DNA of 64,000 nt from Alphaproteobacteria bacterium (GTDB taxonomy: Bacteria; Pseudomonadota; Alphaproteobacteria; Caulobacterales; Maricaulaceae), in NCBI GenBank assembly GCA_024742735.1, contig JANSXV010000002.1:372001-436000 (forward strand). Reading direction: 5' to 3'. Positions 1 through 64,000 of the stretch are shown here, piece by piece; the stretch's first letter is position 1, and every line of letters starts with the position of its first letter. The notes under the pieces were generated by a model. It was not told the DNA's origin and searched no databases. It saw only the letters and a program-made list of their open reading frames with translations. The position numbers and the translations under genes were made by a program.

Positions 1-1
1 G

Positions 2-73
2 GCGGGCAAGCTGACGGCGGATCCGCCGGAGGCGGAGGAGGGTGAGCCGGGGGCTAGCGAAGCTGATAGCTGA
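2..73 (+). CDS. rimM: C-terminal end of an upstream gene, probably RimM
   Basis: The window opens inside a reading frame that ends with TGA at 71-73. The visible tail has 23 residues, begins AGKLTADPPEAEEG and is acidic. In many alphaproteobacteria the ribosome maturation factor RimM ends with a similar 'D-x-A-G-x-[VL]-x-x-D-P-P' segment, and rimM sits directly ahead of trmD and rplS in the rpsP-rimM-trmD-rplS operon, both of which occur 3 kb downstream here. The assignment rests on that short match and on gene order. It cannot be settled from 23 residues. Confidence 0.5.
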   Translation, partial: AGKLTADPPEAEEGEPGASEADS

Positions 74-132
74 AAGGTTGTAGGGCTTCGCAATATGGGA
101 GAATATCCACCTTCCCCGATGGAGGGTCTGTC

Positions 133-750
133 ATGCTCCTGCTCGTACTTCTCACCACACTCCAGGCGGCGGCCGAACCGGCTGTAACGGCCGATTGCCG
201 CATCCTTGCGGCGGTCGATGGACGCCGGATCACGCAGGTCGCGTTCGACTGTCCCGACGATGTTGCGGACGCGGCGGCCCTCCAGGCCCACGCCGATGCA
301 GTTGCGGCGCAATTCGGCGTCCCACTGGATACCCAGACGCTGCGGGTCGGCGGCGTGTCAAGCACGGCCAGGTTCACCTTGGCCGAGGAGGGCTGGCGCC
401 TTCTTGAGCCGGCGCGCTTCCTGAGCAGCCCGCCAAGCTATGTGCCAAGCGCGGCTCAGCGGGGGATCGACGCTCGCTGTGATATGCGGGTCGAGCTGGG
501 GCCCGATGGCGCGCCGCGCGATGTCGTGACGGTTTGCCAGCCGTTCAGGCGTTCTGGACAGCCGGTCAGGCAAAGGGGGTTCGAGGCCGAAGCGCAGGCG
601 GCTGTCGCGCGGTCGCGCTGGTTCGCGCCGCTCGGCGCGGATGGGGCCTGCGTTACCTACAGCCTGGAATTCCAGATCGACCCTGGGGGTGACGCCGAGG
701 AACGGCCGCATCTTCAGCAGCCGGTGGATCGCGCGCCGACATGTTCCTGA
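133..750 (+). CDS. Exported protein with two TonB-C-like modules, function unknown
   Basis: A 205-residue protein with a short N-terminal signal peptide (about residues 1-14, leucine-rich, ending QAAA), so it is probably periplasmic. A strong GGAGGG ribosome site lies 7 bases before the ATG. The mature part seems to hold two modules of the same kind. Module 2 (about 110-190) has the pattern of the TonB C-terminal domain: Y-V-P near the start, a central 'G-P-D-G-x-P-x-x-V' hairpin, then A-x-x-A-V-A followed by W-F-A-P. Module 1 (about 20-65) repeats the central part. Each module carries a cysteine pair (C22/C40 and C116/C135), likely disulfides. No transmembrane anchor or proline-rich spacer of a true TonB is present. 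The gene at 1489-2127 is a diverged sister. The specific role is unknown. Confidence 0.75.
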   Translation: MLLLVLLTTLQAAAEPAVTADCRILAAVDGRRITQVAFDCPDDVADAAALQAHADAVAAQFGVPLDTQTLRVGGVSSTARFTLAEEGWRLLEPARFLSSPPSYVPSAAQRGIDARCDMRVELGPDGAPRDVVTVCQPFRRSGQPVRQRGFEAEAQAAVARSRWFAPLGADGACVTYSLEFQIDPGGDAEERPHLQQPVDRAPTCS

Positions 751-1460
751 CGCATATCGCCCGCTCATGCGCCTTCGCGCTTGCGGGCGTGGGGATCGCC
801 GCCTGCGCCAGCGTTCCGCCGGTCGCCGGTGAAGCCTGCGGTGCGGCGCAGACCGTTCTCGCGCCAGTCATCAACGCGGTGATCGAGGAGGGCGGGATCG
901 TGGAGATCGAGACGCGCACGGCGCTGGTCCCGCCGGTCTCCCGGAGTGATCGCTGGGCGTTGATCCAGGAATTCGGATTCTCGCCGGTCTGGCGCTCTGC
1001 AGGAACCGATGACGCCCTGCGCCGGGCCTACTGGCAGGCGTGGCGCGACACGGATCAAAGCTTGCGCATCAACGATCCGGACAGGGCCGACCGGCAGGCC
1101 TGGGAGGCCGCCTATGACGCGATCGGCGACGACTGCATCTTTCCCGATGACGGTCTGTGGCGGGCGTTCTTCGACCGCAATCGCGCCGACGCCGACTTCA
1201 CCTGCGCCGCCGACATCGCCGCAATGACCGGCGCCCGGCTCGTCGGGGCCGGCGCGCCGCGGGGCGCCGGCGCCATGCGCCTGACCCCGGCCGCGCCCGG
1301 GATGGAAGGCGGTCGCGCCCTCATGGCCGCGCGCACCGTATATCCGCCGCTGGAGCCCGGCGCCGCGCCGCGCGAAACCGGCACGATCTGGCTTCTGCGC
1401 GTAACAGAGGCCGGCGATTGGCGGGTGCTGAGCGCGCGACGGATGGAGGCGATGGAGTGA
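741..1460 (+). CDS. Putative lipoprotein of unknown function
   Basis: A 239-residue protein with a lipoprotein signal peptide. A basic, hydrophobic start is followed by LAGVGIAAC, with the lipid-modified cysteine at about residue 22, so it should be membrane-anchored on the periplasmic side. It has no lysine or aspartate at +2 that would argue for inner-membrane retention (the residue after Cys is Ala). The rest is rich in Trp, Asp and Arg with several cysteines and matches no family I recognise. The start overlaps the end of the preceding exported-protein gene by 10 bases, which points to translational coupling and one transcript. It sits between two sister proteins with TonB-C-like modules and may work with them, but nothing in its own sequence says how. 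Confidence 0.65.
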   Translation: MFLTHIARSCAFALAGVGIAACASVPPVAGEACGAAQTVLAPVINAVIEEGGIVEIETRTALVPPVSRSDRWALIQEFGFSPVWRSAGTDDALRRAYWQAWRDTDQSLRINDPDRADRQAWEAAYDAIGDDCIFPDDGLWRAFFDRNRADADFTCAADIAAMTGARLVGAGAPRGAGAMRLTPAAPGMEGGRALMAARTVYPPLEPGAAPRETGTIWLLRVTEAGDWRVLSARRMEAME

Positions 1461-1488
1461 TGGCGATGACGCCTTGGAGGCATCGGCA

Positions 1489-2127
1489 ATGAGAAGCCTG
1501 TTCGGCGCGGGAGTGATCGCGCTCTCCCTGGCCCCTTTCGCGGCGGCGGCTTCCCCTGAACAGGCGGTCTGCCAGATCAGCTTTGAAGCCGGAGGTGAAG
1601 ACGGAGCGCCCGAGCGCGTTCAGGCGTCGTGTCCAGGCGCTGAACCGGCTCTTCAAGCGGCGGCGGATGCGAGCCTTCAGCGGCTTGATCTCGCCTTCGA
1701 CCCGCGCGCGGATGTGGCTGGATATGAGGTCGCGGAGTCCCTTGTGCTCACAGCCTCCGGTCAACAGGCCTGGTCAGTCGCGCCGGGGCAAATTCTCGTG
1801 AAAGCAATGCCGCTGTTTCCAGCTAGGGCCGCCCAACGCGGTGCGACCCATATGGTCTGCGCCGTAGCTCTCGTGCCCGACGAGCGTGGCCGCCCGTCGG
1901 CCTCGCCAGTGGAATGCCTGGCCGATGTCAGGCGTGCTCAAGGCGCGATGGAGCGCGCGATGACCGAAGCGGTGTCGAACTGGCGACTGGCGCCGACCGA
2001 TTTCGAGTACTGCATGGATGAGCAGGTCTATGTCCAGGCTGCGATCATCGTGCGCGGCGGGCGACCGCATCGCCCCAATCCAATGCCTGATCCGGAGCGG
2101 CTACCGGCCCTGTGCGAGGCGGGGTGA
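1489..2127 (+). CDS. Exported protein with two TonB-C-like modules (sister of 133-750)
   Basis: A 212-residue exported protein. I chose the ATG at 1489 because TTGGAGG (1474-1480) is a good ribosome site 8 bases ahead and the frame then opens with a clean signal peptide ending AAAAS. An in-frame TTG at 1474 is part of that site. Like its neighbour two genes upstream it contains two TonB-C-like modules, each with a cysteine pair (C28/C48 and C124/C143). Module 2 has 'D-E-R-G-R-P' in the hairpin and ends N-W-R-L-A-P. Cysteine spacing in module 2 is 19 residues in both proteins, and both share the stretch AAQRG just before it. The pair probably arose by duplication. No TonB anchor is present, and the role is unknown. 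Confidence 0.72.
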   Translation: MRSLFGAGVIALSLAPFAAAASPEQAVCQISFEAGGEDGAPERVQASCPGAEPALQAAADASLQRLDLAFDPRADVAGYEVAESLVLTASGQQAWSVAPGQILVKAMPLFPARAAQRGATHMVCAVALVPDERGRPSASPVECLADVRRAQGAMERAMTEAVSNWRLAPTDFEYCMDEQVYVQAAIIVRGGRPHRPNPMPDPERLPALCEAG

Positions 2128-2207
2128 GAAGCCGGTGAGGGCCAGATGAAGCAGCCTGGTGCTGGCGATCTAGCGGCCACCAGGAATCTGAGTGTGAGGA
2201 TGAAGTC

Positions 2208-2897
2208 ATGCTTGCAGTTGTTCTTGCGGCCGCTCTGGGTGGGGCGACTGGAGACGCTGAGTGCGCCGTGTTGACGGCGGTCGCAGAGGAATTCTTCGGT
2301 GTTCGGCGCTCTGAAACTCGGATCGTAGATGAAGCGGGCGAGCAGATCGGCGCCTACCGGAACCGATATTTGGTCGGCGAGACACCTCACGCTTTCTCAC
2401 TGATCGGTCGTGTTCAGGAGCCGTTGGAATCTGACACGGGCGAAGCGTTGATCGAACTCACGGATGAGCTGAACCGTCTCCGGCGGATGTCGCCAGTCCT
2501 GCGCCGCCACGCTGCGCGACAAGCGCTGAACCTGGATCTTCATCATGTAGAAGCCGAACTCGGGGCGCTCCCGCAGGCTATGCTGGCCGACTTCGTGGAG
2601 CGCAACGGGCTGGACGCCGCATGGTCCTGTCCGCTTGCGCAAGACATCGCTTACGCTGCGACGATACCGGCTCGAGACGTAGAGCTGAGTCTACACCACA
2701 TCAGCATTTCCCGGCCGGGCTTTGACGCCGATGGGCGTCGTGCGATCGTATTCATCAGCACGGCTAGGCAGGCAGGCGCCCCGGAGGTGCTGGGCCGCAC
2801 GAATTTCAGCGCGGGCTGGATGATGCTTTCGCGGGAGTCGGACCAGCAATGGCGGATCGTTGATCGCGCCACGGTGCGCACCGCCTTGGGTCGATGA
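2208..2897 (+). CDS. Exported hypothetical protein
   Basis: A 229-residue protein starting with a short hydrophobic segment (MLAVVLAAALGGATG) that fits a signal peptide, then a cysteine and mostly helical-looking sequence. The C-terminal third (about 165-225) has a pattern seen in many uncharacterised exported proteins: 'ISRPGFDADGRRAIVFIS', a glycine stretch, and a final W-R-I-V. This reads as beta strands of a sheet domain. It is the last of four small exported genes lying between the rimM tail and trmD. It is 48 bases upstream of trmD on the same strand, so it may share a transcript with the tRNA-methyltransferase gene. The function is unknown. Confidence 0.65.
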   Translation: MLAVVLAAALGGATGDAECAVLTAVAEEFFGVRRSETRIVDEAGEQIGAYRNRYLVGETPHAFSLIGRVQEPLESDTGEALIELTDELNRLRRMSPVLRRHAARQALNLDLHHVEAELGALPQAMLADFVERNGLDAAWSCPLAQDIAYAATIPARDVELSLHHISISRPGFDADGRRAIVFISTARQAGAPEVLGRTNFSAGWMMLSRESDQQWRIVDRATVRTALGR

Positions 2898-2945
2898 TCG
2901 CGCTGCCCTTGCCCTGACCGGTTCACGCGCCTAAACCCGCGCGCC

Positions 2946-3665
2946 ATGACCGACGCCGCTCCGCCCTTCACCGCTACGGCTTTGACCCTGTTCCCGGATG
3001 CGTTTCCGGGGCCGTTGGGGGTTTCACTGCTGGAGACGGCCAGAAAGAACGGGCTCTGGGCGCTGGAGACGGTGGACATACGGTCTTTTTCCCGTCATAA
3101 GCACGCCTCCGTTGACGACACGCCGGCTGGCGGCGGCCCTGGAATGGTGCTGCGCCCCGATGTCGTTGCGGACGCGATCGACAGTGTGGACAGGCGTTCA
3201 CGCCCGTTGATCAACCTGACGCCGCGGGGCCGGCCGCTCACTCAAGCGCGTGTGCGAGAGTGGGCGACGGGTCCCGGCGTCATTGTGTTTTGCGGCCGTT
3301 TCGAAGGGCTCGACCAGCGGGTCGTCGAAGCGCGCGGCATGGAAGAGGTGAGTGTCGGCGACGCCGTCCTCGCCGGAGGCGAAGCCCCCGCCATGGTCCT
3401 CATCGAGGCCTGCGTGCGGCTGATCCCCGGCGTTCTGGGCAAGCTGGAGTCGACGCTGGACGAGAGTTTCGAAGGGGATCTTCTGGAATACCCTCAATAC
3501 ACCCGCCCGCGGGTGTGGGAGGGCCGGGACATCCCTGAAGTGTTGCTGTCGGGCGATCATGGCCGGATCGACCGATGGCGAAGAGAACAGGCCGAAGACA
3601 TAACGCGTCAGCGCCGACCGGATCTCTGGGCGAGATATCAGCGGCGCCAAGGAGAAGAGCCATGA
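2946..3665 (+). CDS. trmD: tRNA (guanine(37)-N1)-methyltransferase TrmD
   Basis: TrmD transfers a methyl group from S-adenosylmethionine to G37 of tRNAs, next to the anticodon, and prevents frameshifting. The 239-residue length is normal for the family. Hallmarks are visible: [13 protein letters not shown] at the start, the '[11 protein letters not shown]' loop, '[14 protein letters not shown]' of the trefoil-knot SAM site, '[19 protein letters not shown]' and 'YPQYTRP'. The gene overlaps rplS through ATGA at 3662-3665, the usual coupled trmD-rplS arrangement. The unusual point is upstream, where four exported-protein genes separate it from the probable rimM end. Confidence 0.97.
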
Positions 3666-4081
3666 ACCTGATTCAACAGCTCGAGCAGGAAGAAGCCGCC
3701 CGCGTGCTCGGCGACAAGTCGATCCCCGCGTTTTCGCCGGGCGACACGCTGTCGGTGAACGTGTGGATCCGCGAAGGCGAGCGCCAGCGCGTGCAGCGCT
3801 TCGAAGGCGTCTGCATCGCCCGCTCCGGCGGCGGCCTGAACGAGAATTTCACCGTGCGCAAGATCAGCTTCGGCGAGGGCGTGGAGCGGGTCTGGCCGAT
3901 CCACTCGCCGCTGATCGAGTCCATCACCGTGGTCCGCAAGGGCAAGGTGCGCCGCGCCAAGCTGTACTATCTGCGCGATCGCCGGGGCAAGTCCGCGCGC
4001 ATCGCCGAGCGCACCACGGGCCGGGGCATCGAAGCGCGTCCGCCCAAGGGCCGCAAGCCTCAGGCCGAAGCGTCCGAGTAA
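3662..4081 (+). CDS. rplS: 50S ribosomal protein L19
   Basis: L19 lies at the interface of the 30S and 50S subunits. The ATG at 3662 overlaps the trmD stop codon and gives a 139-residue protein beginning [17 protein letters not shown]. The L19 signatures are clear: '[16 protein letters not shown]', '[16 protein letters not shown]', '[20 protein letters not shown]', and the basic '[21 protein letters not shown]'. The C-terminus carries a short Lys/Pro-rich extension (about residues 118-139) common in alphaproteobacterial L19. A strong intrinsic terminator follows 30 bases after the stop. Confidence 0.98.
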
Positions 4082-4110
4082 GGTCCGGCTTCAAGCCATC
4101 CATCCTGAAG

Positions 4111-4143
4111 ACGCCCGCTGGAACACTCCGGCGGGCGTTTTTC
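4111..4143 (+). terminator. Intrinsic terminator of trmD-rplS
   Basis: A perfect 8-bp stem, acgcccgc (4111-4118) against gcgggcgt (4131-4138), encloses a 12-base loop and is followed by a run of T. It ends transcription of rplS and sits 4 bases from the end of the convergent Nudix gene. There is no T-run on the opposite strand, so it looks one-directional. Confidence 0.88.
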
Positions 4144-4146
4144 TGT

Positions 4147-4695
4147 TCAAAGATCCTCTCTCGGCGCGAAATCCTCGCCCTGGGTGCGCAGGGCCGGCGG
4201 CTCGCCCGTGCGGCCCCTGCGCGCGCGCCAGTCCTCCAGCGCCCAGCGCACGGAGGGGAAGGCGAGGTCATCGAACGGGATCTCGTCCCAGTGATACAGC
4301 GCGACCTCCAGGCTTTCCGGACCCGCAGCGATGGATGGATCGGCCAGGCGCGCGCGGTAGAACATCTGCACCTGGGAAATGCGGGGGATGGAATAGACCG
4401 CCAGCAGATCAATCAGTTCCAGCTGGGCGCAGGCTTCCTCGCGCGCTTCCCGCTTGGCTGCATCGGCGACACTTTCGCCCTCTTCCATGAAGCCGGCCGG
4501 CAAGGTCCAGAATCCCTTGCGTGGCTCGATGGCGCGCTTGCACATGAGGATGCGTCCGTCTGCGGACTCCGTCACTGAGCCGGCGACGATCTTCGGATTG
4601 ACGTAGTCAACGAAGCCGCACGTGTTGCACACGCGGCGCGCCCGGTCGTCGCCGGACGGCGTCTTCAGTTCGAAGTCTGGCTCAATACGCGCCAT
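4147..4695 (-). CDS. Nudix hydrolase with N-terminal Cys-x-x-Cys motif
   Basis: A 182-residue enzyme that should cleave a nucleoside diphosphate linked to another group. The Nudix box runs from about residue 68 to 90: G-x5-E at G68/E74, then REAREE. The normally conserved glycine after the EE pair is replaced by Cys (REAREEAC), a mild deviation. Ahead of it, VCNTCGFVDYVNPKIV (about 22-37) resembles half of the zinc-ribbon/linker of NudC-type NADH pyrophosphatases, but only one CxxC is present. I took the ATG at 4695, just after a GGCGAG site. The open frame continues upstream without clear coding character. It is divergent from the MarR-type gene. The substrate cannot be deduced. Confidence 0.85.
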   Translation of the reverse strand: MARIEPDFELKTPSGDDRARRVCNTCGFVDYVNPKIVAGSVTESADGRILMCKRAIEPRKGFWTLPAGFMEEGESVADAAKREAREEACAQLELIDLLAVYSIPRISQVQMFYRARLADPSIAAGPESLEVALYHWDEIPFDDLAFPSVRWALEDWRARRGRTGEPPALRTQGEDFAPREDL

Positions 4696-4818
4696 CGTCT
4701 CGCCTCGTTGCTCCCGCGCGCTTGCGCCTGTATTCCGTATCAGGACGGATGTGTAATTGAAACGTCGCGAATTGCAGGTATGGTCCGTTTCGCACCGTCG
4801 ACTGAGGAAGCGTGAATT

Positions 4819-5367
4819 ATGGCAGCCGATGCGGAATTCGACCTGGCGGTCTCGCCGGGCCACCTGCTCCACCGGGCCCAGCAGTTTGCGGCCGACCGGT
4901 TCTCCGAAGCGACCGGGGGCGTGGAGATCACCCAGCGCCAGTTCGCGGTCCTTTGCGCAGTCCATGCCAATGAAGGCCTGACCCAGACCCAGCTGGTGCA
5001 GGCGACCGGCATTGATCGCTCCACCCTTGCTGAGCTGGTCTCGCGCATGGCCTCCAAGGGGCTGCTTCTGCGGGAGAAGGCCGCCGGCGATGCACGCGCC
5101 AACGCCGTGCGCTTCACCGATGACGGCCGCAGTCTCTATGGGACCGTGATCGCCGGGGCGAAGGCCGCCGACGAGGCGATCCTGTCCGCGTTGCCGAAAA
5201 ACAAGCGCGCCAGCTTCGCCGAGGCCCTCGCCCGCATCGCCCGCGCGTCCGAACTGGGCGCCGAAGCCGCCAAGCTCGAGGCCAAGAAGGCCAAGGCCGC
5301 CCTGAAGGCGATGGCCAAGGACGCCAAGGCCGCCGACAAGAAGAAGAAAAAGAAGAAGAAAAAGTAG
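4819..5367 (+). CDS. MarR-family transcriptional regulator with polylysine tail
   Basis: A 182-residue winged-helix regulator. The core (about residues 10-130) has the MarR layout: an N-terminal helix, 'ITQRQFAVLCAVHANEGLTQTQLVQATGIDRSTLAELVSRM' spread over the recognition region, then the wing 'SKGLLLREKAAGDARANAVRFTDDGR'. GAGGAAG lies 8 bases before the ATG. The last 45 residues are unusual: an Ala/Lys-rich helix (KLEAKKAKAALKAMAKDAK) ends in nine consecutive lysines, much like the tail of histone H1-type proteins. The tail is likely to bind DNA non-specifically. No ligand or target can be named. The Nudix gene is divergent and shares its 123-bp promoter region, so it is a candidate target. 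Confidence 0.88.
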   Translation: MAADAEFDLAVSPGHLLHRAQQFAADRFSEATGGVEITQRQFAVLCAVHANEGLTQTQLVQATGIDRSTLAELVSRMASKGLLLREKAAGDARANAVRFTDDGRSLYGTVIAGAKAADEAILSALPKNKRASFAEALARIARASELGAEAAKLEAKKAKAALKAMAKDAKAADKKKKKKKKK

Positions 5368-5486
5368 GCCAGACGCGGCCCTTCCCAGCCCCCTGCGCTC
5401 GACCCTGCCCAGCGCATTGTCGGCTCCAGCTCAACCCGATCGCCTCCCTTCGATCCTGCCGACCGGGAATTGAAGTCTTTGGGCAG

Positions 5487-5506
5487 GTGAGTGAGCGCTC
5501 ACTCAC
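5487..5506. promoter_or_regulatory. Perfect 20-bp palindrome resembling a TetR-family operator
   Basis: The sequence gtgagtgagcgctcactcac is a perfect inverted repeat. TGAGTGA...TCACTCA half-sites are typical of TetR/AcrR-family operators. It lies in the 229-bp gap between the convergent MarR-type gene and ccmG, where no promoter is expected, and no TetR gene is in the window. The rest of this gap shows no gene I can support. Confidence 0.5.
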
Positions 5507-5596
5507 TTGGGCTCTGCGGCGGGGCTGTCCTGATGATTGCAAGGGTGCTCAGGAATGCGTGATTGCCCGGCGGCGGCGCCAGGGGCTCGCTTCAGA

Positions 5597-6181
5597 TCAG
5601 CGCGGGCTCGTCGAGCGCGGCAGGGCGTCCACGTTCACCGGCGCACCGCCCGCCTGAGCCCAGGCCGGCCCCAGGGTCTGGACCCAGACGACATCGGTGA
5701 TCGCGCCGCGCCAGCGGGCCCGGATCACGCCGTCTGAATCCACGACGAAGGTTTCCGGCGCGCCGGTGACGCCCAGCTCCAGCGCTGCGCGGCCCTCGCG
5801 GTCTTCCGCCAGGCTGGCGAACGGATCGCCCAGCTGGGCCAGGAAGGCGCGCGCGTCGGCGGGTTCGTCCTTGTAGACGATGCCGTGGATCGGGACCCCC
5901 TGATCGGCCAGCGCCTCCAGCATGGGATGTTCGATCCGGCACGGCGCGCACCAGCTCGCCCAGAGGTTCAGAAGGTAGGGGCCTTCGGCTTCGGCAGGCA
6001 CGTAATCGCCCCGCCCTCCAGGAAAGTCTGTCAGCGGCAGGGCCGGCAGCGGGTCGCCCACGAGCGGATCATTGCGCGCGGCCCGTTCCGGCGCGAGCTG
6101 CTGCAGCGCCATGCTGCCGCCGAGCAGCGCGATTAGCAGGGCGATGACCGCCAGCGGCGCCCAGACCAGAATCCTGTTCAC
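5597..6181 (-). CDS. ccmG: Thiol:disulfide interchange protein CcmG/DsbE
   Basis: CcmG is a membrane-anchored periplasmic thioredoxin that delivers electrons to reduce apocytochrome c cysteines or CcmH before haem attachment. The 194-residue protein has one N-terminal membrane helix (about 5-27), then a thioredoxin fold with the active site WASWCAPC (C78, C81) and the family's 'GVTGAPETFVVD' with its cis-proline. Translation starts at GTG 6181, overlapping the ccmD stop (GTGA). It is the last gene of ccmABCDG. A tail of about 20 residues after the fold is variable in this family. Confidence 0.95.
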   Translation of the reverse strand: MNRILVWAPLAVIALLIALLGGSMALQQLAPERAARNDPLVGDPLPALPLTDFPGGRGDYVPAEAEGPYLLNLWASWCAPCRIEHPMLEALADQGVPIHGIVYKDEPADARAFLAQLGDPFASLAEDREGRAALELGVTGAPETFVVDSDGVIRARWRGAITDVVWVQTLGPAWAQAGGAPVNVDALPRSTSPR

Positions 6182-6339
6182 AGTCCCGCCTCCTCGGCCT
6201 CCAGCCGCTTCAGGCGGCTTTCAGCGTCCTTGCGGCGCTTGATCGCAAGAATGACAAGGCCTGCGATCCCGGCGAAGGTCAGCGCATAAGCTGGCCAGAC
6301 GAAGGCGGCGTAGCCGTCCATGGCGAAGAAGGCGCTCAT
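6178..6339 (-). CDS. ccmD: Haem exporter protein CcmD
   Basis: A 53-residue single-pass membrane protein between ccmC and ccmG. It begins MSAFFAMDGYAAFVWPAYAL, has one hydrophobic helix (about 12-33) and ends in a charged cytoplasmic segment rich in Arg, Lys and Glu. This matches CcmD, which helps release holo-CcmE from the CcmABC complex. Its ATG overlaps the ccmC stop (ATGA) and its TGA overlaps the ccmG start. Confidence 0.93.
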   Translation of the reverse strand: MSAFFAMDGYAAFVWPAYALTFAGIAGLVILAIKRRKDAESRLKRLEAEEAGL

Positions 6340-7091
6340 TCGGCGAATCCCTCCGAGGCCTCAGCTTCCAGGCGCTGCTCGCGCTTGCGTTCCAGCACGG
6401 CGGCCCGGCGCTCCAGGATCAGGGTGCGCATGGTGGAGAACACGAGCGCCGTCAGAAGCGCGGTGAAGGCCAGCGCCATGACCGACAGCGGCCAGAGCTT
6501 GGAGGCGTGGATGGTCGGCCCGTCGAAGCGGATGACGCTGGCCGGCTGATGGAGCGTATTCCACCAGTCCACGGAGAATTTGATGATCGGCAGGTTGATA
6601 AGGCCGGCCATCGCCAGGATCGATCCGGCGCGGGCGGCCAGCTTTTCATCCTCGATGGCCGCGCGCAGCGCCATGTAGCCCAGATAGAGGAGCAGCAGGA
6701 CCAGCATGGAGGTCAGGCGCGCATCCCACACCCACCAGGCGCCCCACATGGGCCGGCCCCACAGGGCCCCGGTCACCAGGCATAGCGCGGCGAACACCGC
6801 GCCCGCCGGCGCCAGGGCGCGGGCCGCGAGGTCTGCCAGATTATGGCGCCAGATGAAGTAGATGAAGCTGGAGACGCCCAGCCCCGCATAGGCCGCCATG
6901 GCAAGCCACGCGCTGGGCACGTGGACATACATGATCCGCACCGTTTCCGACTGCTGATAATCCGGCGGAGAGATCACCAGAGCCCAGGGCAGGCCGATGG
7001 CGAACAGTACGGCCGCGCCGCCCCACGCCCACGGCGTAACCACGCGGGCGAGGCGCTCGAAACGTTCCGGGTTCGCGAAATAGCTGAACAT
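6336..7091 (-). CDS. ccmC: Haem transporter CcmC
   Basis: CcmC is the six-helix membrane protein that presents haem to the chaperone CcmE in cytochrome c maturation system I. The tryptophan-rich WWD motif is visible (WGRPMWGAWWVWDARLTS), flanked by the periplasmic histidines in 'YVHVPSAWLA' and 'WWNTLHQPASV'. I start it at the ATG at 7091 (MFSYFANPERF), the usual CcmC N-terminus. An in-frame TTG 36 bases upstream adds a non-conserved stretch. The ribosome site is weak (GGAG about 14 bases ahead). It follows ccmB after 71 bases and overlaps ccmD by ATGA. Confidence 0.96.
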   Translation of the reverse strand: MFSYFANPERFERLARVVTPWAWGGAAVLFAIGLPWALVISPPDYQQSETVRIMYVHVPSAWLAMAAYAGLGVSSFIYFIWRHNLADLAARALAPAGAVFAALCLVTGALWGRPMWGAWWVWDARLTSMLVLLLLYLGYMALRAAIEDEKLAARAGSILAMAGLINLPIIKFSVDWWNTLHQPASVIRFDGPTIHASKLWPLSVMALAFTALLTALVFSTMRTLILERRAAVLERKREQRLEAEASEGFAE

Positions 7092-7162
7092 GGGCGGTGA
7101 AGTAGCTCCACGATGGCCTCGGCGCAAGGATATGCGGCCCTGCGCCGCGCAAGCCGGGCGTG

Positions 7163-7831
7163 CTATTCCAGACGGGCTCTCAAGGCCGCCGCCGCGCCCA
7201 GCGGCGCCAGCGCCAGGGCCGCCAGCGATCCGGCGGCGGCCATCATGAGGTTGGCGCCCTCAAGTCCGGTTCCTTCCGCCGCCGCCCGGCCTGCGCCTGC
7301 GGCGAAGACGAGGAGCGGAACCTGCAAGGGCGCGGCGATCAGGGCGATCAGTAATCCAGCCCGCTTCAACCCGGCGGCCAGCGCGCCAGCAAAGGCGGCG
7401 ATCAGGGCGAGGCCCGGCGCGGCCAGCAACAGGGCGAGCGACAGGATCAGGGCAGGTCCGGCCTCCAGCCCGTAAGCGAGCGCGGCGATGAAGGCGATGG
7501 GCGCGATGGGCCAGAACACCGCCAGGGTGAAGGCCAGCGTCTTCATGAGGACCGCCGTGGCGAGCCCGGCGCCGGAGAGGGCGTAAAGCTCCAGCGTGCC
7601 GTCGGCGGCGTCTTCGCCGAACAGGCGCTCGGCCGGTTGCAGCGTCGCCAGCAGGGCGGCGAAGGCGATGACGCCCGGGCCGGCCGCGGCCAGAGTGTCG
7701 CCGTCCGGCCCGATGGCCAGCGGCGCCAGGGCGAGGGCGGCCAGGTTGAACGCCGCCGGCCCGGCCGGTCCGCCGCCGCCGGCCCAGGCGAGCTTGAGCT
7801 CGCGGGAGAACAGGGCCAGCGCCGCACTCAT
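7163..7831 (-). CDS. ccmB: Haem exporter permease CcmB
   Basis: CcmB is the membrane subunit of the CcmAB ABC transporter, whose ATP hydrolysis drives release of haem-loaded CcmE. The 222-residue protein is almost wholly hydrophobic with about six helices and shows the family motif 'ERLFGEDAADGTLELYAL' after the second helix, followed by LATAVLMKTLAF. It overlaps ccmA by 4 bases (ATGA at 7828-7831). Composition is extremely Ala/Leu-rich even for this region. Confidence 0.94.
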   Translation of the reverse strand: MSAALALFSRELKLAWAGGGGPAGPAAFNLAALALAPLAIGPDGDTLAAAGPGVIAFAALLATLQPAERLFGEDAADGTLELYALSGAGLATAVLMKTLAFTLAVFWPIAPIAFIAALAYGLEAGPALILSLALLLAAPGLALIAAFAGALAAGLKRAGLLIALIAAPLQVPLLVFAAGAGRAAAEGTGLEGANLMMAAAGSLAALALAPLGAAAALRARLE

Positions 7832-8469
7832 GCCGACCGCGCCTCGCGCGCCGCATCACTCAGGTCCAGCCCGGTCTGGTCCGGCCAATCCAGCGCGGCG
7901 TGGGTGGTGGCGATCACGACACCGCCCGCCGCGCGATAGTCGGCGATGAGCGCGCCAAGCCTTGCCCGGCTGACGGCGTCCAGCGGCGCCGTCGGCTCGT
8001 CCAGGATCCACAGCCCGGCGTTGGACAGCGCCAGCCGCGCCAGGGCTGTCCGCCGGCGCTGACCCGCCGACAGCGTCCCGCAGGCCCTCCTGGCGAGATG
8101 GGCGACCGCCATGCGCTCCATCACCGGCTCGATCAGCTCTGGGGAGGCGCCCTGAAGCGCTGCGTGAAAGGTCAGAGCGTCGCGCACGGTTTCGGCCGGC
8201 TTCAAGCCCTCGGCATGGCCGAGCCAGGCGATCTTCACATCGCTGGCGGGTTCGACATGGATCTCGCCCGCATCAGGCCGGATGAACCCCGCGACGGCGC
8301 GCAATAGCGTGGTCTTGCCCGATCCGTTGGGCCCGGTGATCGCCAGCGCCTCGCCCGGCGCGGCGGCGAAGTTCAGCCCGCGCACCAAAGTGCGTCCGCC
8401 GCGCGATAGCGCGACACCGGCGGCGCGCACGTCGGCGCGGGTGAACTCAGCTGACAGACCGTCGCTCAT
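7828..8469 (-). CDS. ccmA: Cytochrome c biogenesis ATP-binding protein CcmA
   Basis: ATPase subunit of the CcmAB transporter, 213 residues from the ATG at 8469. Walker A is GPNGSGKT (46-53), the ABC signature LSAGQ (133-137) and Walker B LWILDEPT (153-160), with the switch histidine in 'VVIATTHAAL'. It is the first gene of a compact ccmA-B-C-D-G cluster in which most neighbours overlap. ccmE, ccmF, ccmH and ccmI are not in the window, as is common in alphaproteobacteria where they form a second operon. The gene is divergent from acnA across a 265-bp spacer. Confidence 0.95.
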   Translation of the reverse strand: MSDGLSAEFTRADVRAAGVALSRGGRTLVRGLNFAAAPGEALAITGPNGSGKTTLLRAVAGFIRPDAGEIHVEPASDVKIAWLGHAEGLKPAETVRDALTFHAALQGASPELIEPVMERMAVAHLARRACGTLSAGQRRRTALARLALSNAGLWILDEPTAPLDAVSRARLGALIADYRAAGGVVIATTHAALDWPDQTGLDLSDAAREARSA

Positions 8470-8734
8470 GGCCGAAGGGATAGGGCGGAACCGGCGCGAA
8501 GTCCAAAGCCCATGTGTCGCGCCGCCGGAGCTCGAAGACAGCACCTGCAATCCAGTTGCAAACACAGACGCGATCTGCGACCTCCGGCGCATTGCGGCGG
8601 CTGCGAAGCGGGTCTAAAACGCGCGCGAGACCAGCCCCCTGGGCGCCTGTTTCGTCCGGCCCGGCCGGATCAAGCATGGTGCATTAGACAGCGGCGCGCG
8701 CTGGATCGCGCCGCATAGACGTATGAGGACACCC

Positions 8735-11416
<2,682 letters not shown>

Positions 11417-11435
11417 GGTTTAGTCTGACGCCTAT

Positions 11436-11449
11436 AGCAAACGTTTGCT
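11436..11449. promoter_or_regulatory. 14-bp palindrome resembling a LacI/PurR-family operator
   Basis: agcaaacgtttgct is a perfect palindrome with the central AACGTT of LacI/GalR-family operators such as PurR. It lies 20 bases after acnA, before its terminator, and about 200 bases upstream of the Fic gene. No LacI-type regulator is in the window, so the role is open. Confidence 0.4.
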
Positions 11450-11454
11450 CAGAG

Positions 11455-11485
11455 AGCCCCGGCGGCGCGATCTGCCGGGGCTTTT
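11455..11485 (+). terminator. Intrinsic terminator of acnA
   Basis: A perfect 9-bp stem, agccccggc (11455-11463) against gccggggct (11474-11482), with a 10-base loop, is followed by TTTT. It ends acnA transcription and insulates the Fic gene. Confidence 0.87.
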
Positions 11486-11518
11486 GTTGCTAATTTCCCC
11501 ACAAAAGCACTGAAAGGG

Positions 11519-11632
11519 CGGTATTGTTCGCTGCAAGCATCAATTTAAGGCCCGAGAGTCCCCTTTTTGTTGCCTGAAATCACCCGGTGTGCATCATAAG
11601 TGCCGTAGCGATACATGAATGTAACAATACCG
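11519..11632. repeat. 10-bp inverted repeat flanking the Fic gene's upstream region
   Basis: cggtattgtt at 11519-11528 is exactly matched in inverse orientation by aacaataccg at 11623-11632, 94 bases apart. The second arm lies 15 bases before the Fic start codon. The enclosed spacer is distinctly AT-rich. It could be a pair of regulator half-sites or chance. Confidence 0.35.
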
Positions 11633-11647
11633 GACCAGAACACGTAG

Positions 11648-12772
11648 ATGGACCCCTTCATCCCAGATGATCTCCCGCTAGCGCCGGCCAAGACAGATGC
11701 TGCAGCTCTGCTAGCGCCCTTAGCTGCGGCAAGCCGCGCTCTGGCCCGCTACGATGGGGCCCTCATGCATTTGAGAAATCCCGGCTTGCTGTTGAGTCCG
11801 CTGATGAACAACGAAGCCGTTCTTTCCTCACGAATTGAGGGGACGCAGGCGACGCTCGGCGATCTTTACGAGGCTGATGCCGACGCCGAGCCAGAAGAAG
11901 GCAAGCGCGATGACATTCTTGAGATCAGAAATTACCGGGCCGCCATCCAGATTGGTATCGAAAGCGCAAGTCAGCGCGGTCTCACCCTGAGCCTCTTGCG
12001 CGAGCTGCACCAGCGCTTGATGACCGGTGTGCGCGGTGGAGACAAGCGCCCGGGCGCATTCAGAAATGACCAGAACTGGATCGGCGCGCGCGGATGTTCA
12101 ATCGATGAGGCTCGTTTCGTGCCGCCAAACCCAGTCGTAATGGTCGATGCTCTAGCTAATTGGGAAAGCTATATCGCATCCGGCTGGCGCGACCCGATCA
12201 TCGGTGCGGCCATTGCTCATGCTCAATTTGAAATCATCCACCCTTTCAATGATGGTAATGGACGTGTCGGGCGCATGATCATCCCATTGATGCTAGCCCA
12301 GACTGACGTGATCCAATCGCCCAACTTCTATGTCTCGAGCTACTTCGAGAAGCATCGTGAAGAATACTATGATCGGTTGCTCGCGATATCTAATCACGGC
12401 GCCTGGACGGAATGGATTATCTATTTCTGTAATGCCGTTGTAGAGCAATCAAGAGAAAATCTCGAAAGAGTGCAAACACTAAAATCGCTTTATGATGAAA
12501 TGTCTGACGCGTTTGTCGAGGCGACGCACTCACAACACGCGCTCAGCGCATTGAATACATTCTTTGCTAGACCTGTGATCACAGGTCCACAGTTCCAGCG
12601 GTCAACTGGCATTACTCATCGACCCAATGCGCTGAAGATTCTCAACCAGCTTGAAGAGGCTGGGCTGATCACATGCGTGCGACGCGGCTCCGGTCGCCGA
12701 CCGAGCCGTTACGCCATGGCATCCGTGATCGCCGCCGCTGAGGGGTTGCTCGCCGCCGAAGCCCGCCCCTGA
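11648..12772 (+). CDS. Fic-family AMP transferase with N-terminal inhibitory motif
   Basis: Fic enzymes usually transfer AMP from ATP to a hydroxyl side chain of a target protein. This 374-residue protein has the complete catalytic loop HPFNDGNGRVGR (H198 onward). It also carries the class II inhibitory motif SSRIEG (S60-G65), whose Glu64 should block ATP binding until released. The N-terminal domain matches the 'Fic_N' type, and the C-terminus (about 300-360) looks like a winged helix (HRPNALKILNQLEEAGLI), giving the Fic-wHTH layout of single-chain Fic proteins. No antitoxin gene adjoins it. The composition is clearly more AT-rich than its neighbours, which suggests horizontal acquisition. 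Confidence 0.93.
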   Translation: MDPFIPDDLPLAPAKTDAAALLAPLAAASRALARYDGALMHLRNPGLLLSPLMNNEAVLSSRIEGTQATLGDLYEADADAEPEEGKRDDILEIRNYRAAIQIGIESASQRGLTLSLLRELHQRLMTGVRGGDKRPGAFRNDQNWIGARGCSIDEARFVPPNPVVMVDALANWESYIASGWRDPIIGAAIAHAQFEIIHPFNDGNGRVGRMIIPLMLAQTDVIQSPNFYVSSYFEKHREEYYDRLLAISNHGAWTEWIIYFCNAVVEQSRENLERVQTLKSLYDEMSDAFVEATHSQHALSALNTFFARPVITGPQFQRSTGITHRPNALKILNQLEEAGLITCVRRGSGRRPSRYAMASVIAAAEGLLAAEARP

Positions 12773-12776
12773 CGCT

Positions 12777-12980
12777 TCACCGCCCGCCCCTTGGATTGAT
12801 GGGATCATCCACCGGGCCCGGACCGCCGGGGTCTGACGGAGCGCAATAGGGCCAGCTGCCGGCGTTGGGGCTGCTGTCATCGCAGATCGCGTCGTCGTCG
12901 GGGATGAGGACGCACCCTGACAGGAGCGCGGCGGCGAGACTGATCGGCGCGGCGAGGCGCGCGGCGGACTTGAGATTCAT
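12777..12980 (-). CDS. Small lipoprotein, Pro/Gly/Asp-rich
   Basis: A 67-residue protein with a good lipoprotein signal (LAAALLSGC, Cys at 23), then a short mature part rich in Asp, Pro and Gly with two more cysteines (C33 and C46). It has no recognisable domain. It converges on the Fic gene with a 4-base gap and lies upstream of, and divergent from, the penicillin-binding protein gene. The role is unknown. Confidence 0.6.
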   Translation of the reverse strand: MNLKSAARLAAPISLAAALLSGCVLIPDDDAICDDSSPNAGSWPYCAPSDPGGPGPVDDPINPRGGR

Positions 12981-13081
12981 GACTTCCCCCTTGGCGGAGA
13001 CGCGGCCGGTGCGCCCCGATCACTGGGGATGATCGCCCTGCACGCTTTGCGTTTCAAGGCGTCGCTCCGCGCAAGGCCGAA

Positions 13082-13116
13082 CACGGTTCACGCCGCCTTA
13101 ACCGTGAAGGCGTTTT
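13082..13116 (+). promoter_or_regulatory. Mutually exclusive hairpins, attenuator-like, upstream of the PBP gene
   Basis: Stem A pairs cacggtt (13082-13088) with aaccgtg (13100-13106). Stem B pairs cgcctt (13094-13099) with aaggcg (13107-13112) and is followed at once by TTTT. The 3' arm of A is exactly the loop of B, so they cannot form together. This is the layout of an antiterminator/terminator switch. It lies 55 bases before the PBP start. Stem B is short, so the call is tentative. Confidence 0.35.
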
Positions 13117-13170
13117 CTGGATGTTGATGTCATGCGGGCCGGACCCGCCTCGCACAAGGACAGGTGCGCC

Positions 13171-15144
13171 ATGGCCGCCCGGCCCTCCCGATCCCGAAAG
13201 CCCGCCCGCGCGCCTCGGCGCTGGCTGCGCCTGGTCGCCGGGCTGGCGATCCTGACGGGTCTGGCGCTGGCCGCGCTGCTGGTGGAGCTGGCGCGAACGC
13301 TGCCGGACATTGAGGGGCTTGAGCCTGCGCCACGCGCCGGCGAAGTGGTTCTGCTGGACCGCAATGGGCGCACGATCGCGCGCCGCGGCGAAGTGAGCCA
13401 GGCCGCGATTGAAGCCGACGATCTGCCTCAGACGCTGGTGGACGCGGTGCTGGCGGTCGAGGATCGGCGCTTCTACAGCCATTTCGGCGTCGATCTGATC
13501 GGTACGGGCCGGGCGCTGATCGCAAACATGCGCGCAGGCCGCGTCGTTCAGGGCGGCTCCACCATCACCCAGCAGCTGGCCAAGAATCTGTTCCTGAGTC
13601 CCGAGCGCACCTATCGGCGCAAGGCTCAGGAAATGATGCTGGCGCTCTGGCTGGAGCGGCGCTTTTCCAAGGACGAGATCCTGGCGCTGTATCTGAACCG
13701 GGTCTATTTCGGCGCCGGCGCGTGGGGCGCGGAAGCCGCCTCCCGGCGCTATTTCGGGCGCTCGGCGTCTGAACTCTCCATCGGGGAGGCCGCACTTCTG
13801 GCCGGGCTGTTGAAAGCGCCGTCGCGCTATGCGCCGACCTCCGACGCGAGACGGGCGAGCGTTCGAGCGACCGTCGTGCTGGACCTGATGCTCGCCACGG
13901 GCCGGATCACCGAGGCGGAACGGATCGAAGCCGCTGAAATCCCGATCCGGGTCTCGCGCGGCGTGTCCAGTCCCGGTGCGGGCTGGTTCGCCGACTGGGT
14001 GATGCCTCAGGTGCGCGAACTGTCCGGCGGCCATGAGGGCGATCTGATCGTGCGCACGACCCTGGACGTGAACGCCCAGCGCGCCGCCGAGGCGGCCCTC
14101 ACCATCGGCCTGTCCGACCCCGATCTGGCGCGCGGTGCGGGCGAGGGCGCGCTGGTCGCGCTGGATGTCACCGGCGGTGTGGCCGCCATGGTCGGCGGAT
14201 CGGATTATGCGGCCGCGCCCTTCAACCGCGCCGTCAGCGCCCGCCGCCAGCCCGGGTCGGCGTTCAAGCCCATCGTCTACGCCACGGCTTTCGAGGCCGG
14301 CTACAGCCCGGACGACACCTTCATCGATGAGCCGGTCAGCTATGGCGACTGGGCGCCGGAGAATTACGGGCGGCGCTATGAGGGGGAGATGACGCTGGAG
14401 CGCGCCTTCGCCCGCTCCTCCAACGCCGTCGCGGTCCAGCTGTCTGAAGCGGCCGGCCGGGGCTGGGTTCTGCGCACGGCGCGCCGGCTGGGTGTTGAGA
14501 GCCCGCTGCAAAACACGCCGGCCGTGGCGCTGGGCGCCTATGAAGTGACGCCGCTGGAGCTGGGCCAGGCTTATCTGCCCTTCATGAATGGCGGCCGGGC
14601 GGCCGAAGCCTACGCCATCCTCTCCATCGAGACCGCCGGAGGCGAGCGCCTGTATTCCCATGTCCGTGAGCCGGGGCCCGTGGTGTTCGCAGGCCGGGTG
14701 CTCGCCGACATGAACCGCCTGTTCGACGCCTCGGTGCGTTACGGGACGTCGCGCAACGCCGCCGTCGATGGCCGCGTGGTCCGGGGCAAGACCGGCACGA
14801 CCAATGACTTCCGCGACGCCTGGTTCGCCGGCTGGTCCGGCGGGCTGGCGGCGGTGGTGTGGATGGGCAATGACGATTTTTCGCCCACCGACGAGGCCGT
14901 CGGCGGCGCGGGGCCGGCGCGCGTGTTCGCGCGCTTCATGGCGGCCGCCCCGGACTATCCTGCGGCGCTCGACGCCTTGCTGGGCGATGTCAGGCCGGCC
15001 GATCCCATCGCGTCGCTCCTCTCGGGTGAGGGCTTCGCCGAGCCGGGTGAAGCGCCCGGAACCCCGGGCGAACCCGAACCGGCGCAGGAGGATGAGGCCG
15101 ATCCGATTGCGGATCTTCTTGGCCGGATCGGCCAGGAGGGCTGA
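13171..15144 (+). CDS. Bifunctional penicillin-binding protein (PBP1A-type transglycosylase/transpeptidase)
   Basis: A class A penicillin-binding protein that polymerises and cross-links peptidoglycan in the periplasm. From the ATG at 13171 it has 657 residues: a basic cytoplasmic tail, one membrane helix (about 22-44), a GT51 domain with catalytic E97 in EDRRFYSHFG and 'QGGSTITQQLAKNL', and a transpeptidase domain with S363-x-x-K366, S416-S-N418 and K540-T-G542. The C-terminal 40 residues are acidic and Pro-rich. An in-frame ATG at 13132 lacks a ribosome site. At about 660 residues it is shorter than E. coli PBP1a and lacks an obvious OB-fold insertion. Confidence 0.93.
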   Translation: MAARPSRSRKPARAPRRWLRLVAGLAILTGLALAALLVELARTLPDIEGLEPAPRAGEVVLLDRNGRTIARRGEVSQAAIEADDLPQTLVDAVLAVEDRRFYSHFGVDLIGTGRALIANMRAGRVVQGGSTITQQLAKNLFLSPERTYRRKAQEMMLALWLERRFSKDEILALYLNRVYFGAGAWGAEAASRRYFGRSASELSIGEAALLAGLLKAPSRYAPTSDARRASVRATVVLDLMLATGRITEAERIEAAEIPIRVSRGVSSPGAGWFADWVMPQVRELSGGHEGDLIVRTTLDVNAQRAAEAALTIGLSDPDLARGAGEGALVALDVTGGVAAMVGGSDYAAAPFNRAVSARRQPGSAFKPIVYATAFEAGYSPDDTFIDEPVSYGDWAPENYGRRYEGEMTLERAFARSSNAVAVQLSEAAGRGWVLRTARRLGVESPLQNTPAVALGAYEVTPLELGQAYLPFMNGGRAAEAYAILSIETAGGERLYSHVREPGPVVFAGRVLADMNRLFDASVRYGTSRNAAVDGRVVRGKTGTTNDFRDAWFAGWSGGLAAVVWMGNDDFSPTDEAVGGAGPARVFARFMAAAPDYPAALDALLGDVRPADPIASLLSGEGFAEPGEAPGTPGEPEPAQEDEADPIADLLGRIGQEG

Positions 15145-15165
15145 GGCCTGGACCCTCGCGGCGGG

Positions 15166-15615
15166 CTAGCCGCCGTGGATGATCACCGTATCAAGGACGA
15201 CCTGCGCCTGACCCTCGCCGATCAGCCGGTCGGTATCTTCCTGGAGCAGTTCGCCGATCATGTCGGCGTCCGGAACCTCTCCCCAGCGATATAGGCGCGA
15301 GGCGTAGAGCAGCAGGGTTTCGTTGTAGGCGTCGCGCAGAAAGGCGGCGCGATCCTCAATCAGGTCCCGGGTGCGCCCGCGCGGGGCGTCCAGGGCGAGC
15401 GTGACCTGCAGGGAGCCGCGCATCCGCCGCGTCCTGTCGCGGATCGAGGTCTGGACCGGAGGGAGGCGCACATAGCTGTCGGCGTCCGTCAGGGCCCGGC
15501 GGCTGTCGTCCGGCTCGGGCTCGGACGGCGCCGGCGGCCCGGCATGGACCGGCGCAGCAAGCGCCAGCGCCAGGGCGGCGGCCAGAAAGGCAGGGCGTGA
15601 TATCGTCCACATCAT
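15166..15615 (-). CDS. Exported protein, possibly FliL-like
   Basis: A 149-residue protein with a signal peptide (MMWTISRPAFLAAALALALA, cleaved after VHA) and a compact mature domain. That domain starts with a conserved-looking 'LQVTLALDAPRGRTRDLIEDRAAFL' spread over about 75-100 and ends QAQVVLDTVIIHGG. The strand-helix-helix-strand pattern with a final beta strand faintly resembles the periplasmic domain of FliL, the flagellar stator-associated protein, but no flagellar gene is nearby. I used the ATG at 15615. The frame upstream lacks a signal-like start. It is convergent with the PBP gene, 21 bases apart. Confidence 0.55.
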   Translation of the reverse strand: MMWTISRPAFLAAALALALAAPVHAGPPAPSEPEPDDSRRALTDADSYVRLPPVQTSIRDRTRRMRGSLQVTLALDAPRGRTRDLIEDRAAFLRDAYNETLLLYASRLYRWGEVPDADMIGELLQEDTDRLIGEGQAQVVLDTVIIHGG

Positions 15616-15724
15616 GGGCGTGATCCTGACGCATCGGCGTAAAAAAACCGTTCGCTCGGCGATTGCGTACAAGCTGATGTGACGTACGGTCGGGCCGCAG
15701 CGCCCAGCTCAAGGAGAATTCTTG

Positions 15725-16531
15725 ATGATCCGATCCGCAGCGATCGCCTGCACCTGTATTGCGCTTGGCGCGCCGGCCCTGGCTCAGGCCCCCGACGGCG
15801 CCGTTGCACAGGAGCGCAGCTTCAATTTCATCTCCTTCGGCGCCGCGATTCTTCCCGATTACTCCGGCTCGGACGAATACCGGGTCATCCCGTTCGGCGC
15901 CTTCCGCTATGAGTTCGATGGCTGGACGCTGCGCAGCGACGGGCCGGGCCTGGCGGCGGATCTGTTCGAGAATGGCCCAGTGACCGCCGGGGTCTACGCA
16001 CGCTGGTCCGGCGGGCGTGACGAGGTCGAGGACGCGGTGGTCGCGCTCCTGCCCGACGTCGGCAATTCCATCATCACCGGGGGCTTCGTGGACGTTGAGG
16101 TCGCGTCGGACATCCTCACAGAATTTGACACGCTGACGCTCGGCGCCCGGGCCGGCATTGATGCCCTGGGCGAGTTTGAAGGCCTGACCTGGTCGGCCTC
16201 GGCCAGCTATCTCACCGCGCTGTCGCGCACGTCCTTCTTCGGTCTGACTGCGAGCGTCTCGGGCTATTCCGACGACTATGCCGACACGCTGTTCTCGGTC
16301 GATGCCGCCGGGGCGGCGGCGTCCGGTCTGCCGGTCTACGCCGCCGAGGGCGGTGTGAAGGATGTCGGGGTCACCGCACTCCTGACAGTGGGGACGGGCG
16401 GGCCGTGGTCAGTGACCGGCGTGCTCGGCTATTCCCGTCTGGTCGGCGATTTCGCCGACAGCCCGATCGTCGCTGTCCGGGGTGATGAGAACCAGGCTTT
16501 CCTGGGACTGGCGCTCGGGCGCACCTTCTAG
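15725..16531 (+). CDS. MipA/OmpV-family outer membrane protein
   Basis: A 268-residue protein with a signal peptide (MIRSAAIACTCIALGAPALAQ), then alternating hydrophobic strands with aromatic girdles and a C-terminal phenylalanine (LALGRTF). This is the signature of an outer-membrane beta-barrel. The start 'ISFGAAILPDYSGSDEYRVIPFGAFRYEF' matches the MipA/OmpV family, in which MipA scaffolds murein-synthesising machines in E. coli. AAGGAG at 15711-15716 is 8 bases from the ATG at 15725, which I prefer over the TTG at 15722. Its nearness to a class A PBP gene fits a murein-linked role, but that is inference. Confidence 0.82.
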   Translation: MIRSAAIACTCIALGAPALAQAPDGAVAQERSFNFISFGAAILPDYSGSDEYRVIPFGAFRYEFDGWTLRSDGPGLAADLFENGPVTAGVYARWSGGRDEVEDAVVALLPDVGNSIITGGFVDVEVASDILTEFDTLTLGARAGIDALGEFEGLTWSASASYLTALSRTSFFGLTASVSGYSDDYADTLFSVDAAGAAASGLPVYAAEGGVKDVGVTALLTVGTGGPWSVTGVLGYSRLVGDFADSPIVAVRGDENQAFLGLALGRTF

Positions 16532-16555
16532 GGGCCTCCAGCCGCAGGAGTCCTG

Positions 16556-16583
16556 TTGACACGCGACAGGCGCAGGCATAAGA
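16556..16583 (+). promoter_or_regulatory. Sigma-70-type promoter for rpsL
   Basis: TTGACA at 16556-16561 and ATAAGA at 16578-16583 are spaced by 16 bases. The rpsL start lies 35 bases after the -10 element. It is the only consensus -35 hexamer in this gap. Confidence 0.6.
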
Positions 16584-16617
16584 CCGCGCCTCCTTAAAAA
16601 ACACGGAACGATCGCTT

Positions 16618-16989
16618 ATGCCCACTATCAGCCAGTTGATCCGGAAACCGCGCAAGAGCACCGTCAAGCGCAAGAAGGCGCGCGCCCTGGAGGCCAATCC
16701 CCAGAAGCGCGGTGTTTGCACCCGGGTTTACACCACGACCCCGCGCAAGCCGAACTCGGCGCTGCGCAAGGTCGCCAAGGTTCGCCTGGTCAACGGTCGC
16801 GAAGTGATCGCCTACATTCCCGGCGAAGGCCATAACCTGCAGGAGCACTCCGTCGTGCTGCTGCGCGGCGGCGGCGCCCACGACCTTCCCGGCGTGAGCT
16901 ACTCGGTCATTCGCGGCGCGCTGGACACCCAGCCCGTGAAGGACCGCAAGCAGTCCCGCTCGCGCTACGGCGCCAAGCGCGCCAAGTAA
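16618..16989 (+). CDS. rpsL: 30S ribosomal protein S12
   Basis: S12 sits at the decoding centre. The 123-residue sequence is canonical: '[13 protein letters not shown]', '[27 protein letters not shown]' (split here as RGVCTRVY and [12 protein letters not shown]), and '[10 protein letters not shown]'. Lysine is present at the TTPRKPNSA position and in GRVKDLPG-equivalent '[10 protein letters not shown]'. There the usual basic residue before DLPG is His (AHDLPG), where many bacteria have Val/Lys. The gene stands alone: rpsG, fusA and tuf do not follow, and a strong terminator ends it within 80 bases. Confidence 0.98.
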
Positions 16990-17039
16990 GGCCCGCGCCG
17001 GGACGTTCCGCCCGGCCGCGCGCTTCAGACAAGATCAAG

Positions 17040-17072
17040 CGCCGCTCGCGACTGTCGCGGGCGGCGTTTTTC
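17040..17072 (+). terminator. Intrinsic terminator of rpsL
   Basis: A GC-rich hairpin, cgccgctcgcg against cgcgggcggcg with one wobble pair (17040-17066), is followed by TTTTTCTTT. It lies 51 bases after the rpsL stop, so rpsL is transcribed on its own. Confidence 0.88.
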
Positions 17073-17219
17073 TTTGTCCGGCGCGGCAAGCGAGGACCGA
17101 CTGAGCGGATGCGGGGCCTGTCCTGCGCTACACCGGCGGCCTGGCCGCCGCAAGGCCAACAGCCGCCCGCAGCTTTAGCGAGGACCGACTGAGCGGATGC
17201 GAAGGAGGACAAAGGAAAA
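17066..17219. repeat. Repeat-bearing spacer element between rpsL and tRNA-Val
   Basis: A 25-bp sequence beginning agcgaggaccgactgagcgg occurs twice as a perfect direct repeat at 17089-17113 and 17177-17201. Between the copies is a hairpin, cggcggc (17134-17140) against gccgccg (17144-17150). The unit is framed by an imperfect inverted repeat: ctttgtcc at 17072-17079 and ggacaaag at 17207-17214, extended outward by T and A runs. It has no coding potential. It may be a small dispersed genomic repeat or a paired terminator spacer. Confidence 0.55.
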
Positions 17220-17296
<77 letters not shown>

Positions 17297-17337
17297 GCAT
17301 CATGTCCGGGGCGCAGCGCCCCGGCAGGGAGCGCAGG

Positions 17338-17366
17338 TCTTAGGGCGAAGGCGGCGCGCCTGTCAA
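17338..17366 (-). promoter_or_regulatory. Sigma-70-type promoter for tRNA-Val
   Basis: Read on the minus strand, TTGACA (17361-17366) and CTAAGA (17338-17343) are separated by exactly 17 bases. About 40 bases separate the -10 from the mature 5' end, a normal leader length. A 7-bp hairpin (17306-17324) lies in that leader. Confidence 0.78.
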
Positions 17367-17426
17367 TCACTCCTGCAGGCCTTGCGCACATGGTCTGGTG
17401 AAGCCTGTTCCGGCGACCTGGGCGAA

Positions 17427-17444
17427 GCCGATGCATGCATCGGC
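17427..17444. promoter_or_regulatory. Perfect 18-bp palindrome upstream of the TonB receptor
   Basis: gccgatgcatgcatcggc is a perfect inverted repeat lying in the 334-bp stretch between tRNA-Val and the TonB-dependent receptor. That stretch otherwise holds only the tRNA promoter and an AT-richer segment (17455-17490) that may contain the receptor's promoter. It could be an operator for the receptor gene or an RNA hairpin in its long leader. I see no gene in the stretch. Confidence 0.45.
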
Positions 17445-17630
17445 AACGGGCGGATTGCCGATTTATGGCTTTTCTGCAACATGCCCGCCACAAAGGCGCC
17501 GAAATTGCTGCAGGCGCAGCGCATGGCGCTTTACGCCGACATTACGGGATCGTCATAGTGCGGCCCGTGTGCGGCATGGTCGCGCTACGCCGCCTTCCGA
17601 CGTGGCGGCAACGATCGAAAAAAAAGGGGA

Positions 17631-20600
17631 ATGATCGTGAGTAATTGGGATAAAGAACGCCTCCTGCGTTCCTCCGTTCTCGCTGGCTTCGCCGCGGCGC
17701 TCTTCGCCACGGCCCCGGTGATGGCGCAGGAGCCCGAGCAGACTGACTCTGACGAAGAAGAGGAAGAAGCGGCCTCTTCTGGCGATGACCGCATCGTCGT
17801 CACCGGCTCGCGCCTGCGCCGCGACGAATTCTCTTCCGCAGCTCCGATCCAGGTGATCTCCGGCGACGTGTCGCGCGACATCGGCCTGGTCAGCCCGGAC
17901 GTGATCCTGCAGGACGCCACGGTCACCCAGGGCCAGCAGATCGACGGCTCGTTCGCCGGCTTCGTGCTGGACAACGGTCCGGGTTCGTCCACGGTTGACC
18001 TGCGTGGTCTGGGCGCGAACCGCAGCCTGATCCTCGTCAACGGCCGCCGCCTCGCCCCGTCGGGCGTGGAAGGCGCTCCGTCGTCTCCGAGCGTCAACGT
18101 GCTTCCCGGCACGATCGTCGATCGCTACGAGCTGCTGCTCGACGGCGCCTCCTCGGTTTACGGCTCCGACGCCGTGGCCGGCGTGGTCAACGTGATCCTT
18201 CAGCAGGACTTCGACGGCCTGGAAGTCAACGCCTTCACGTCCCAGACGGAAGACGGCGGCGCTGAACAGAACACCATCTCCGCTTCTTGGGGCATCAACT
18301 CCGACCGTGGTTTCGCCGGCTTCGCCATTGAATACCGCACCCAGGAGAACCAGCAGCGCCGTGACCGCGACTGGTCCAGCACCTGCCTGCAGGACGTTGA
18401 AATCACCGAAACCGGCGAAATCCGCACCCTGCGTCTGGACGACAATTTCGGCAACGACCTCATGCCGCCGACGGTGTGCGAACGTCCGCGCCTGGTCGGC
18501 CGCGTGTCCGTTCCGATCCTGGGCTCTGTCTACGCCAACAGCGAGGCCAACTTCCTGGCCCCGAACGGCAACCTCTATCCGGGCTTCTCGGAGTCGAACT
18601 ACCTCTCGATCGGCGGCCAGGGCGGCACCATCGGTATCGATTCCAACGGCGACGGCGTGAACGACGTGCTGTTCGACGACTACACGCCGAACGGCAGCCA
18701 GGAGTGGCTGTCCGGTGATGTCCTGCCGGAGAACGAGAACTTCAACTTCTTCACCTACGGCGAATACGAGAGCGACCTCTTCGGTGGAACCACCTTCTTC
18801 TACGAGGCGCTCTATTCGAACCTCCAGGTCCGTCAGAACGGCGTGGGGAGCGGCGGCGCCGCCCAGCTCTTCCCGACGGTTCCGGGCAGCAACCCTTACA
18901 ACATCTGTAACCCGAACGGGTTCGGCGTGGATTGCGGTGTTGCGTTCGATAACTTCTTCCTGAGCCAGGCCTATTCCGACAACTTCCAGCGTATCGTCGG
19001 TGCGCCGTCTGCGGCCTTCTTCGGGGCTTTCGCCTCCGGTCCGATCGGCCCGCAAGACGTTGTTCCTATCGTCCGCGTTCAGGGCGACCGGAACACCACG
19101 AATGTGGAGATCGCCCAGACCCGCATGCTGACGGGTTTCCGCGGCGATCTGCCGTTTCTGAATTCCGGCCCGGTCCGCGACTGGCAATATGAAGTCACCT
19201 ACAGCTACTCGCGCTCCGTGGGTGACTCCAGCCGCATGGGTGTCCGCGATGACCTTCTGGCTTACTCTCTGAACACCTCGGCCATCGACCCGGCTACGGG
19301 CAACGTGGTCTGCGGTGAGGACACCAACGGCGACAACATCCCGGACGGTTTCGACCTGTCGGGCAATGCGTGCGTGCCGATCAACATGTTCGCTCCGAGC
19401 CTCTACAATGGCGGCGAAGCGGGTGACTTCGCGACCCAGGCGGAACGCGATTACGTGTTCGGCGACCGTTCGTTCAACACCATCTACGAGCAGTCGGTGT
19501 TCACCGCCTTCGCCAACGGTACGATCTTCGAGCTTCCGGCCGGTGAAGTGCCGCTGGCCATCGGCTTCGAGTATCGCGAAGACGTCATCGAATCGAACGC
19601 CTCCGACATCGCCGCTCGCGGCCTGCTGTTCGGGTTCTTCCAGGACTCCGGCGCCTCGGGCTCCAAGGACCTGTATGAAGGCTTCGCCGAAGTCGAGCTG
19701 CCGATCTTCGCCGGTCAGCCGTTCGCCTACGAGGCCAACCTGAACCTGTCCGCGCGCTACACCGAAGAAGAGTTCTTCGGTTCGGCCTGGACCTGGTCGG
19801 CCAAGGGCGACTATCGTCCGGTCGAATGGCTGCTGCTTCGCGGCACGGCCGGCACGTCGTTCCGCGCGCCGAACGTGCGGGAGCAGTTTGTCGCCGCCCA
19901 GTCGGGCTTCAACAACGCGCTCGGCGATCCCTGCCTGGTACCGCAGGCGGCCTACACGTCCGATCCGCTGAATCCGGCCGCTGGCTCCACCTATGACCCG
20001 ACGGCTGATCCGCGTGATCCGCAGACGTTGGAGAACTGCCGCCTGGCCGGTCTCGATCCGACCACGTTCGGCGTCGTGAATGGTACGCCCAGCGCGACGG
20101 GAACCGTGTCCGCGGAAGTCATCTTCGGCGGCACGACCGATATCGACCCGGAAACGTCCGTGTCGTTCTCCGGTGGTTTCGTGGTTGAACAGCCTTGGTT
20201 CGACCAGTTCGATCTGACCTTCGGTGCGACCTACTGGTCCATCGAGATCGAAGATGCGCTGATCGAGCCGAGCTCGCAGTTCATCGTGAACGACTGCTAC
20301 GTTCTGCAGCCGAACCAGTCCTCGGGCTTCTGCTCGCGGATCCAGCGTGGTCCCGATGGCTTCATCGACGTCGTGCGGGCTCAACCGATCAACCTGAACG
20401 AAGAGGTCCGCTCGGGCATCGACTTCAACATGCTGATCGAAGATGACTTCGTGCTGTTCGAACGGTCCCTGGACGTGTCGCTCGACCTGCGCGCGACGCA
20501 TCTGATGGAAGTCGAGACGCTGCTGATCGATGATGTCGGCAACTCGGACGTCGATGACTTCCTCGGGTCGTTCGGCTTCGCTGAATGGAACGGTCAGGCC

Positions 20601-20975
20601 ACCCTGGCGGCTCGCTTCGAGGACTTCCGCTTCACCTGGAACACGCGCTATATCGGCGAAGTGGGTCAGTTCGAGGAAGGCATCGATGCGTTCAGCAACG
20701 TGCCGGCCGGCGGTTCGTCGACCTGCCTGGGTGCTGCGTTCGGCGATGTCGACTGCCGTGACTATGCAGAGGCGGACGCCTACTTCCGCCACGACATGTC
20801 GGTGGCCTATGTCGCTGACACGTGGAACCTCGTCGTCGGCGTGCGGAACCTGCTGGACGAAGATCCGCCGTTCGTGAACTCGACCGAAGTGACGACCAAC
20901 GTGAACGCGCCGGTGGGCGTGGGCTACGACCTGCAAGGTCGCCGCTTCTTCGCTTCGATCTCGAAGCAATTCTAA
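17631..20975 (+). CDS. TonB-dependent outer membrane receptor
   Basis: A 1114-residue receptor for energy-dependent uptake of a large or scarce ligand. It has a signal peptide (to about residue 33, VMAQ), an acidic linker (DSDEEEEE), then 'DDRIVVTGSRLRR', the TonB-box-like start typical of this receptor class. The plug domain follows ('DLRGLGANRSLILVNGRRLAP', 'ASSVYGSDAVAGVVNVI' in pieces), and then a long barrel ending in phenylalanine (SISKQF). Two calcium-loop-like motifs, D337SNGDGVND and D564TNGDNIPDG, sit in predicted extracellular loops together with several cysteines. A secreted prolyl-oligopeptidase gene follows, so a peptide substrate is plausible. Codon usage is strongly biased, suggesting high expression. 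Confidence 0.95.
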   Translation: MIVSNWDKERLLRSSVLAGFAAALFATAPVMAQEPEQTDSDEEEEEAASSGDDRIVVTGSRLRRDEFSSAAPIQVISGDVSRDIGLVSPDVILQDATVTQGQQIDGSFAGFVLDNGPGSSTVDLRGLGANRSLILVNGRRLAPSGVEGAPSSPSVNVLPGTIVDRYELLLDGASSVYGSDAVAGVVNVILQQDFDGLEVNAFTSQTEDGGAEQNTISASWGINSDRGFAGFAIEYRTQENQQRRDRDWSSTCLQDVEITETGEIRTLRLDDNFGNDLMPPTVCERPRLVGRVSVPILGSVYANSEANFLAPNGNLYPGFSESNYLSIGGQGGTIGIDSNGDGVNDVLFDDYTPNGSQEWLSGDVLPENENFNFFTYGEYESDLFGGTTFFYEALYSNLQVRQNGVGSGGAAQLFPTVPGSNPYNICNPNGFGVDCGVAFDNFFLSQAYSDNFQRIVGAPSAAFFGAFASGPIGPQDVVPIVRVQGDRNTTNVEIAQTRMLTGFRGDLPFLNSGPVRDWQYEVTYSYSRSVGDSSRMGVRDDLLAYSLNTSAIDPATGNVVCGEDTNGDNIPDGFDLSGNACVPINMFAPSLYNGGEAGDFATQAERDYVFGDRSFNTIYEQSVFTAFANGTIFELPAGEVPLAIGFEYREDVIESNASDIAARGLLFGFFQDSGASGSKDLYEGFAEVELPIFAGQPFAYEANLNLSARYTEEEFFGSAWTWSAKGDYRPVEWLLLRGTAGTSFRAPNVREQFVAAQSGFNNALGDPCLVPQAAYTSDPLNPAAGSTYDPTADPRDPQTLENCRLAGLDPTTFGVVNGTPSATGTVSAEVIFGGTTDIDPETSVSFSGGFVVEQPWFDQFDLTFGATYWSIEIEDALIEPSSQFIVNDCYVLQPNQSSGFCSRIQRGPDGFIDVVRAQPINLNEEVRSGIDFNMLIEDDFVLFERSLDVSLDLRATHLMEVETLLIDDVGNSDVDDFLGSFGFAEWNGQATLAARFEDFRFTWNTRYIGEVGQFEEGIDAFSNVPAGGSSTCLGAAFGDVDCRDYAEADAYFRHDMSVAYVADTWNLVVGVRNLLDEDPPFVNSTEVTTNVNAPVGVGYDLQGRRFFASISKQF

Positions 20976-21027
20976 GACGTGATCGCTGACCCTGTTGTCG
21001 ACGGGGTCGGCGCTCACCCCTAAACTG

Positions 21028-21062
21028 ACGGCCCGGCGAGTGCATCGCCGGGCCGTTTTTTC
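21028..21062 (+). terminator. Intrinsic terminator of the TonB receptor gene
   Basis: A perfect 12-bp stem, acggcccggcga (21028-21039) against tcgccgggccgt (21045-21056), with a 5-base loop, is followed by TTTTTT. It separates the receptor from the downstream peptidase, though some read-through is possible because no clear promoter is visible in the 33 bases left. Confidence 0.92.
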
Positions 21063-21094
21063 GCCCAGGTACAAGTCCGTCTTGGAGACTGTCC

Positions 21095-23128
21095 ATGAAA
21101 CGCCTTCTGGCAACCTTGTCCGCCGGCTTCGCCATTCTTGGCCTCGCTGGCGCTCCGGCGCAGGCGCAAAGCGTCAACACGCCGCCTCTTGAAGCCTTCG
21201 CCACCTATTCGGCGATGTCGAACGTCTCGCTCTCGCCTGACGGTGAGCATATCGCCTTCATGCGCCTGCCTGCTCGCGATGCGAACTACATCATCGAAAT
21301 CTATGACATCGACAATCTCGATGGCCGCCCTGTGCGCCTCGGCGCGGAGCGGATGCAGATCACCGGCTTCAGCTGGGTCAGCGACGAGCATCTCTGGGTC
21401 AACTTCATCCAGCAGGTGCGCGACGACATCGAGGATGTGAACCGCGGCGTCTTCGCCAGCAAGCGGGCGATCGCGAACATCAATCCTCGCGAAGGCTGGA
21501 TTCAGCTGCCCGACGATGCCTCGCTCGTCTCGCGCCTGCCTGAATCGCCGGACGAGATCCTGATCTACACTGCGAACGTCAACCAGAATGAGAGCCTTGA
21601 GGGGCGCTCGCGTGTGGACGCCTTTACGCGGGACTTCGTCCGTTTCAACCTGAACACCGAGCGCCAGCGCCTTGTGTTGCGCGGCAATACGCGTCTGGGC
21701 GGCTTCCGGCTCGACCGGGACGGCGACATCCGTTTTGCGTCTGAAGTGAACGCCGGCAGCCGTGAAGTGATCTATTACTCGCGCGGCAAGGGCGAACGGG
21801 ACCAGTGGACCGAGTTTCTGCGCTTCTCGATCAACGACTATGAGCAGTATGGTCAGACCGGGATCAACTTCCTGGGCTTCGATCCGCTGAACCTGAACCA
21901 TGCGTTCGTCGCAGCGCACCGGGGTCAGGACACGCTGGGCGTTCATCTCATCGACGTGACGACCGGGGAGTTCCTCGAGACCGTGTTCCAGCATCCCGAT
22001 GTCGACGTTCTGGCGCCTGTGTTCACTCAGAATGTCGAATCGACGAATGAGCTCGCCGGTTTCGGCTTCTATCTCGATGGCGAGGTCGAGCGGGTTTACA
22101 TCGATGCGGACATGCAGGCGGTCCAGAACGCGGTTGACGCCGCTTTCCCGTCAACGCGAAACCGCATCCTGGATTGCTTTGAGGGCTGTTCGACGATGAT
22201 CGTCCAGACCCAGGGCGCCCGCGATCCCGGCACCTATTACCTGATCCGCAATGGTCGGGCCCAGGTGGTCGGCCGGGAGTATCCAGCGCTCGAGCCTGAG
22301 CAGCTCGGTGATATGGGCTTTGTGCGGTATCCCGCGCGGGACGGTCGCGAGATTCCCGGGATTCTCACCATGCCGGCCTTCGGCGAAGCGCCGTATCCGC
22401 TGGTGGTCCTGCCTCACGGCGGCCCCTGGGTCAGCGAGACCCACGCCTATGACGAGTGGACCCAGGTTCTTGCGAGCCATGGCTACATGGTCCTTCAGCC
22501 CCAGTATCGCGGCTCTGAAGGCTATGGCCTTGACCACTGGCTCGCCAGCTGGGGTCAGTGGGGCTACACCATGCAGGACGACAAGGACGACGGGGCCATG
22601 TTCCTGGTCGAGGAAGGTCTCGCCGACCCGGATCGGCTGGCCATGTTCGGCTGGTCGTATGGCGGGTATGCAGCTTTCGCGGCGACCGTGCGCACCGAGC
22701 AGATCTATCAGTGCTCCATCGCGGGGGCGGGGGTGAGCGACATCTCCCGTATCCAGGCGGACTTCACGCAGAACCGCATCAGCCGCCTGCTGATCCGTGA
22801 AGGCTATCGGGGGCTTGATCCGTCGGAGAACACTGCGGACGCCAACATTCCGATTCTGGTGATCCACGGCGAGGTCGATCAGCGGGTTCCGATCTTCCAT
22901 TCGGAGCGCATGGTTGACGGCCTTCAGGCCAACAACAAACCGTACCGCTATATCGTGCTGGAGGACGCCGACCACTTCTCCAATACGATCGACTTCGACA
23001 ATCAGATGATCCTCTACTCGGAGCTTCTGAACTGGCTGTCGGGTCCGTGCGGCATGGCGACGGAAGGCAATCAGCCGGGCCAGTATGCCTCGACGCTCGG
23101 CCAGCCTGTCTCGGCCAACATGCCGTAA
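21095..23128 (+). CDS. Secreted S9-family (prolyl oligopeptidase) peptidase
   Basis: A 677-residue serine peptidase with a signal peptide (MKRLLATLSAGFAILGLAGAP, cleaved near AQAQ), so it acts in the periplasm or outside. The N-terminal two thirds should form a beta-propeller that limits substrates to short peptides. The C-terminal alpha/beta-hydrolase domain has the nucleophile S521 in GWSYGGYA, D595 in HGEVDQRVP and H627 in DADHF, as well as the oxyanion region LPHGGPW. Lying directly after a TonB receptor, it probably degrades imported peptides (inference). A strong bidirectional terminator follows. Confidence 0.94.
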   Translation: MKRLLATLSAGFAILGLAGAPAQAQSVNTPPLEAFATYSAMSNVSLSPDGEHIAFMRLPARDANYIIEIYDIDNLDGRPVRLGAERMQITGFSWVSDEHLWVNFIQQVRDDIEDVNRGVFASKRAIANINPREGWIQLPDDASLVSRLPESPDEILIYTANVNQNESLEGRSRVDAFTRDFVRFNLNTERQRLVLRGNTRLGGFRLDRDGDIRFASEVNAGSREVIYYSRGKGERDQWTEFLRFSINDYEQYGQTGINFLGFDPLNLNHAFVAAHRGQDTLGVHLIDVTTGEFLETVFQHPDVDVLAPVFTQNVESTNELAGFGFYLDGEVERVYIDADMQAVQNAVDAAFPSTRNRILDCFEGCSTMIVQTQGARDPGTYYLIRNGRAQVVGREYPALEPEQLGDMGFVRYPARDGREIPGILTMPAFGEAPYPLVVLPHGGPWVSETHAYDEWTQVLASHGYMVLQPQYRGSEGYGLDHWLASWGQWGYTMQDDKDDGAMFLVEEGLADPDRLAMFGWSYGGYAAFAATVRTEQIYQCSIAGAGVSDISRIQADFTQNRISRLLIREGYRGLDPSENTADANIPILVIHGEVDQRVPIFHSERMVDGLQANNKPYRYIVLEDADHFSNTIDFDNQMILYSELLNWLSGPCGMATEGNQPGQYASTLGQPVSANMP

Positions 23129-23151
23129 TCTGGCGGCGGACAGCAGACAAC

Positions 23152-23190
23152 AAAAGGCCCGCCGCGCTTCAGCGCGGCGGGCTCCTTTTT
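23152..23190. terminator. Bidirectional terminator between the S9 peptidase and cpdR
   Basis: A 12-bp stem, gcccgccgcgct (23157-23168) against agcgcggcgggc (23171-23182), is flanked by AAAAGG on the left and TCCTTTTT on the right. It can serve both convergent genes. Confidence 0.87.
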
Positions 23191-23211
23191 GGGTCTCCGG
23201 CCCTGTTATTT

Positions 23212-23580
23212 TCAGGCCGCTTCCATCACCTTGGCCACCTCATCCACCAGATCGCGCAGGTGGAAGGGTTTGGACAGGACCTTGGCGTCCTTTGGAGCGT
23301 TCGAGCCCGCGTTCAGCGCCACGGCCGCGAAGCCCGTGATGAACATGATCTTCAGACCCGGATCGATCTCTGCGGCGCGGCGCGCCAGCTCGATCCCGTC
23401 CACGCCGGGCATTACGATGTCGGTCAGCAGAAGCTCGAAACGGCCCGGCGCTTCGCCGAGCGTGTCCAGCCCGTCTTCACCGTCGGCCACAGCCTCGACT
23501 TCATGTCCGGCGCGCGACAGCGCCTTGGCCAGAAAGTCCCGCATGGAATCGTCGTCTTCAGCGAGGAGAATGCGCGCCAT
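23212..23580 (-). CDS. cpdR: Single-domain response regulator CpdR
   Basis: CpdR is a receiver-only protein that, when unphosphorylated, primes the ClpXP protease at the cell pole. In Caulobacter this leads to destruction of CtrA, PdeA and other regulators under control of the CckA-ChpT relay. The 122-residue sequence is nearly full family consensus: ILLAEDDDSMR, phosphoacceptor D54 in LLLTDIVMPG, 'IMFITGFAAVALN', 'SNAPKDAKVLSKPFHLRDLV' (K104) and a C-terminal Ala-Ala. A purine-rich ribosome site (AAGGAAAGGGGG) precedes the ATG. Its presence is a strong hint of an alphaproteobacterium with a CtrA-controlled cell cycle. Confidence 0.95.
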   Translation of the reverse strand: MARILLAEDDDSMRDFLAKALSRAGHEVEAVADGEDGLDTLGEAPGRFELLLTDIVMPGVDGIELARRAAEIDPGLKIMFITGFAAVALNAGSNAPKDAKVLSKPFHLRDLVDEVAKVMEAA

Positions 23581-23720
23581 GGCCGCCCCCTTTCCTTCTT
23601 CTATCCACCATCATGGAGCGTACACGCTTCCGGTAAAGGTCTGCTGAACGTCCGCGGGGCCGTCTGCGTGCGGCGCACAGGCGCGTTGACGGGCCGCACG
23701 CAAGGGCGAACACTTGGCCC

Positions 23721-24608
23721 ATGACGCATTCCTCAGCCCACGATCTGGAGACCCTGAACGTCACCGCCTGCGACGAACCGGTGTGCGTCGCAGCGCCCCC
23801 GAAGCGCGCGTCCGCCTACATCTTCGCGTCTCCCCACTCCGGCCGGATCTATGCGGACCGCTTCGTGCGCGGCTGCCTGCCGCCCCTGAACATTCTGCGC
23901 CGGTCGGAGGACGCCTATGTAGACGCTCTGTTCGCCGACGCGCCGAGTCTGGGCGCGCCGTTGATCTGCGCGACTTTTCCAAGGGTGTTCGTCGATCCCA
24001 ACCGCGCTCGTGACGAGCTGGACCCGGACATGTTCGAAGAGCGGGCCTGCGTCCCCGGAGCCCAGGTCACCGCCAGGGCCGGCGCCGGGCTTGGGGTCAT
24101 CCCGCGCCTGGCCGCAGATGGGCGCGCCCTGTACGCCGGGAGAGTCAGCCAGGCCGAGCTGCACCACCGGCTGACGCAGTTCTACGACCCCTATCACGCC
24201 CGCCTGCGGGCCGAGGTGGAGGCGGTTCGCGCCACCTTCGGCGCGGCCTATGTCATCGACTGCCATTCCATGCCGGCCGCCAGCGCCCGCGGTGCGGATA
24301 TCGTGCTGGGGGACCGCTATGGAGCCTCCTGCTCGCGCGGCCTGGTGGCCCGGGCTGAAGCCCATTTCCGCGACCTTGGGTTCGCCGTTGTGCGCAACCG
24401 GCCTTACGCAGGCGGCTATACCACCGAGCATTACGGCCGGCCTGAAACGGGTGTGGAGGCGCTTCAGATCGAGATCAATCGCGGCCTTTATCTCCATGAG
24501 GCGGACGTGCGTCCCGCGTCCGGCTTGCAACCGCTCCGCCGGGCGCTGGCTGACTGGATGGACCGCATGCTTCAGGATGAGCGGCCCCAACGGATCGCAG
24601 CAGAGTAA
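23721..24608 (+). CDS. N-formylglutamate amidohydrolase family enzyme
   Basis: A 295-residue zinc hydrolase of the FGase family, which releases formate from N-formyl-L-glutamate in histidine breakdown or acts on related N-formyl amino acids. The family motifs are visible: 'FASPHSGRIYADRF' with its histidine, 'FVDPNRARDELDPDMFE', 'VIDCHSMP', 'NRPYAGGYTTEHYGRP' and 'ALQIEINRGLYL'. No other hut genes are nearby, so the cellular substrate is uncertain. It is divergent from cpdR across a 140-bp spacer, an arrangement also known from Caulobacter relatives. Confidence 0.92.
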   Translation: MTHSSAHDLETLNVTACDEPVCVAAPPKRASAYIFASPHSGRIYADRFVRGCLPPLNILRRSEDAYVDALFADAPSLGAPLICATFPRVFVDPNRARDELDPDMFEERACVPGAQVTARAGAGLGVIPRLAADGRALYAGRVSQAELHHRLTQFYDPYHARLRAEVEAVRATFGAAYVIDCHSMPAASARGADIVLGDRYGASCSRGLVARAEAHFRDLGFAVVRNRPYAGGYTTEHYGRPETGVEALQIEINRGLYLHEADVRPASGLQPLRRALADWMDRMLQDERPQRIAAE

Positions 24609-24739
24609 GCGCGGGCGCCTCGCTGAGTGTACGTGTTCACTTGTGGGGCGAATGGAAATAAACATATATTTCATGCGCCGAAGAAATGGCGATTCATCCG
24701 GACATTGGAGAGGTCCGGGCAGAGTTTGAGGATTTGGCC

Positions 24740-25132
24740 ATGACGAATGCGATTGATCATCACGTGGGAAAGCGTATCCGCCGCCGCCGCCGCTTGCTGG
24801 GCCTGACCCAGCAACAGCTGGCTGAGGCGGTGGGGATCCGGTTCCAGCAAATTCAGAAATACGAAAGCGGCGCCAACCGCGTCAGCGCCAGCCGCCTGTT
24901 CGAGATCGCCGAGGCGCTCGACGTGCCGGTGCAATATTTCTACGACGGCATTCAGGCGAGCGGCGCGTCCGCCGTTCCCGAAGGCGAGCACATCGCGCCC
25001 GATATCCTGTCGCAGAAGGAAACGCTCGATCTGATCCGGGCGTATTACAAGCTTAATGAGCGTCCGCGCCGCCGCCTCCTTGAGCTGGCGCGCTCCCTTG
25101 ATCCTGAGAGCAAGGGCGACACCGCCGCGTGA
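24740..25132 (+). CDS. XRE-family helix-turn-helix regulator
   Basis: A 130-residue DNA-binding protein. The HTH domain (about 8-66) reads 'GKRIRRRRRLLGLTQQQLAE' then 'GIRFQQIQKYESGANRVSASRLFEIAEALDVP', which is the widespread alphaproteobacterial group that includes rhizobial PraR. The C-terminal part (about 95-125) is basic and helical. I prefer the ATG at 24740 because GAGG (24728-24731) lies 8 bases ahead. An in-frame start at 24686 has no such site. The upstream region (24640-24680) is notably AT-rich and may be its promoter. Its stop overlaps the hisN start (GTGA), so the two are co-translated. Confidence 0.9.
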   Translation: MTNAIDHHVGKRIRRRRRLLGLTQQQLAEAVGIRFQQIQKYESGANRVSASRLFEIAEALDVPVQYFYDGIQASGASAVPEGEHIAPDILSQKETLDLIRAYYKLNERPRRRLLELARSLDPESKGDTAA

Positions 25133-25935
25133 CCCTGCCTGACGCGCTTTCCGAGGCGCTGAGTTTTGCGGGCCGGCTTGCTGATGCGGGCCGGCCCGTC
25201 GCGCTTGAGCATTTCAGATCGGGCGCCGCCGCCGACAACAAGCACGCCGCCGGGTTCGACCCTGTCACCGCTGCAGATCGCGGCGTCGAGGCGGTCATCC
25301 GTGAGTTGCTTGCGGAGCATCGGCCCCGGGACGGCGTGATCGGGGAGGAGGGCGCGCCGTCACCGTCGCGCAGCGGTCTGACGTGGGTGATCGATCCCAT
25401 AGACGGAACGCGCGCCTTCATCGCCGGGCTGCCGACCTGGACCACGCTGATCGCGCTCCAGGATGAAACCGGTCCACTCATCTCGGTCATCGACCAGCCC
25501 TTCACCGGAGAGCGTTTCCTCGGGGCTGCAAACCGGGGCGCCTGGCTTGAACACCGAGGCGACCGCCGGCCGTTATCGGTCCGCGAAGGCGTGTCCGGGA
25601 TTTCTGACGCGATCCTCTCGACGACAGATCCGGGTCTGTTCGAGGGGCGCGAGGCGGACGCCTTCTCCGGCATCGCGGTCGCGGCCAAGGTCCGCCGCTA
25701 TGGTCTGGACGCCTACGCCTACGCCGCTCTCGCGCTGGGGGGAGTCGACCTCGTCGTGGAGAGCGGCTTGAAAGCCTGGGACGCTGCGGCGCTCATCCCG
25801 GTGGTCACCGGCGCGGGCGGCGTGGTCACCAGCTGGTCAGGCGGACCGTGCCATGGGGGCGGGCAAGTGGTCGCGGCGGCCACCCCGGCGCTTCACGCCG
25901 AGGCCTTGACCCATCTCGCCTCCGCCTCCGCCTAG
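25129..25935 (+). CDS. hisN: Histidinol-phosphatase, inositol-monophosphatase type
   Basis: An IMPase-fold phosphatase, 268 residues from a GTG start overlapping the XRE gene stop. Metal-binding motifs are intact: E73-E74 in VIGEEG, D89-P-I-D92-G-T and the C-terminal WDAAALIPVV. The 'HFRSGAAADNKHAAGFDPVTAADRGVEAVIRELL' arrangement is typical of HisN, the Mg-dependent histidinol-phosphate phosphatase of actinobacteria and alphaproteobacteria. Two other IMPase-fold enzymes occur in the window (cysQ and 57276-58046). Histidinol phosphate as substrate is inferred from similarity, as no his gene adjoins it. Confidence 0.83.
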   Translation: MTLPDALSEALSFAGRLADAGRPVALEHFRSGAAADNKHAAGFDPVTAADRGVEAVIRELLAEHRPRDGVIGEEGAPSPSRSGLTWVIDPIDGTRAFIAGLPTWTTLIALQDETGPLISVIDQPFTGERFLGAANRGAWLEHRGDRRPLSVREGVSGISDAILSTTDPGLFEGREADAFSGIAVAAKVRRYGLDAYAYAALALGGVDLVVESGLKAWDAAALIPVVTGAGGVVTSWSGGPCHGGGQVVAAATPALHAEALTHLASASA

Positions 25936-26579
25936 CGGCTGGTCTCCAGCACAGCTTCCTGCGGAACCGCCCCGAACCGGACTTCCACCGCGCCGCGCAG
26001 AGCGCGATCCTGAGGCCGGATGGTGATGACGTCTCCGAACACCGTTTCCACGGGCGCCTGCCGGCCGTCCTCATAGACGATGACCGCCTCCGGCGCGGCT
26101 TCGTCAAAACTGAATCGGACGGTCTCAAGGCGCGGCATGAACATGGCCCGCAAGCCCATAAGGCTGCGCATGGCGTTGCCGGCCTGGGCGATGGCGGTTT
26201 CAAGCTCGGCGATCGTGTAGGACTCGCGGGGCTCCCCGGCCAACGACAAACGCATGGAGACCGACGCTCCACCCTCCGGCGCATCCGTGAACAGGCGCTG
26301 GCCGGCTTCAAAGGCCTCCGGGGGAGGCGGTGTCGCCGCGCCGGCGGGATCGCGCTCGAGGACCTCGAACCCGTCCGCGGTTTCCACCCAGAACTGCGCG
26401 TCCGCACCGCCGCGCAGGCTTATCACATAGTCCAGCGCGAAGGCGCTGCGCTCATCGGCGGGCAGGGCGTGATAGTCGGTCCAGAACGGAAACACGCGCT
26501 CAAGCGGAACCGACCGCGCGTCCGGTCCGGGGGCATCCTGGGCTGCCAGGGCGAGGGCGATACACAGGGCGGCGATCAT
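25932..26579 (-). CDS. Exported hypothetical protein
   Basis: A 215-residue protein with a very short signal peptide (MIAALCIALALAAQ). The mature part opens with 'RVFPFWTDYHALPADERSAFALDYVI', has a helical middle and ends with beta strands ('GDVITIRPQDRALRGAVEVRF'). I recognise no family; the sequence looks like a conserved secreted protein of this lineage. Its start overlaps the stop of the upstream lipoprotein-methyltransferase gene by 4 bases, so the two are one transcriptional and translational unit. Its stop overlaps the hisN stop on the other strand. Confidence 0.68.
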   Translation of the reverse strand: MIAALCIALALAAQDAPGPDARSVPLERVFPFWTDYHALPADERSAFALDYVISLRGGADAQFWVETADGFEVLERDPAGAATPPPPEAFEAGQRLFTDAPEGGASVSMRLSLAGEPRESYTIAELETAIAQAGNAMRSLMGLRAMFMPRLETVRFSFDEAAPEAVIVYEDGRQAPVETVFGDVITIRPQDRALRGAVEVRFGAVPQEAVLETSR

Positions 26580-27523
26580 TGTTCGGCGCCCTCAGCGTCT
26601 TCGCTCGCGGCGCCTTCAGGCTTGCGAAAAAGCAGCGTCATGCGGTCGCTTTCGCCAATGGCGTCATAGGCCGCCCGGTCAAAGTCCGGGTCCGCCGGCT
26701 CGCCGAGGGCCGACGTCCGAGCGACGGGCGGCAGCGTCCAGACGCCGAACGGGTGATCGGCGGTGTCAGCGGGATTGGCGTTGATCTCGGAGGCGGCGAC
26801 GAACTCAAACCCGGCCTCGCGGGCCAACGCGATGACATAGTCCTGCTGGACATAGCCGGACGCCGCGCGCGGGTCCTGAACCCGGTCCGCCGGCAGGCGG
26901 TGCTCGACCACGCCCAGAACGCCGCCCGGCTTCAGGGCGTTAAAGAAGGTCTCGAACGCCTCTTCGGCGAACCCGGCGGCCATGAAGTTGTGGACATTGC
27001 GGAACGTCACAATCGCGTCTGCGGGACCGGCTTCGGCCAGGGCGGTCTCGCCGGGTCCGAAGGGGACCAGACGGGCTGCGCCCCGGTCGCCTCCGGAGTA
27101 GCGGGTCTCAAAACGCTCCCGGAAGCGTGCAGCTCGGGCGTTTCCGTCCGCCACTGGCGGCCACGCGGCCACATAGGCTCCGCCGTTTGCGCTCACCCAG
27201 GGCGCCAGGATATCGGCGTACCAGCCGGCGCCAGGCCAGATTTCGATCACGGTTCCGGCCGGATCGATCTCGAAGAATTCCAGCGTCTCGACGGGATTGC
27301 GCGCGCCATCGCGGGCCAGCGCTTCCGCATCGCGCCAGGGCGCCTCCACGGCGCCGGTCAGGGTCCTGACATCCGGCGCGGCGGTCTCCACCTCTTGCGT
27401 AACGGCCTCGACATCGTTGCCGGCCGCCTCCGATCCTGCAGCCTCCTCAGGCTCGGGTGAGCCGCAGCCGGCGAGCGCAGCGGTCACACAGAAAGCAGGC
27501 AACAGGGCGGGGAGGCGGGCCAT
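26576..27523 (-). CDS. Lipoprotein with a SAM-methyltransferase-like domain
   Basis: A 315-residue protein with a clear lipobox (AALAGC, C20) followed by an acidic linker to about residue 55. The rest resembles the predicted methyltransferases of the COG4798 type: 'FFEIDPAGTVIEIWPGAGWYADILAPWV' contains motif I (E94-x-x-P-G-A-G100), 'AWPPVADGNARAARFRERF' follows, then 'ADAIVTFRNVHNFM' and 'FFNALKPGGVLGVVEHR'. SAM is not known to be available in the periplasm, so a lipidated, exported methyltransferase fold is puzzling. It may have lost catalysis or bind another ligand. It is co-transcribed with the downstream exported protein and divergent from the small heat-shock gene. Confidence 0.85.
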   Translation of the reverse strand: MARLPALLPAFCVTAALAGCGSPEPEEAAGSEAAGNDVEAVTQEVETAAPDVRTLTGAVEAPWRDAEALARDGARNPVETLEFFEIDPAGTVIEIWPGAGWYADILAPWVSANGGAYVAAWPPVADGNARAARFRERFETRYSGGDRGAARLVPFGPGETALAEAGPADAIVTFRNVHNFMAAGFAEEAFETFFNALKPGGVLGVVEHRLPADRVQDPRAASGYVQQDYVIALAREAGFEFVAASEINANPADTADHPFGVWTLPPVARTSALGEPADPDFDRAAYDAIGESDRMTLLFRKPEGAASEDAEGAEQ

Positions 27524-27637
27524 GATCCAAGCTCCGATCTGGAAAATGTCGCGCTCACCATCCGCCGGGACGGCCTTTCAGATCAAGGCTTTCAGGCGCC
27601 ATGGGGCCCCGCCGACCGGAAAATTCGCCCATCAGGT

Positions 27638-27666
27638 CTTGCACGGTTTGGGCCGGGCGCCCACGT
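27638..27666 (+). promoter_or_regulatory. Possible heat-shock (RpoH-type) promoter of the Hsp20 gene
   Basis: CTTGCA at 27638-27643 and CCCACGT at 27660-27666 lie 18 bases apart after CTTG. This loosely matches the alphaproteobacterial sigma-32 pattern (CTTG plus a C-rich -10). It would give a leader of about 135 bases that contains the thermometer-like hairpins. Confidence 0.35.
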
Positions 27667-27732
27667 CATAAGGCACGGAGCCGCCTGATGGGGCTCCGGA
27701 CATCGCCGCAACGGGCCGGGGCCAGGAGTTGG

Positions 27733-27807
27733 GCCGGAAACCGGCGGCGCTATCGAAAACCACGCGCCAGGTACGGCGCACGGATCGCTCATGAAGGAGG
27801 ATCGCTT
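27733..27807 (+). promoter_or_regulatory. ROSE-like RNA thermometer in the Hsp20 leader
   Basis: Three hairpins precede the ATG. Hairpin 1 is gccgg/ccggc (27733-27745), hairpin 2 is gcgcc/ggcgc (27764-27779). Hairpin 3 pairs GATC-G-CTC (27783-27790) with GAG-GATC (27797-27803), which contains the Shine-Dalgarno AAGGAGG. The unpaired G in the 5' arm sits opposite the AGGA, giving the UYGCU/AGGA arrangement that defines ROSE elements. The RNA should hide the ribosome site at low temperature and open on heating. Confidence 0.72.
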
Positions 27808-28278
27808 ATGCGTACCGTTGATTTTTCCCCGCTCTACCGGACCATCGTCGGCTTCGACCGACTGGCCGATATGATCGACACCGCCGCCAAGCAGGAGCCT
27901 GCCGGCGGCTACCCCCCGTACAATATCGAGCAGCTGGGCGAGCATGAGTATCGCATCGAGCTCGCTGTGGCCGGCTTCTCCGAGGACGACCTGGACATTC
28001 AGGTCCAGGAAAACGTGCTGACCGTGGCAGGCAAGCGCATCCCGGCTGAAGACGCCGAGGGCCGCAACTTCCTGCATCGCGGGATCGCCGAGCGCTCTTT
28101 CGAGCGCCGCTTCCATCTGGCTGATAATGTCGAGGTGCGCGATGCGGAACTGAAGAACGGGCTGCTGGCCGTTCGTCTGGAACGCCAGATCCCGGAAGAG
28201 AAGAAGCCGCGCCAGATCGCCATCAACGGCAAGTCCGGCGCCAAACTTCTCTCGGCGGGCAAGTCCAAAGCGGCTTGA
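27808..28278 (+). CDS. Small heat-shock protein, Hsp20/IbpA type
   Basis: An ATP-independent chaperone that holds unfolding proteins. The 156-residue sequence begins MRTVDFSPLYRTIVGFDRL, the standard start of alphaproteobacterial IbpA-type proteins. It has an alpha-crystallin domain (about 38-135) with 'YRIELAVAGFSEDDLDI', 'LTVAGKR', 'FLHRGIAERSFERRFHLAD' and 'LKNGLLAVRLER', and a C-terminal I-x-I motif (RQIAING) for oligomer assembly. AAGGAGG lies 8 bases before the ATG at 27808, and the frame upstream of it is non-coding. The leader has a ROSE-like thermometer. Confidence 0.95.
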   Translation: MRTVDFSPLYRTIVGFDRLADMIDTAAKQEPAGGYPPYNIEQLGEHEYRIELAVAGFSEDDLDIQVQENVLTVAGKRIPAEDAEGRNFLHRGIAERSFERRFHLADNVEVRDAELKNGLLAVRLERQIPEEKKPRQIAINGKSGAKLLSAGKSKAA

Positions 28279-28382
28279 TCCGTCGGTGAGGCGGCCCGGC
28301 CTGGCGCAAGCCACGTCCCTCCCCCCGCGCATTGCGCAGGCCGGGCCGCAAATCCCTCCATCTTCCCCTTAACGACCTACTT

Positions 28383-28417
28383 CGCCCGCCGGTTTCCCCT
28401 CCGGCGGGCGATCTTCT
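28383..28417. terminator. Hairpin terminator between Hsp20 and nadE genes
   Basis: A perfect 10-bp stem, cgcccgccgg (28383-28392) against ccggcgggcg (28401-28410), with an 8-base pyrimidine loop, lies in the convergent gap. The T-run is weak (ATCTTCT) on the plus strand and absent on the other, so efficiency is uncertain. Confidence 0.6.
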
Positions 28418-28419
28418 GT

Positions 28420-30477
<2,058 letters not shown>

Positions 30478-30579
30478 GGTTTCACCGTGATCAGGGGCGC
30501 TGCCCGCCCCTTATGCTCAAGCTGAGTATATCTTGTTCCGTGGTCTATATCGGAGCGGCGCTGGCGCGGCAAGCCGGCT

Positions 30580-31878
30580 TCAGGCGGCGTTCAGGTCGAC
30601 AGCTCCGGACAGATCGGCGGCCGCTTCAGTCAGATCGACGGGCAGGCGCGCGCCGGTGAAGCAGGCGCCAGAGAAGCCGGCGCGGCGCACGTCGGCCCCG
30701 TGAAGGCGCGCAAAGGACAGATCCGCGCCCTTGGCGTCGATCTGTCTGAGATCGGCGCCGGAGAGATCGGCATAGCGCAGGCACGCCGCCGCGATGGAGG
30801 CGGCGAGCAGCCGGTCTCCGGGCAGGATGAGCGCGCCGAGCTTGGCTTCGCGCAGATCAGCGTTATTCAGCCGCGCGCCTTTCAGATCGGCGCCGCGCAG
30901 GTCCGCGCCGCGCAAGGAGACCATACGAAGATCGGCGTCGGTGAGCTTGGCGCCCTGGAGCTCCGCGCCCTCCATGTCGAGGCCGTAGAAGACCGCGCCG
31001 CGCGCCTGCAAGGCGGTCAGGTTGCGCCGGGCCAGGCTTTCCAGTCCGCGCAAATCCTTGCCGTCGAAAGTGGACGGGGCGCCGTCCTTGCCGCCGGTTT
31101 CGCACCAGCGGGCGTGAAGGTCGAGAGCCCGGGCCGTTTCCCCGCCCGGGTCGGCGATTTCGGCGGGCGGCGCATCGCGCAGGGCGCCGGTCATGTCGGT
31201 CCCGTTCGTGCGGGCCAGATCCATCTTGGCGCCCACCAGCACGCTGTCGCGCAGATCGGCGTCGGTCAGGTCGGCGCCGGACAGGTCCGCGCCCTCCAGA
31301 TTGGCGCCGGGAAAGCGCGAGGCGCGCAGATTGGCCCGGGTCAGGCGCGCGCCGATCAGGACCGCATCGGTGAAATCCGAGGACTGGGCGATGGCTCCGC
31401 TCATCTTGGTGCGTGACAGGTTGGCTCTTGCAAAGGTCGCCTCGCTGGCTTCACCGGGGCGCTGTTCGTGGGTGATCACCGCCAGACCCTTTTCCCGGTC
31501 CACCTGGGCGATGGCGCCTTCGCGCAGATCGGCCTGGGACAGGTCCGCGCCGGTCAGATCCGCGCCGCGCAGCACGGCGCCGCGCAGGTCCGCCCGATGG
31601 AGCACAGCGCCGGCCAGATCGGCGCGCCGCAGATCCACGGCGAACAGAACCGCCCGGGTCAGGTTGGTTCCCGACAGTTTCGCACCTTCCATGATCGCGC
31701 CGGAAAAGTCCGCGTCGGCCAGGTTGCGGCCGGATAGGTCGAGGCCCTTGAGGACCTTGTAGGAGAAGTTCGCGCGCGCGCCGCCCATCTTGCCGGACAT
31801 GAGGAAGTCATGCTTGCGGCAAATCTCGTCAGCCTCGGCCTGGCTGATGGGTTGATACTGTATCGGCTTGCCGATCAT
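30580..31878 (-). CDS. Pentapeptide-repeat protein
   Basis: A 432-residue protein made mostly of A(D/N)LXX repeats, which fold into a right-handed square beta-helix. Two repeat blocks are visible, about 40-225 and 280-425. They are split by two non-repeat inserts: 'IAQVDREKGLAVITHEQRPG' (about 123-142) and an Asp/Pro-rich segment with 'LDLHARWCETGGKDG' (about 245-275). The N-terminal 30 residues (QPISQAEADEICRKHDFLMSGK) are not repeats. Some such proteins mimic DNA and inhibit gyrase, but the function here cannot be read from the sequence. No signal peptide is present, so it is cytoplasmic. Confidence 0.92.
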   Translation of the reverse strand: MIGKPIQYQPISQAEADEICRKHDFLMSGKMGGARANFSYKVLKGLDLSGRNLADADFSGAIMEGAKLSGTNLTRAVLFAVDLRRADLAGAVLHRADLRGAVLRGADLTGADLSQADLREGAIAQVDREKGLAVITHEQRPGEASEATFARANLSRTKMSGAIAQSSDFTDAVLIGARLTRANLRASRFPGANLEGADLSGADLTDADLRDSVLVGAKMDLARTNGTDMTGALRDAPPAEIADPGGETARALDLHARWCETGGKDGAPSTFDGKDLRGLESLARRNLTALQARGAVFYGLDMEGAELQGAKLTDADLRMVSLRGADLRGADLKGARLNNADLREAKLGALILPGDRLLAASIAAACLRYADLSGADLRQIDAKGADLSFARLHGADVRRAGFSGACFTGARLPVDLTEAAADLSGAVDLNAA

Positions 31879-31951
31879 GAAACGTGGCCTTGCGCACGGG
31901 GACGCCGGTCACAGGGGGCCGGACATTCAGCGCAGTCTGGCCGAGATCGCG

Positions 31952-32572
31952 TTAACGCTGCGTTTCGCCTGATCTGACGAGGCGCACGCGAGTCAGTCCG
32001 TCTGCAGCGGCGCGGGCCAGGGCCTCTTCGGGCGTTTCGCCCGCCTGCATCCCAAGGCGCGCATCCACCAGGCCGGGGCGGTCATCCTCCACAGCCAGAG
32101 CCCGGCCGGCCCGCACGGTCCCAAAGAAGCCGGCGTTCAGCGCCTCGGCGGCGTCTCGGCGCACCCCTTCGATCACAGGAATGCCCGCAGCTCTCAGGAT
32201 CGCGGCGCCGCGCCCGTTCACTTCAGCGAATGGATCTCTGCAGGCGATGATCACCTCGCCGATCCCGGCTTCGACCAGCGCTTCGGCGCAGGGCGGGGTC
32301 TGTCCATGATGGGCGCAGGGCTCCAGCGTGACATAGACGGTCGCGCCGCGCGCCGCGCCGCCAGCCATGGCCAGCGCCTGCGTCTCGGCGTGGGGCCGTC
32401 CGCCCGCCGCCGTGGCCGCTGAGGCGAGCACCTGCCCGTCCTTCACGATGACGCAGCCCACGGCCGGGTTGGGCGCGGTCGCGCCCAGCGCGGCGTAGGC
32501 GCAGGCGAGCGCAGCATCCATGAAGCGCCGGTCTTCAGGCGTGACCGGCCGGTTCTTCTCAGCGCCGCTCAC
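31952..32572 (-). CDS. ribD: RibD-like pyrimidine deaminase lacking the reductase domain
   Basis: RibD normally joins a deaminase and a reductase that act in riboflavin synthesis. This protein has only 206 residues. The deaminase domain (about 14-150) is intact: [11 protein letters not shown], zinc ligands H61 in HAE (catalytic E63), and C86/C95 in [12 protein letters not shown]. After '[15 protein letters not shown]' the normal reductase domain of about 210 residues is replaced by a 50-residue tail with no SLDG or nucleotide-binding motifs. It overlaps gpmA by 4 bases. Either a separate reductase exists elsewhere, or this is a paralogue with another substrate. Confidence 0.82.
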
Positions 32573-33288
32573 GGGCAGGGCGGCACCGGATTGGCGCGCG
32601 CCTCGTCCAGATAGCGCGCCTTGACCGGCTTCAGCCCGTCCAGCTCGATGAGCAGCGGATTTCCGGTCGGCACCTCAAACCCCATGATGTCGCCGGGCGT
32701 CACCTTGAAGAGCATCATGATCAGGGCGCGCAGGGAATTGCCGTGGGCGCTGATCAGCACGTCCCGGCCGGCCAGGAGCTGTGGCGCGATCTTGTCGTCG
32801 AAACAGGGGCGCACTCGGTCCAGGGTCAGCGCCAGGCTTTCCGTGGCTGGGAGGAGGTTCGCGTCAAGGCCGGCATAGCGCGGATCAAAGCGGGGATGAC
32901 GCTCATCGCTGTCCGCCAGCGGCGGCGGCGGGACGTCATAGCTGCGCCGCCAGATCTTCACCTGGTCCTCGCCGTGCTTCTCAGCGGTTTCTGCCTTGTT
33001 GAGGCCGGTCAGCGCGCCGTAATGGCGCTCATTGAGCCGCCAGTCCTTGTCCACGGGGATCCAGACCCGGTCCATGGTCTCCAGCCCGAGCCAGAGCGTG
33101 CGCACAGCCCGCTTGAGAACGCTGGTGAACGCCAGGTCCGGCGCGAAGCCCTCCGCCGTCAGAAGCTCGCCGCCGCGGCGGGCCTCTGATTCACCCTTTT
33201 CGGTGAGATCGACATCCACCCATCCGGTGAAGCGGTTCTCAAGGTTCCACAGGCTCTGTCCGTGCCGGGTCAACGCCAGTCGCGCCAT
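32569..33288 (-). CDS. gpmA: 2,3-bisphosphoglycerate-dependent phosphoglycerate mutase
   Basis: Interconverts 3- and 2-phosphoglycerate in glycolysis. The 239-residue protein shows the phosphohistidine motif [10 protein letters not shown] (H9), '[15 protein letters not shown]', '[18 protein letters not shown]' and the second histidine in '[14 protein letters not shown]'. Length is slightly under the E. coli 250. It is translationally coupled to the downstream deaminase gene (ATGA overlap). The 206-bp region upstream is AT-richer and divergent. Confidence 0.96.
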
Positions 33289-33384
33289 GTCAGGGTCTCC
33301 AAGTGTCTCCGCCGCCAGGGCTTTAGCGCGCTGCGCGCGCCAGGTCGAGACACGCCAGGTTCACAAATTAGGAGAAGTTTAAGA

Positions 33385-33409
33385 TTCAGCTTGCGCGGCG
33401 GAAGCTGAA
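33385..33409. promoter_or_regulatory. 8-bp inverted repeat in the gpmA / small-protein divergent region
   Basis: ttcagctt (33385-33392) and aagctgaa (33402-33409) form a perfect inverted repeat around a 9-base GC-rich centre. TTTAA and TTTAAATTTT flank it. Its position midway between two divergent genes fits an operator. Confidence 0.4.
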
Positions 33410-33494
33410 CAGGTTTAAATTTTGCATCTGCGAAGCGATGGGGTGCTCGCAGTTCAAGCGGCGATCACAAGCAAACGCCGTGAGGGGGTCCGGA

Positions 33495-33722
33495 ATGGAA
33501 CGTGTAGTGGTGACGCTGTCAGATCACCGCGAAGCCGAGGTGTTTGAACGCCTCGTCGCGAAGTTCGCCGAGGAACTCGCAGAGCGTTCCGACGAGTATA
33601 TGTTTTACCTCACCCAGCCCGGCGGTGAGTGTCCAGCGCGCGTGGTTGAGACCGAAACTCCCGAAACTCTTGAACGTTTTATCGCCTTTGTTGGTGATCA
33701 GATCAGCATGACGCCGGCCTGA
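33495..33722 (+). CDS. Small hypothetical protein
   Basis: A 75-residue protein starting at the ATG at 33495, 7 bases after a GAGGGGG ribosome site. It begins MERVVVTLSDHREAEVFERL, has an amphipathic helix (about 12-30) and a two-strand segment (DEYMFYLTQPGG), and is acidic overall. It has no signal peptide or membrane segment. I recognise no family. A start 57 bases upstream is possible but lacks a ribosome site. Its base composition is less GC-rich than its neighbours. Confidence 0.6.
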   Translation: MERVVVTLSDHREAEVFERLVAKFAEELAERSDEYMFYLTQPGGECPARVVETETPETLERFIAFVGDQISMTPA

Positions 33723-33855
33723 GGCGGGCGGATCGGCGCGCCGTTTGGTGCGGCGCAGTGCATTGTCAGGCAATGTCTTGGAATAATGGGTTGGATTGAG
33801 CCGTGTTTTGGTACATGCACGGGCCAGAGTCCCGTTCAGCCCGGATCGACGCCCC

Positions 33856-35853
33856 ATGTCCCTGACCGCTTCCACCAAACTTGACCCGTCCCAGATGCGC
33901 ACATTGGCCAACGCCGTGCGCGCCCTGTCCATGGACGCCGTTCAGGCCGCCAATTCCGGCCACCCTGGCATGCCCATGGGCATGGCGGACGCCGCGGCGG
34001 TGCTGTGGACGCGCCACGTCACCTACGATCCGGCCGATCCGGACTGGCCGGACCGTGACCGTTTCGTGCTGTCGGCCGGCCATGGCTCCATGCTGATCTA
34101 TTCGATCCTGCACCTGATCGGGGTCGACGGCGTAACGCTCGATGAGCTGAAGAATTTCCGGCAGATGGGCTCGAAGACCGCCGGCCACCCCGAATTCGGT
34201 CATTGCCCGGGCGTGGAAGTGACCACCGGCCCGCTCGGTCAGGGCATCGCCACGGCGGTCGGCATGGCCCTCGCCGAGCGGGTCCTGAACGCTCAGTACG
34301 GCGATGAGCTGGTGGACCACCGCACCTGGGTGATCGCCTCGGACGGTGACCTGCAGGAAGGCGTCAGCCATGAGGCGATCGCGCTGGCCGGCCACATGAA
34401 GCTGAACCGGCTGGTCGTGTTGTGGGATGACAACTCCATCTCCATCGACGGCGACACTGATCTGTCCGACACGATGGATCACCGCGCCCGCTTCGAAGCC
34501 GCCGGCTGGGCGACGATGGCCGTGGACGGTCATGACGCCGAAGCGGTGGACGCGGCGCTGGAGCAGGCCCGGTCGAGCGACAAGCCGGTCCTGATCGCGT
34601 GCAAGACCACGATCGGCTTCGGCGCCCCGACCAAAGCCGGCACGGCCGGCTCCCATGGCGCTCCGCTGGGCGATGAGGAAATCGCCGGCGCGCGCAAGGC
34701 GCTCGGCTGGGATCATGGCCCGTTCGAGGTTCCCGCCGAAGTCTATGAAGGCTGGCGCGCCGCGTCGGTGTGCGGCGCCGAAGCGCGCGCGGCCTGGGAG
34801 CGGCGCCTGCAACAGAGCCCGCACCTGGAAGCCTTCATCGCCCAGCTCTCCGGCGAAGCCCCGGTCGAAGCGCTCGAAGCGATCAAGGCCCACGTCAAGG
34901 CGTGCCTGGCCGACAAGCCGGCGCTGGCCACGCGCGCGGCGTCGGGCAAGACGATCGACGCCTTCTGGCAGACCCATCCCGGCCTCATCGGCGGATCGGC
35001 GGACCTGACCGGCTCGAACAATACCCGCGGCGCAGGCCAGGCGGCGATCAGCGCGCCCGATTACACCGGCGCCTACATCCATTACGGCGTGCGCGAGCAC
35101 GGCATGGCCGCAGCCATGAACGGCATGGTGCTCCATGGCGGCGTGCGGCCCTATGGCGGCACCTTCCTGGTGTTCTCAGACTATTGCCGCCCGGCCGTGC
35201 GCCTGGCGGCTTTGATGAACCAGCCTTCGATCTTCGTGTTCACCCATGATTCCATCGGCCTGGGCGAGGACGGACCGACCCACCAGCCCGTCGAGCATCT
35301 CGCCGCCTTGCGCGCCATGCCGAACCTGGCGGTGTTCCGCCCCGGCGACGCGGTGGAGACGGCCGAATCCTGGGCTGCGATCCTGAAGCGCACGGACGGG
35401 CCGAGCGCCCTGATCCTGTCGCGCCAGAAAATCCCGCACCTGCGGTTGGATGACGGTTCGGCGAACCTGACCGCGCGCGGGGCCTACGTGCTGTCCGAGC
35501 CGGAGGGCGCGGCGCAGGTCACTTTGATCGGCACCGGCACCGAGCTGCACCTGGCGGTCGAGGCGGCTGAAATCCTGAAGGCCGAGGGCGTCCACGCCCG
35601 CGTGGTCTCCGCGCCCTGCCTGGACGTGTTCGCCGAGGCTGATCCGGCCTATCAGGCCCAGGTCATCGATCCGGCCCTGCCGGCGGTGGCCGTCGAGGCG
35701 GCGGTCCGTGACGGATGGGATCGCTGGATCGGGCGCGAGGGCGGTTTCGTCGGCATGTCCGGTTTCGGCGCCAGCGGCCCGGCCGAAGCGCTGTACCAGC
35801 ACTTCAACATCACCGCTGACGCGGTCGCCGAGGAAGCGCGCAAACGGGTCTAG
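33856..35853 (+). CDS. tkt: Transketolase
   Basis: Thiamine-diphosphate enzyme that moves two-carbon units between sugar phosphates in the pentose phosphate pathway. From the ATG at 33856 it has 665 residues: 'AANSGHPGMPMGMADAA', 'FVLSAGHGSMLIYSILHL', 'GPLGQGIATAVGMALAE', the diphosphate-binding 'IASDGDLQEGVSHEAIALAGHMKLNRLVVLWDDN' in sections, and the C-terminal 'THDSIGLGEDGPTHQP'. It starts the long co-directional run to cysQ and supplies erythrose-4-phosphate and ribose-5-phosphate. The ribosome site is weak. Confidence 0.96.
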   Translation: MSLTASTKLDPSQMRTLANAVRALSMDAVQAANSGHPGMPMGMADAAAVLWTRHVTYDPADPDWPDRDRFVLSAGHGSMLIYSILHLIGVDGVTLDELKNFRQMGSKTAGHPEFGHCPGVEVTTGPLGQGIATAVGMALAERVLNAQYGDELVDHRTWVIASDGDLQEGVSHEAIALAGHMKLNRLVVLWDDNSISIDGDTDLSDTMDHRARFEAAGWATMAVDGHDAEAVDAALEQARSSDKPVLIACKTTIGFGAPTKAGTAGSHGAPLGDEEIAGARKALGWDHGPFEVPAEVYEGWRAASVCGAEARAAWERRLQQSPHLEAFIAQLSGEAPVEALEAIKAHVKACLADKPALATRAASGKTIDAFWQTHPGLIGGSADLTGSNNTRGAGQAAISAPDYTGAYIHYGVREHGMAAAMNGMVLHGGVRPYGGTFLVFSDYCRPAVRLAALMNQPSIFVFTHDSIGLGEDGPTHQPVEHLAALRAMPNLAVFRPGDAVETAESWAAILKRTDGPSALILSRQKIPHLRLDDGSANLTARGAYVLSEPEGAAQVTLIGTGTELHLAVEAAEILKAEGVHARVVSAPCLDVFAEADPAYQAQVIDPALPAVAVEAAVRDGWDRWIGREGGFVGMSGFGASGPAEALYQHFNITADAVAEEARKRV

Positions 35854-35913
35854 GCCAAGCAGGCGTCACCGGGCGCCATTGACCGGAGCGATGCGATCGC
35901 TGAAACAGCGCAC

Positions 35914-36897
35914 ATGAGCGACACTCCTGCGAGCGATGACACTCTGATCAGCGCCATGCGCACCGCCGTGGCGCTGGAACGCGATGCGCTGGACGCGCTG
36001 GACCGCGCGCTGGGCGAGCCGGCGCTCGCCGCCGTCCGGCTCATGGCGGGGGTGAAGGGCCGGGTGATCTGCGCCGGGGTCGGCAAGTCCGGTCATGTCG
36101 CGCGCAAGATCGCCGCGACGCTCGCCTCCACCGGCACGCCGGCCCAGTTCGTCCATCCATCCGAAGCCAGTCACGGCGATCTGGGCATGATCACGCCGGA
36201 CGATTGCGTGCTCGCCCTGTCGAAATCGGGCGAAACGCGCGAGCTGGGCGACATGATCGCCTATTGCCGGCGTTTCGGCGTGCCGCTGCTGGGCCTGACG
36301 GCCAGGCCCGACAGCACGCTGGCGAAGGGGTCCGATATCCTGCTTCTGATTCCAGACGCCCCAGAAGCCTGCGGGGAGACACGGGCGCCGACGACCTCCA
36401 CGACCCTGATGATGGCCTATGGCGATGCCCTGGCCATCGGCCTGATCGAGGCGCGCGGCTTCACCGCCTCCCAGTTCGCCCGCTTCCATCCCGGCGGCGC
36501 CCTGGGCTCGGCGCTCGCCAGAGCCGAAGACCTCATGCACGCCGGCGAGACCATGCCGCTGATCGCGGCCGACGCGACCATGGGCGAGGCGCTCATCGAG
36601 ATGAGCCAGAAAGGGTTTGGCTGCGTCGGCGTGACCGGTGATGACGGCCAGCTGGTGGGCATCGTCACGGACGGCGATCTGCGCCGGAACATGGCGAACG
36701 ATCTTGCCGCGCGTAAAGTCTCGCAGGTGATGACCGCCGATCCCATGACCGCTTCGCCTGGTGATCTCGCCTCCGACGCCCTGCGCCGCATGACGGCGGG
36801 AACGCGCAAGATCACCCAGCTCTTTGTTTGCGAGGCCGACGGCCGTCCGGCGGGTCTGCTGCACATCCACGACCTCCTACGCGCCGGCGTCAGCTGA
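35914..36897 (+). CDS. kdsD: Arabinose-5-phosphate isomerase (KdsD/KpsF type)
   Basis: Converts ribulose-5-phosphate to arabinose-5-phosphate, the first committed step to KDO for LPS or capsule. The 327 residues divide into a SIS isomerase domain (about 35-185) with 'GVGKSGHVARKIAATLASTGTPA' and 'ALSKSGETRE', and two CBS domains (about 205-325), the second ending 'ACLLHIHDLLRAG'-like as GLLHIHDLLRAG. Sitting directly after tkt, which makes pentose phosphates, it fits a flow toward surface sugars. Confidence 0.95.
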   Translation: MSDTPASDDTLISAMRTAVALERDALDALDRALGEPALAAVRLMAGVKGRVICAGVGKSGHVARKIAATLASTGTPAQFVHPSEASHGDLGMITPDDCVLALSKSGETRELGDMIAYCRRFGVPLLGLTARPDSTLAKGSDILLLIPDAPEACGETRAPTTSTTLMMAYGDALAIGLIEARGFTASQFARFHPGGALGSALARAEDLMHAGETMPLIAADATMGEALIEMSQKGFGCVGVTGDDGQLVGIVTDGDLRRNMANDLAARKVSQVMTADPMTASPGDLASDALRRMTAGTRKITQLFVCEADGRPAGLLHIHDLLRAGVS

Positions 36898-36922
36898 GCG
36901 CCCAGCGCCGGAAGGCCCAGTC

Positions 36923-38446
36923 ATGACGCTCGCCGATCTGAATCCCCACGCCGCCCGCCTATCGGACCACTCCATCGCCGACCTGCTGGCCGAACCCGGC
37001 CGCGACGCCGCATTGCAGTTCGCCGCGCCGCATCTGAGTCTGGACATGCGCCGCCAGCGGTTGGACCTGAAAGCCTGGGCGGCGCTGGGCGCCTGCGCCG
37101 GGGCGGCTGAGGCGCCGGGATTCATCGCCGCGGTGGCGCGCGGCGACATCGTCAATCCGACCGAGAATCGCCCGGCGCTTCACGTCGCGTGCCGCAATCC
37201 AGACCGGCTTACCGACGCCGCGATGGCCGGCCGCCTGCGCGACGCCCGCCGCCGGACCCGCGCGTTCTGCGAGGCCCTGATCGCGCCGGACGCTCTGGAC
37301 GGGTCTGCCGTGCGCCGGATCGTGAATATCGGCATCGGCGGATCGGATCTTGGGCCGCGCATGGTCTATGATGCGCTGAAGGCCTTCCGGCGTCCGGGCC
37401 TGGAGGCGCGCTTCGTCTCCAATCTGGATCCGGCGGACCTGGATGATGCGCTGGAGGGGGCAGATCCTGAAACCACGCTCGTGCTGGTCGTATCCAAGTC
37501 CTTCACGACGCAGGAAACCTTGCTGAACGGCAGGGCCGCCCACGCCTGGCTGAGCGCGGCGCTCGGCGAGGCCGGTGCGAACCGGCGCTTCGCCGCAGCG
37601 ACGGCGGCGCCGGACAAGGCTGCGGCCTTCGGCGTCGATCCCGAGCGCATCTTCCCGTTCGAAGAGGGGGTGGGCGGGCGTTATTCCATCTGGTCGCCGG
37701 CCGGTTTGAGCCTTGAAGCCAGCCTCGGCCCGGACGTCTATGACCGCCTGCTCGCCGGCGCGCGGGCCATGGATGATCATGCCTTGTCCGCTCCGGTCGA
37801 CGCCAACGCCGCCATCGCCAAAGGGCTGATCGACGCGTGGAACCGGACAGTGCGCCGCCGGCCGGCGCGCTGCGTGGCGGCCTATTCCTCAAGGCTTGAG
37901 CGGCTGCCTGCTTATCTTCAGCAGCTGGAGATGGAATCGCTTGGAAAATCGGTGGACCTGTCCGGCGAACCGCTTTCACCGGCCCATTCCGGCGCGCTTG
38001 TCTGGGGTGGACGAGGCTCGGACCTTCAGCACTCGGTGTTCCAGTGGCTCCACCAGGGCCAGGATGAGGTCCCCGTTGATTTCATCGCCCTTGGCGACAA
38101 GGCCTTCGCCGCCGATGAGCGTGCGCGGGCGCTGAACGCCAATCTCGCCGCTCAGGGCGCTGCGCTGTCCCATGGACGTGAGAGCGATGCTCACCGCGCG
38201 ATCGCCGGCGGCCGGGCCAGCAGCACGATGGTTCTGGAGGCCCTGACGCCGGAAAGCCTTGGCGCCCTGGTCGCTTTGCATGAGCACAAGGTTTCGGTCG
38301 AGGCTGCGCTCTACGGCTCGAACCCGTTCGACCAGTATGGAGTCGAGCTCGGAAAGGACCTGGCTCGGGCGATCCTGTCAGGTGATGAGGGGTCTCTCGA
38401 CGGGCCGGCGCTTGAGCTGGCGCAGCGGCTCTACGTGCGCGACTGA
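36923..38446 (+). CDS. pgi: Glucose-6-phosphate isomerase
   Basis: Interconverts glucose-6-phosphate and fructose-6-phosphate. The 507-residue protein, counted from the ATG at 36923, has 'NIGIGGSDLGPRMVYDAL', 'VVSKSFTTQETLLN', 'GVGGRYSIWSPAGLSL', 'LPAYLQQLEMESLGKSV' and the C-terminal 'LYGSNPFDQYGVELGK'. The open frame extends further upstream into kdsD but without conserved sequence. It is 26 bases after kdsD, in the same run. Its product, fructose-6-phosphate, feeds glmS and the mannose branch downstream. Confidence 0.96.
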   Translation: MTLADLNPHAARLSDHSIADLLAEPGRDAALQFAAPHLSLDMRRQRLDLKAWAALGACAGAAEAPGFIAAVARGDIVNPTENRPALHVACRNPDRLTDAAMAGRLRDARRRTRAFCEALIAPDALDGSAVRRIVNIGIGGSDLGPRMVYDALKAFRRPGLEARFVSNLDPADLDDALEGADPETTLVLVVSKSFTTQETLLNGRAAHAWLSAALGEAGANRRFAAATAAPDKAAAFGVDPERIFPFEEGVGGRYSIWSPAGLSLEASLGPDVYDRLLAGARAMDDHALSAPVDANAAIAKGLIDAWNRTVRRRPARCVAAYSSRLERLPAYLQQLEMESLGKSVDLSGEPLSPAHSGALVWGGRGSDLQHSVFQWLHQGQDEVPVDFIALGDKAFAADERARALNANLAAQGAALSHGRESDAHRAIAGGRASSTMVLEALTPESLGALVALHEHKVSVEAALYGSNPFDQYGVELGKDLARAILSGDEGSLDGPALELAQRLYVRD

Positions 38447-38499
38447 CACGCGAGAGGCGACAGCGGGCTCCTTCTGGCTTATGTGTTAAGGTGAAGCGT

Positions 38500-38526
38500 C
38501 GAGACTCGCCGCAAAGCCGAGTCTCG
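38500..38526 (+). promoter_or_regulatory. 9-bp hairpin just upstream of the dehydratase gene
   Basis: cgagactcg (38500-38508) pairs perfectly with cgagtctcg (38518-38526) around a 9-base loop. It ends 8 bases before the AGGAGG ribosome site of the next gene. No T-run follows, so it is more likely a leader structure than a terminator. It would overlap a GTG start at 38526. Confidence 0.4.
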
Positions 38527-38549
38527 TGCGCCGCAGGAGGGGAAGGGTC

Positions 38550-40502
38550 TTGGTCAGCAACGCCGCCAACGCAGCGCGACGCTCATTCATGGCCTTCTTG
38601 CGCAATGCCGGCGCCAAGCTCGTCGGACTCCCCGGCGGTTGGAAGCGCCTGCTGAAGGTGGCCTACGATCTGTTCGCGCTGGCCGTCTCCCTCAGCGCCG
38701 CGATGGTTCTGACCTTCGGCCTTGCCGGATTCACGATCAGCGGCCTGCTTGGCGTCCTGGCTTTCGCCGCTCCGTCGCTTGTGCTGACGCTTGCATCGCG
38801 TGCGCTTTACGCACCGATCGCGTACTCCCGCGATACCGACCTGCTGCGATCGGCGCTCTTCGGCGCCGTGGTCAGCGCTACGGCCTATGCGGGCGCCGGC
38901 ATCGCGGGATTCGCGTCCTGGTCGGTCGGCGCGCTCGTGATCCTGATGGCGCTTCTGGTGGTCTTGATCGGCGGAGCGCGGGTCGTGCTCCGCGCCATCC
39001 TCTCGGGGCGTCGTCAGCGCGAGCGCGAGCGGGTGATCATCTACGGCGCCGGCGAGGCGGGCCGTCAGCTGCTCGCCGCCCTTCAGGAGCGGCGCAATTT
39101 CCAGGTCGTCGCCTTCGTCGATGACTCCGCGTCTCTCGCTGGTGCACGGATCGGCGGCGTCGAAGTCTTCCAGGCGGGCCGGATCGCCGACGTGGTGCGC
39201 ATGGTCCGCGCCGACACCGTGCTGCTGGCCATGCCCAGCATTTCCGTGCGCCGCCGCCGTGAAATCCTGCGCCGGCTGGAACCGCTGGAACAGTCCGTGC
39301 GCATCATTCCTGATCTGGAGGACATCACGCGCGGCAAGGCGCTCCTGAGTCAGGTGCGCGCCATCCCGCCCGAAGACCTCCTCGGCCGGGACCCGGTGGC
39401 GCCGGACGAAGCTCTGGTGCGCTCGGTGGTGGAAGGCCGCTCGATCATGGTGACCGGCGCCGGCGGGTCCATCGGGTCGGAGCTTTGCCGGCAGATCCTG
39501 CGGCTCAATCCGCAGAGGCTTGTGGTCATTGAGCAGTCCGAATACGCCCTTTACGCCCTGCTTGAGCGCTTACGGTCGCGGTTCGACGAGGCCGATGCGG
39601 TCGTCAGCGCCCATCTGTGCACCGTCGAGGACGAGACGCGGATGGAGCAGATCCTGTCCGAGCACGGCGTCGATGCGGTCTTCCACGCGGCCGCCTACAA
39701 GCATGTGTCGCTGGTCGAGACCAACGCAATCGACGCTGTTCGCAACAATTCGCTGGGCACGCTGCGCGTCGCGCGCGCCGCGATCCGCGCGGGCGTGTCC
39801 ACCTTCGTCCTGGTCTCCACCGACAAGGCGGTTCACCCCGCCAGCGTCATGGGGGCGACCAAACGCCTGGCCGAGCTGATCTGCCGCACTCTCAGCCATG
39901 CCCAGGACAGCACGCGCTTCGCCCTCGTGCGTTTCGGCAATGTGCTGGATTCCTCCGGCTCCGTCGCGCCGCTCTTCCGCGACCAGATCGAACGCGGCGG
40001 CCCGGTGACGGTGACCCACCCCGAGGTCACCCGCTACTTCATGACGATCAGCGAGGCCGCCCAGCTGGTCATCCAGGCCGCCGGCATGGCCGATGGCGGC
40101 GATGTTTTCGTGCTGGGCATGGGCAAGCCGGTGCGGATCATCGATCTGGCCACGCGGATGATCCGTCTCGCCGGGCATCGTCCGCGCCTGCCGGAAGAGG
40201 GCGAGCCTGGTCCCGGCGAAATCGCAATCACCTTCATCGGGTTGCGGCCCGGCGAGAAGTTGCGTGAGGAGCTCTTCGTCGGCCCTGAAGTGAAGGGTAC
40301 GGAGCATCCGATGATCCTGCGCGAAGGGGATGAGAATCTGGACCTCTCGGAGCTTAATGGTCTGATCGCCAGGCTGGAGACGGCGTGCCGCACGCGCGAC
40401 GGGGCGCTGGTGCGTGACGTGCTGGCCCATCGATATGTCGATCTTCGCACCCGTTCCAGCGCGCATGATGATGACGATCAGGGCGCGCAGATCAGGCGCT
40501 GA
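38550..40502 (+). CDS. Membrane-bound nucleotide-sugar 4,6-dehydratase (CapD/WbpM type)
   Basis: Large FlaA1-related dehydratase acting on UDP-GlcNAc-type sugars to make 4-keto-6-deoxy precursors for O-antigen, capsule or modified amino sugars. It has about 650 residues: four N-terminal membrane helices (to about 110), a first Rossmann domain ('VIIYGAGEAGRQLLAAL'), then the catalytic Rossmann domain with 'VTGAGGSIGSELCRQIL'. The catalytic triad is of the SMK kind: Ser in VSTDKAVHP, then VMGATKR with Met in place of Tyr, as in WbpM and CapD. I choose the TTG at 38550 because AGGAGGGGA lies 7 bases ahead. GTG 38526 and ATG 38589 are alternatives. Confidence 0.9.
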   Translation: MVSNAANAARRSFMAFLRNAGAKLVGLPGGWKRLLKVAYDLFALAVSLSAAMVLTFGLAGFTISGLLGVLAFAAPSLVLTLASRALYAPIAYSRDTDLLRSALFGAVVSATAYAGAGIAGFASWSVGALVILMALLVVLIGGARVVLRAILSGRRQRERERVIIYGAGEAGRQLLAALQERRNFQVVAFVDDSASLAGARIGGVEVFQAGRIADVVRMVRADTVLLAMPSISVRRRREILRRLEPLEQSVRIIPDLEDITRGKALLSQVRAIPPEDLLGRDPVAPDEALVRSVVEGRSIMVTGAGGSIGSELCRQILRLNPQRLVVIEQSEYALYALLERLRSRFDEADAVVSAHLCTVEDETRMEQILSEHGVDAVFHAAAYKHVSLVETNAIDAVRNNSLGTLRVARAAIRAGVSTFVLVSTDKAVHPASVMGATKRLAELICRTLSHAQDSTRFALVRFGNVLDSSGSVAPLFRDQIERGGPVTVTHPEVTRYFMTISEAAQLVIQAAGMADGGDVFVLGMGKPVRIIDLATRMIRLAGHRPRLPEEGEPGPGEIAITFIGLRPGEKLREELFVGPEVKGTEHPMILREGDENLDLSELNGLIARLETACRTRDGALVRDVLAHRYVDLRTRSSAHDDDDQGAQIRR

Positions 40503-40615
40503 GCGCCAGGGTGCGTCATCGCGCGGGCGCAGACTTGCCTTCGCCGCCCTGAACGCGCACAAGCACCTCCTGAACCGGCAGGCTGCGGGCGGATCGCCCA
40601 TGAGGAATTAGCACC

Positions 40616-41917
40616 ATGCGCGTCGCAATGATCGGAACGGGATATGTGGGGCTGGTGTCCGGCGCCTGCTTCGCCGAATTCGGCCACCACGTCACCTGCA
40701 TCGACAAGAATGAAGAAAAGATCGACCTGCTCAACAACGGCAATGTGCCGATCTATGAGCCCGGTCTTGACGCCATCATCGAGCGCAACGTCCGTGAAGG
40801 CCGGCTGGACTTCGCCACCGACCTGACCGAAGCCGTGCGCGCGGCCGATGTGGTGTTCATCGCGGTCGGAACCCCGTCGCGGCGCGGGGACGGCCACGCG
40901 GACCTGTCCTATGTGTTCGCCGCCGCCGAGGAAGTGGCCGCCGCCATGGACGGCTTCACCGTCGTGGTCACCAAGTCCACGGTCCCGGTCGGCACCGGGG
41001 ACCAGGTGGAATCGGTGATTCGCAAGGCGCGCCCCGATGGCGAGTTCGCCGTGGTCTCCAATCCGGAGTTCCTGCGTGAAGGCGCGGCCATCGAGGACTT
41101 CAAGCGGCCCGACCGCGTCGTCGTCGGCGTGGAGAACGACAAGGCGCGCGACGCCATGCGCGAGCTGTACCGGCCGCTGTTCCTGAACGAGACGCCGATC
41201 CTGTTCACCGAGCGGCGCACGTCAGAGCTGATCAAGTACGCCGCCAACGCCTTCCTGGCCATGAAGATCACCTTCATCAACGAGATGGCCGATCTGTGCG
41301 AATCGGTCGGCGCTGACGTGCAACAGGTCGCGCGCGGCATCGGTCTGGACAACCGCATCGGGTCCAAGTTCCTTCACGCCGGACCCGGCTATGGCGGATC
41401 CTGCTTCCCCAAGGATACGATCGCGCTGGTTCGCACCGCCGAGGAGGCCGGCGCCCCGCTGAAACTGGTGGAGACCACGGTCTCGATCAACGACGCCCGC
41501 AAGGCGCGTATGGCGGAGAAGATCATCGCCGCGGCCGGCGGCTCGGTGGAGGGCAAGACCATCGCCGTGCTCGGCCTGACCTTCAAGCCGAACACAGACG
41601 ACATGCGCGAGGCGCCGAGCCTTGCGATCGTGCCCGCGTTGCAGAAAGCCGGCGCGAACGTGCGCGCCTATGATCCCGCCGGCCTTATGGAGGCGGAGAA
41701 GCTCTTGAGCGGCGTCGAGTTCGTCACCGGCCCGTATCAATGCGTGGACGGCGCTGATCTGTTGACGATCATCACCGAGTGGAATGAGTTTCGCGCTCTA
41801 GATCTGGAGCGCGTGCGCGCCGGCTTGAAGGCGCCGGTCATCGTAGACCTCCGCAACATTTACGATCCCAAGGACATGGCCGATCGCGGTTTCACCTATG
41901 TCAGCGTCGGCCGCTGA
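40616..41917 (+). CDS. ugd: UDP-glucose 6-dehydrogenase
   Basis: Oxidises UDP-glucose to UDP-glucuronate with two NAD+, giving acidic sugars for exopolysaccharide. The 433-residue protein has the NAD motif MIGTGYVGLVSGACFAEFG, 'AVGTPSRRGDGHADLSYV', 'EFLREGAAIEDF', the catalytic cysteine in 'GYGGSCFPKDT' and 'LGLTFKPNTDDMREAPS'. galU, which makes its substrate, is at 55-56 kb on the other strand. Confidence 0.97.
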   Translation: MRVAMIGTGYVGLVSGACFAEFGHHVTCIDKNEEKIDLLNNGNVPIYEPGLDAIIERNVREGRLDFATDLTEAVRAADVVFIAVGTPSRRGDGHADLSYVFAAAEEVAAAMDGFTVVVTKSTVPVGTGDQVESVIRKARPDGEFAVVSNPEFLREGAAIEDFKRPDRVVVGVENDKARDAMRELYRPLFLNETPILFTERRTSELIKYAANAFLAMKITFINEMADLCESVGADVQQVARGIGLDNRIGSKFLHAGPGYGGSCFPKDTIALVRTAEEAGAPLKLVETTVSINDARKARMAEKIIAAAGGSVEGKTIAVLGLTFKPNTDDMREAPSLAIVPALQKAGANVRAYDPAGLMEAEKLLSGVEFVTGPYQCVDGADLLTIITEWNEFRALDLERVRAGLKAPVIVDLRNIYDPKDMADRGFTYVSVGR

Positions 41918-41931
41918 GCGATTGTGACTCG

Positions 41932-42528
41932 ATGACGGTTTCGCTGTCCGACCGGTTCTTCATTCCCCTGGCTGTCCTGGCGGCAGCGGGGCTGATCTGG
42001 GGGGCGATGCAATACCGCCCGCTGGGGCAGGACCCGGTGGTGACCGACACCAGCTTCGTGATGGAGGGCTCTGCGCTCGCCCAGCTTATCCCGGGGCCAG
42101 GCACGGAGGTCGTGTTCGACCCTGCAGCGCCCGGCGGGCCTGTTGCGCGCCTGGCGGCGACCGCGACCCTTGAAGCGGCTGGGAGCCTGTCGGCCGGGGT
42201 CGGCGCGGTGATCCCCCCGCAGTTCGAAGCGCGGCTTCCTGGCCGGACCATCGACGTGGAGATCGCGGTCAGCAATGCTGACGCCGAGCTGACCGAGCTG
42301 GGCATCGGGTATTTCACGGTGGGCTCGGGCGATACCGGTTGGCGCATGCGCGATATCACGGCGCAAGGCGGTCTGCTGACCTTGCGCCATGACATTCCGG
42401 CCGACGCGCCGCTTGGCAATAATGACTGGGTCGGCATCTGGCCGGACCCGCAGGGCGCCGGGCGCGCCGTGGCCATCCGGCGCATCGAGGTGCGGCTGGT
42501 GACCGAGACCAGCTCGAACCAGCCTTGA
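41932..42528 (+). CDS. Membrane-anchored periplasmic hypothetical protein
   Basis: A 198-residue protein with one N-terminal membrane helix (about 10-27, FFIPLAVLAAAGLIWGAM) and no clear cleavage site, so it is probably anchored with a periplasmic domain. The remainder is beta-rich and patterned like a carbohydrate-binding jelly roll: 'GRTIDVEIAVSNADA', 'TGWRMRDITAQGGLLTLRHDIP', 'VGIWPDPQGAGRAVAIRRIEVRLV'. I cannot name a family. It is 14 bases after ugd and 39 before the phosphomannomutase gene, so it belongs to the sugar-precursor transcript. A role in handling surface polysaccharide is inferred from that alone. Confidence 0.68.
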   Translation: MTVSLSDRFFIPLAVLAAAGLIWGAMQYRPLGQDPVVTDTSFVMEGSALAQLIPGPGTEVVFDPAAPGGPVARLAATATLEAAGSLSAGVGAVIPPQFEARLPGRTIDVEIAVSNADAELTELGIGYFTVGSGDTGWRMRDITAQGGLLTLRHDIPADAPLGNNDWVGIWPDPQGAGRAVAIRRIEVRLVTETSSNQP

Positions 42529-42567
42529 CGCGGTGGGCCGCGATCTCTTTAAGCCCGACAAGGACAG

Positions 42568-44088
42568 ATGGGGGACGCCATGCGCTTTGAAGCTCGACCG
42601 AACAGCTGGGAATTCGAAACCGAAGCCTTCGTCACACCGACGGGATTTCGCGAATATGACGCGCGCTGGTGGTTCGGCCATCCGGCCTCTGACACGCCGC
42701 CCCAGATCAATCTTTATGGCATCCAGGCGCTTGGGAAGGGACTCGGCACGCTGATCCATGAGCTGGGCAAGCGCCCCCACATTGTCACCGGTCATGATTT
42801 TCGCGGCTATTCCCTGTCGGTGAAGCAGGCGCTTGAAGTCGGCCTGATGGAGGCCGGGATCACCGTTCACGATATCGGCCTGGCGCTGTCGCCCATGGCC
42901 TATTTCGCCCAGTTCCACCTGGATGTGGACTGCGTCGCCATGGTCACCGCCAGCCATAACTCCAATGGCTGGACCGGCGTGAAGATGGGCGTTCAACGGC
43001 CTCTGACGTTCGGGCCGGAGGAGATGAGCCGGCTGAAGGAGATCGTCCTGAACGACGAGGGACAGGCCCGCTCCGGCGGCGGCTATGTCCGCGAAACCGG
43101 CGTCTCTGAAGCTTTCAAGGCGGATGTGGCGAAGGGCGCGTCGATCAAGCGCAAGCTGAAGGTGGTGGCCGCCTGCGGCAACGGGACGGCGGGCGCGTTC
43201 GCGCCGGACGTGCTGCGTGCGCTGGGCGCGGAGGTGATCGAGATGGATTGCGAGCTCGACCACACCTTCCCGCACTACAATCCGAACCCGGAAGACATGA
43301 AGATGCTCCACGCCCTCGCCGCGAAGGTGAAGGAGACCGGCGCGGACGTGGGCCTCGCCTTCGACGGCGACGGCGACCGGTGCGGCGTGGTGGATGACAC
43401 GGGAGAAGAGATTTTCGCCGACAAGGTCGGCCTGATGCTGGCGCGGGACCTGTCTGCGGAATATCCCGACGCGACGTTCGTCGTCGATGTGAAGTCCACC
43501 GGCCTGTATGCCATCGACCCCGTGCTCAAGGCCAACGGCGCGACGACGGACTATTACAAGACCGGCCATTCCTACATCAAACGCCGCTCCAACGATCTCA
43601 AGGCGCTGGCGGGGTTTGAGAAGTCCGGTCACTACTTCCTGCAGCCGCCGATCGGGCGGGGCTATGATGATGCGCTGGTCTCTGCGCGGTGCATCCTGGA
43701 GATGCTCGATCGCAACCCCGAAAAGTCCATGTCGGACCTGAAGAATGATCTGCCGGTCAGCTACGGCTCCCCGACCATGAGCCCGGCCTGCGCCGACGAG
43801 CTGAAATACGGCGTCGTCGAGAAGATCGTCGCGGCTTTCGAAGGCAAGCAAGCCGCACAGGAACCCGTCGCCGGGCGCGCGATCACCGATGTGAACACGG
43901 TCAACGGCGTGCGCTTCACGCTGGAGGGCGGCGCCTGGGGCCTTGTCCGCGCCAGCTCGAACACGCCGAACCTCGTGGTGGTTGTGGAAAGCCCGGACAG
44001 CAAGGACGACGCCCGGGCCGTGTTCGCCGCCATCAAGGCCGAGCTCGCCGCCCATCCTGAAGTCGGGGCGTTCGATCAGGAGTTCTGA
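42568..44088 (+). CDS. Phosphomannomutase/phosphoglucomutase
   Basis: Moves phosphate between C6 and C1 of mannose or glucose, supplying mannose-1-phosphate for GDP-mannose and glucose-1-phosphate for UDP- and dTDP-glucose. The 506-residue protein shows the phosphoserine loop TASHNSNGWTG (S129), the Mg site D266-G-D-G-D-R, the sugar-binding 'GFEKSGHYF' and the phosphate-binding 'VRASSNTPNLVV'. It is somewhat longer than the usual 460 residues because of a 25-residue N-terminal extension. An ATG at 42580 is an equally plausible start. The next gene but one makes GDP-mannose. Confidence 0.93.
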   Translation: MGDAMRFEARPNSWEFETEAFVTPTGFREYDARWWFGHPASDTPPQINLYGIQALGKGLGTLIHELGKRPHIVTGHDFRGYSLSVKQALEVGLMEAGITVHDIGLALSPMAYFAQFHLDVDCVAMVTASHNSNGWTGVKMGVQRPLTFGPEEMSRLKEIVLNDEGQARSGGGYVRETGVSEAFKADVAKGASIKRKLKVVAACGNGTAGAFAPDVLRALGAEVIEMDCELDHTFPHYNPNPEDMKMLHALAAKVKETGADVGLAFDGDGDRCGVVDDTGEEIFADKVGLMLARDLSAEYPDATFVVDVKSTGLYAIDPVLKANGATTDYYKTGHSYIKRRSNDLKALAGFEKSGHYFLQPPIGRGYDDALVSARCILEMLDRNPEKSMSDLKNDLPVSYGSPTMSPACADELKYGVVEKIVAAFEGKQAAQEPVAGRAITDVNTVNGVRFTLEGGAWGLVRASSNTPNLVVVVESPDSKDDARAVFAAIKAELAAHPEVGAFDQEF

Positions 44089-44172
44089 CACATCCCCGCT
44101 CTCTGGCCCGGCCTGTGCAATCGCGCTACTCAATCGCTCCAGGCTGGGGCGGACAGGGTGTAGGAGCGCGTC

Positions 44173-45996
44173 ATGTGCGGGATTGTCGGCATCGTGGGAT
44201 CGGGCCCGGTCAGAGAGCGTCTGCTCGCAGGGCTGAAACGTCTGGAATATCGCGGCTATGACAGCGCCGGCATCGCCGTGATTGATGACGGCGGCGCACT
44301 GCGCCGCCGCCGGGCGCCGGGCAAGCTGGCCAATCTGGACGCCGCCATCAGCGCCGATCCTGTAGAAGGCCGGTGCGGCATCGCCCATACACGCTGGGCG
44401 ACCCATGGCGCGCCGACTGAAGACAACGCCCATCCGCACCAGTCCGGCTCCGTGGCGGTGGTTCACAACGGGATCATCGAGAATTTCCGCGAGCTGAAAC
44501 GGGAGCTGGAAGCGGCCGGCCATGTCTTCGCCAGTGAAACCGACAGCGAAGTCATCGCCCATCTGATCGAAGCCGAGCGCCGGTCGGGCAAAGACATGAC
44601 GGCGGCCTTCTCAGCCGCCATCGCCCGCCTGCGCGGCGCCTATGGCATCGCGGCGGTCTGCGCCGACGAGCCTGACCGGCTCTGGGCGGCGCGCGAAGGC
44701 AGCCCGCTCGTTGTGGGCCTTGGCGATGGAGAAAGCTTCATCGGGTCCGACGCGCTCGCGCTCGCAGGGCTGACCCGCTACGTCATCTATCTGGAAGAAG
44801 GCGACTGGGTCGCCGCCGGGCCGGAAGGGGCCGTCGTGCGCGACCGCGCCGGGCGCGAGGTCTCCCGCCCTGTCCAGCTGTCGCGCGCCGTCGCGGGTTT
44901 CGCCGACAAGGGCGAGTATCGCCACTTCATGGAGAAGGAGATCCACGAGCAGCCAGACGCGCTGTCACGTACGCTGGCCGGCTATGTCGATGCGGGCGCG
45001 GGCGGCTTCCGGTCCGGAGCCGAGATCGACTGGCGCTCGGTGCGCCGCGTGGTGTTCTCCGCCTGCGGCACGGCCTTCTACGCCTGTCAGATCGCCAAGG
45101 GCTGGTTTGAACGCCAGGCCGGTCTGATCGTGGACGGTGATGTGGCCAGCGAGTTCCGCTATCGCGAGCCGATTCTCGGGCCGGATGATCTGGCCGTCTT
45201 CGTATCCCAGTCCGGTGAGACCGCCGACACGCTGGCGGCCCTGCGCTACGCGAAATCGTGCGGTGCGCGGACCCTGGCGCTGGTCAACGTGCCGGATTCA
45301 ACGCTCGCCCGAGAGGCCGACGCCGTCGCCATGACCGAGGCCGGGCCGGAGATCGGCGTGGCGTCGACCAAGGCGTTCACCGCCCAGCTCGCCGCGCTCG
45401 CCGGCCTGGCCTGCGCCGCCGGCGTTGCGCGCGGCGTCCTGGACGACGCCGAGGCGGCGGCGCTGGCGAGCGCCCTTCTGGAGGCGCCGCGCCGGGTCAA
45501 CGAAGCCCTCGCGCTGGAGCCGGAGGTGGAGGCGCTCGCGCGCGGGCTCATGAACGCCGATGATGTGTTGTATCTCGGGCGCGGGGCCTTCTTCCCGCTG
45601 GCTCTGGAAGGCGCGCTGAAGCTGAAGGAAATCAGCTATATCCATGCCGAGGGCTATCCGGGCGGGGAGCTCAAGCACGGCCCGATCGCGCTTATCGAGG
45701 ATGGCTCGCCCGTCGTGGTCGTTGCGCCGAAGGACGCCCTGTTCGGCAAGATGATGTCCAATGTCGAGGAGGTGATCGCCCGCGGCGCGCAGGTGATTCT
45801 GATCACCGATCAGCCCGGGCTTGATGAGGCGGGCGCGCTGGCCGCACATAGCCTTGTCGTGCCCACGACCCATCCGCTCATTCAGCCCATCGTGGCGGCG
45901 GTCCCGATCCAGCTTCTGGCCTATCATACCGCCGCTCTGAAGGGCACGGATGTCGACCAGCCGCGCAACCTGGCCAAATCCGTGACGGTGGAGTGA
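44173..45996 (+). CDS. glmS: Glutamine-fructose-6-phosphate aminotransferase
   Basis: Makes glucosamine-6-phosphate from fructose-6-phosphate and glutamine, the entry to UDP-GlcNAc for peptidoglycan and LPS. It has 607 residues with the N-terminal catalytic Cys (MCGIVGIVG), 'GYDSAGIAV', 'TRWATHGAPTEDNAHPH', 'HNGIIEN', two SIS domains with 'ACGTAFYACQIAK' and 'SQSGETADTL', and the final 'NLAKSVTVE'. There is no sign of a glmS ribozyme in the 84-bp leader. Confidence 0.97.
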   Translation: MCGIVGIVGSGPVRERLLAGLKRLEYRGYDSAGIAVIDDGGALRRRRAPGKLANLDAAISADPVEGRCGIAHTRWATHGAPTEDNAHPHQSGSVAVVHNGIIENFRELKRELEAAGHVFASETDSEVIAHLIEAERRSGKDMTAAFSAAIARLRGAYGIAAVCADEPDRLWAAREGSPLVVGLGDGESFIGSDALALAGLTRYVIYLEEGDWVAAGPEGAVVRDRAGREVSRPVQLSRAVAGFADKGEYRHFMEKEIHEQPDALSRTLAGYVDAGAGGFRSGAEIDWRSVRRVVFSACGTAFYACQIAKGWFERQAGLIVDGDVASEFRYREPILGPDDLAVFVSQSGETADTLAALRYAKSCGARTLALVNVPDSTLAREADAVAMTEAGPEIGVASTKAFTAQLAALAGLACAAGVARGVLDDAEAAALASALLEAPRRVNEALALEPEVEALARGLMNADDVLYLGRGAFFPLALEGALKLKEISYIHAEGYPGGELKHGPIALIEDGSPVVVVAPKDALFGKMMSNVEEVIARGAQVILITDQPGLDEAGALAAHSLVVPTTHPLIQPIVAAVPIQLLAYHTAALKGTDVDQPRNLAKSVTVE

Positions 45997-46076
45997 GACC
46001 GGGGCCCGTTCTCTCCTTGTGAGCGCGGGCCCGGCCCATTACAAGCCAGCTAGACCTTTTGCGTCGGGGGGCGTTC

Positions 46077-48179
46077 GTGATCAGACCAGTCATTCTGTGC
46101 GGGGGCGGCGGCACGCGGCTCTGGCCGCTTTCAACGCCGCGCCGACCCAAGCAGTTTCTCAGCCTCTCCGGGCCGCGCTCCATGCTCGCGGAGACCGCCG
46201 CGCGTGTGGCCGATCCGGCAAGGTTCACAAAGCCCATCGCCATCGGCGCGGCGCGCCACGCGCGTCTGTTGCAGGAATCGCTGCCGGGCGCGGACATCCT
46301 GCTGGAGCCGGTGGGGCGCAATTCGGCCCCGCCCATCGCCGCGGCCTGCCTGATGAGCGAGCCGGACGACCTCCTGCTCATCCTGCCCGCCGATCACCAT
46401 ATCGCGGACGTTGCGGCCTTCCGCGCCGCCATAGAGACCGGAGCGGTCGCGGCCGAGGCCGGGCGCCTTGTGACGTTCGGCATCGAGCCTGATCACCCCG
46501 CGACCGGCTATGGCTATATCGAGGCTTCCGGTTCCGGGCCGATCCGGCCGGTGGCCAATTTCCATGAAAAGCCTGAACGCGGCGTCGCCGAGGGCTATCT
46601 CGCGACCGGCGGCTTCTATTGGAACGCCGGGATATTCCTGTTCCGCGCCAGGGCCATGATGGATGCCCTTTCCGCCCACGCGCCGGACATTCTGGACGGG
46701 GTGAAGGCGGCTCTCAGCGACGGGCGGCTCGACCGCGCGGCCTTCTCCGCGGTGCGCGGTGAAAGCATCGACTACGCCGTTCTGGAGCATGCGAAGAATA
46801 TTGATGTCGTGCCGGTCTCAATGGGCTGGAGCGATCTGGGCGATTTCCGCGCCCTCCATGCGGCTGGCGCGCAGGTGTCCGGGGACGATGTCGTGGCCGA
46901 GGGCCATGTGGCGGCGACGGATACGCGCAATGCCTATATCCATGCCGAAGGGCTTCGGGTCGCCGTGCATGGCATGGAGGACGTGGCGGTGGTCGCCACG
47001 CCCGACAGCGTGCTGGTCACCCGGCTGAGCGATGCGGCCGGGATCAAGAAGGTCACCGGTGCGCTGCAGGATCTCGGCGTCACGACCGTGCGCGAGGATC
47101 AGCGCGCCTGGCTGCAGGACTGGCTGTGGGGCGATGTCATGCCGGGCTGGGCCGGGCTCGCCGTGGACCCCCGGACGGGCGGTCTCGTCGAGAATATCGG
47201 GCTGGACGGCCTGCCGCGTGCGGGAGAGACACGACGGGGCCGGATCGCGCCGCGTCAGCTGTTCGCGTTTGCCCGGGCCAAGCGCCTGCACTGGAATCCG
47301 GACGGCGCGGCGGACGGTGTCATCGAGGCTGCGTTGGAATTCCTGGCCGAGAAGGGCCGGGCGTCCGATGGCGGCTGGGTCCACAAGTTCAATGCGGACG
47401 GATCGGTTCAGGACGGCTCCCGCGACCTCTATGACCACGCCTTCATCGCGTTGGCCGGGTCCGAGCTTGCGGCTCTGGGCGATGGCCGGGGCCTGGCGCT
47501 GGCCGACGAAGCCTTCGCGGTGATCGACCAGCTCTTCGCGGACCGGGCCCATGGCGGATGGCATGACCCCGAGACGGCGCCGGGCCTGAAGCGCGCCAAT
47601 CCGCACATGCATTTGCTGGAGGCGAGTCTCGCCCATTACGAGGCGGTGCATGACCCGGCCTCTCTGAAGCGCATCGAGACCATCGTGACCCTGTTCGAGC
47701 GCTGGATGTTCGATCCGGCGAGCGGCGCCATGATCGAGGATTTCGACCCCGACTGGTCGCGCCTTGAAGCGAACCGGATCGAGCCGGGTCACTGCCATGA
47801 ATGGGCCTTCCTGCTCCATGAAACCGAGCGCCTGAGCGGGCGGGACACGGCCAGCTGGCGCCGGCGCCTGATCGACTATGCCGAGCGCGACGGCGTCAGG
47901 GACGGGCTGGCCGTGGACGTGGTCGGCGCTGAGCCGGCGAGCTTCCGCCTGTGGCCGCAGCTGGAGCGCCTGCGCGCCCTGGCCAACACGCCCCGGCCCG
48001 GCGCCGACATTCCGGCCGTGCTGGACCGCATCATCGCGGCCTATCTCAAGCCGGGTCCTGCTCATGGCTGGATCGACAAGCTTGATTCACGGTGTGCGCC
48101 CGCCGTGACCGCCGTGCCGGCGAGCATGCTCTATCATCTCATGACCGCGCTCGCCCCGCTCGCGCCGCCGCGCGGTTGA
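46077..48179 (+). CDS. Mannose-1-phosphate guanylyltransferase fused to an AGE-family isomerase domain
   Basis: A 700-residue fusion. Residues 1-345 form a GDP-mannose pyrophosphorylase: 'CGGGGTRLWPLSTPRRPKQFL', 'EPVGRNSAPPIAAA', 'FHEKPERG' and 'GFYWNAGIFLF'. Residues about 350-690 are an (alpha/alpha)6-barrel of the N-acylglucosamine 2-epimerase/mannose-6-phosphate isomerase (AGE) family, with 'WVHKFNADGSVQD', 'NPHMHLLEASLAHYE' and 'EPGHCHEWAFLL'. Classical ManC fusions carry a cupin isomerase domain instead. The chain could convert fructose-6-phosphate to mannose-6-phosphate and later mannose-1-phosphate to GDP-mannose, with the neighbouring mutase between. I chose the GTG at 46077, after GGGGGG. 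An upstream TTG has no site. Confidence 0.9.
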   Translation: MIRPVILCGGGGTRLWPLSTPRRPKQFLSLSGPRSMLAETAARVADPARFTKPIAIGAARHARLLQESLPGADILLEPVGRNSAPPIAAACLMSEPDDLLLILPADHHIADVAAFRAAIETGAVAAEAGRLVTFGIEPDHPATGYGYIEASGSGPIRPVANFHEKPERGVAEGYLATGGFYWNAGIFLFRARAMMDALSAHAPDILDGVKAALSDGRLDRAAFSAVRGESIDYAVLEHAKNIDVVPVSMGWSDLGDFRALHAAGAQVSGDDVVAEGHVAATDTRNAYIHAEGLRVAVHGMEDVAVVATPDSVLVTRLSDAAGIKKVTGALQDLGVTTVREDQRAWLQDWLWGDVMPGWAGLAVDPRTGGLVENIGLDGLPRAGETRRGRIAPRQLFAFARAKRLHWNPDGAADGVIEAALEFLAEKGRASDGGWVHKFNADGSVQDGSRDLYDHAFIALAGSELAALGDGRGLALADEAFAVIDQLFADRAHGGWHDPETAPGLKRANPHMHLLEASLAHYEAVHDPASLKRIETIVTLFERWMFDPASGAMIEDFDPDWSRLEANRIEPGHCHEWAFLLHETERLSGRDTASWRRRLIDYAERDGVRDGLAVDVVGAEPASFRLWPQLERLRALANTPRPGADIPAVLDRIIAAYLKPGPAHGWIDKLDSRCAPAVTAVPASMLYHLMTALAPLAPPRG

Positions 48180-48199
48180 TCGACGCTGCGGTGAGCAAC

Positions 48200-49930
48200 A
48201 TGGCTGCAGGCCCCGTCATCGACGCCGCCCTGATCGTCGGGCTCGCGGCGTTGCTGCTCTCCGGCAAGGCGGCTCCGGCCAAAGCCTTCGCCTTGTTCGC
48301 GCTGGCGGCGATTGTGACCGGCCGGATCGAGTTTGAGGCCGCCGCCGCCGCCCTGGGGTCGCCGGCGATCTGGGCCGTGGTTTCGCTGGTCATCTTTTCG
48401 CTCGCGCTCGGCAAGCTGGCTGTCCTGAGGCGGGTCTTCTTCGCGCGCCGCCCCCAGGGTCTCAGGCTCACCCTCGCCCGGCTTCTGGGAGCAGCCTGGG
48501 CGGTTTCGGCGGCGGTGCCGAATACGGCGGTCGTGGCGGCCATGCTCGGCCCGGCCTCACGCCGGCCCAACGTCACCGCTCATCAGTTGCTCCTGCCTCT
48601 GTCCTACATGGCGCTCGCGGCGGGCATGATGACCCCGTTCGGAACGTCTGCGAGCCTGATGGTGGTCGGTCAGGCCGGCGCCGAGGGCGTCAGCCTTTCG
48701 GTGCTGGACTTCCTGATACCAGGGGCGGTCACCGCCGCCGGCGTGTTCATCGTCCTGACGCTGGCCGCCCCCCTGCTGCTGAAGGAGCAGGCGGCAGGCT
48801 CAACCGAAGACGCCGAGGTGTTCGCGGTCGAAGCCTGGCTGCCGGACGGCTCGCGCCTTGCCGGGCGCACCGTGGCGGACGCCCGTCTGCGTCATCTGCA
48901 CAGCTTCTACCTCGCCGAGATCATTAGAGGCGAACGCCTGATCGCGCCGGTTCGACCCAATCAGCCGCTGGCCGCAGGCGACCGCCTGATCTTTGTGGGC
49001 GACATCAATCACATGGATGAGCTTCAGGCCATCTCGGGGCTGGAGCTGCATCGTGGCGAAGACGGCTATCGCCATGAGAACACCTACCGCGCCGTCGTGT
49101 CAGCGGAGTCTATTCTGGTCGGGCGCACCTTGCGCGAGGTGGAGTTCCGCTCGCGCTTTGACGCCTCCGTGCTGGCCGTGCGGCGCGCGGACCAGGCCGT
49201 TTCCGGCAAGCTGGGCGAGGTCCGTCTGCAGCCGGGCGATCTGCTGCTCCTGGCGGCCGGCTCCGACTTCCATGCCCGGGACAATCTGCGCGCCAACCTG
49301 CACGTGCTCGATTCCGATGACTCGGGACTGGCGATGCTGTCGACGCGCAACGCGATCCTGATGGGGCTCGCCTTCGCCGGCTTTCTGGTCGCGGCGCTGT
49401 TCCAGCTCGCTCCCATCGCGCTGGCCGCGCTGTGCCTCGCGGCTGCTGCGGTTTTGTTTGACTGGGTCTCACCACGCGAAGCGCGGCGGAACTTTCCCTT
49501 TGATCTGGTGATCGTCCTGTGGGGCGCAGTTCTGCTGAGTTTGCTGGTGAGGGAGTCCGGCCTGTCAGGCTTCATCGCAGGTCATGTCGCGGCCTTGTCG
49601 GCCGGGCTGCCGGCCGTGGCGGCTTTGGCGGCGATCTTCTTCATGGCCTGGCTCATGACGGAATTCTTCTCCAACACCAGCGCGGCCCTGATCGCGCTGC
49701 CCGTTGCGCTGGACACCGCAGCGGCGACGGGCGCGGATCCGGCGGCTTTCGCGCTGGCCGCCGCCTTCGGCGCCAGCGCCAGCTTCTTCATGCCGTTCGG
49801 CTATCAGACCCACCTCATGGTGCTTAGCCCGGGGCGCTATCACCTGTCGGACTATTTGCGGCTGGGCGCGGCGGCGTTCATCGTCTATTCCAGCCTCGCC
49901 CTCCTCAGCCTTTCCTTCTTCAGCCTATGA
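48200..49930 (+). CDS. SLC13/DASS-type anion permease with two TrkA-C domains, probable sulfate transporter
   Basis: A 576-residue membrane transporter: hydrophobic helices flank a central soluble part (about 205-385) that holds two RCK/TrkA-C domains ('LAAGDRLIFVGDINHMDEL' and 'LQPGDLLLLAAGSDF'). The signature loops 'TPFGTSASLMVVGQAG' and 'SNTSAALIALPVAL'/'MPFGYQTHLMV' match the Na+/sulfate or dicarboxylate symporter superfamily. Its stop overlaps the region of cysQ, and cysD-cysNC follow, so sulfate is the likely cargo (inference from context). Start choice between GTG 48191 and ATG 48200 is open. I used the ATG behind GGTGAG. Confidence 0.87.
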   Translation: MAAGPVIDAALIVGLAALLLSGKAAPAKAFALFALAAIVTGRIEFEAAAAALGSPAIWAVVSLVIFSLALGKLAVLRRVFFARRPQGLRLTLARLLGAAWAVSAAVPNTAVVAAMLGPASRRPNVTAHQLLLPLSYMALAAGMMTPFGTSASLMVVGQAGAEGVSLSVLDFLIPGAVTAAGVFIVLTLAAPLLLKEQAAGSTEDAEVFAVEAWLPDGSRLAGRTVADARLRHLHSFYLAEIIRGERLIAPVRPNQPLAAGDRLIFVGDINHMDELQAISGLELHRGEDGYRHENTYRAVVSAESILVGRTLREVEFRSRFDASVLAVRRADQAVSGKLGEVRLQPGDLLLLAAGSDFHARDNLRANLHVLDSDDSGLAMLSTRNAILMGLAFAGFLVAALFQLAPIALAALCLAAAAVLFDWVSPREARRNFPFDLVIVLWGAVLLSLLVRESGLSGFIAGHVAALSAGLPAVAALAAIFFMAWLMTEFFSNTSAALIALPVALDTAAATGADPAAFALAAAFGASASFFMPFGYQTHLMVLSPGRYHLSDYLRLGAAAFIVYSSLALLSLSFFSL

Positions 49931-49944
49931 CCGGAGCATCATCC

Positions 49945-50742
49945 ATGACGACGACAAACACCGAGCTGGCGCACGCCTTCGCCGAGATCTGCCTGAAGGC
50001 GGCCCTTCCTGTGATGGAGGTCTACGCCCAGGAATTCACGCCTGAGCAAAAGGAAGATCGCTCTCCTGTGACCGAGGCCGACAAGCGTGCGGAGGTGGTC
50101 ATTCTTGAAGCGCTCAAGGACGTGCTTCCCGACGTTCCGGTTCTGGCCGAGGAAAGCTTCAGTGCGGGCGTGCGGCCGGAGGTCTCCGACCGATTCCTGC
50201 TGGTCGATCCGGTTGATGGCACCAAGGAATTCATCAAGAAAAATGGTGAGTTCACGATCAACATCGCCTTGATCGAGAACGGCGTCCCGGTGGCGGGTTG
50301 CGTGTATGCGCCGGCGCTTGAACGCCTCTATGTCGGCGCCGATGGCGCTGCTGCGGCCGGCGCGGCGAAACCCGGCGACGACTTCGACGCAGCGAGCCTG
50401 TCGCCGATCAAGGTGCGCGATGGCTCCGCTCCGGAAAAGATCGCGGTGATGAGCCGGTCTCACGCCGATGAGGAAACCCGCAAGTTCGCTGAAGACCAGG
50501 GCGTCACGGAAACGATCTCGGCGGGCTCCTCGCTGAAGTTCTGCCGCGTTGCGGAAGGCGCGGCGGACCTCTATCCGCGCTTCGGTCCGACCATGGAGTG
50601 GGATACCGGCGCCGGCCACGCCGTGGTCAATGGAGCCGGCGGCAAGGTGACCCGGCCTGACGGCTCGCCGTTCCTGTACGGCAAGGTCGATACTGGCTAT
50701 CTGAATGGACCGTTCGTGGTCTGGGCCCAGCCCAAAGCCTGA
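49945..50742 (+). CDS. cysQ: 3'(2'),5'-bisphosphate nucleotidase CysQ
   Basis: IMPase-fold phosphatase that removes the 3'-phosphate from PAP (and PAPS), recycling the by-product of sulfotransfer and sulfate reduction. It has 265 residues with metal motifs LAEES (E69-E70), D88-P-V-D91-G-T-K-E-F and 'MEWDTGAGHAVVNGAGG', and the CysQ-type 'FIKKNGEFTINIALIENG'. I place the start at 49945, 8 bases after GGAG. The ATG at 49927 overlaps the transporter stop and is an alternative. It lies in a sulfate-activation block. Confidence 0.94.
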   Translation: MTTTNTELAHAFAEICLKAALPVMEVYAQEFTPEQKEDRSPVTEADKRAEVVILEALKDVLPDVPVLAEESFSAGVRPEVSDRFLLVDPVDGTKEFIKKNGEFTINIALIENGVPVAGCVYAPALERLYVGADGAAAAGAAKPGDDFDAASLSPIKVRDGSAPEKIAVMSRSHADEETRKFAEDQGVTETISAGSSLKFCRVAEGAADLYPRFGPTMEWDTGAGHAVVNGAGGKVTRPDGSPFLYGKVDTGYLNGPFVVWAQPKA

Positions 50743-50763
50743 TTTCCCGGACAGGTCCGCATG

Positions 50764-50797
50764 AAAACGCCGGCTCGAAACCGAGCCGGCGTTTTTT
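50764..50797. terminator. Bidirectional terminator between cysQ and cysNC
   Basis: A perfect 14-bp stem, aaaacgccggctcg (50764-50777) against cgagccggcgtttt (50782-50795), with a 4-base loop, has A-runs and T-runs on both sides. It serves both convergent operons. Confidence 0.93.
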
Positions 50798-50819
50798 GTG
50801 CCTGTGATCTGACTTCAGC

Positions 50820-52718
50820 CTAGCCGATCAGCTTGTTGTCGATCAGGCGCTGAATGACCTGCTCGGCAGCCTGTTCGGCGGACATTTCGCCGGTTTCAAG
50901 ATGCAGCTCGGCATGCTCCGGCGCTTCATACGGGCTGTCGAAGCCGGTGAAGTTCTTGATCTCGCCGGCCTGCGCCTTCTTGTAGAGGCCCTTGGGGTCG
51001 CGCTGCATGCACACTTCCAGCGGCGCATCGACAAAGACTTCGATGAACTCGCCTTCGCCGACCAGCTCGCGCACCATCTGGCGCTCCGAGCGGAAGGGCG
51101 AGATGAAGGAGCAGGTGACGATCAGGCCGGCGTCGACCATGAGCTTGGCGACTTCGCCGATCCGGCGGATATTCTCCACACGGTCTGAGTCGGTGAAGCC
51201 CAGATCCCGGTTCAGCCCGTGACGCACATTGTCGCCGTCGAGCGAATAGGTGTGGCGGCCAGCTTCGGCGAGCTTGCGCTCGACCAGGTTGGCGATGGTC
51301 GACTTGCCCGCTCCGGACAGGCCGGTGAACCACAGCACAGCCGGCTTCTGACCCTTAAGCTCCGACCGGCGCGCCTTGTCCACATCCATGGCGTGGGTGT
51401 GCACGTTGCTCGCGCGGCGCAGCGAGAATTCAATCATCCCGGCCGCGACCGTCTGGTTGGTGAAGCGGTCGACCAGGATGAACGATCCCGTTTCGCGCTG
51501 ATCGGTGTACGGATCAAAGGCGATCGGGTTCGACGTGTTCAGCGTACACACGCCGATTTCGTTGAGCTTCAGGCTCTTGCCCGGCTCCTTCTCGAACGTG
51601 TTGATGTTCAGCTTGTGCTTCAGCGTCGTCACCGAGACCGGCGTGACCTGCCCCCCCGCCTTCAGCAGGTAGGAGCGTCCAGGCAACATCTCCTCATCGG
51701 TCATCCAGAGCAGCTCGGCGGCGAACTGGCTCGAGACCTCGGGCGGGGACTTGGCGTCGACCAGCATGTCGCCGCGCGCGATGTCGATCTCGCGGTCCAG
51801 CATCAGCGTCACGGCGTCGCCGGCGGAGGCCTCGTCAAGGTCCTGGTCTGCGGTGACGATTCGGCTGATCAGCGCGGTCTTTCCACTATGGGCCACGCGC
51901 ACTTCATCTCCGGGCTTCACGGTCCCTGCCGCGATCGTCCCCGCGAAGCCGCGGAAATCGAGATTGGGACGGTTCACCCACTGCACGGGGAAGCGGAAGG
52001 CGAACGCCTTTTCTTCTTCCGTCGCGGTGTCGACACGCTCCAGATGCTCCATGAGCGTCGGGCCGTCATACCACTTCATGGCGTCGGAGCGCTGGAAGAT
52101 ATTGTCGCCATAGCGCGCAGACATGGGCACCGGCGTGATGGTCGCGAAGCCCAGATTCTCCGCGATGGTCATGTAGTCGGAGACGATCTCGTGGAAGCGC
52201 GCGCGGCTATGTTCCACAAGGTCCATCTTGTTGACCGCCAGCACGGCGTGGCGGATGCCCATCATGTTGGCGATATAGGTGTGACGCCGCGTCTGGGGCA
52301 GAACGCCCTTGCGCGCGTCGACCAGGATGATGGCCAGGTCCGCCGTTGAGGCGCCGGTGGCCATATTGCGCGTGTATTGCTCGTGGCCGGGGGTGTCGGC
52401 GGTAATGAACTTGCGCTTCTCGGTGTTGAAGAAGCGATAGGCCACGTCGATCGTGATGCCCTGCTCGCGTTCGGCCTCGAGCCCGTCAAGCAGAAGCGCG
52501 AAATCGATCTCGTCGCCGGCGGTGCCGTGCTTCTTCGACTCATTTTCCAGGATCCGGATCTGATCTTCGAACAGGAGTTTGGAATCGAACAGCAGGCGGC
52601 CGATCAGGGTGGACTTGCCGTCATCGACAGAACCGCAGGTGATGAAGCGCAGCACGCCGCGTTCGCCGGCGCGCGTCAGACGCTCCAGGACCTCGGCGCG
52701 GGTATCTCCGTCAGCCAT
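50820..52718 (-). CDS. cysNC: Bifunctional sulfate adenylyltransferase subunit 1 / APS kinase (CysN-CysC fusion)
   Basis: The N-terminal GTPase (about 1-440) is the regulatory CysN subunit of ATP sulfurylase, with '[15 protein letters not shown]', '[15 protein letters not shown]' and 'NKMDLV'. The C-terminal domain (about 450-632) is APS kinase, with '[16 protein letters not shown]', '[16 protein letters not shown]' and '[11 protein letters not shown]'-like [11 protein letters not shown]. Together with CysD it makes PAPS from sulfate. The fusion is the NodQ-type architecture. It overlaps cysD by one base (TAATG). PAPS serves either sulfate reduction or sulfation. No cysH or cysIJ is in the window. 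Confidence 0.97.
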
Positions 52719-53692
52719 TAGAAATACCCCTCGCGCTTTTTCTTCTCCATGGAGCCGGCCTCGTCGAAGTCGATCAGGCGACCGGCGCGTTCGGAGGTGC
52801 GCGCCGTCAGCATTTCAAGAACAATGTCGTCCAGCGTCTCCGCCTCGCTCTCCACCGCGCCGGTGAGCGGGTAGCAGCCCAGCGTGCGGAACCGGACCTT
52901 CTTCATCTCCGCGGTCTCACCGGCGTTCAGCTTCATCCGGTCGTCGTCGACCATGATCAGCGTGCCTTCACGCTCCACCACGGGGCGTTCGGCGGCGAAG
53001 TAGAGCGGGACGATGGGAATGTCTTCTTCCAGGATGTACTGCCAGATATCGACTTCGGTCCAGTTGGACAGCGGGAACACGCGGATGCTTTCACCCTTGC
53101 GGATGCGCGTATTGAAGATGCGCCACAGCTCCGGGCGCTGATTGCGCGGGTCCCAGGCGTGGGCTTCGTTGCGGAAGGAGAAGACGCGCTCCTTTGCTCG
53201 GCTCTTCTCCTCGTCGCGGCGCCCGCCGCCGAAGGCGGCGTCATACTTGCCGTCATTGAGCGCCTGAAGCAGCCCGTCCGTGCGCATGACCTGGGTGTGC
53301 AGGGCTGATCCGTGCACGAAGGGATCAATCTGGCGTGCGCGGCCCTCTTCATTGACCCAGACGATCATGTCCAGCCCCAACGCCTCCGCGAGCGTGTCGC
53401 GGAAGGCGCCCATGGCCTGAAACTCCCACAGGGAGTCGATATGCAGGAACGGGAAGGGCGGCTTGGCCGGCCAGAACGCCTTCATGGCCAGGTGCAGCAT
53501 CACCGTGGAGTCCTTGCCGATCGAATACAGCATGACCGGCCGCTCAAACTCTGCGGCGACTTCACGCATGATATGGATGGCTTCGGCTTCAAGGGCTGCG
53601 AGATGCGGCGACAAGGCGCGCTTTCGCGGCTGGCGACCCGCTCCGAACCGGTCAGCATAGGCTCGGATCGCGTCGGTGTTCGTTTCAATCAT
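52718..53692 (-). CDS. cysD: Sulfate adenylyltransferase subunit 2
   Basis: Catalytic subunit that adenylates sulfate to APS using ATP. The 324-residue protein is larger than E. coli CysD by about 20 residues at the N-terminus. It has the PP-loop SIGKDS (57-62), '[12 protein letters not shown]', '[18 protein letters not shown]', '[11 protein letters not shown]', '[13 protein letters not shown]' and the typical end KKKREGYF. It is the first gene of cysD-cysNC, transcribed toward cysQ. Confidence 0.97.
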
Positions 53693-53802
53693 GGCTGCGC
53701 CCCTCTTATCGGGGCCGTGCTAGATCAGATACTCGGGAAAGGCAAGGCGCGGGTCCGCCTGGATGTTGCGCTGCAGCACATCGTGTGAATGAGCTGTGGA
53801 GG

Positions 53803-54678
53803 CTATCGCGTCCTGCGCCATGTTTCGAAAGCGGCTGCCAGACCCTTTCGCCAGTCGGGCGGACGAAGACCAGTCGCGTCAGTCAGCCGGCGCCCGCCCA
53901 GCCGGCTGTCAGCTGGTCTTGCAGCTGGTCTTGGGAACGCCGCTGAACTCACCGGGCGGATCCCGGCGTCCGGCCCGCCTGCGGCGGCCGACACCGCGAG
54001 CGCGGCTTCGGCGAACCGGGCCCAGCTCACATGGGGCTCGCCGCAGGCATGGAATACGCCAGCCGCATCGCGCTGACCGGCGAGCGCCAGCACCGCGTCG
54101 GCGAGATCTGCGGCCGGGGTCGGCCCGGTCAGCTGATCGTCGACGACATCGATCGCATCGCGCTCGGCGGCCAGGCGCCACATGGCGCTGGGAAAGTCCG
54201 CACCGCGTCCGCTGAACACCGCGCTGGTGCGCACCACGGCCGCTTCCGGATGGGCCTGAAGGACACGCTTTTCACCCGCCAGCTTGGTGCGGCCATAGGC
54301 GTTCACCGGGGCCGGTTCGGCGCCTTCCGCAAACGGTCCTTCGCGATCATCGCCGCCGAACACATAGTCGGTGGAAACCTGGATAAAGCGCGCGCCGATC
54401 CGCCGCGCAGCGTGTGCGGCCTCGCCGGCGGCCTCGGCGTTGATCCGCCAGGCGGCCTCTTCCTCGGTTTCTGCGGCGTCGACGGCCGTCCAGGCGGCGG
54501 CGTTGATGACGGCGCGCGGGGCGAGCTGCTGGATCAGGCGCGCTGCTGCGCCGGGGACAGACAGGTTCGCCTGAGCGCGGCCTGCGCATACGACCCTGCC
54601 GAACCCGGCCGGTCCGGCCTCCGCCAGCGCGCGGGCGAGCTGGCCGTTCCGGCCGAGGACGAGGAGCAAACCGCTCAA
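53803..54678 (-). CDS. rfbD: dTDP-4-dehydrorhamnose reductase
   Basis: Last enzyme of dTDP-L-rhamnose synthesis. It has 291 residues from a TTG start that overlaps the rfbC stop (TTGA), with the NAD(P) motif LLVLGRNGQLARAL, 'VINAAAWTAVDAAE', 'QVSTDYVFGGDD', and the catalytic Y-x-x-x-K in NAYGRTKLAGE. rfbA and rfbB, needed to make the dTDP-4-keto-6-deoxyglucose substrate, are not in the window. The short downstream gap to cysD (110 bp) contains no clear terminator. Confidence 0.92.
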   Translation of the reverse strand: MSGLLLVLGRNGQLARALAEAGPAGFGRVVCAGRAQANLSVPGAAARLIQQLAPRAVINAAAWTAVDAAETEEEAAWRINAEAAGEAAHAARRIGARFIQVSTDYVFGGDDREGPFAEGAEPAPVNAYGRTKLAGEKRVLQAHPEAAVVRTSAVFSGRGADFPSAMWRLAAERDAIDVVDDQLTGPTPAADLADAVLALAGQRDAAGVFHACGEPHVSWARFAEAALAVSAAAGGPDAGIRPVSSAAFPRPAARPADSRLGGRRLTDATGLRPPDWRKGLAAAFETWRRTR

Positions 54679-55256
54679 CGTTGCGATCCAGTCTGTGAGC
54701 CAGCCTTGGCCGGGAAAAGCGGCCCGGCGTCTCTCAGGCGGGGTGCGGCGGCGTCCTTGTCCGACAGGATGGGATCGCTCACGCCCCAGTCGATGGCAAG
54801 ATCAGGATCATTCCAGGCAATCGACCGGTCGGCCTGGCCGTCATAGGCGGCGGTGACCTTGTAGGCGACCCGGGTGGCCGGCGTCAGCGTGACGAAGCCA
54901 TGCAGGAAGCCCGGCGGCGCCCAGAGGCGAACGGAATCGTCTGCGGCCAGCTCCACGGCCAGGTGGCGGCCGAATGTGGGCGAACCCTCGCGCACATCCA
55001 CGATGATGTCGCGGATGGCGCCGGTCAGGACGCCCACAAGCTTGCCCTGCGCGGCGGGCGGGACCTGACAATGCAGGCCGCGCAGCGTTCCGGCGCTGGC
55101 GGAATAGGAGAGATTGTCCTGGACGAATGTCTCACCGAAACCGGCTTCGGCGAGCCGGGGCTCAGACCAGGTTTCTTCGAACCAGCCGCGCCTGTCGCCG
55201 AAACGGCGTCCCCGGATCAGGAGCGCGCCGTCCAGCTCGAGCGGTTCGATCTCCAT
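54675..55256 (-). CDS. rfbC: dTDP-4-dehydrorhamnose 3,5-epimerase
   Basis: Cupin-fold epimerase of the rhamnose pathway. It has 193 residues with 'GRRFGDRRGWFEETW', 'FVQDNLSYSASAGTLRGLHCQ' (catalytic base H62), 'VDVREGSPTFGRHLAVEL' and 'LWAPPGFLHGFVTL'. It lies between galU (19 bases upstream) and rfbD (overlapping), so the three form one minus-strand operon. Confidence 0.95.
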   Translation of the reverse strand: MEIEPLELDGALLIRGRRFGDRRGWFEETWSEPRLAEAGFGETFVQDNLSYSASAGTLRGLHCQVPPAAQGKLVGVLTGAIRDIIVDVREGSPTFGRHLAVELAADDSVRLWAPPGFLHGFVTLTPATRVAYKVTAAYDGQADRSIAWNDPDLAIDWGVSDPILSDKDAAAPRLRDAGPLFPAKAGSQTGSQR

Positions 55257-55275
55257 GGCCTGCGCCTTCCCGGGG

Positions 55276-56151
55276 TCAGAGGTCTCTCGCGGCGTCCCTG
55301 ATCAGGCGCGCCGCGTCAGCGCCATGGCTCTCACTTTCCAGCGCGAGCGCCATGAACGCCTTGAGATAGCCGAGCTTGGAGCCGGTGTCATAGGTGCGCC
55401 CGGTGAATTCGACCGCGTGGAACGGCCGGGTGTCGATCAAGGTCGCCATGGCGTCGGTCAGCTGGATCTCGCCGCCGGCGCCGGCCTGCTGGCGCTCCAG
55501 CAGATCGAAGATCTCCGGCTCAAGGATATAGCGCCCGGAGATCACCAGGTTGGACGGCGCGTCCTCCACTTTCGGCTTTTCCACGAGGCCGCGCACCGGC
55601 GCCTGACCGTCAGTGAACTCACCGACATCGACCACGCCATATTTGGAGACGTCTTCGCGCGGGACCTGCTCCACGGAGATGAGATTGCCGCCGGTCCGGG
55701 CGTGGGCGGCGGTCAGCTGGGCCATGCAGGGCGGGTCGGAGACCATGATCATGTCCGGCAGCAGCACCGCGAACGGTTCATCCCCGATGATGTCGCGCGC
55801 GCACCACACCGCATGGCCAAGGCCGAGCGGGGATTGCTGACGGACGAAGCTGCAGGCCCCGGCCACCGGAACGTGGGTCTGAAGCTCCTTCAGCGTCTCG
55901 GTCTTGCCGGCGCGCTCCAGCATGGCTTCAAGCTCGAAGGCCTGGTCGAAATAGTCCTCGATGGCGGACTTGTTGCGGCCGGTGACGAACACGAAGTGCT
56001 CGATCCCGGCGGCTCTGGCTTCGTCGATGACGTATTGCAGCGCAGGACGGTCGAAGACCGGCAGCATTTCCTTCGGCGTCACCTTGGTGGCGGGCAGCAC
56101 GCGGGTGCCGAGGCCCGCCACGGGAAGAACAGCTTTGCGAACCTTGGCCAT
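55276..56151 (-). CDS. galU: UTP-glucose-1-phosphate uridylyltransferase
   Basis: Makes UDP-glucose, the substrate of the ugd product at 40.6 kb and of many surface polysaccharides. The 291-residue protein has the nucleotide-binding 'LPVAGLGTRVLPATKVTPKE', 'MLPVFDRPALQYVIDEA', 'QSPLGLGHAVWCARD', 'VLLPDMIMV' and 'GRYILEPEIFDLLE'. First gene of galU-rfbC-rfbD, divergent from the hydroxyacid dehydrogenase gene. Confidence 0.97.
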   Translation of the reverse strand: MAKVRKAVLPVAGLGTRVLPATKVTPKEMLPVFDRPALQYVIDEARAAGIEHFVFVTGRNKSAIEDYFDQAFELEAMLERAGKTETLKELQTHVPVAGACSFVRQQSPLGLGHAVWCARDIIGDEPFAVLLPDMIMVSDPPCMAQLTAAHARTGGNLISVEQVPREDVSKYGVVDVGEFTDGQAPVRGLVEKPKVEDAPSNLVISGRYILEPEIFDLLERQQAGAGGEIQLTDAMATLIDTRPFHAVEFTGRTYDTGSKLGYLKAFMALALESESHGADAARLIRDAARDL

Positions 56152-56325
56152 GACGGCGTCTCGCCTCCGCTCGGGTTAAGGGAATCAAGCCCATGGGCCT
56201 GATCAGGCGCGCCAGCCTAAGCCCGTGACACGGCCAGGCAAGCCGTCGGCGCTTGCCTTCGGTGCGGCGGCGCCGTAGCCGTGCCAGTCGTGGAGCGCCG
56301 TCGTGCGCATGAGGGGAGCCGCACC

Positions 56326-57279
56326 ATGAATTCGTCACCGCTGGTCGCCGTCGCATCGCGATCTTTTTCCCTGCATGCCGTGCTGGTGCCGGAGCTGCGG
56401 GCGAAGTTTCCCAATCTGCGCCTGAACGAAGCGGGCAAGTCGCTGGCCGGCGATGAGCTGGTCGAGCACCTCCAGGGCGCCGAACGCGCGGTGATCGCGC
56501 TGGAAAAGATCGACGCCTCGATCCTGTCACGCCTGCCGGACCTGAAGATCATCGGCAAGTACGGGGTGGGCCTGGACAATATCGACATGGCCGCGATGCG
56601 CGAACATGGCGTCAAGCTGGGCTGGACGGGCGGCGTGAACCGGCTGGGCGTCGCCGAGCTGGCGCTGGAGCTGATGCTGGGCGGACTGCGCAAGACCTGG
56701 GAGTCCCGCGAGCTGGCCGAAAATGGCGGCTGGGTCCAGATTCGCGGCCGTCAGCTCTCCGGCAAGACCGTCGGGATCATCGGTTTCGGCCATGTGGGCA
56801 AGGAAGTCGCGCGCATCCTTGCGCCGTTTCAGGTGCGAATTCTGGTCAATGACATCAAGGACGTGTCCGAGGCTGCGGCTGCGGCCGGCGCGGCGCTGGC
56901 TGAGAAGGATCAGATCTTCGCCGAAGCCGATGTGATCACCCTGCACACGCCCAAGACGGCGGACACCACGCGTATGATCGATGCGCGCGCCCTGTCCATG
57001 ATGAAGCCCGACGCCGTCGTGGTGAACACCGCGCGCGGCGGCCTGATCGACGAGCCTGCGCTTTATGCCGCGCTGACGGAGAACCGGATCGGAGCGGCGG
57101 CCATGGACGTGTTCGAGTCCGAGCCGCCGGGCGACAATCCGCTGATCAAGCTGACGAATTTCGCCGCAACGACCCATATCGGCGGCTCCTCGGAAGAAGC
57201 GGTCCTGAACATGGGCCGCGCCGCCATCGCCGGGCTTGAGAATGCGGTCGAGGCGCTGGAAGAGAATTTCTTCTCATGA
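56326..57279 (+). CDS. D-2-hydroxyacid dehydrogenase, phosphoglycerate-dehydrogenase-like
   Basis: NAD-dependent dehydrogenase of 317 residues. The nucleotide-binding motif is GIIGFGHVGKEVARIL, and the catalytic residues are present: Arg in NTARGGLID, Glu in DVFESEPPG and His in ATTHIGGSS. It lacks the C-terminal ACT and intervening domains of SerA, so serine biosynthesis is not implied. The start is the ATG at 56326, 7 bases after GAGGGGAG. It overlaps the next gene by ATGA. Its partners are an IMPase-fold phosphatase and a CMP-sugar synthetase, which suggests a part in building an unusual sugar acid (inference). Confidence 0.92.
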   Translation: MNSSPLVAVASRSFSLHAVLVPELRAKFPNLRLNEAGKSLAGDELVEHLQGAERAVIALEKIDASILSRLPDLKIIGKYGVGLDNIDMAAMREHGVKLGWTGGVNRLGVAELALELMLGGLRKTWESRELAENGGWVQIRGRQLSGKTVGIIGFGHVGKEVARILAPFQVRILVNDIKDVSEAAAAAGAALAEKDQIFAEADVITLHTPKTADTTRMIDARALSMMKPDAVVVNTARGGLIDEPALYAALTENRIGAAAMDVFESEPPGDNPLIKLTNFAATTHIGGSSEEAVLNMGRAAIAGLENAVEALEENFFS

Positions 57280-58046
57280 GTGATCTCGAGGCGCTGGCGG
57301 AGGCGGCCCTGACGGCGGGGGAGGCGGCCGGCGCGTATCTTCGCGGCCGCTTTGCAGAGGCCAGTATCGCCGAAGAGCGCCGCCGGGATGTGAAGCTGCT
57401 GGAGGATGCGCAGGCTGAGGCCATCATTCTTGAGCGGCTCGCCTCAACCGGTGTCCCCATATTCGCGGAAGAATCGGCCGAGCAGAGGCGCGAAGCGGCG
57501 CGTTCTGACCGGTTCTGGGTCGTCGACCCGCTGGACGGCTCGTTCAATTTCTCACGCGGCTTTGACCGCTGTGTCGTGTCCATCGGCCTGGTGGAGGCCG
57601 GCCGGCCGGTGCTGGGCGTGATCGTCGACTTCATGCGCGGCCAGGCTTTTGTCGGCATGTCAGGGTCGCCGGCTCGAGATCAAGACGGCGAGGCCGTTCG
57701 AGTGTCAGCTGTCGACCAGCTGAGCGAGGCTGCGCTCCTGACCGGCCTTCCAGCCCAGCGCGATTTTTCCCCCGCCTCCATGGAAGCGTTCTCACGAGGC
57801 CTTTCACGCGTGAAGAAGGTGCGCATGCTTGGCTCAGCCGCCAGCTCCTTGCTGCTCGTCGCGCGCGGCGTGTTCGACATCTATGTCGAGGACGACATCA
57901 TGATCTGGGACGTGGCCGCCGGCGCCGCGCTTGTTGAAGCGGCGGGCGGAGCGGTGCGGATGACCCAGTCCTCGCGGATCGAGGGTGCGGTTCGTCTGGT
58001 CGCAGCGGCTGATCAGAGGCTTATAGAAGACTACGACGCGGCCTGA
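57276..58046 (+). CDS. Inositol-monophosphatase-family enzyme
   Basis: Mg-dependent phosphatase of 256 residues. The metal site is visible at E65-E66 (FAEES), D84-P-L-D87-G-S and in IWDVAAGAALVEAAGG. The usual DGT is DGS here (DPLDGSFNFSRG), a conservative change. It is translationally coupled to the hydroxyacid dehydrogenase gene (ATGA) and its end overlaps the convergent CMP-sugar synthetase gene by 16 bases. The substrate is probably a phosphorylated sugar or polyol, but this cannot be fixed from sequence. It is distinct from hisN and cysQ elsewhere in the window. Confidence 0.9.
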   Translation: MSDLEALAEAALTAGEAAGAYLRGRFAEASIAEERRRDVKLLEDAQAEAIILERLASTGVPIFAEESAEQRREAARSDRFWVVDPLDGSFNFSRGFDRCVVSIGLVEAGRPVLGVIVDFMRGQAFVGMSGSPARDQDGEAVRVSAVDQLSEAALLTGLPAQRDFSPASMEAFSRGLSRVKKVRMLGSAASSLLLVARGVFDIYVEDDIMIWDVAAGAALVEAAGGAVRMTQSSRIEGAVRLVAAADQRLIEDYDAA

Positions 58047-58720
58047 GGGTCCTCGGCGAGACGCCGTTCCATCAGGTATTCGCAGAAGGCGAAGTCGTGC
58101 TCCTCGTCGATGTCGACGCTTTCCAGATGCGGGGTTTCGAAGAGCTTGGGGGCTTCGCCGACCCGGTGCTTGCGCTTGGCGAACCCTTCCCGGGTGAAGA
58201 TGTAAATGCACGAATTCTCCTCATAGACCGGCGGCAGGTGCTGGGTCGGAAGGAGCTCTGCAGGATCATGATTGATCGGCCGCCCGTCAGGCCAGTACAG
58301 CCGCGGCTGTAGCTTGGTGACCGAAAACAGGCTGTCATGGGCGCCGGGCTCGAAATAAGCGGCGACGGCGCGATCGATCGTATCGGCCTTCAGCAGCGGG
58401 TTCGTGCTGTGAGTCTGCAGGAAGATGTCGGCCTGCGAATGGGCGATCTGATGCTCAATGAGCGGATTCATGCTGACGAAATCCCCCTTGAGGGAGTCAG
58501 GCCTTCGCAGAATCCGCATCTCCGGGAAGAGCGAGCGCACAGTCTGCTCGATCCCGTCGTCGTCGGTCTCGACGCTGATGTCGGATATGCGGTCTGCGTC
58601 GCTGAGCGCCTTCAGAATCCAGTAGCAGCATGGCTTGCCCGCGAGCGGCCGGATATTCTTCCCCGGCACCCGCGAGGAATGCCCCTTCATCGAGATCAGC
58701 GCCGTCACCGCCTGGGTCAT
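58031..58720 (-). CDS. CMP-sugar synthetase (acylneuraminate cytidylyltransferase family)
   Basis: Activates a 2-keto-3-deoxy sugar acid with CTP. The 229-residue protein has the signature ISMKGHSSRVPGKNIRPLAG, 'VETDDDGIEQT', 'LQTHSTNPLLKADTIDRAV' and 'EENSCIYIFTREGF'. This matches the NeuA/PseF/LegF-type family more than KdsB. ATG 58720 follows AAGGACCGGGA. No neuB-like synthase or other nonulosonic acid gene is in the window, so the exact sugar is unknown. It is divergent from the giant glycosyltransferase-like gene and convergent with the phosphatase. Confidence 0.9.
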   Translation of the reverse strand: MTQAVTALISMKGHSSRVPGKNIRPLAGKPCCYWILKALSDADRISDISVETDDDGIEQTVRSLFPEMRILRRPDSLKGDFVSMNPLIEHQIAHSQADIFLQTHSTNPLLKADTIDRAVAAYFEPGAHDSLFSVTKLQPRLYWPDGRPINHDPAELLPTQHLPPVYEENSCIYIFTREGFAKRKHRVGEAPKLFETPHLESVDIDEEHDFAFCEYLMERRLAEDPQAAS

Positions 58721-58946
58721 TCCCGGTCCTTCCATGCCTATGCGAGCGTGATGCGATCTCAGCTTAAACCGCGGGCAAGTCAACCACGGCGGCCGTGTTT
58801 GGAACGGTCCGGCGTTTCGATGTCCCGTGGGCCATTGCCTGCCTTGTTGCGAATGCGTACAAGGCCACCGCGGACGCAGGCGTACACCGATTAATGCGCA
58901 GGGGATGTCCGGCTATCATGATTGTCTCGAGGGGGAAGTCACCGAC

Positions 58947-61900
58947 ATGACCGCTGCGTCGGCTGAAGCCAAACCGAAACCGGAAGCCGAAGCTCCCGAG
59001 CGCAAGCCGAAGGGGTTTTTCCGGTTCAAATCCGAAATGCCTCAGGAAGAGCTTTCCGCGCTCTGCGACACGCTGAGCGGCGCCTTTGAAATCGAAATCA
59101 GCCTCGAAGAAGCGCAGGCGGCGCAGGCCCGCATTCAGGCTTATGTGGAGTCCATGGACGGCCGCGTCGGTGAAGGTGTGGATGACCTCCTGGCGCTCTG
59201 GTTCGCTCGCCGGGCCGCAGCACTGAAAGCGATAGCGGAAAGCAAGTCGAAGGGCCGCCCCAAGGTCAACAGCTTCGAGATCGGGGCCCTGTTCGGCGGT
59301 AGCGGCGGCACATCGATAATGGCGGTGGAAGACCTGAAGGTCGCGCATCGGCTCGTCGTGATCGATCCCCTCGACGGGTATTACGGCCAACCGGTTGATC
59401 CGGTCACGGGCGCCTCGGTTGACCCAGAGACGCTGTCGCGCAATTTCGAGCGCGCCGGCGCCCAGCCGACCGACTACGAAATCGTTCAGGGTCTGTCTGA
59501 AGACCCGGAGATCATCGCCCGGGCGACCCGTCTCAAATACATGAGCGGGTATATCGACGGCGACCACACCCTCCTCGGCGTCCATAATGACTGGTTCCAG
59601 TACTCGCCGAGAATTCACGTCGGCGGCCTGTGCATCGTCGATAATTATAATGATCCCACCGCGGTCGAGGTGACGCATTTCGTCGATAACGTGGTGCTGA
59701 AGGAGCTGGCCGACTATTGGACGCCCGTCCTCACGCTTGGTCAGACCATCGTGTTGCGCAAGGACGCGGAGACGCCTCTGGAGCTGCATCGCCGGCTGGC
59801 GGGATCGGTCAATCTCGACGCCCTGAAAGCGAACATTCGCTGGCGCGATGAGGAGCTGAACAAGGTCACGCACGAGCTGACCGAGCGCCGCAAGCAGGTC
59901 CAGATCCGCAATGAGAAGATCGAGCGGATACAGTCAGAGGTGAAGCGCGTAGAAACCGAGCGCGACCTGATCGCCGAGAAGACGCGGTCTGAAGCCGCCA
60001 AGGAGTACGCGCCCAAGCTCGCTCACCTCGACAAGACGCTCGCTGAGCGCACCGCCGAACTCAAGGCGCTGCGCGGAGCGCATGACGCCGATAAGGATGC
60101 GCTTGAAACCGCCCGCATGAAGGCCCAGCGCCTCGAGACCGAGCTGAGCGACCAGGCGGCGCGGCTGTCCGAGCTGCAGGCTGAAAACAAGGCTGGCGCA
60201 GATCGGGTCAAGGCCCTGGAGCGCCAGGTCGAGGACGCGCAACGCAGCCGCGACGAAGAGCGCGCCGCCTTGAAGGAGGCCGAGGTCAAGATCAACCGCC
60301 TGCGCGACAAGGCCGGTACAGCGCGCTCGGAGCTCGACCAGGAGCTTTCTTCGATGCGGACCGCCCTGCACGAACGTGATCTGGAGCTGGCGCGCCTGTC
60401 CGAACGCCTTGAGGCGCGCGAGCGTGAGCTCGAAGGCGCCCGCCGGGATGAGGCTGCTGCCGAGACCGCGCTCGAGAAGGTCCGCGAGCGGGCTGACGCC
60501 CTGGATCGCCAGGTGCGCGACCAGGACGGCGTGATCCGTGAGCTTCAGTTCAAGGTGCAGCAGGCCGCTTACGAAGCCGAGCAGCATGCCGAAACGCGCG
60601 CCGCCCTCGAGGCCGTGCGGGCTGAGCTTGAAGCCGCACGTGAGAAGGCTTCGGCCTTGCGCGCCGAAAAAGTCGAAACCGAGGCCCGGCTGGCCGCCTT
60701 GCAGGGCGAACGCGACCGGCTAAGCGCCGAGCGCGATGCGCTCACTGAGAAGCTGTCCGAGACCGAAGGTCAGGCGAAGGATCTGTCCACCCGGCTGACT
60801 GAGCTTGACGCGCAGAACCGGCGGCTCGCCGAGGAGGCCAAGCGTGAAGCGGAGCGCGCCGGGGCGGCTGAAGCGGCGCTTCAGGAGCAACGTGAGGCGC
60901 TGTCCGCCGAGCGGGACGCTCTGCAGGACCAGCTGTCGGACTCCGAGCATCGGGCGGAGGATCTCTCCAACCGGCTGAGTCAGCTTGATGAGCAGCACCG
61001 GCGGCTCGCCGAGGAGTCGAAGCTTGAAGCGGAGCGCGCCGAGGAGGCTGAAGCGGCGCTTCAGGAGCAACGTGAGGCGCTGTCCGCCGAGCGGGACGCT
61101 CTGAAGGACCAGCTATCGGAGTCCGAGCATCGGGCGCTGGATCTGTCCAGTCAGCTCAGCCAGCTCGAGGCCCGCAATGGCCAGCTGGCCGCCGCAGTCG
61201 AGAACGAAGTCTTGCGGGCCGATCAGGCTGAAGCCGCGCTGCAGAGCGCGCGCGAGCGCCTCACGACGGTGTCTGAGGACGCCGAGTCCGCTCGCAGCGA
61301 GGTGCGCCGGCTTGAGCACCTGGTCAAGACCGGCTCAGGCGACCTGAGCGCCGCCCGTGCCGCGCTTGGCGCGGCTGAAGAGCGCGCTGAGGCGCTGAAT
61401 GCCGAGTTGCGCATGCGCAATGCCGATCTGGAGCGCCTGCGCAGCCAGGCTGCGGATTCCGAGGCCCGGGTCCGGTCGCTCGACGCTCTGAGGGCGGAAA
61501 GCGAAGCGCGTGTCGCGCAGAGCGCGGCGGACATGGCGCGTGCGCGTCAACGCATCACGTCGCTTGTGCAGGCCGACGACGCCAGAACGGCTGAACTGGC
61601 CAGGATTCGCCGTGAGCGTGATCAGGCCGCAAAGGCTCGCGACGAGGCGGCGGAAAAGACGCGCAAGGTGGAGTCCGACCTTCAAGGCTGGCGTCAGAAA
61701 GCCTCGCGCGCGACGCAGGAGGCTGACCAGACCCGTGCGGAAGCTGACGCCGCGCGCGAGCAGGCGGCCCAACTTGAGGCGCGGCTGCGCGTTCTTGAAG
61801 CCCAGCAGTCAGCGCCGCGGATCTTGCTGCGCAGGCTTCTGAAGTCTTCGGCTGTGCGGACGCTGCAGATTCTGGGGATGCAGGATACGGCTGCAAGGGT

Positions 61901-64000
61901 GCGCGGGCGCAAGGCGCTGTCGTCGGCGGCGCCGGCCATCCGGCCGTCACTGCCGCAGATTCCGCCGACGCCGGAAACCCATGATGCGGGCCCGCCGCAG
62001 CACGACCTCACTTTCTTCGTGAACTATACGTTCGGCGGCAAGACCCGTTACCTGCCGCGCACCGAGTTTCTCCGGCACACGCTGCGTTCCGGCCGCGCAA
62101 TGCGGGCGCTCAAGGGCGCTTTCAAGGGTGAGCGTTGCTTCGTGATCGGCAACGGTCCAAGCCTCAATCACCAGAATCTGAAGCAGCTCAAGAACGAGTT
62201 CACGATCGGGGCCAACTATATCTACATGAACGAGGAGAAGATGGGGTTCACCCCAACGCTGATCTCGTTCGCCAACTATCTGGTTATCCAGCAACGTCTT
62301 GACGAGATCCTTGGTCTCAAGGATTCGCTCCGCGTGCTGCCATACTATCTGTTCGATGACTTCGGGGCTCCGGACGAGACCGTGATCATCAACATGCAGC
62401 ACCAGACGCCGGAATTCTCGCTCGACGCGTCGTGCTATGCCTCCACTCAGAGCACGGTCACCTACGTCAATCTCCAGCTGGCCTATTATCTGGGGTTCGA
62501 CCAGGTCTGCCTGATCGGGGTCGACAATCGCTATATCCAGCCCGAGCGCGGCAAGGAAGGCACAGTCCTCACGCAGGAAGAAGACGATCCCAACCACTTC
62601 ACGCCCGCCTACTTCAAAGGGCTGAAGTGGCAGAAGGGCGACGAGGAGAAGATGGAGTCGCTCTACGCGCGGGCTCGCATCGCCTTTGAAGATCGCGGGT
62701 CCAAGGTCATCGACTGCACCTATAACGGCGCGCTGACGATCTTCGACAAAGGTGATCTGGACACCGTCGTGCGCCAGAAGCCTGCGCCGGCCCTGTCCAG
62801 CGTCGTCAAGGCCAAGGAGACTTTCCGCAATATCACCCGGGCGCCCCAGGAGTTCGAGCCCGAGACCGTGATCGTGACGATATCTCCCGATCTCGCAGAC
62901 GCGTTCGGTCACCACCTGAACATGGATCGGTTCCTCAGGGCCCAGGCCCATGCAGAGGGACAGGAACTCGTGTCTCTCTGCTCGATCAATGTCGAGCAGA
63001 CGCTCGCAGATCACAACAACTGGCTCGTTCCGGCCTTCTCGGTGAAGAGCTGGCACTCCCGGCTCGACGCCTCTGTCGTCGCACGCAAACAACGCAGGTT
63101 CGAAGCCGAGCTGCTCAAGGGCCTCGCGGTGGTCATGGAGGCCTTCGATCCCGGCGTCAGATTCGTTCTGTACATGTACACGGGCAATCTGCATCTGGGT
63201 AAAGTGCTGTCTGATGTCGCGGCCGGTTTCGACAATGTCGAGGCCCACATTCATCACTTCTACGCCGCCATGACCGACATGGAGGATGCCGGCGTGGTCG
63301 CTGAGTCCCGTGATCTCATCCACGATATCGAGAACCGCGGCGGCGAGCTGTATCTGGGAACGTATGATCTGGTCAGCTACTTCAAGCAGAAGACCGGATT
63401 CAAGCTGAACTATCTCGGCGATCCGTCGGTGACATTCGACGACGCTGAAGTGCAGGCCATGATCGATAACGGCTCCACTCCGCGCGATGGCCTGGTGGGA
63501 CCGGCCCGGGTGTTCTTCCCGCCGAACATGAATGTGGAGAAGGGCTACCGGACGGTGCTTGACGCGACCGAAGCGCTGCTGGCGTCCGATGAGCTGACGA
63601 GTGAATTCAAGCCGATCCTGCGCTATGTCCCTCGCGAGCACACGCCCGAGGCGCTGGTGCGCCGCGCCGAGGCGCTCAAGGACGCCAAGGGCGCTGAAGT
63701 CCTTGAGGGCGTGTTGTCGGACGACGACTTCAAATCGGTGACGCTGAGCGCGGACATCATCGCCATCACCTATACGGTCAAGGCCTTCAACCGGCGGATG
63801 TCAGGCAGCCTGACGGACGCGCTCATGACCGCCAAACCCATCGTGGCCACGCGCGGCACCTATGTGGGTGACCAGGTGGAGCGCTTCGGCTGCGGCGAGG
63901 TCTTCGACGAAGGCGACGTGGACGGTCTGATCGCGGGGCTGAAGAAGATCCGCGAAAACTACCGCAGCTATCACGAGGCCGCGATCGCCGCGCGCCGGAA
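58947..64000 (+). CDS. Giant multidomain protein: methyltransferase, coiled coil, Maf/MptE-like (DUF115) domain, GT4-like C-terminus (partial)
   Basis: One uninterrupted frame from the ATG at 58947 (after GAGGGGGAAG) to the window edge, at least 1684 residues. Order: a Lys/Pro/Glu-rich start; a class I SAM-methyltransferase of the Methyltransf_24 kind (motif I FEIGALFGGSGGTS at 110-123, YIDGDH at 202-207, GGLCIVDNYN near 225); a coiled coil of about 650 residues (about 300-960) rich in Glu, Arg, Ala and Leu; a proline-rich hinge; then a Maf/MptE-like (DUF115) domain with CFVIGNGPSLN (1064-1074), STQSTVTYVNLQLAYYLGF (1166 on) and LIGVDNRY. The last part (about 1600-1684), 'MSGSLTDALMTAKPIVATRG', resembles the donor-binding half of GT4 glycosyltransferases. 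A protein glycosylation role, as with flagellin Maf proteins, is inferred. Confidence 0.85.
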   Translation, partial: MTAASAEAKPKPEAEAPERKPKGFFRFKSEMPQEELSALCDTLSGAFEIEISLEEAQAAQARIQAYVESMDGRVGEGVDDLLALWFARRAAALKAIAESKSKGRPKVNSFEIGALFGGSGGTSIMAVEDLKVAHRLVVIDPLDGYYGQPVDPVTGASVDPETLSRNFERAGAQPTDYEIVQGLSEDPEIIARATRLKYMSGYIDGDHTLLGVHNDWFQYSPRIHVGGLCIVDNYNDPTAVEVTHFVDNVVLKELADYWTPVLTLGQTIVLRKDAETPLELHRRLAGSVNLDALKANIRWRDEELNKVTHELTERRKQVQIRNEKIERIQSEVKRVETERDLIAEKTRSEAAKEYAPKLAHLDKTLAERTAELKALRGAHDADKDALETARMKAQRLETELSDQAARLSELQAENKAGADRVKALERQVEDAQRSRDEERAALKEAEVKINRLRDKAGTARSELDQELSSMRTALHERDLELARLSERLEARERELEGARRDEAAAETALEKVRERADALDRQVRDQDGVIRELQFKVQQAAYEAEQHAETRAALEAVRAELEAAREKASALRAEKVETEARLAALQGERDRLSAERDALTEKLSETEGQAKDLSTRLTELDAQNRRLAEEAKREAERAGAAEAALQEQREALSAERDALQDQLSDSEHRAEDLSNRLSQLDEQHRRLAEESKLEAERAEEAEAALQEQREALSAERDALKDQLSESEHRALDLSSQLSQLEARNGQLAAAVENEVLRADQAEAALQSARERLTTVSEDAESARSEVRRLEHLVKTGSGDLSAARAALGAAEERAEALNAELRMRNADLERLRSQAADSEARVRSLDALRAESEARVAQSAADMARARQRITSLVQADDARTAELARIRRERDQAAKARDEAAEKTRKVESDLQGWRQKASRATQEADQTRAEADAAREQAAQLEARLRVLEAQQSAPRILLRRLLKSSAVRTLQILGMQDTAARVRGRKALSSAAPAIRPSLPQIPPTPETHDAGPPQHDLTFFVNYTFGGKTRYLPRTEFLRHTLRSGRAMRALKGAFKGERCFVIGNGPSLNHQNLKQLKNEFTIGANYIYMNEEKMGFTPTLISFANYLVIQQRLDEILGLKDSLRVLPYYLFDDFGAPDETVIINMQHQTPEFSLDASCYASTQSTVTYVNLQLAYYLGFDQVCLIGVDNRYIQPERGKEGTVLTQEEDDPNHFTPAYFKGLKWQKGDEEKMESLYARARIAFEDRGSKVIDCTYNGALTIFDKGDLDTVVRQKPAPALSSVVKAKETFRNITRAPQEFEPETVIVTISPDLADAFGHHLNMDRFLRAQAHAEGQELVSLCSINVEQTLADHNNWLVPAFSVKSWHSRLDASVVARKQRRFEAELLKGLAVVMEAFDPGVRFVLYMYTGNLHLGKVLSDVAAGFDNVEAHIHHFYAAMTDMEDAGVVAESRDLIHDIENRGGELYLGTYDLVSYFKQKTGFKLNYLGDPSVTFDDAEVQAMIDNGSTPRDGLVGPARVFFPPNMNVEKGYRTVLDATEALLASDELTSEFKPILRYVPREHTPEALVRRAEALKDAKGAEVLEGVLSDDDFKSVTLSADIIAITYTVKAFNRRMSGSLTDALMTAKPIVATRGTYVGDQVERFGCGEVFDEGDVDGLIAGLKKIRENYRSYHEAAIAARR
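60721..61260 (+). repeat. 180-bp tandem repeat inside the coiled-coil coding region
   Basis: Blocks starting at 60721, 60901 and 61081 align column for column at a period of exactly 180 bp (60 codons). Copies 2 and 3 are nearly identical over most of their length, copy 1 more diverged in its first half, and the third copy fades after about 61200. The shared core includes 'gcggctcgccgaggag' and 'cttcaggagcaacgtgaggc'. A multiple of 3 that keeps the heptad-rich pattern, it marks recent in-frame duplication of the coiled coil. Confidence 0.88.

What the first reader, a model, noticed from the sequence alone, without database searches (positions are those of the whole stretch)
58947..64000. Giant methyltransferase / coiled-coil / DUF115 / glycosyltransferase chain
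A single frame of over 1684 residues joins a SAM-methyltransferase, about 650 residues of coiled coil, a Maf/MptE-like DUF115 domain and a GT4-like region. DUF115 (Maf) proteins add nonulosonic acids to flagellin in other bacteria. A methyltransferase and a possible second glycosyltransferase on the same rod suggests an assembly in which a surface glycan is built and methyl-capped, the rod perhaps setting the distance between active sites. I know of no described protein with this exact order.
Basis: partly seen in the sequence, partly recalled or inferred. Interest (0 to 1): 0.85.

Follow-up and report, generated by a model that had tools for sequence, protein, structure and literature searches.

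The report
Giant glycan enzyme with coiled rod
An alphaproteobacterium encodes one very long protein that carries a methyl-adding cap at one end of a coiled-coil rod and sugar-adding modules at the other, which looks like a machine that builds a surface sugar chain and stops it at a set length.

Summary
The frame is open from window 58947 past the window end; the full protein is 1701 residues (stop at contig position 436052). It holds a methyltransferase, ~670 residues of coiled coil, a DUF115 (MptE-like) domain and a GT4-like region.

Best reading: a single-chain polymerase, ruler and terminator for a glycan exported by an ABC transporter, working like WbdD, WbbB and Klebsiella O7 ORF6. Support: the genome's only Wzt_C match is in an ABC-transporter gene 4.6 kb downstream. 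In 17 relatives of the same order the modules lie as sugar modules, coil, then a catalytic cap (Methyltransf_24 in 8, sulfotransferase in 6, another methyltransferase-like domain in 3). The window's methyltransferase belongs to the first cap family. Of 18 proteins found with that cap, 17 carry it C-terminally; only the window's has it N-terminally. Fourteen of the 18 lie near both Wzm- and Wzt-like genes.

The 'built and methyl-capped, rod sets distance' idea is supported; the flagellin link is not: flagellins and a pseudaminic-acid-like cluster lie on other contigs. Nothing was assayed; donor sugars are unknown. New variant of a known kind.

The parts
58947..64000 (+). The gene, cut by the window end; full ORF ends at contig position 436052 (52 bases past the window), 1701 aa
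59034..59771 (+). N-terminal cap: helical neck plus Methyltransf_24-type methyltransferase (residues ~30-275; EIGALFG, DPLDGYY, IDGDH motifs)
   Evidence: E 0.0014, below cut-off; 30-39% to each of 8 C-terminal cap methyltransferases
59805..61811 (+). Coiled-coil rod, residues ~287-955, about 99 nm if one straight rod at 0.1485 nm per residue (value recalled)
60773..61136 (+). 180-bp (60-residue) in-frame tandem duplication inside the rod, 91% matches
61809..61901 (+). Basic, leucine-rich segment at the rod/DUF115 junction, where relatives have hydrophobic segments; possible membrane contact, unproven (helical moment not outstanding)
62064..62801 (+). DUF115 / MptE-like domain (residues ~1040-1285), candidate CMP-sugar-using transferase
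62844..64000 (+). GT4-like region (residues ~1300-1701, last 17 residues outside the window)
58034..58783 (-). NeuA-like CMP-sugar synthetase (PF02348), divergent neighbour; 47-48% to those of L068 and L090, 26% to the one near the flagellin on C21
57276..58046 (+). Inositol-monophosphatase family protein, neighbour, possible sugar-phosphate phosphatase (inference)
56281..57279 (+). 2-hydroxyacid dehydrogenase, neighbour; a gene that reads like one also stands beside NeuA-like genes in L068, L073 and L135

Best explanation
A single-chain polymerase, ruler and terminator of an ABC-transporter-exported surface glycan. The C-terminal DUF115 and GT4-like modules extend a lipid-linked chain at the inner face of the membrane. 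When the free end reaches the far end of the ~100 nm coiled rod, the N-terminal methyltransferase O-methylates it; this stops growth and marks the chain for export by the Wzm/Wzt pair encoded downstream, whose Wzt carries a cap-reading type of C-terminal domain. Shown: the order of modules, the family of each, linkage to the transporter, and that the same cap family sits after long coils in relatives. Inferred: catalysis, the ruler effect, oligomer state, membrane contact, what is methylated, and that DUF115 uses a CMP-sugar.
For: Module order is that published for Klebsiella O7 ORF6 and resembles WbbB and WbdD (PMC11231755, first parts of sections 2, 11, 13). Cap family: profile A5 gives 18 of 398 order genomes at 193-345 bits and the next at 52 (9 of the 18 are rows of the profile; 82 of 398 match at E 0.001 or better, the other 64 at 52 bits or less); in the class sample the best of the other 384 genomes is 54 bits. 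In 17 of 18 the methyltransferase is C-terminal. Relatives run as sugar modules, hydrophobic segments, coil, cap: 16 of the 17 capped coil proteins first examined show two or more hydrophobic segments just before the coil, L037 one. Cap exchange: L101 and L090 are 85% identical over 1530 columns but end in a methyltransferase and a sulfotransferase. Transporter: both Wzm- and Wzt-like genes in 14 of 18 cap-methyltransferase loci; Wzt only in L139; none found in L101, L128, L144, which are cut or short contigs. The one Wzt_C match of the genome lies 5.6 kb after the gene's stop. Wzt_C at E 0.001 or better in 11 of 14 methyl-cap loci whose Wzt was scanned (4 of them over the curated cut-off) and in 0 of 3 sulfotransferase-cap loci. 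DUF115: of 78 stand-alone DUF115 loci 63 have a NeuA-like gene in the stretch held, up to 9 kb on each side; after MptE/HPPK the model's next fold match is human sialyltransferase ST8SiaIII.
Against: No assay. The window protein lacks the hydrophobic segments of its relatives and its junction helix has an unremarkable moment. The Trp that covers the methyl group in A. aeolicus Wzt (PMC9445017, passages) aligns with Arg in own Wzt, in a very weak alignment (E 0.15). In 9 of 21 giant-protein loci no Wzm/Wzt pair was found: all five same-genus ones (L033-L037), L126, and L101, L128, L136 on cut contigs. Three methyl-cap loci have a Wzt without a Wzt_C match (L135, L138, L140), and L127, which has no cap, has one. 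The rod is far longer than the ~20 nm given for WbdD (PMC5082667, passages). The GT region lacks the usual GT4 E-x7-E glutamates (motif recalled; alignment).
Confidence: 0.78

Rival explanations
1. Scaffold, not ruler: the coil only brings several enzymes together (or oligomerises them), and the methyltransferase decorates residues inside the repeat rather than capping the chain.
For: Several relatives carry an additional FkbM methyltransferase among the sugar modules, so methylation elsewhere in the chain is plausible in this protein family; rod lengths vary widely, 134-765 residues from the last hydrophobic segment to the cap motif.
Against: Where FkbM was found it sits on the sugar-module side, while the Methyltransf_24 cap is C-terminal in 17 of 17 relatives; a sulfotransferase replaces it on an otherwise 85% identical protein; transporter and Wzt_C linkage.
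Confidence: 0.15
2. Flagellin glycosylation enzyme of the Maf type: DUF115 moves a nonulosonic acid onto protein, the rest is auxiliary.
For: DUF115 is the Maf family (recalled; Maf papers seen only in the listing); a NeuA-like gene is adjacent and a NeuB exists in the genome.
Against: Flagellins are on contigs C21-C24, none on C19; the NeuB, another CMP-sugar synthetase and the rest of a pseudaminic-like cluster are near a flagellin on C21; the window's NeuA-like protein is only 26% identical to that one; linkage here is to Wzm/Wzt.
Confidence: 0.04
3. A fusion without a working rod function: cap and sugar modules joined by chance, or an assembly misjoin that created the N-terminal order.
For: The N-terminal cap order was found in no other protein (1 of 18); the genome is in 34 contigs.
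Against: 5.1-kb open frame, even codon-position GC, heptad periodicity through the rod; Klebsiella O7 ORF6, WbbB and WbdD have the cap at the N-terminal end too (PMC11231755).
Confidence: 0.03

Closest known systems
Klebsiella pneumoniae O7 ORF6 (PMC11231755)
   Same: One polypeptide: N-terminal methyltransferase terminator, coiled coil, C-terminal glycosyltransferase modules; ABC-exported glycan
   Different: O7 has a kinase and a carbohydrate-binding module and two GT2 modules; here Pfam finds no kinase, the methyltransferase is Methyltransf_24-like, and the modules are DUF115 and GT4-like
WbdD (E. coli O9a/O8; PMC3482155 and PMC5082667, passages)
   Same: Methyl terminator at the end of a coiled-coil ruler; the O8 form methylates a sugar hydroxyl directly without a kinase
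   Different: 708 aa with the coil region in 460-708 and a separate polymerase WbdA; here sugar modules are fused and the coil is ~670 residues
WbbB (Klebsiella O12; PMC11231755)
   Same: Polymerase, ruler and terminator in one chain, terminator N-terminal
   Different: Terminator is a Kdo glycosyltransferase, not a methyltransferase
Giant proteins of the same order, e.g. L101 Amphiplicatus metriothermophilus, L128-L133, L135, L137-L139, L141
   Same: Same cap methyltransferase family, coil, DUF115/GT modules in most; often gmd/fcl and Wzm/Wzt neighbours
   Different: Mirror order (sugar modules first, cap last) and hydrophobic segments before the coil
MptE/HPPK fold and Maf-type DUF115 (PF01973)
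   Same: Fold and GNGPS signature of the middle domain; structure search also finds sialyltransferase ST8SiaIII
   Different: Here part of a polymerase-terminator-like protein; the best-scoring named relatives are mostly stand-alone ~270-aa proteins of Chloroflexota

Membership tests
Coiled-coil polymerase-terminator proteins (WbdD / WbbB / O7 ORF6 class) | Terminator enzyme at the distal end of an extended coiled coil | tested here: met
   Methyltransferase residues ~104-250, coil ~287-955; activity not tested
Coiled-coil polymerase-terminator proteins (WbdD / WbbB / O7 ORF6 class) | Polymerase GT modules at the other end of the coil or recruited there | tested here: met
   DUF115 and GT4-like region C-terminal to the coil
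Coiled-coil polymerase-terminator proteins (WbdD / WbbB / O7 ORF6 class) | Linked ABC transporter Wzm/Wzt, with a cap-binding domain on Wzt | tested here: met
   ABC2_membrane and Wzt_C (E 6.4e-18) downstream; only Wzt_C match in the genome; methyl-pocket Trp not conserved in a weak alignment
Coiled-coil polymerase-terminator proteins (WbdD / WbbB / O7 ORF6 class) | Membrane-contacting element at the polymerase end of the coil | tested here: inconclusive
   No hydrophobic segment in own; basic leucine-rich segment with unremarkable moment; relatives have hydrophobic segments there
Coiled-coil polymerase-terminator proteins (WbdD / WbbB / O7 ORF6 class) | Coil length sets glycan chain length; cap stops growth | not testable with these tools
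   Needs mutants and glycan analysis
DUF115 / MptE-like (PF01973) | Profile match and fold | tested here: met
   33.7 bits (cut-off 34.6), 41.5 bits; model of this domain pLDDT 74-97 in blocks over residues 51-310, best fold hit 8sd5 HPPK
Maf flagellin glycosyltransferases | Linkage to flagellin and nonulosonic acid genes | tested here: not met
   Flagellins and the NeuB cluster are on other contigs; a NeuA-like gene is adjacent all the same
Methyltransf_24-type methyltransferases | Profile match and conserved motifs | tested here: met
   20.0 bits alone, below the cut-off of 26.3; 30-39% to 8 caps that pass it; EIG, DP, GYY, D-DH residues invariant in A5
GT4 glycosyltransferases | Profile match and E-x7-E motif (recalled) | tested here: inconclusive
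   Profile below cut-off alone, supported through homologous regions of L035/L036; E-x7-E not seen in the alignment

The most novel reading that the evidence does not exclude
The order holds a combinatorial family of giant glycan-assembly proteins in which sugar modules (DUF115, GT2, GT4, FkbM) and the terminal cap (two kinds of methyltransferase, a sulfotransferase) are exchanged on a coiled rod whose length itself varies from ~130 to ~770 residues and can grow by in-frame duplication. A sulfate cap would be a new kind of chain terminator, DUF115 a polymerase module, and the window's protein shows that the cap family can be attached to the rod in mirror orientation.
Probability: 0.5. Interest if true: 0.75.

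Novelty: new variant of a known kind. Interest (0 to 1): 0.62.

Why it matters
If true, a length ruler for surface polysaccharides that is known in detail from a few enteric serotypes exists in a distant order as exchanged modules, with caps (sulfate, two methyltransferase families) and rod lengths not described in the papers seen here. The natural series of rod lengths (134-765 residues in 17 relatives; ~670-680 here) and the near-identical pair L101/L090 with different caps would let one test directly whether rod length sets chain length and whether the transporter reads the cap.

Tried and rejected
Structure of the methyltransferase: AlphaFold with two sequences gave mean pLDDT 45.5; not used for a fold search. 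The GT4 half of the second model has mostly pLDDT below 50; only the DUF115 half is used, although the fold search was run on the whole model. Plasmids and phages with the methyltransferase: no match. Single-sequence search with the methyltransferase: own genome only among 61 relatives, own and one weak other among 385 class genomes; the profile A5 was needed. Flagellin/Maf reading: rejected. SMC/Rad50 hits of NCBIfam are coil similarity far below their cut-offs. Amphipathic helix at the junction: not convincing. Self-blast of the coil listed only the self match, although TRF finds the 180-bp duplication in the DNA.

Rows dropped before counts. One search prints Wzm 13 and Wzt 14 of 21; the Wzt hits in L033 and L034 (25-27%) were taken for other ABC ATPases and L136 has Wzm only, which leaves 12 of 21 with both. 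The gmd/fcl hits in L033-L037 (23-25%) are galE-like and not counted. Of the 20 giant-protein loci other than own, three are outside the '17 capped coil proteins': L127 (no cap, no clear coil), L040 (cut at its 5' end; no coil, hydrophobic segment or cap found) and L136 (cut at its 3' end by the contig). L139's Wzt, at the edge of the stretch, was not scanned. The sulfotransferase cap of L134 is below the Pfam cut-off (19.2 bits against 22) and was counted because it is 64% identical to that of L033. The third cap kind has no Pfam match at E 1 (L034 and L037) and is called methyltransferase-like only from reading its sequence; L037 and L126 are 84% and 59% identical to L034 there. VIA-align could not be run.

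Novelty searches: (capped listings). I saw no listed paper on a coiled-coil terminator with a sulfotransferase; PMC11231755 holds 'sulf' 0 times and 'DUF115' 0 times in its main text. PMC13171606 (E. coli capsules) holds both 'sulfotransferase' and 'coiled-coil' once each and was not read. PMC4483657 (passages) has a separate sulfotransferase-domain gene beside wzt and wbbB in Aeromonas salmonicida, unexplained there. Most subscription papers are not in the library. Papers: PMC11231755 first parts of sections 2, 11, 13 plus passages; PMC3482155, PMC9445017, PMC5082667, PMC4483657 passages only; others search listing only.

Full report
What is there. The window is contig C19, 372001-436000, of a 3.2-Mb genome in 34 contigs. 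One frame is open from ATG 58947 past the window end and stops at C19:436052, giving 1701 residues. The two other forward frames hold 54 and 74 stops and third-position GC is steady. Pfam places MptE-like (DUF115) at 1050-1197 (E 3.9e-8), GT4-type profiles at about 1522-1683 (E 0.0024, below cut-off) and Methyltransf_24 at 111-234 (E 0.032 whole, 0.0014 alone; below cut-off). Between them lie about 670 residues with heptad periodicity: power 17.5 at period 3.5 against at most 12.6 in 500 shuffles, and the best local period is 3.35-3.55 in 15 of the 16 windows that start between residues 251 and 881. The rod contains a 60-residue in-frame duplication, 91% matches. At 0.1485 nm per residue (recalled) it would be about 99 nm; for comparison WbdD's reach is given as about 20 nm and ROCK2's coil as 107 nm (PMC5082667, passages).

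Relatives. With the C-terminal part as query, 10 of 61 genomes match, own included, among them very long proteins of the same genus; four of these (L033-L036) stand beside a galE-like gene, with a folD-like gene near (read from the translations). A scan of named genomes with a DUF115 alignment kept the best 80 of 581 relatives: 78 are stand-alone proteins of 254-304 residues, mostly from Chloroflexota by title, and 2 are giants, L101 (Amphiplicatus metriothermophilus, 2003 aa) and L090 (MAG RI_591, 1963 aa). In the order, 42 of 398 genomes have a PF01973 match; in 15 of them it lies in an open frame of 1400 aa or more.

Architecture. Of the 20 giant-protein loci other than the window's, 17 hold a protein with a coil and a catalytic-looking domain after it: Methyltransf_24 in 8, sulfotransferase in 6 (five over the Pfam cut-off, L134 below it but 64% identical to L033's), and in 3 (L034, L037, L126) a domain that reads like another methyltransferase but has no Pfam match. 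The others are L127 and L040 (no cap found) and L136 (cut by its contig). In 16 of 17 two or more hydrophobic segments lie between the sugar modules and the coil; L037 shows one. So the relatives run sugar modules, likely membrane hairpin, rod, cap. The rod from last hydrophobic segment to cap motif is 134-765 residues. L101 and L090 are 85% identical over 1530 columns but end in a methyltransferase and a sulfotransferase; L033 and L034 are 86% identical over 699 columns and end in a sulfotransferase and the third cap kind.

The window's methyltransferase is of the Methyltransf_24 cap family: blastp 30-39% identity to each of the 8 caps, with shared EIGxLFG, DP(L/F)xGYY and ID(G/A)DH motifs. 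A profile of the nine (A5) gives 18 of 398 order genomes at 193-345 bits (nine of them rows of the profile) and the next at 52; 82 of 398 match at E 0.001 or better, the remaining 64 being weak matches such as any methyltransferase of this type may give. In the class sample nothing but the window's own exceeds 54 bits among 385 genomes. In 17 of the 18 the domain is C-terminal; only the window's is N-terminal. In four of the 17 (L140, L143, L144, L145) a blastp with 11 module sequences found no sugar module, only the cap, with hydrophobic segment(s) nearer the N-terminus, as WbdD stands apart from its polymerase. The closest solved chains to the profile are 3ntv (MW1564 protein, E 5.8e-4) and 6g7d (Methyltransferase domain protein, E 6.6e-4); I recall 6g7d as a mycobacterial mannoside methyltransferase, which no call confirmed.

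Neighbourhood. Downstream lie gmd, fcl, a Wzm-like permease and a Wzt with the C-terminal domain PF14524 (E 6.4e-18), the only PF14524 match in the genome. Both Wzm- and Wzt-like genes are found in 12 of 21 giant loci (after dropping two ATPase hits taken for other transporters) and in 14 of 18 cap-methyltransferase loci, against 1 of 78 (Wzm) and 5 of 78 (Wzt) stand-alone DUF115 loci, which are mostly from another phylum and so only a rough yardstick. Wzt_C at E 0.001 or better was seen in 11 of 14 methyl-cap loci with a scanned Wzt (own, L129-L133, L137, L141-L143, L145; not L135, L138, L140), but only 4 of these pass the curated cut-off (own, L130, L141, L145); in 0 of 3 sulfotransferase-cap loci (L090, L125, L134); and, below cut-off, in L127, which has no cap. 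By hand, one-sided P for 11 of 14 against 0 of 3 is 20/680, about 0.03, if the loci were independent, which they are not (one search gave 0.033 for the first ten loci).

DUF115. The model of this part is good (pLDDT 74-97 in blocks over residues 51-310); Foldseek finds M. jannaschii HPPK (E 3.6e-5) and human ST8SiaIII (E 8.5e-4), a CMP-sialic acid enzyme. Of 78 stand-alone DUF115 loci, 63 have a NeuA-like gene; in L068 the order reads NeuB, a large protein, GT2, NeuA-like, hydroxyacid dehydrogenase, SDR, DUF115 (read from the translations). The window's gene has such a NeuA-like gene beside it, 48% identical to that of L068 and 26% to the one in the C21 flagellin cluster. A CMP-sugar donor is therefore the best guess; which sugar is unknown, since the only NeuB match in the genome lies in the C21 cluster.

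How it most likely works. [quoted passage not shown] The E. coli O8 form of WbdD methylates a sugar hydroxyl without a kinase (PMC3482155, passages), as would be expected here, where Pfam finds no kinase. Shown: order, families, linkage. Inferred: catalysis, ruler, export.

Against it. No hydrophobic segment in the window's protein. The Trp that covers the methyl group in A. aeolicus Wzt (PMC9445017, passages) aligns with Arg in own Wzt, in a weak alignment (E 0.15). No Wzm/Wzt pair was found beside five same-genus giants and L126. The GT region lacks the recalled E-x7-E residues. The N-terminal cap order has no second example in the order sample, so it cannot be checked by orthologues.

Verdict. 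Observation confirmed; glycan-building and capping idea supported; flagellin idea not supported; S-layer not tested; new variant of a known kind.

Noticed in passing
C19:450005-452122 (minus), L005: A second DUF115 protein 14 kb downstream: GT2, DUF115, then a hydrophobic stretch and a short helical tail (read from the translation).
   Followed up: partly
L033, L034, L035, L036 (same genus, beside a galE-like gene): One locus with giant proteins that share N-terminal or C-terminal parts but differ in sugar modules and cap: looks like a module-swapping hot spot.
   Followed up: partly
L042-L121 except L090 and L101: Stand-alone DUF115 proteins, mostly of Chloroflexota, with a NeuA-like gene in 63 of 78 loci; in L068 and L073 also genes that read like GT2, hydroxyacid dehydrogenase and SDR. 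Possibly an undescribed CMP-sugar pathway.
   Followed up: partly
L140:6024-9812, L143:9450-10859, L144:1674-3107, L145:8046-9530: Proteins with hydrophobic segment(s) and the cap methyltransferase, in which blastp with 11 module sequences found no sugar module; L140 has about 940 residues between its second hydrophobic segment and the cap match.
   Followed up: partly
G000:C21:67743-79430 (L146): Gene cluster that reads like pseudaminic-acid synthesis next to a flagellin, separate from the window locus.
   Followed up: partly
L036, L128-L134, L137-L139, L141: FkbM-type methyltransferase domains among the sugar modules of the giants, suggesting methylation within the chain besides the end cap.
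   Followed up: no
L004:11578-14624 (C19:442077-445123): NKWYS and Sulfotransfer_1 genes downstream of Wzt; the glycan may also be sulfated.
   Followed up: no
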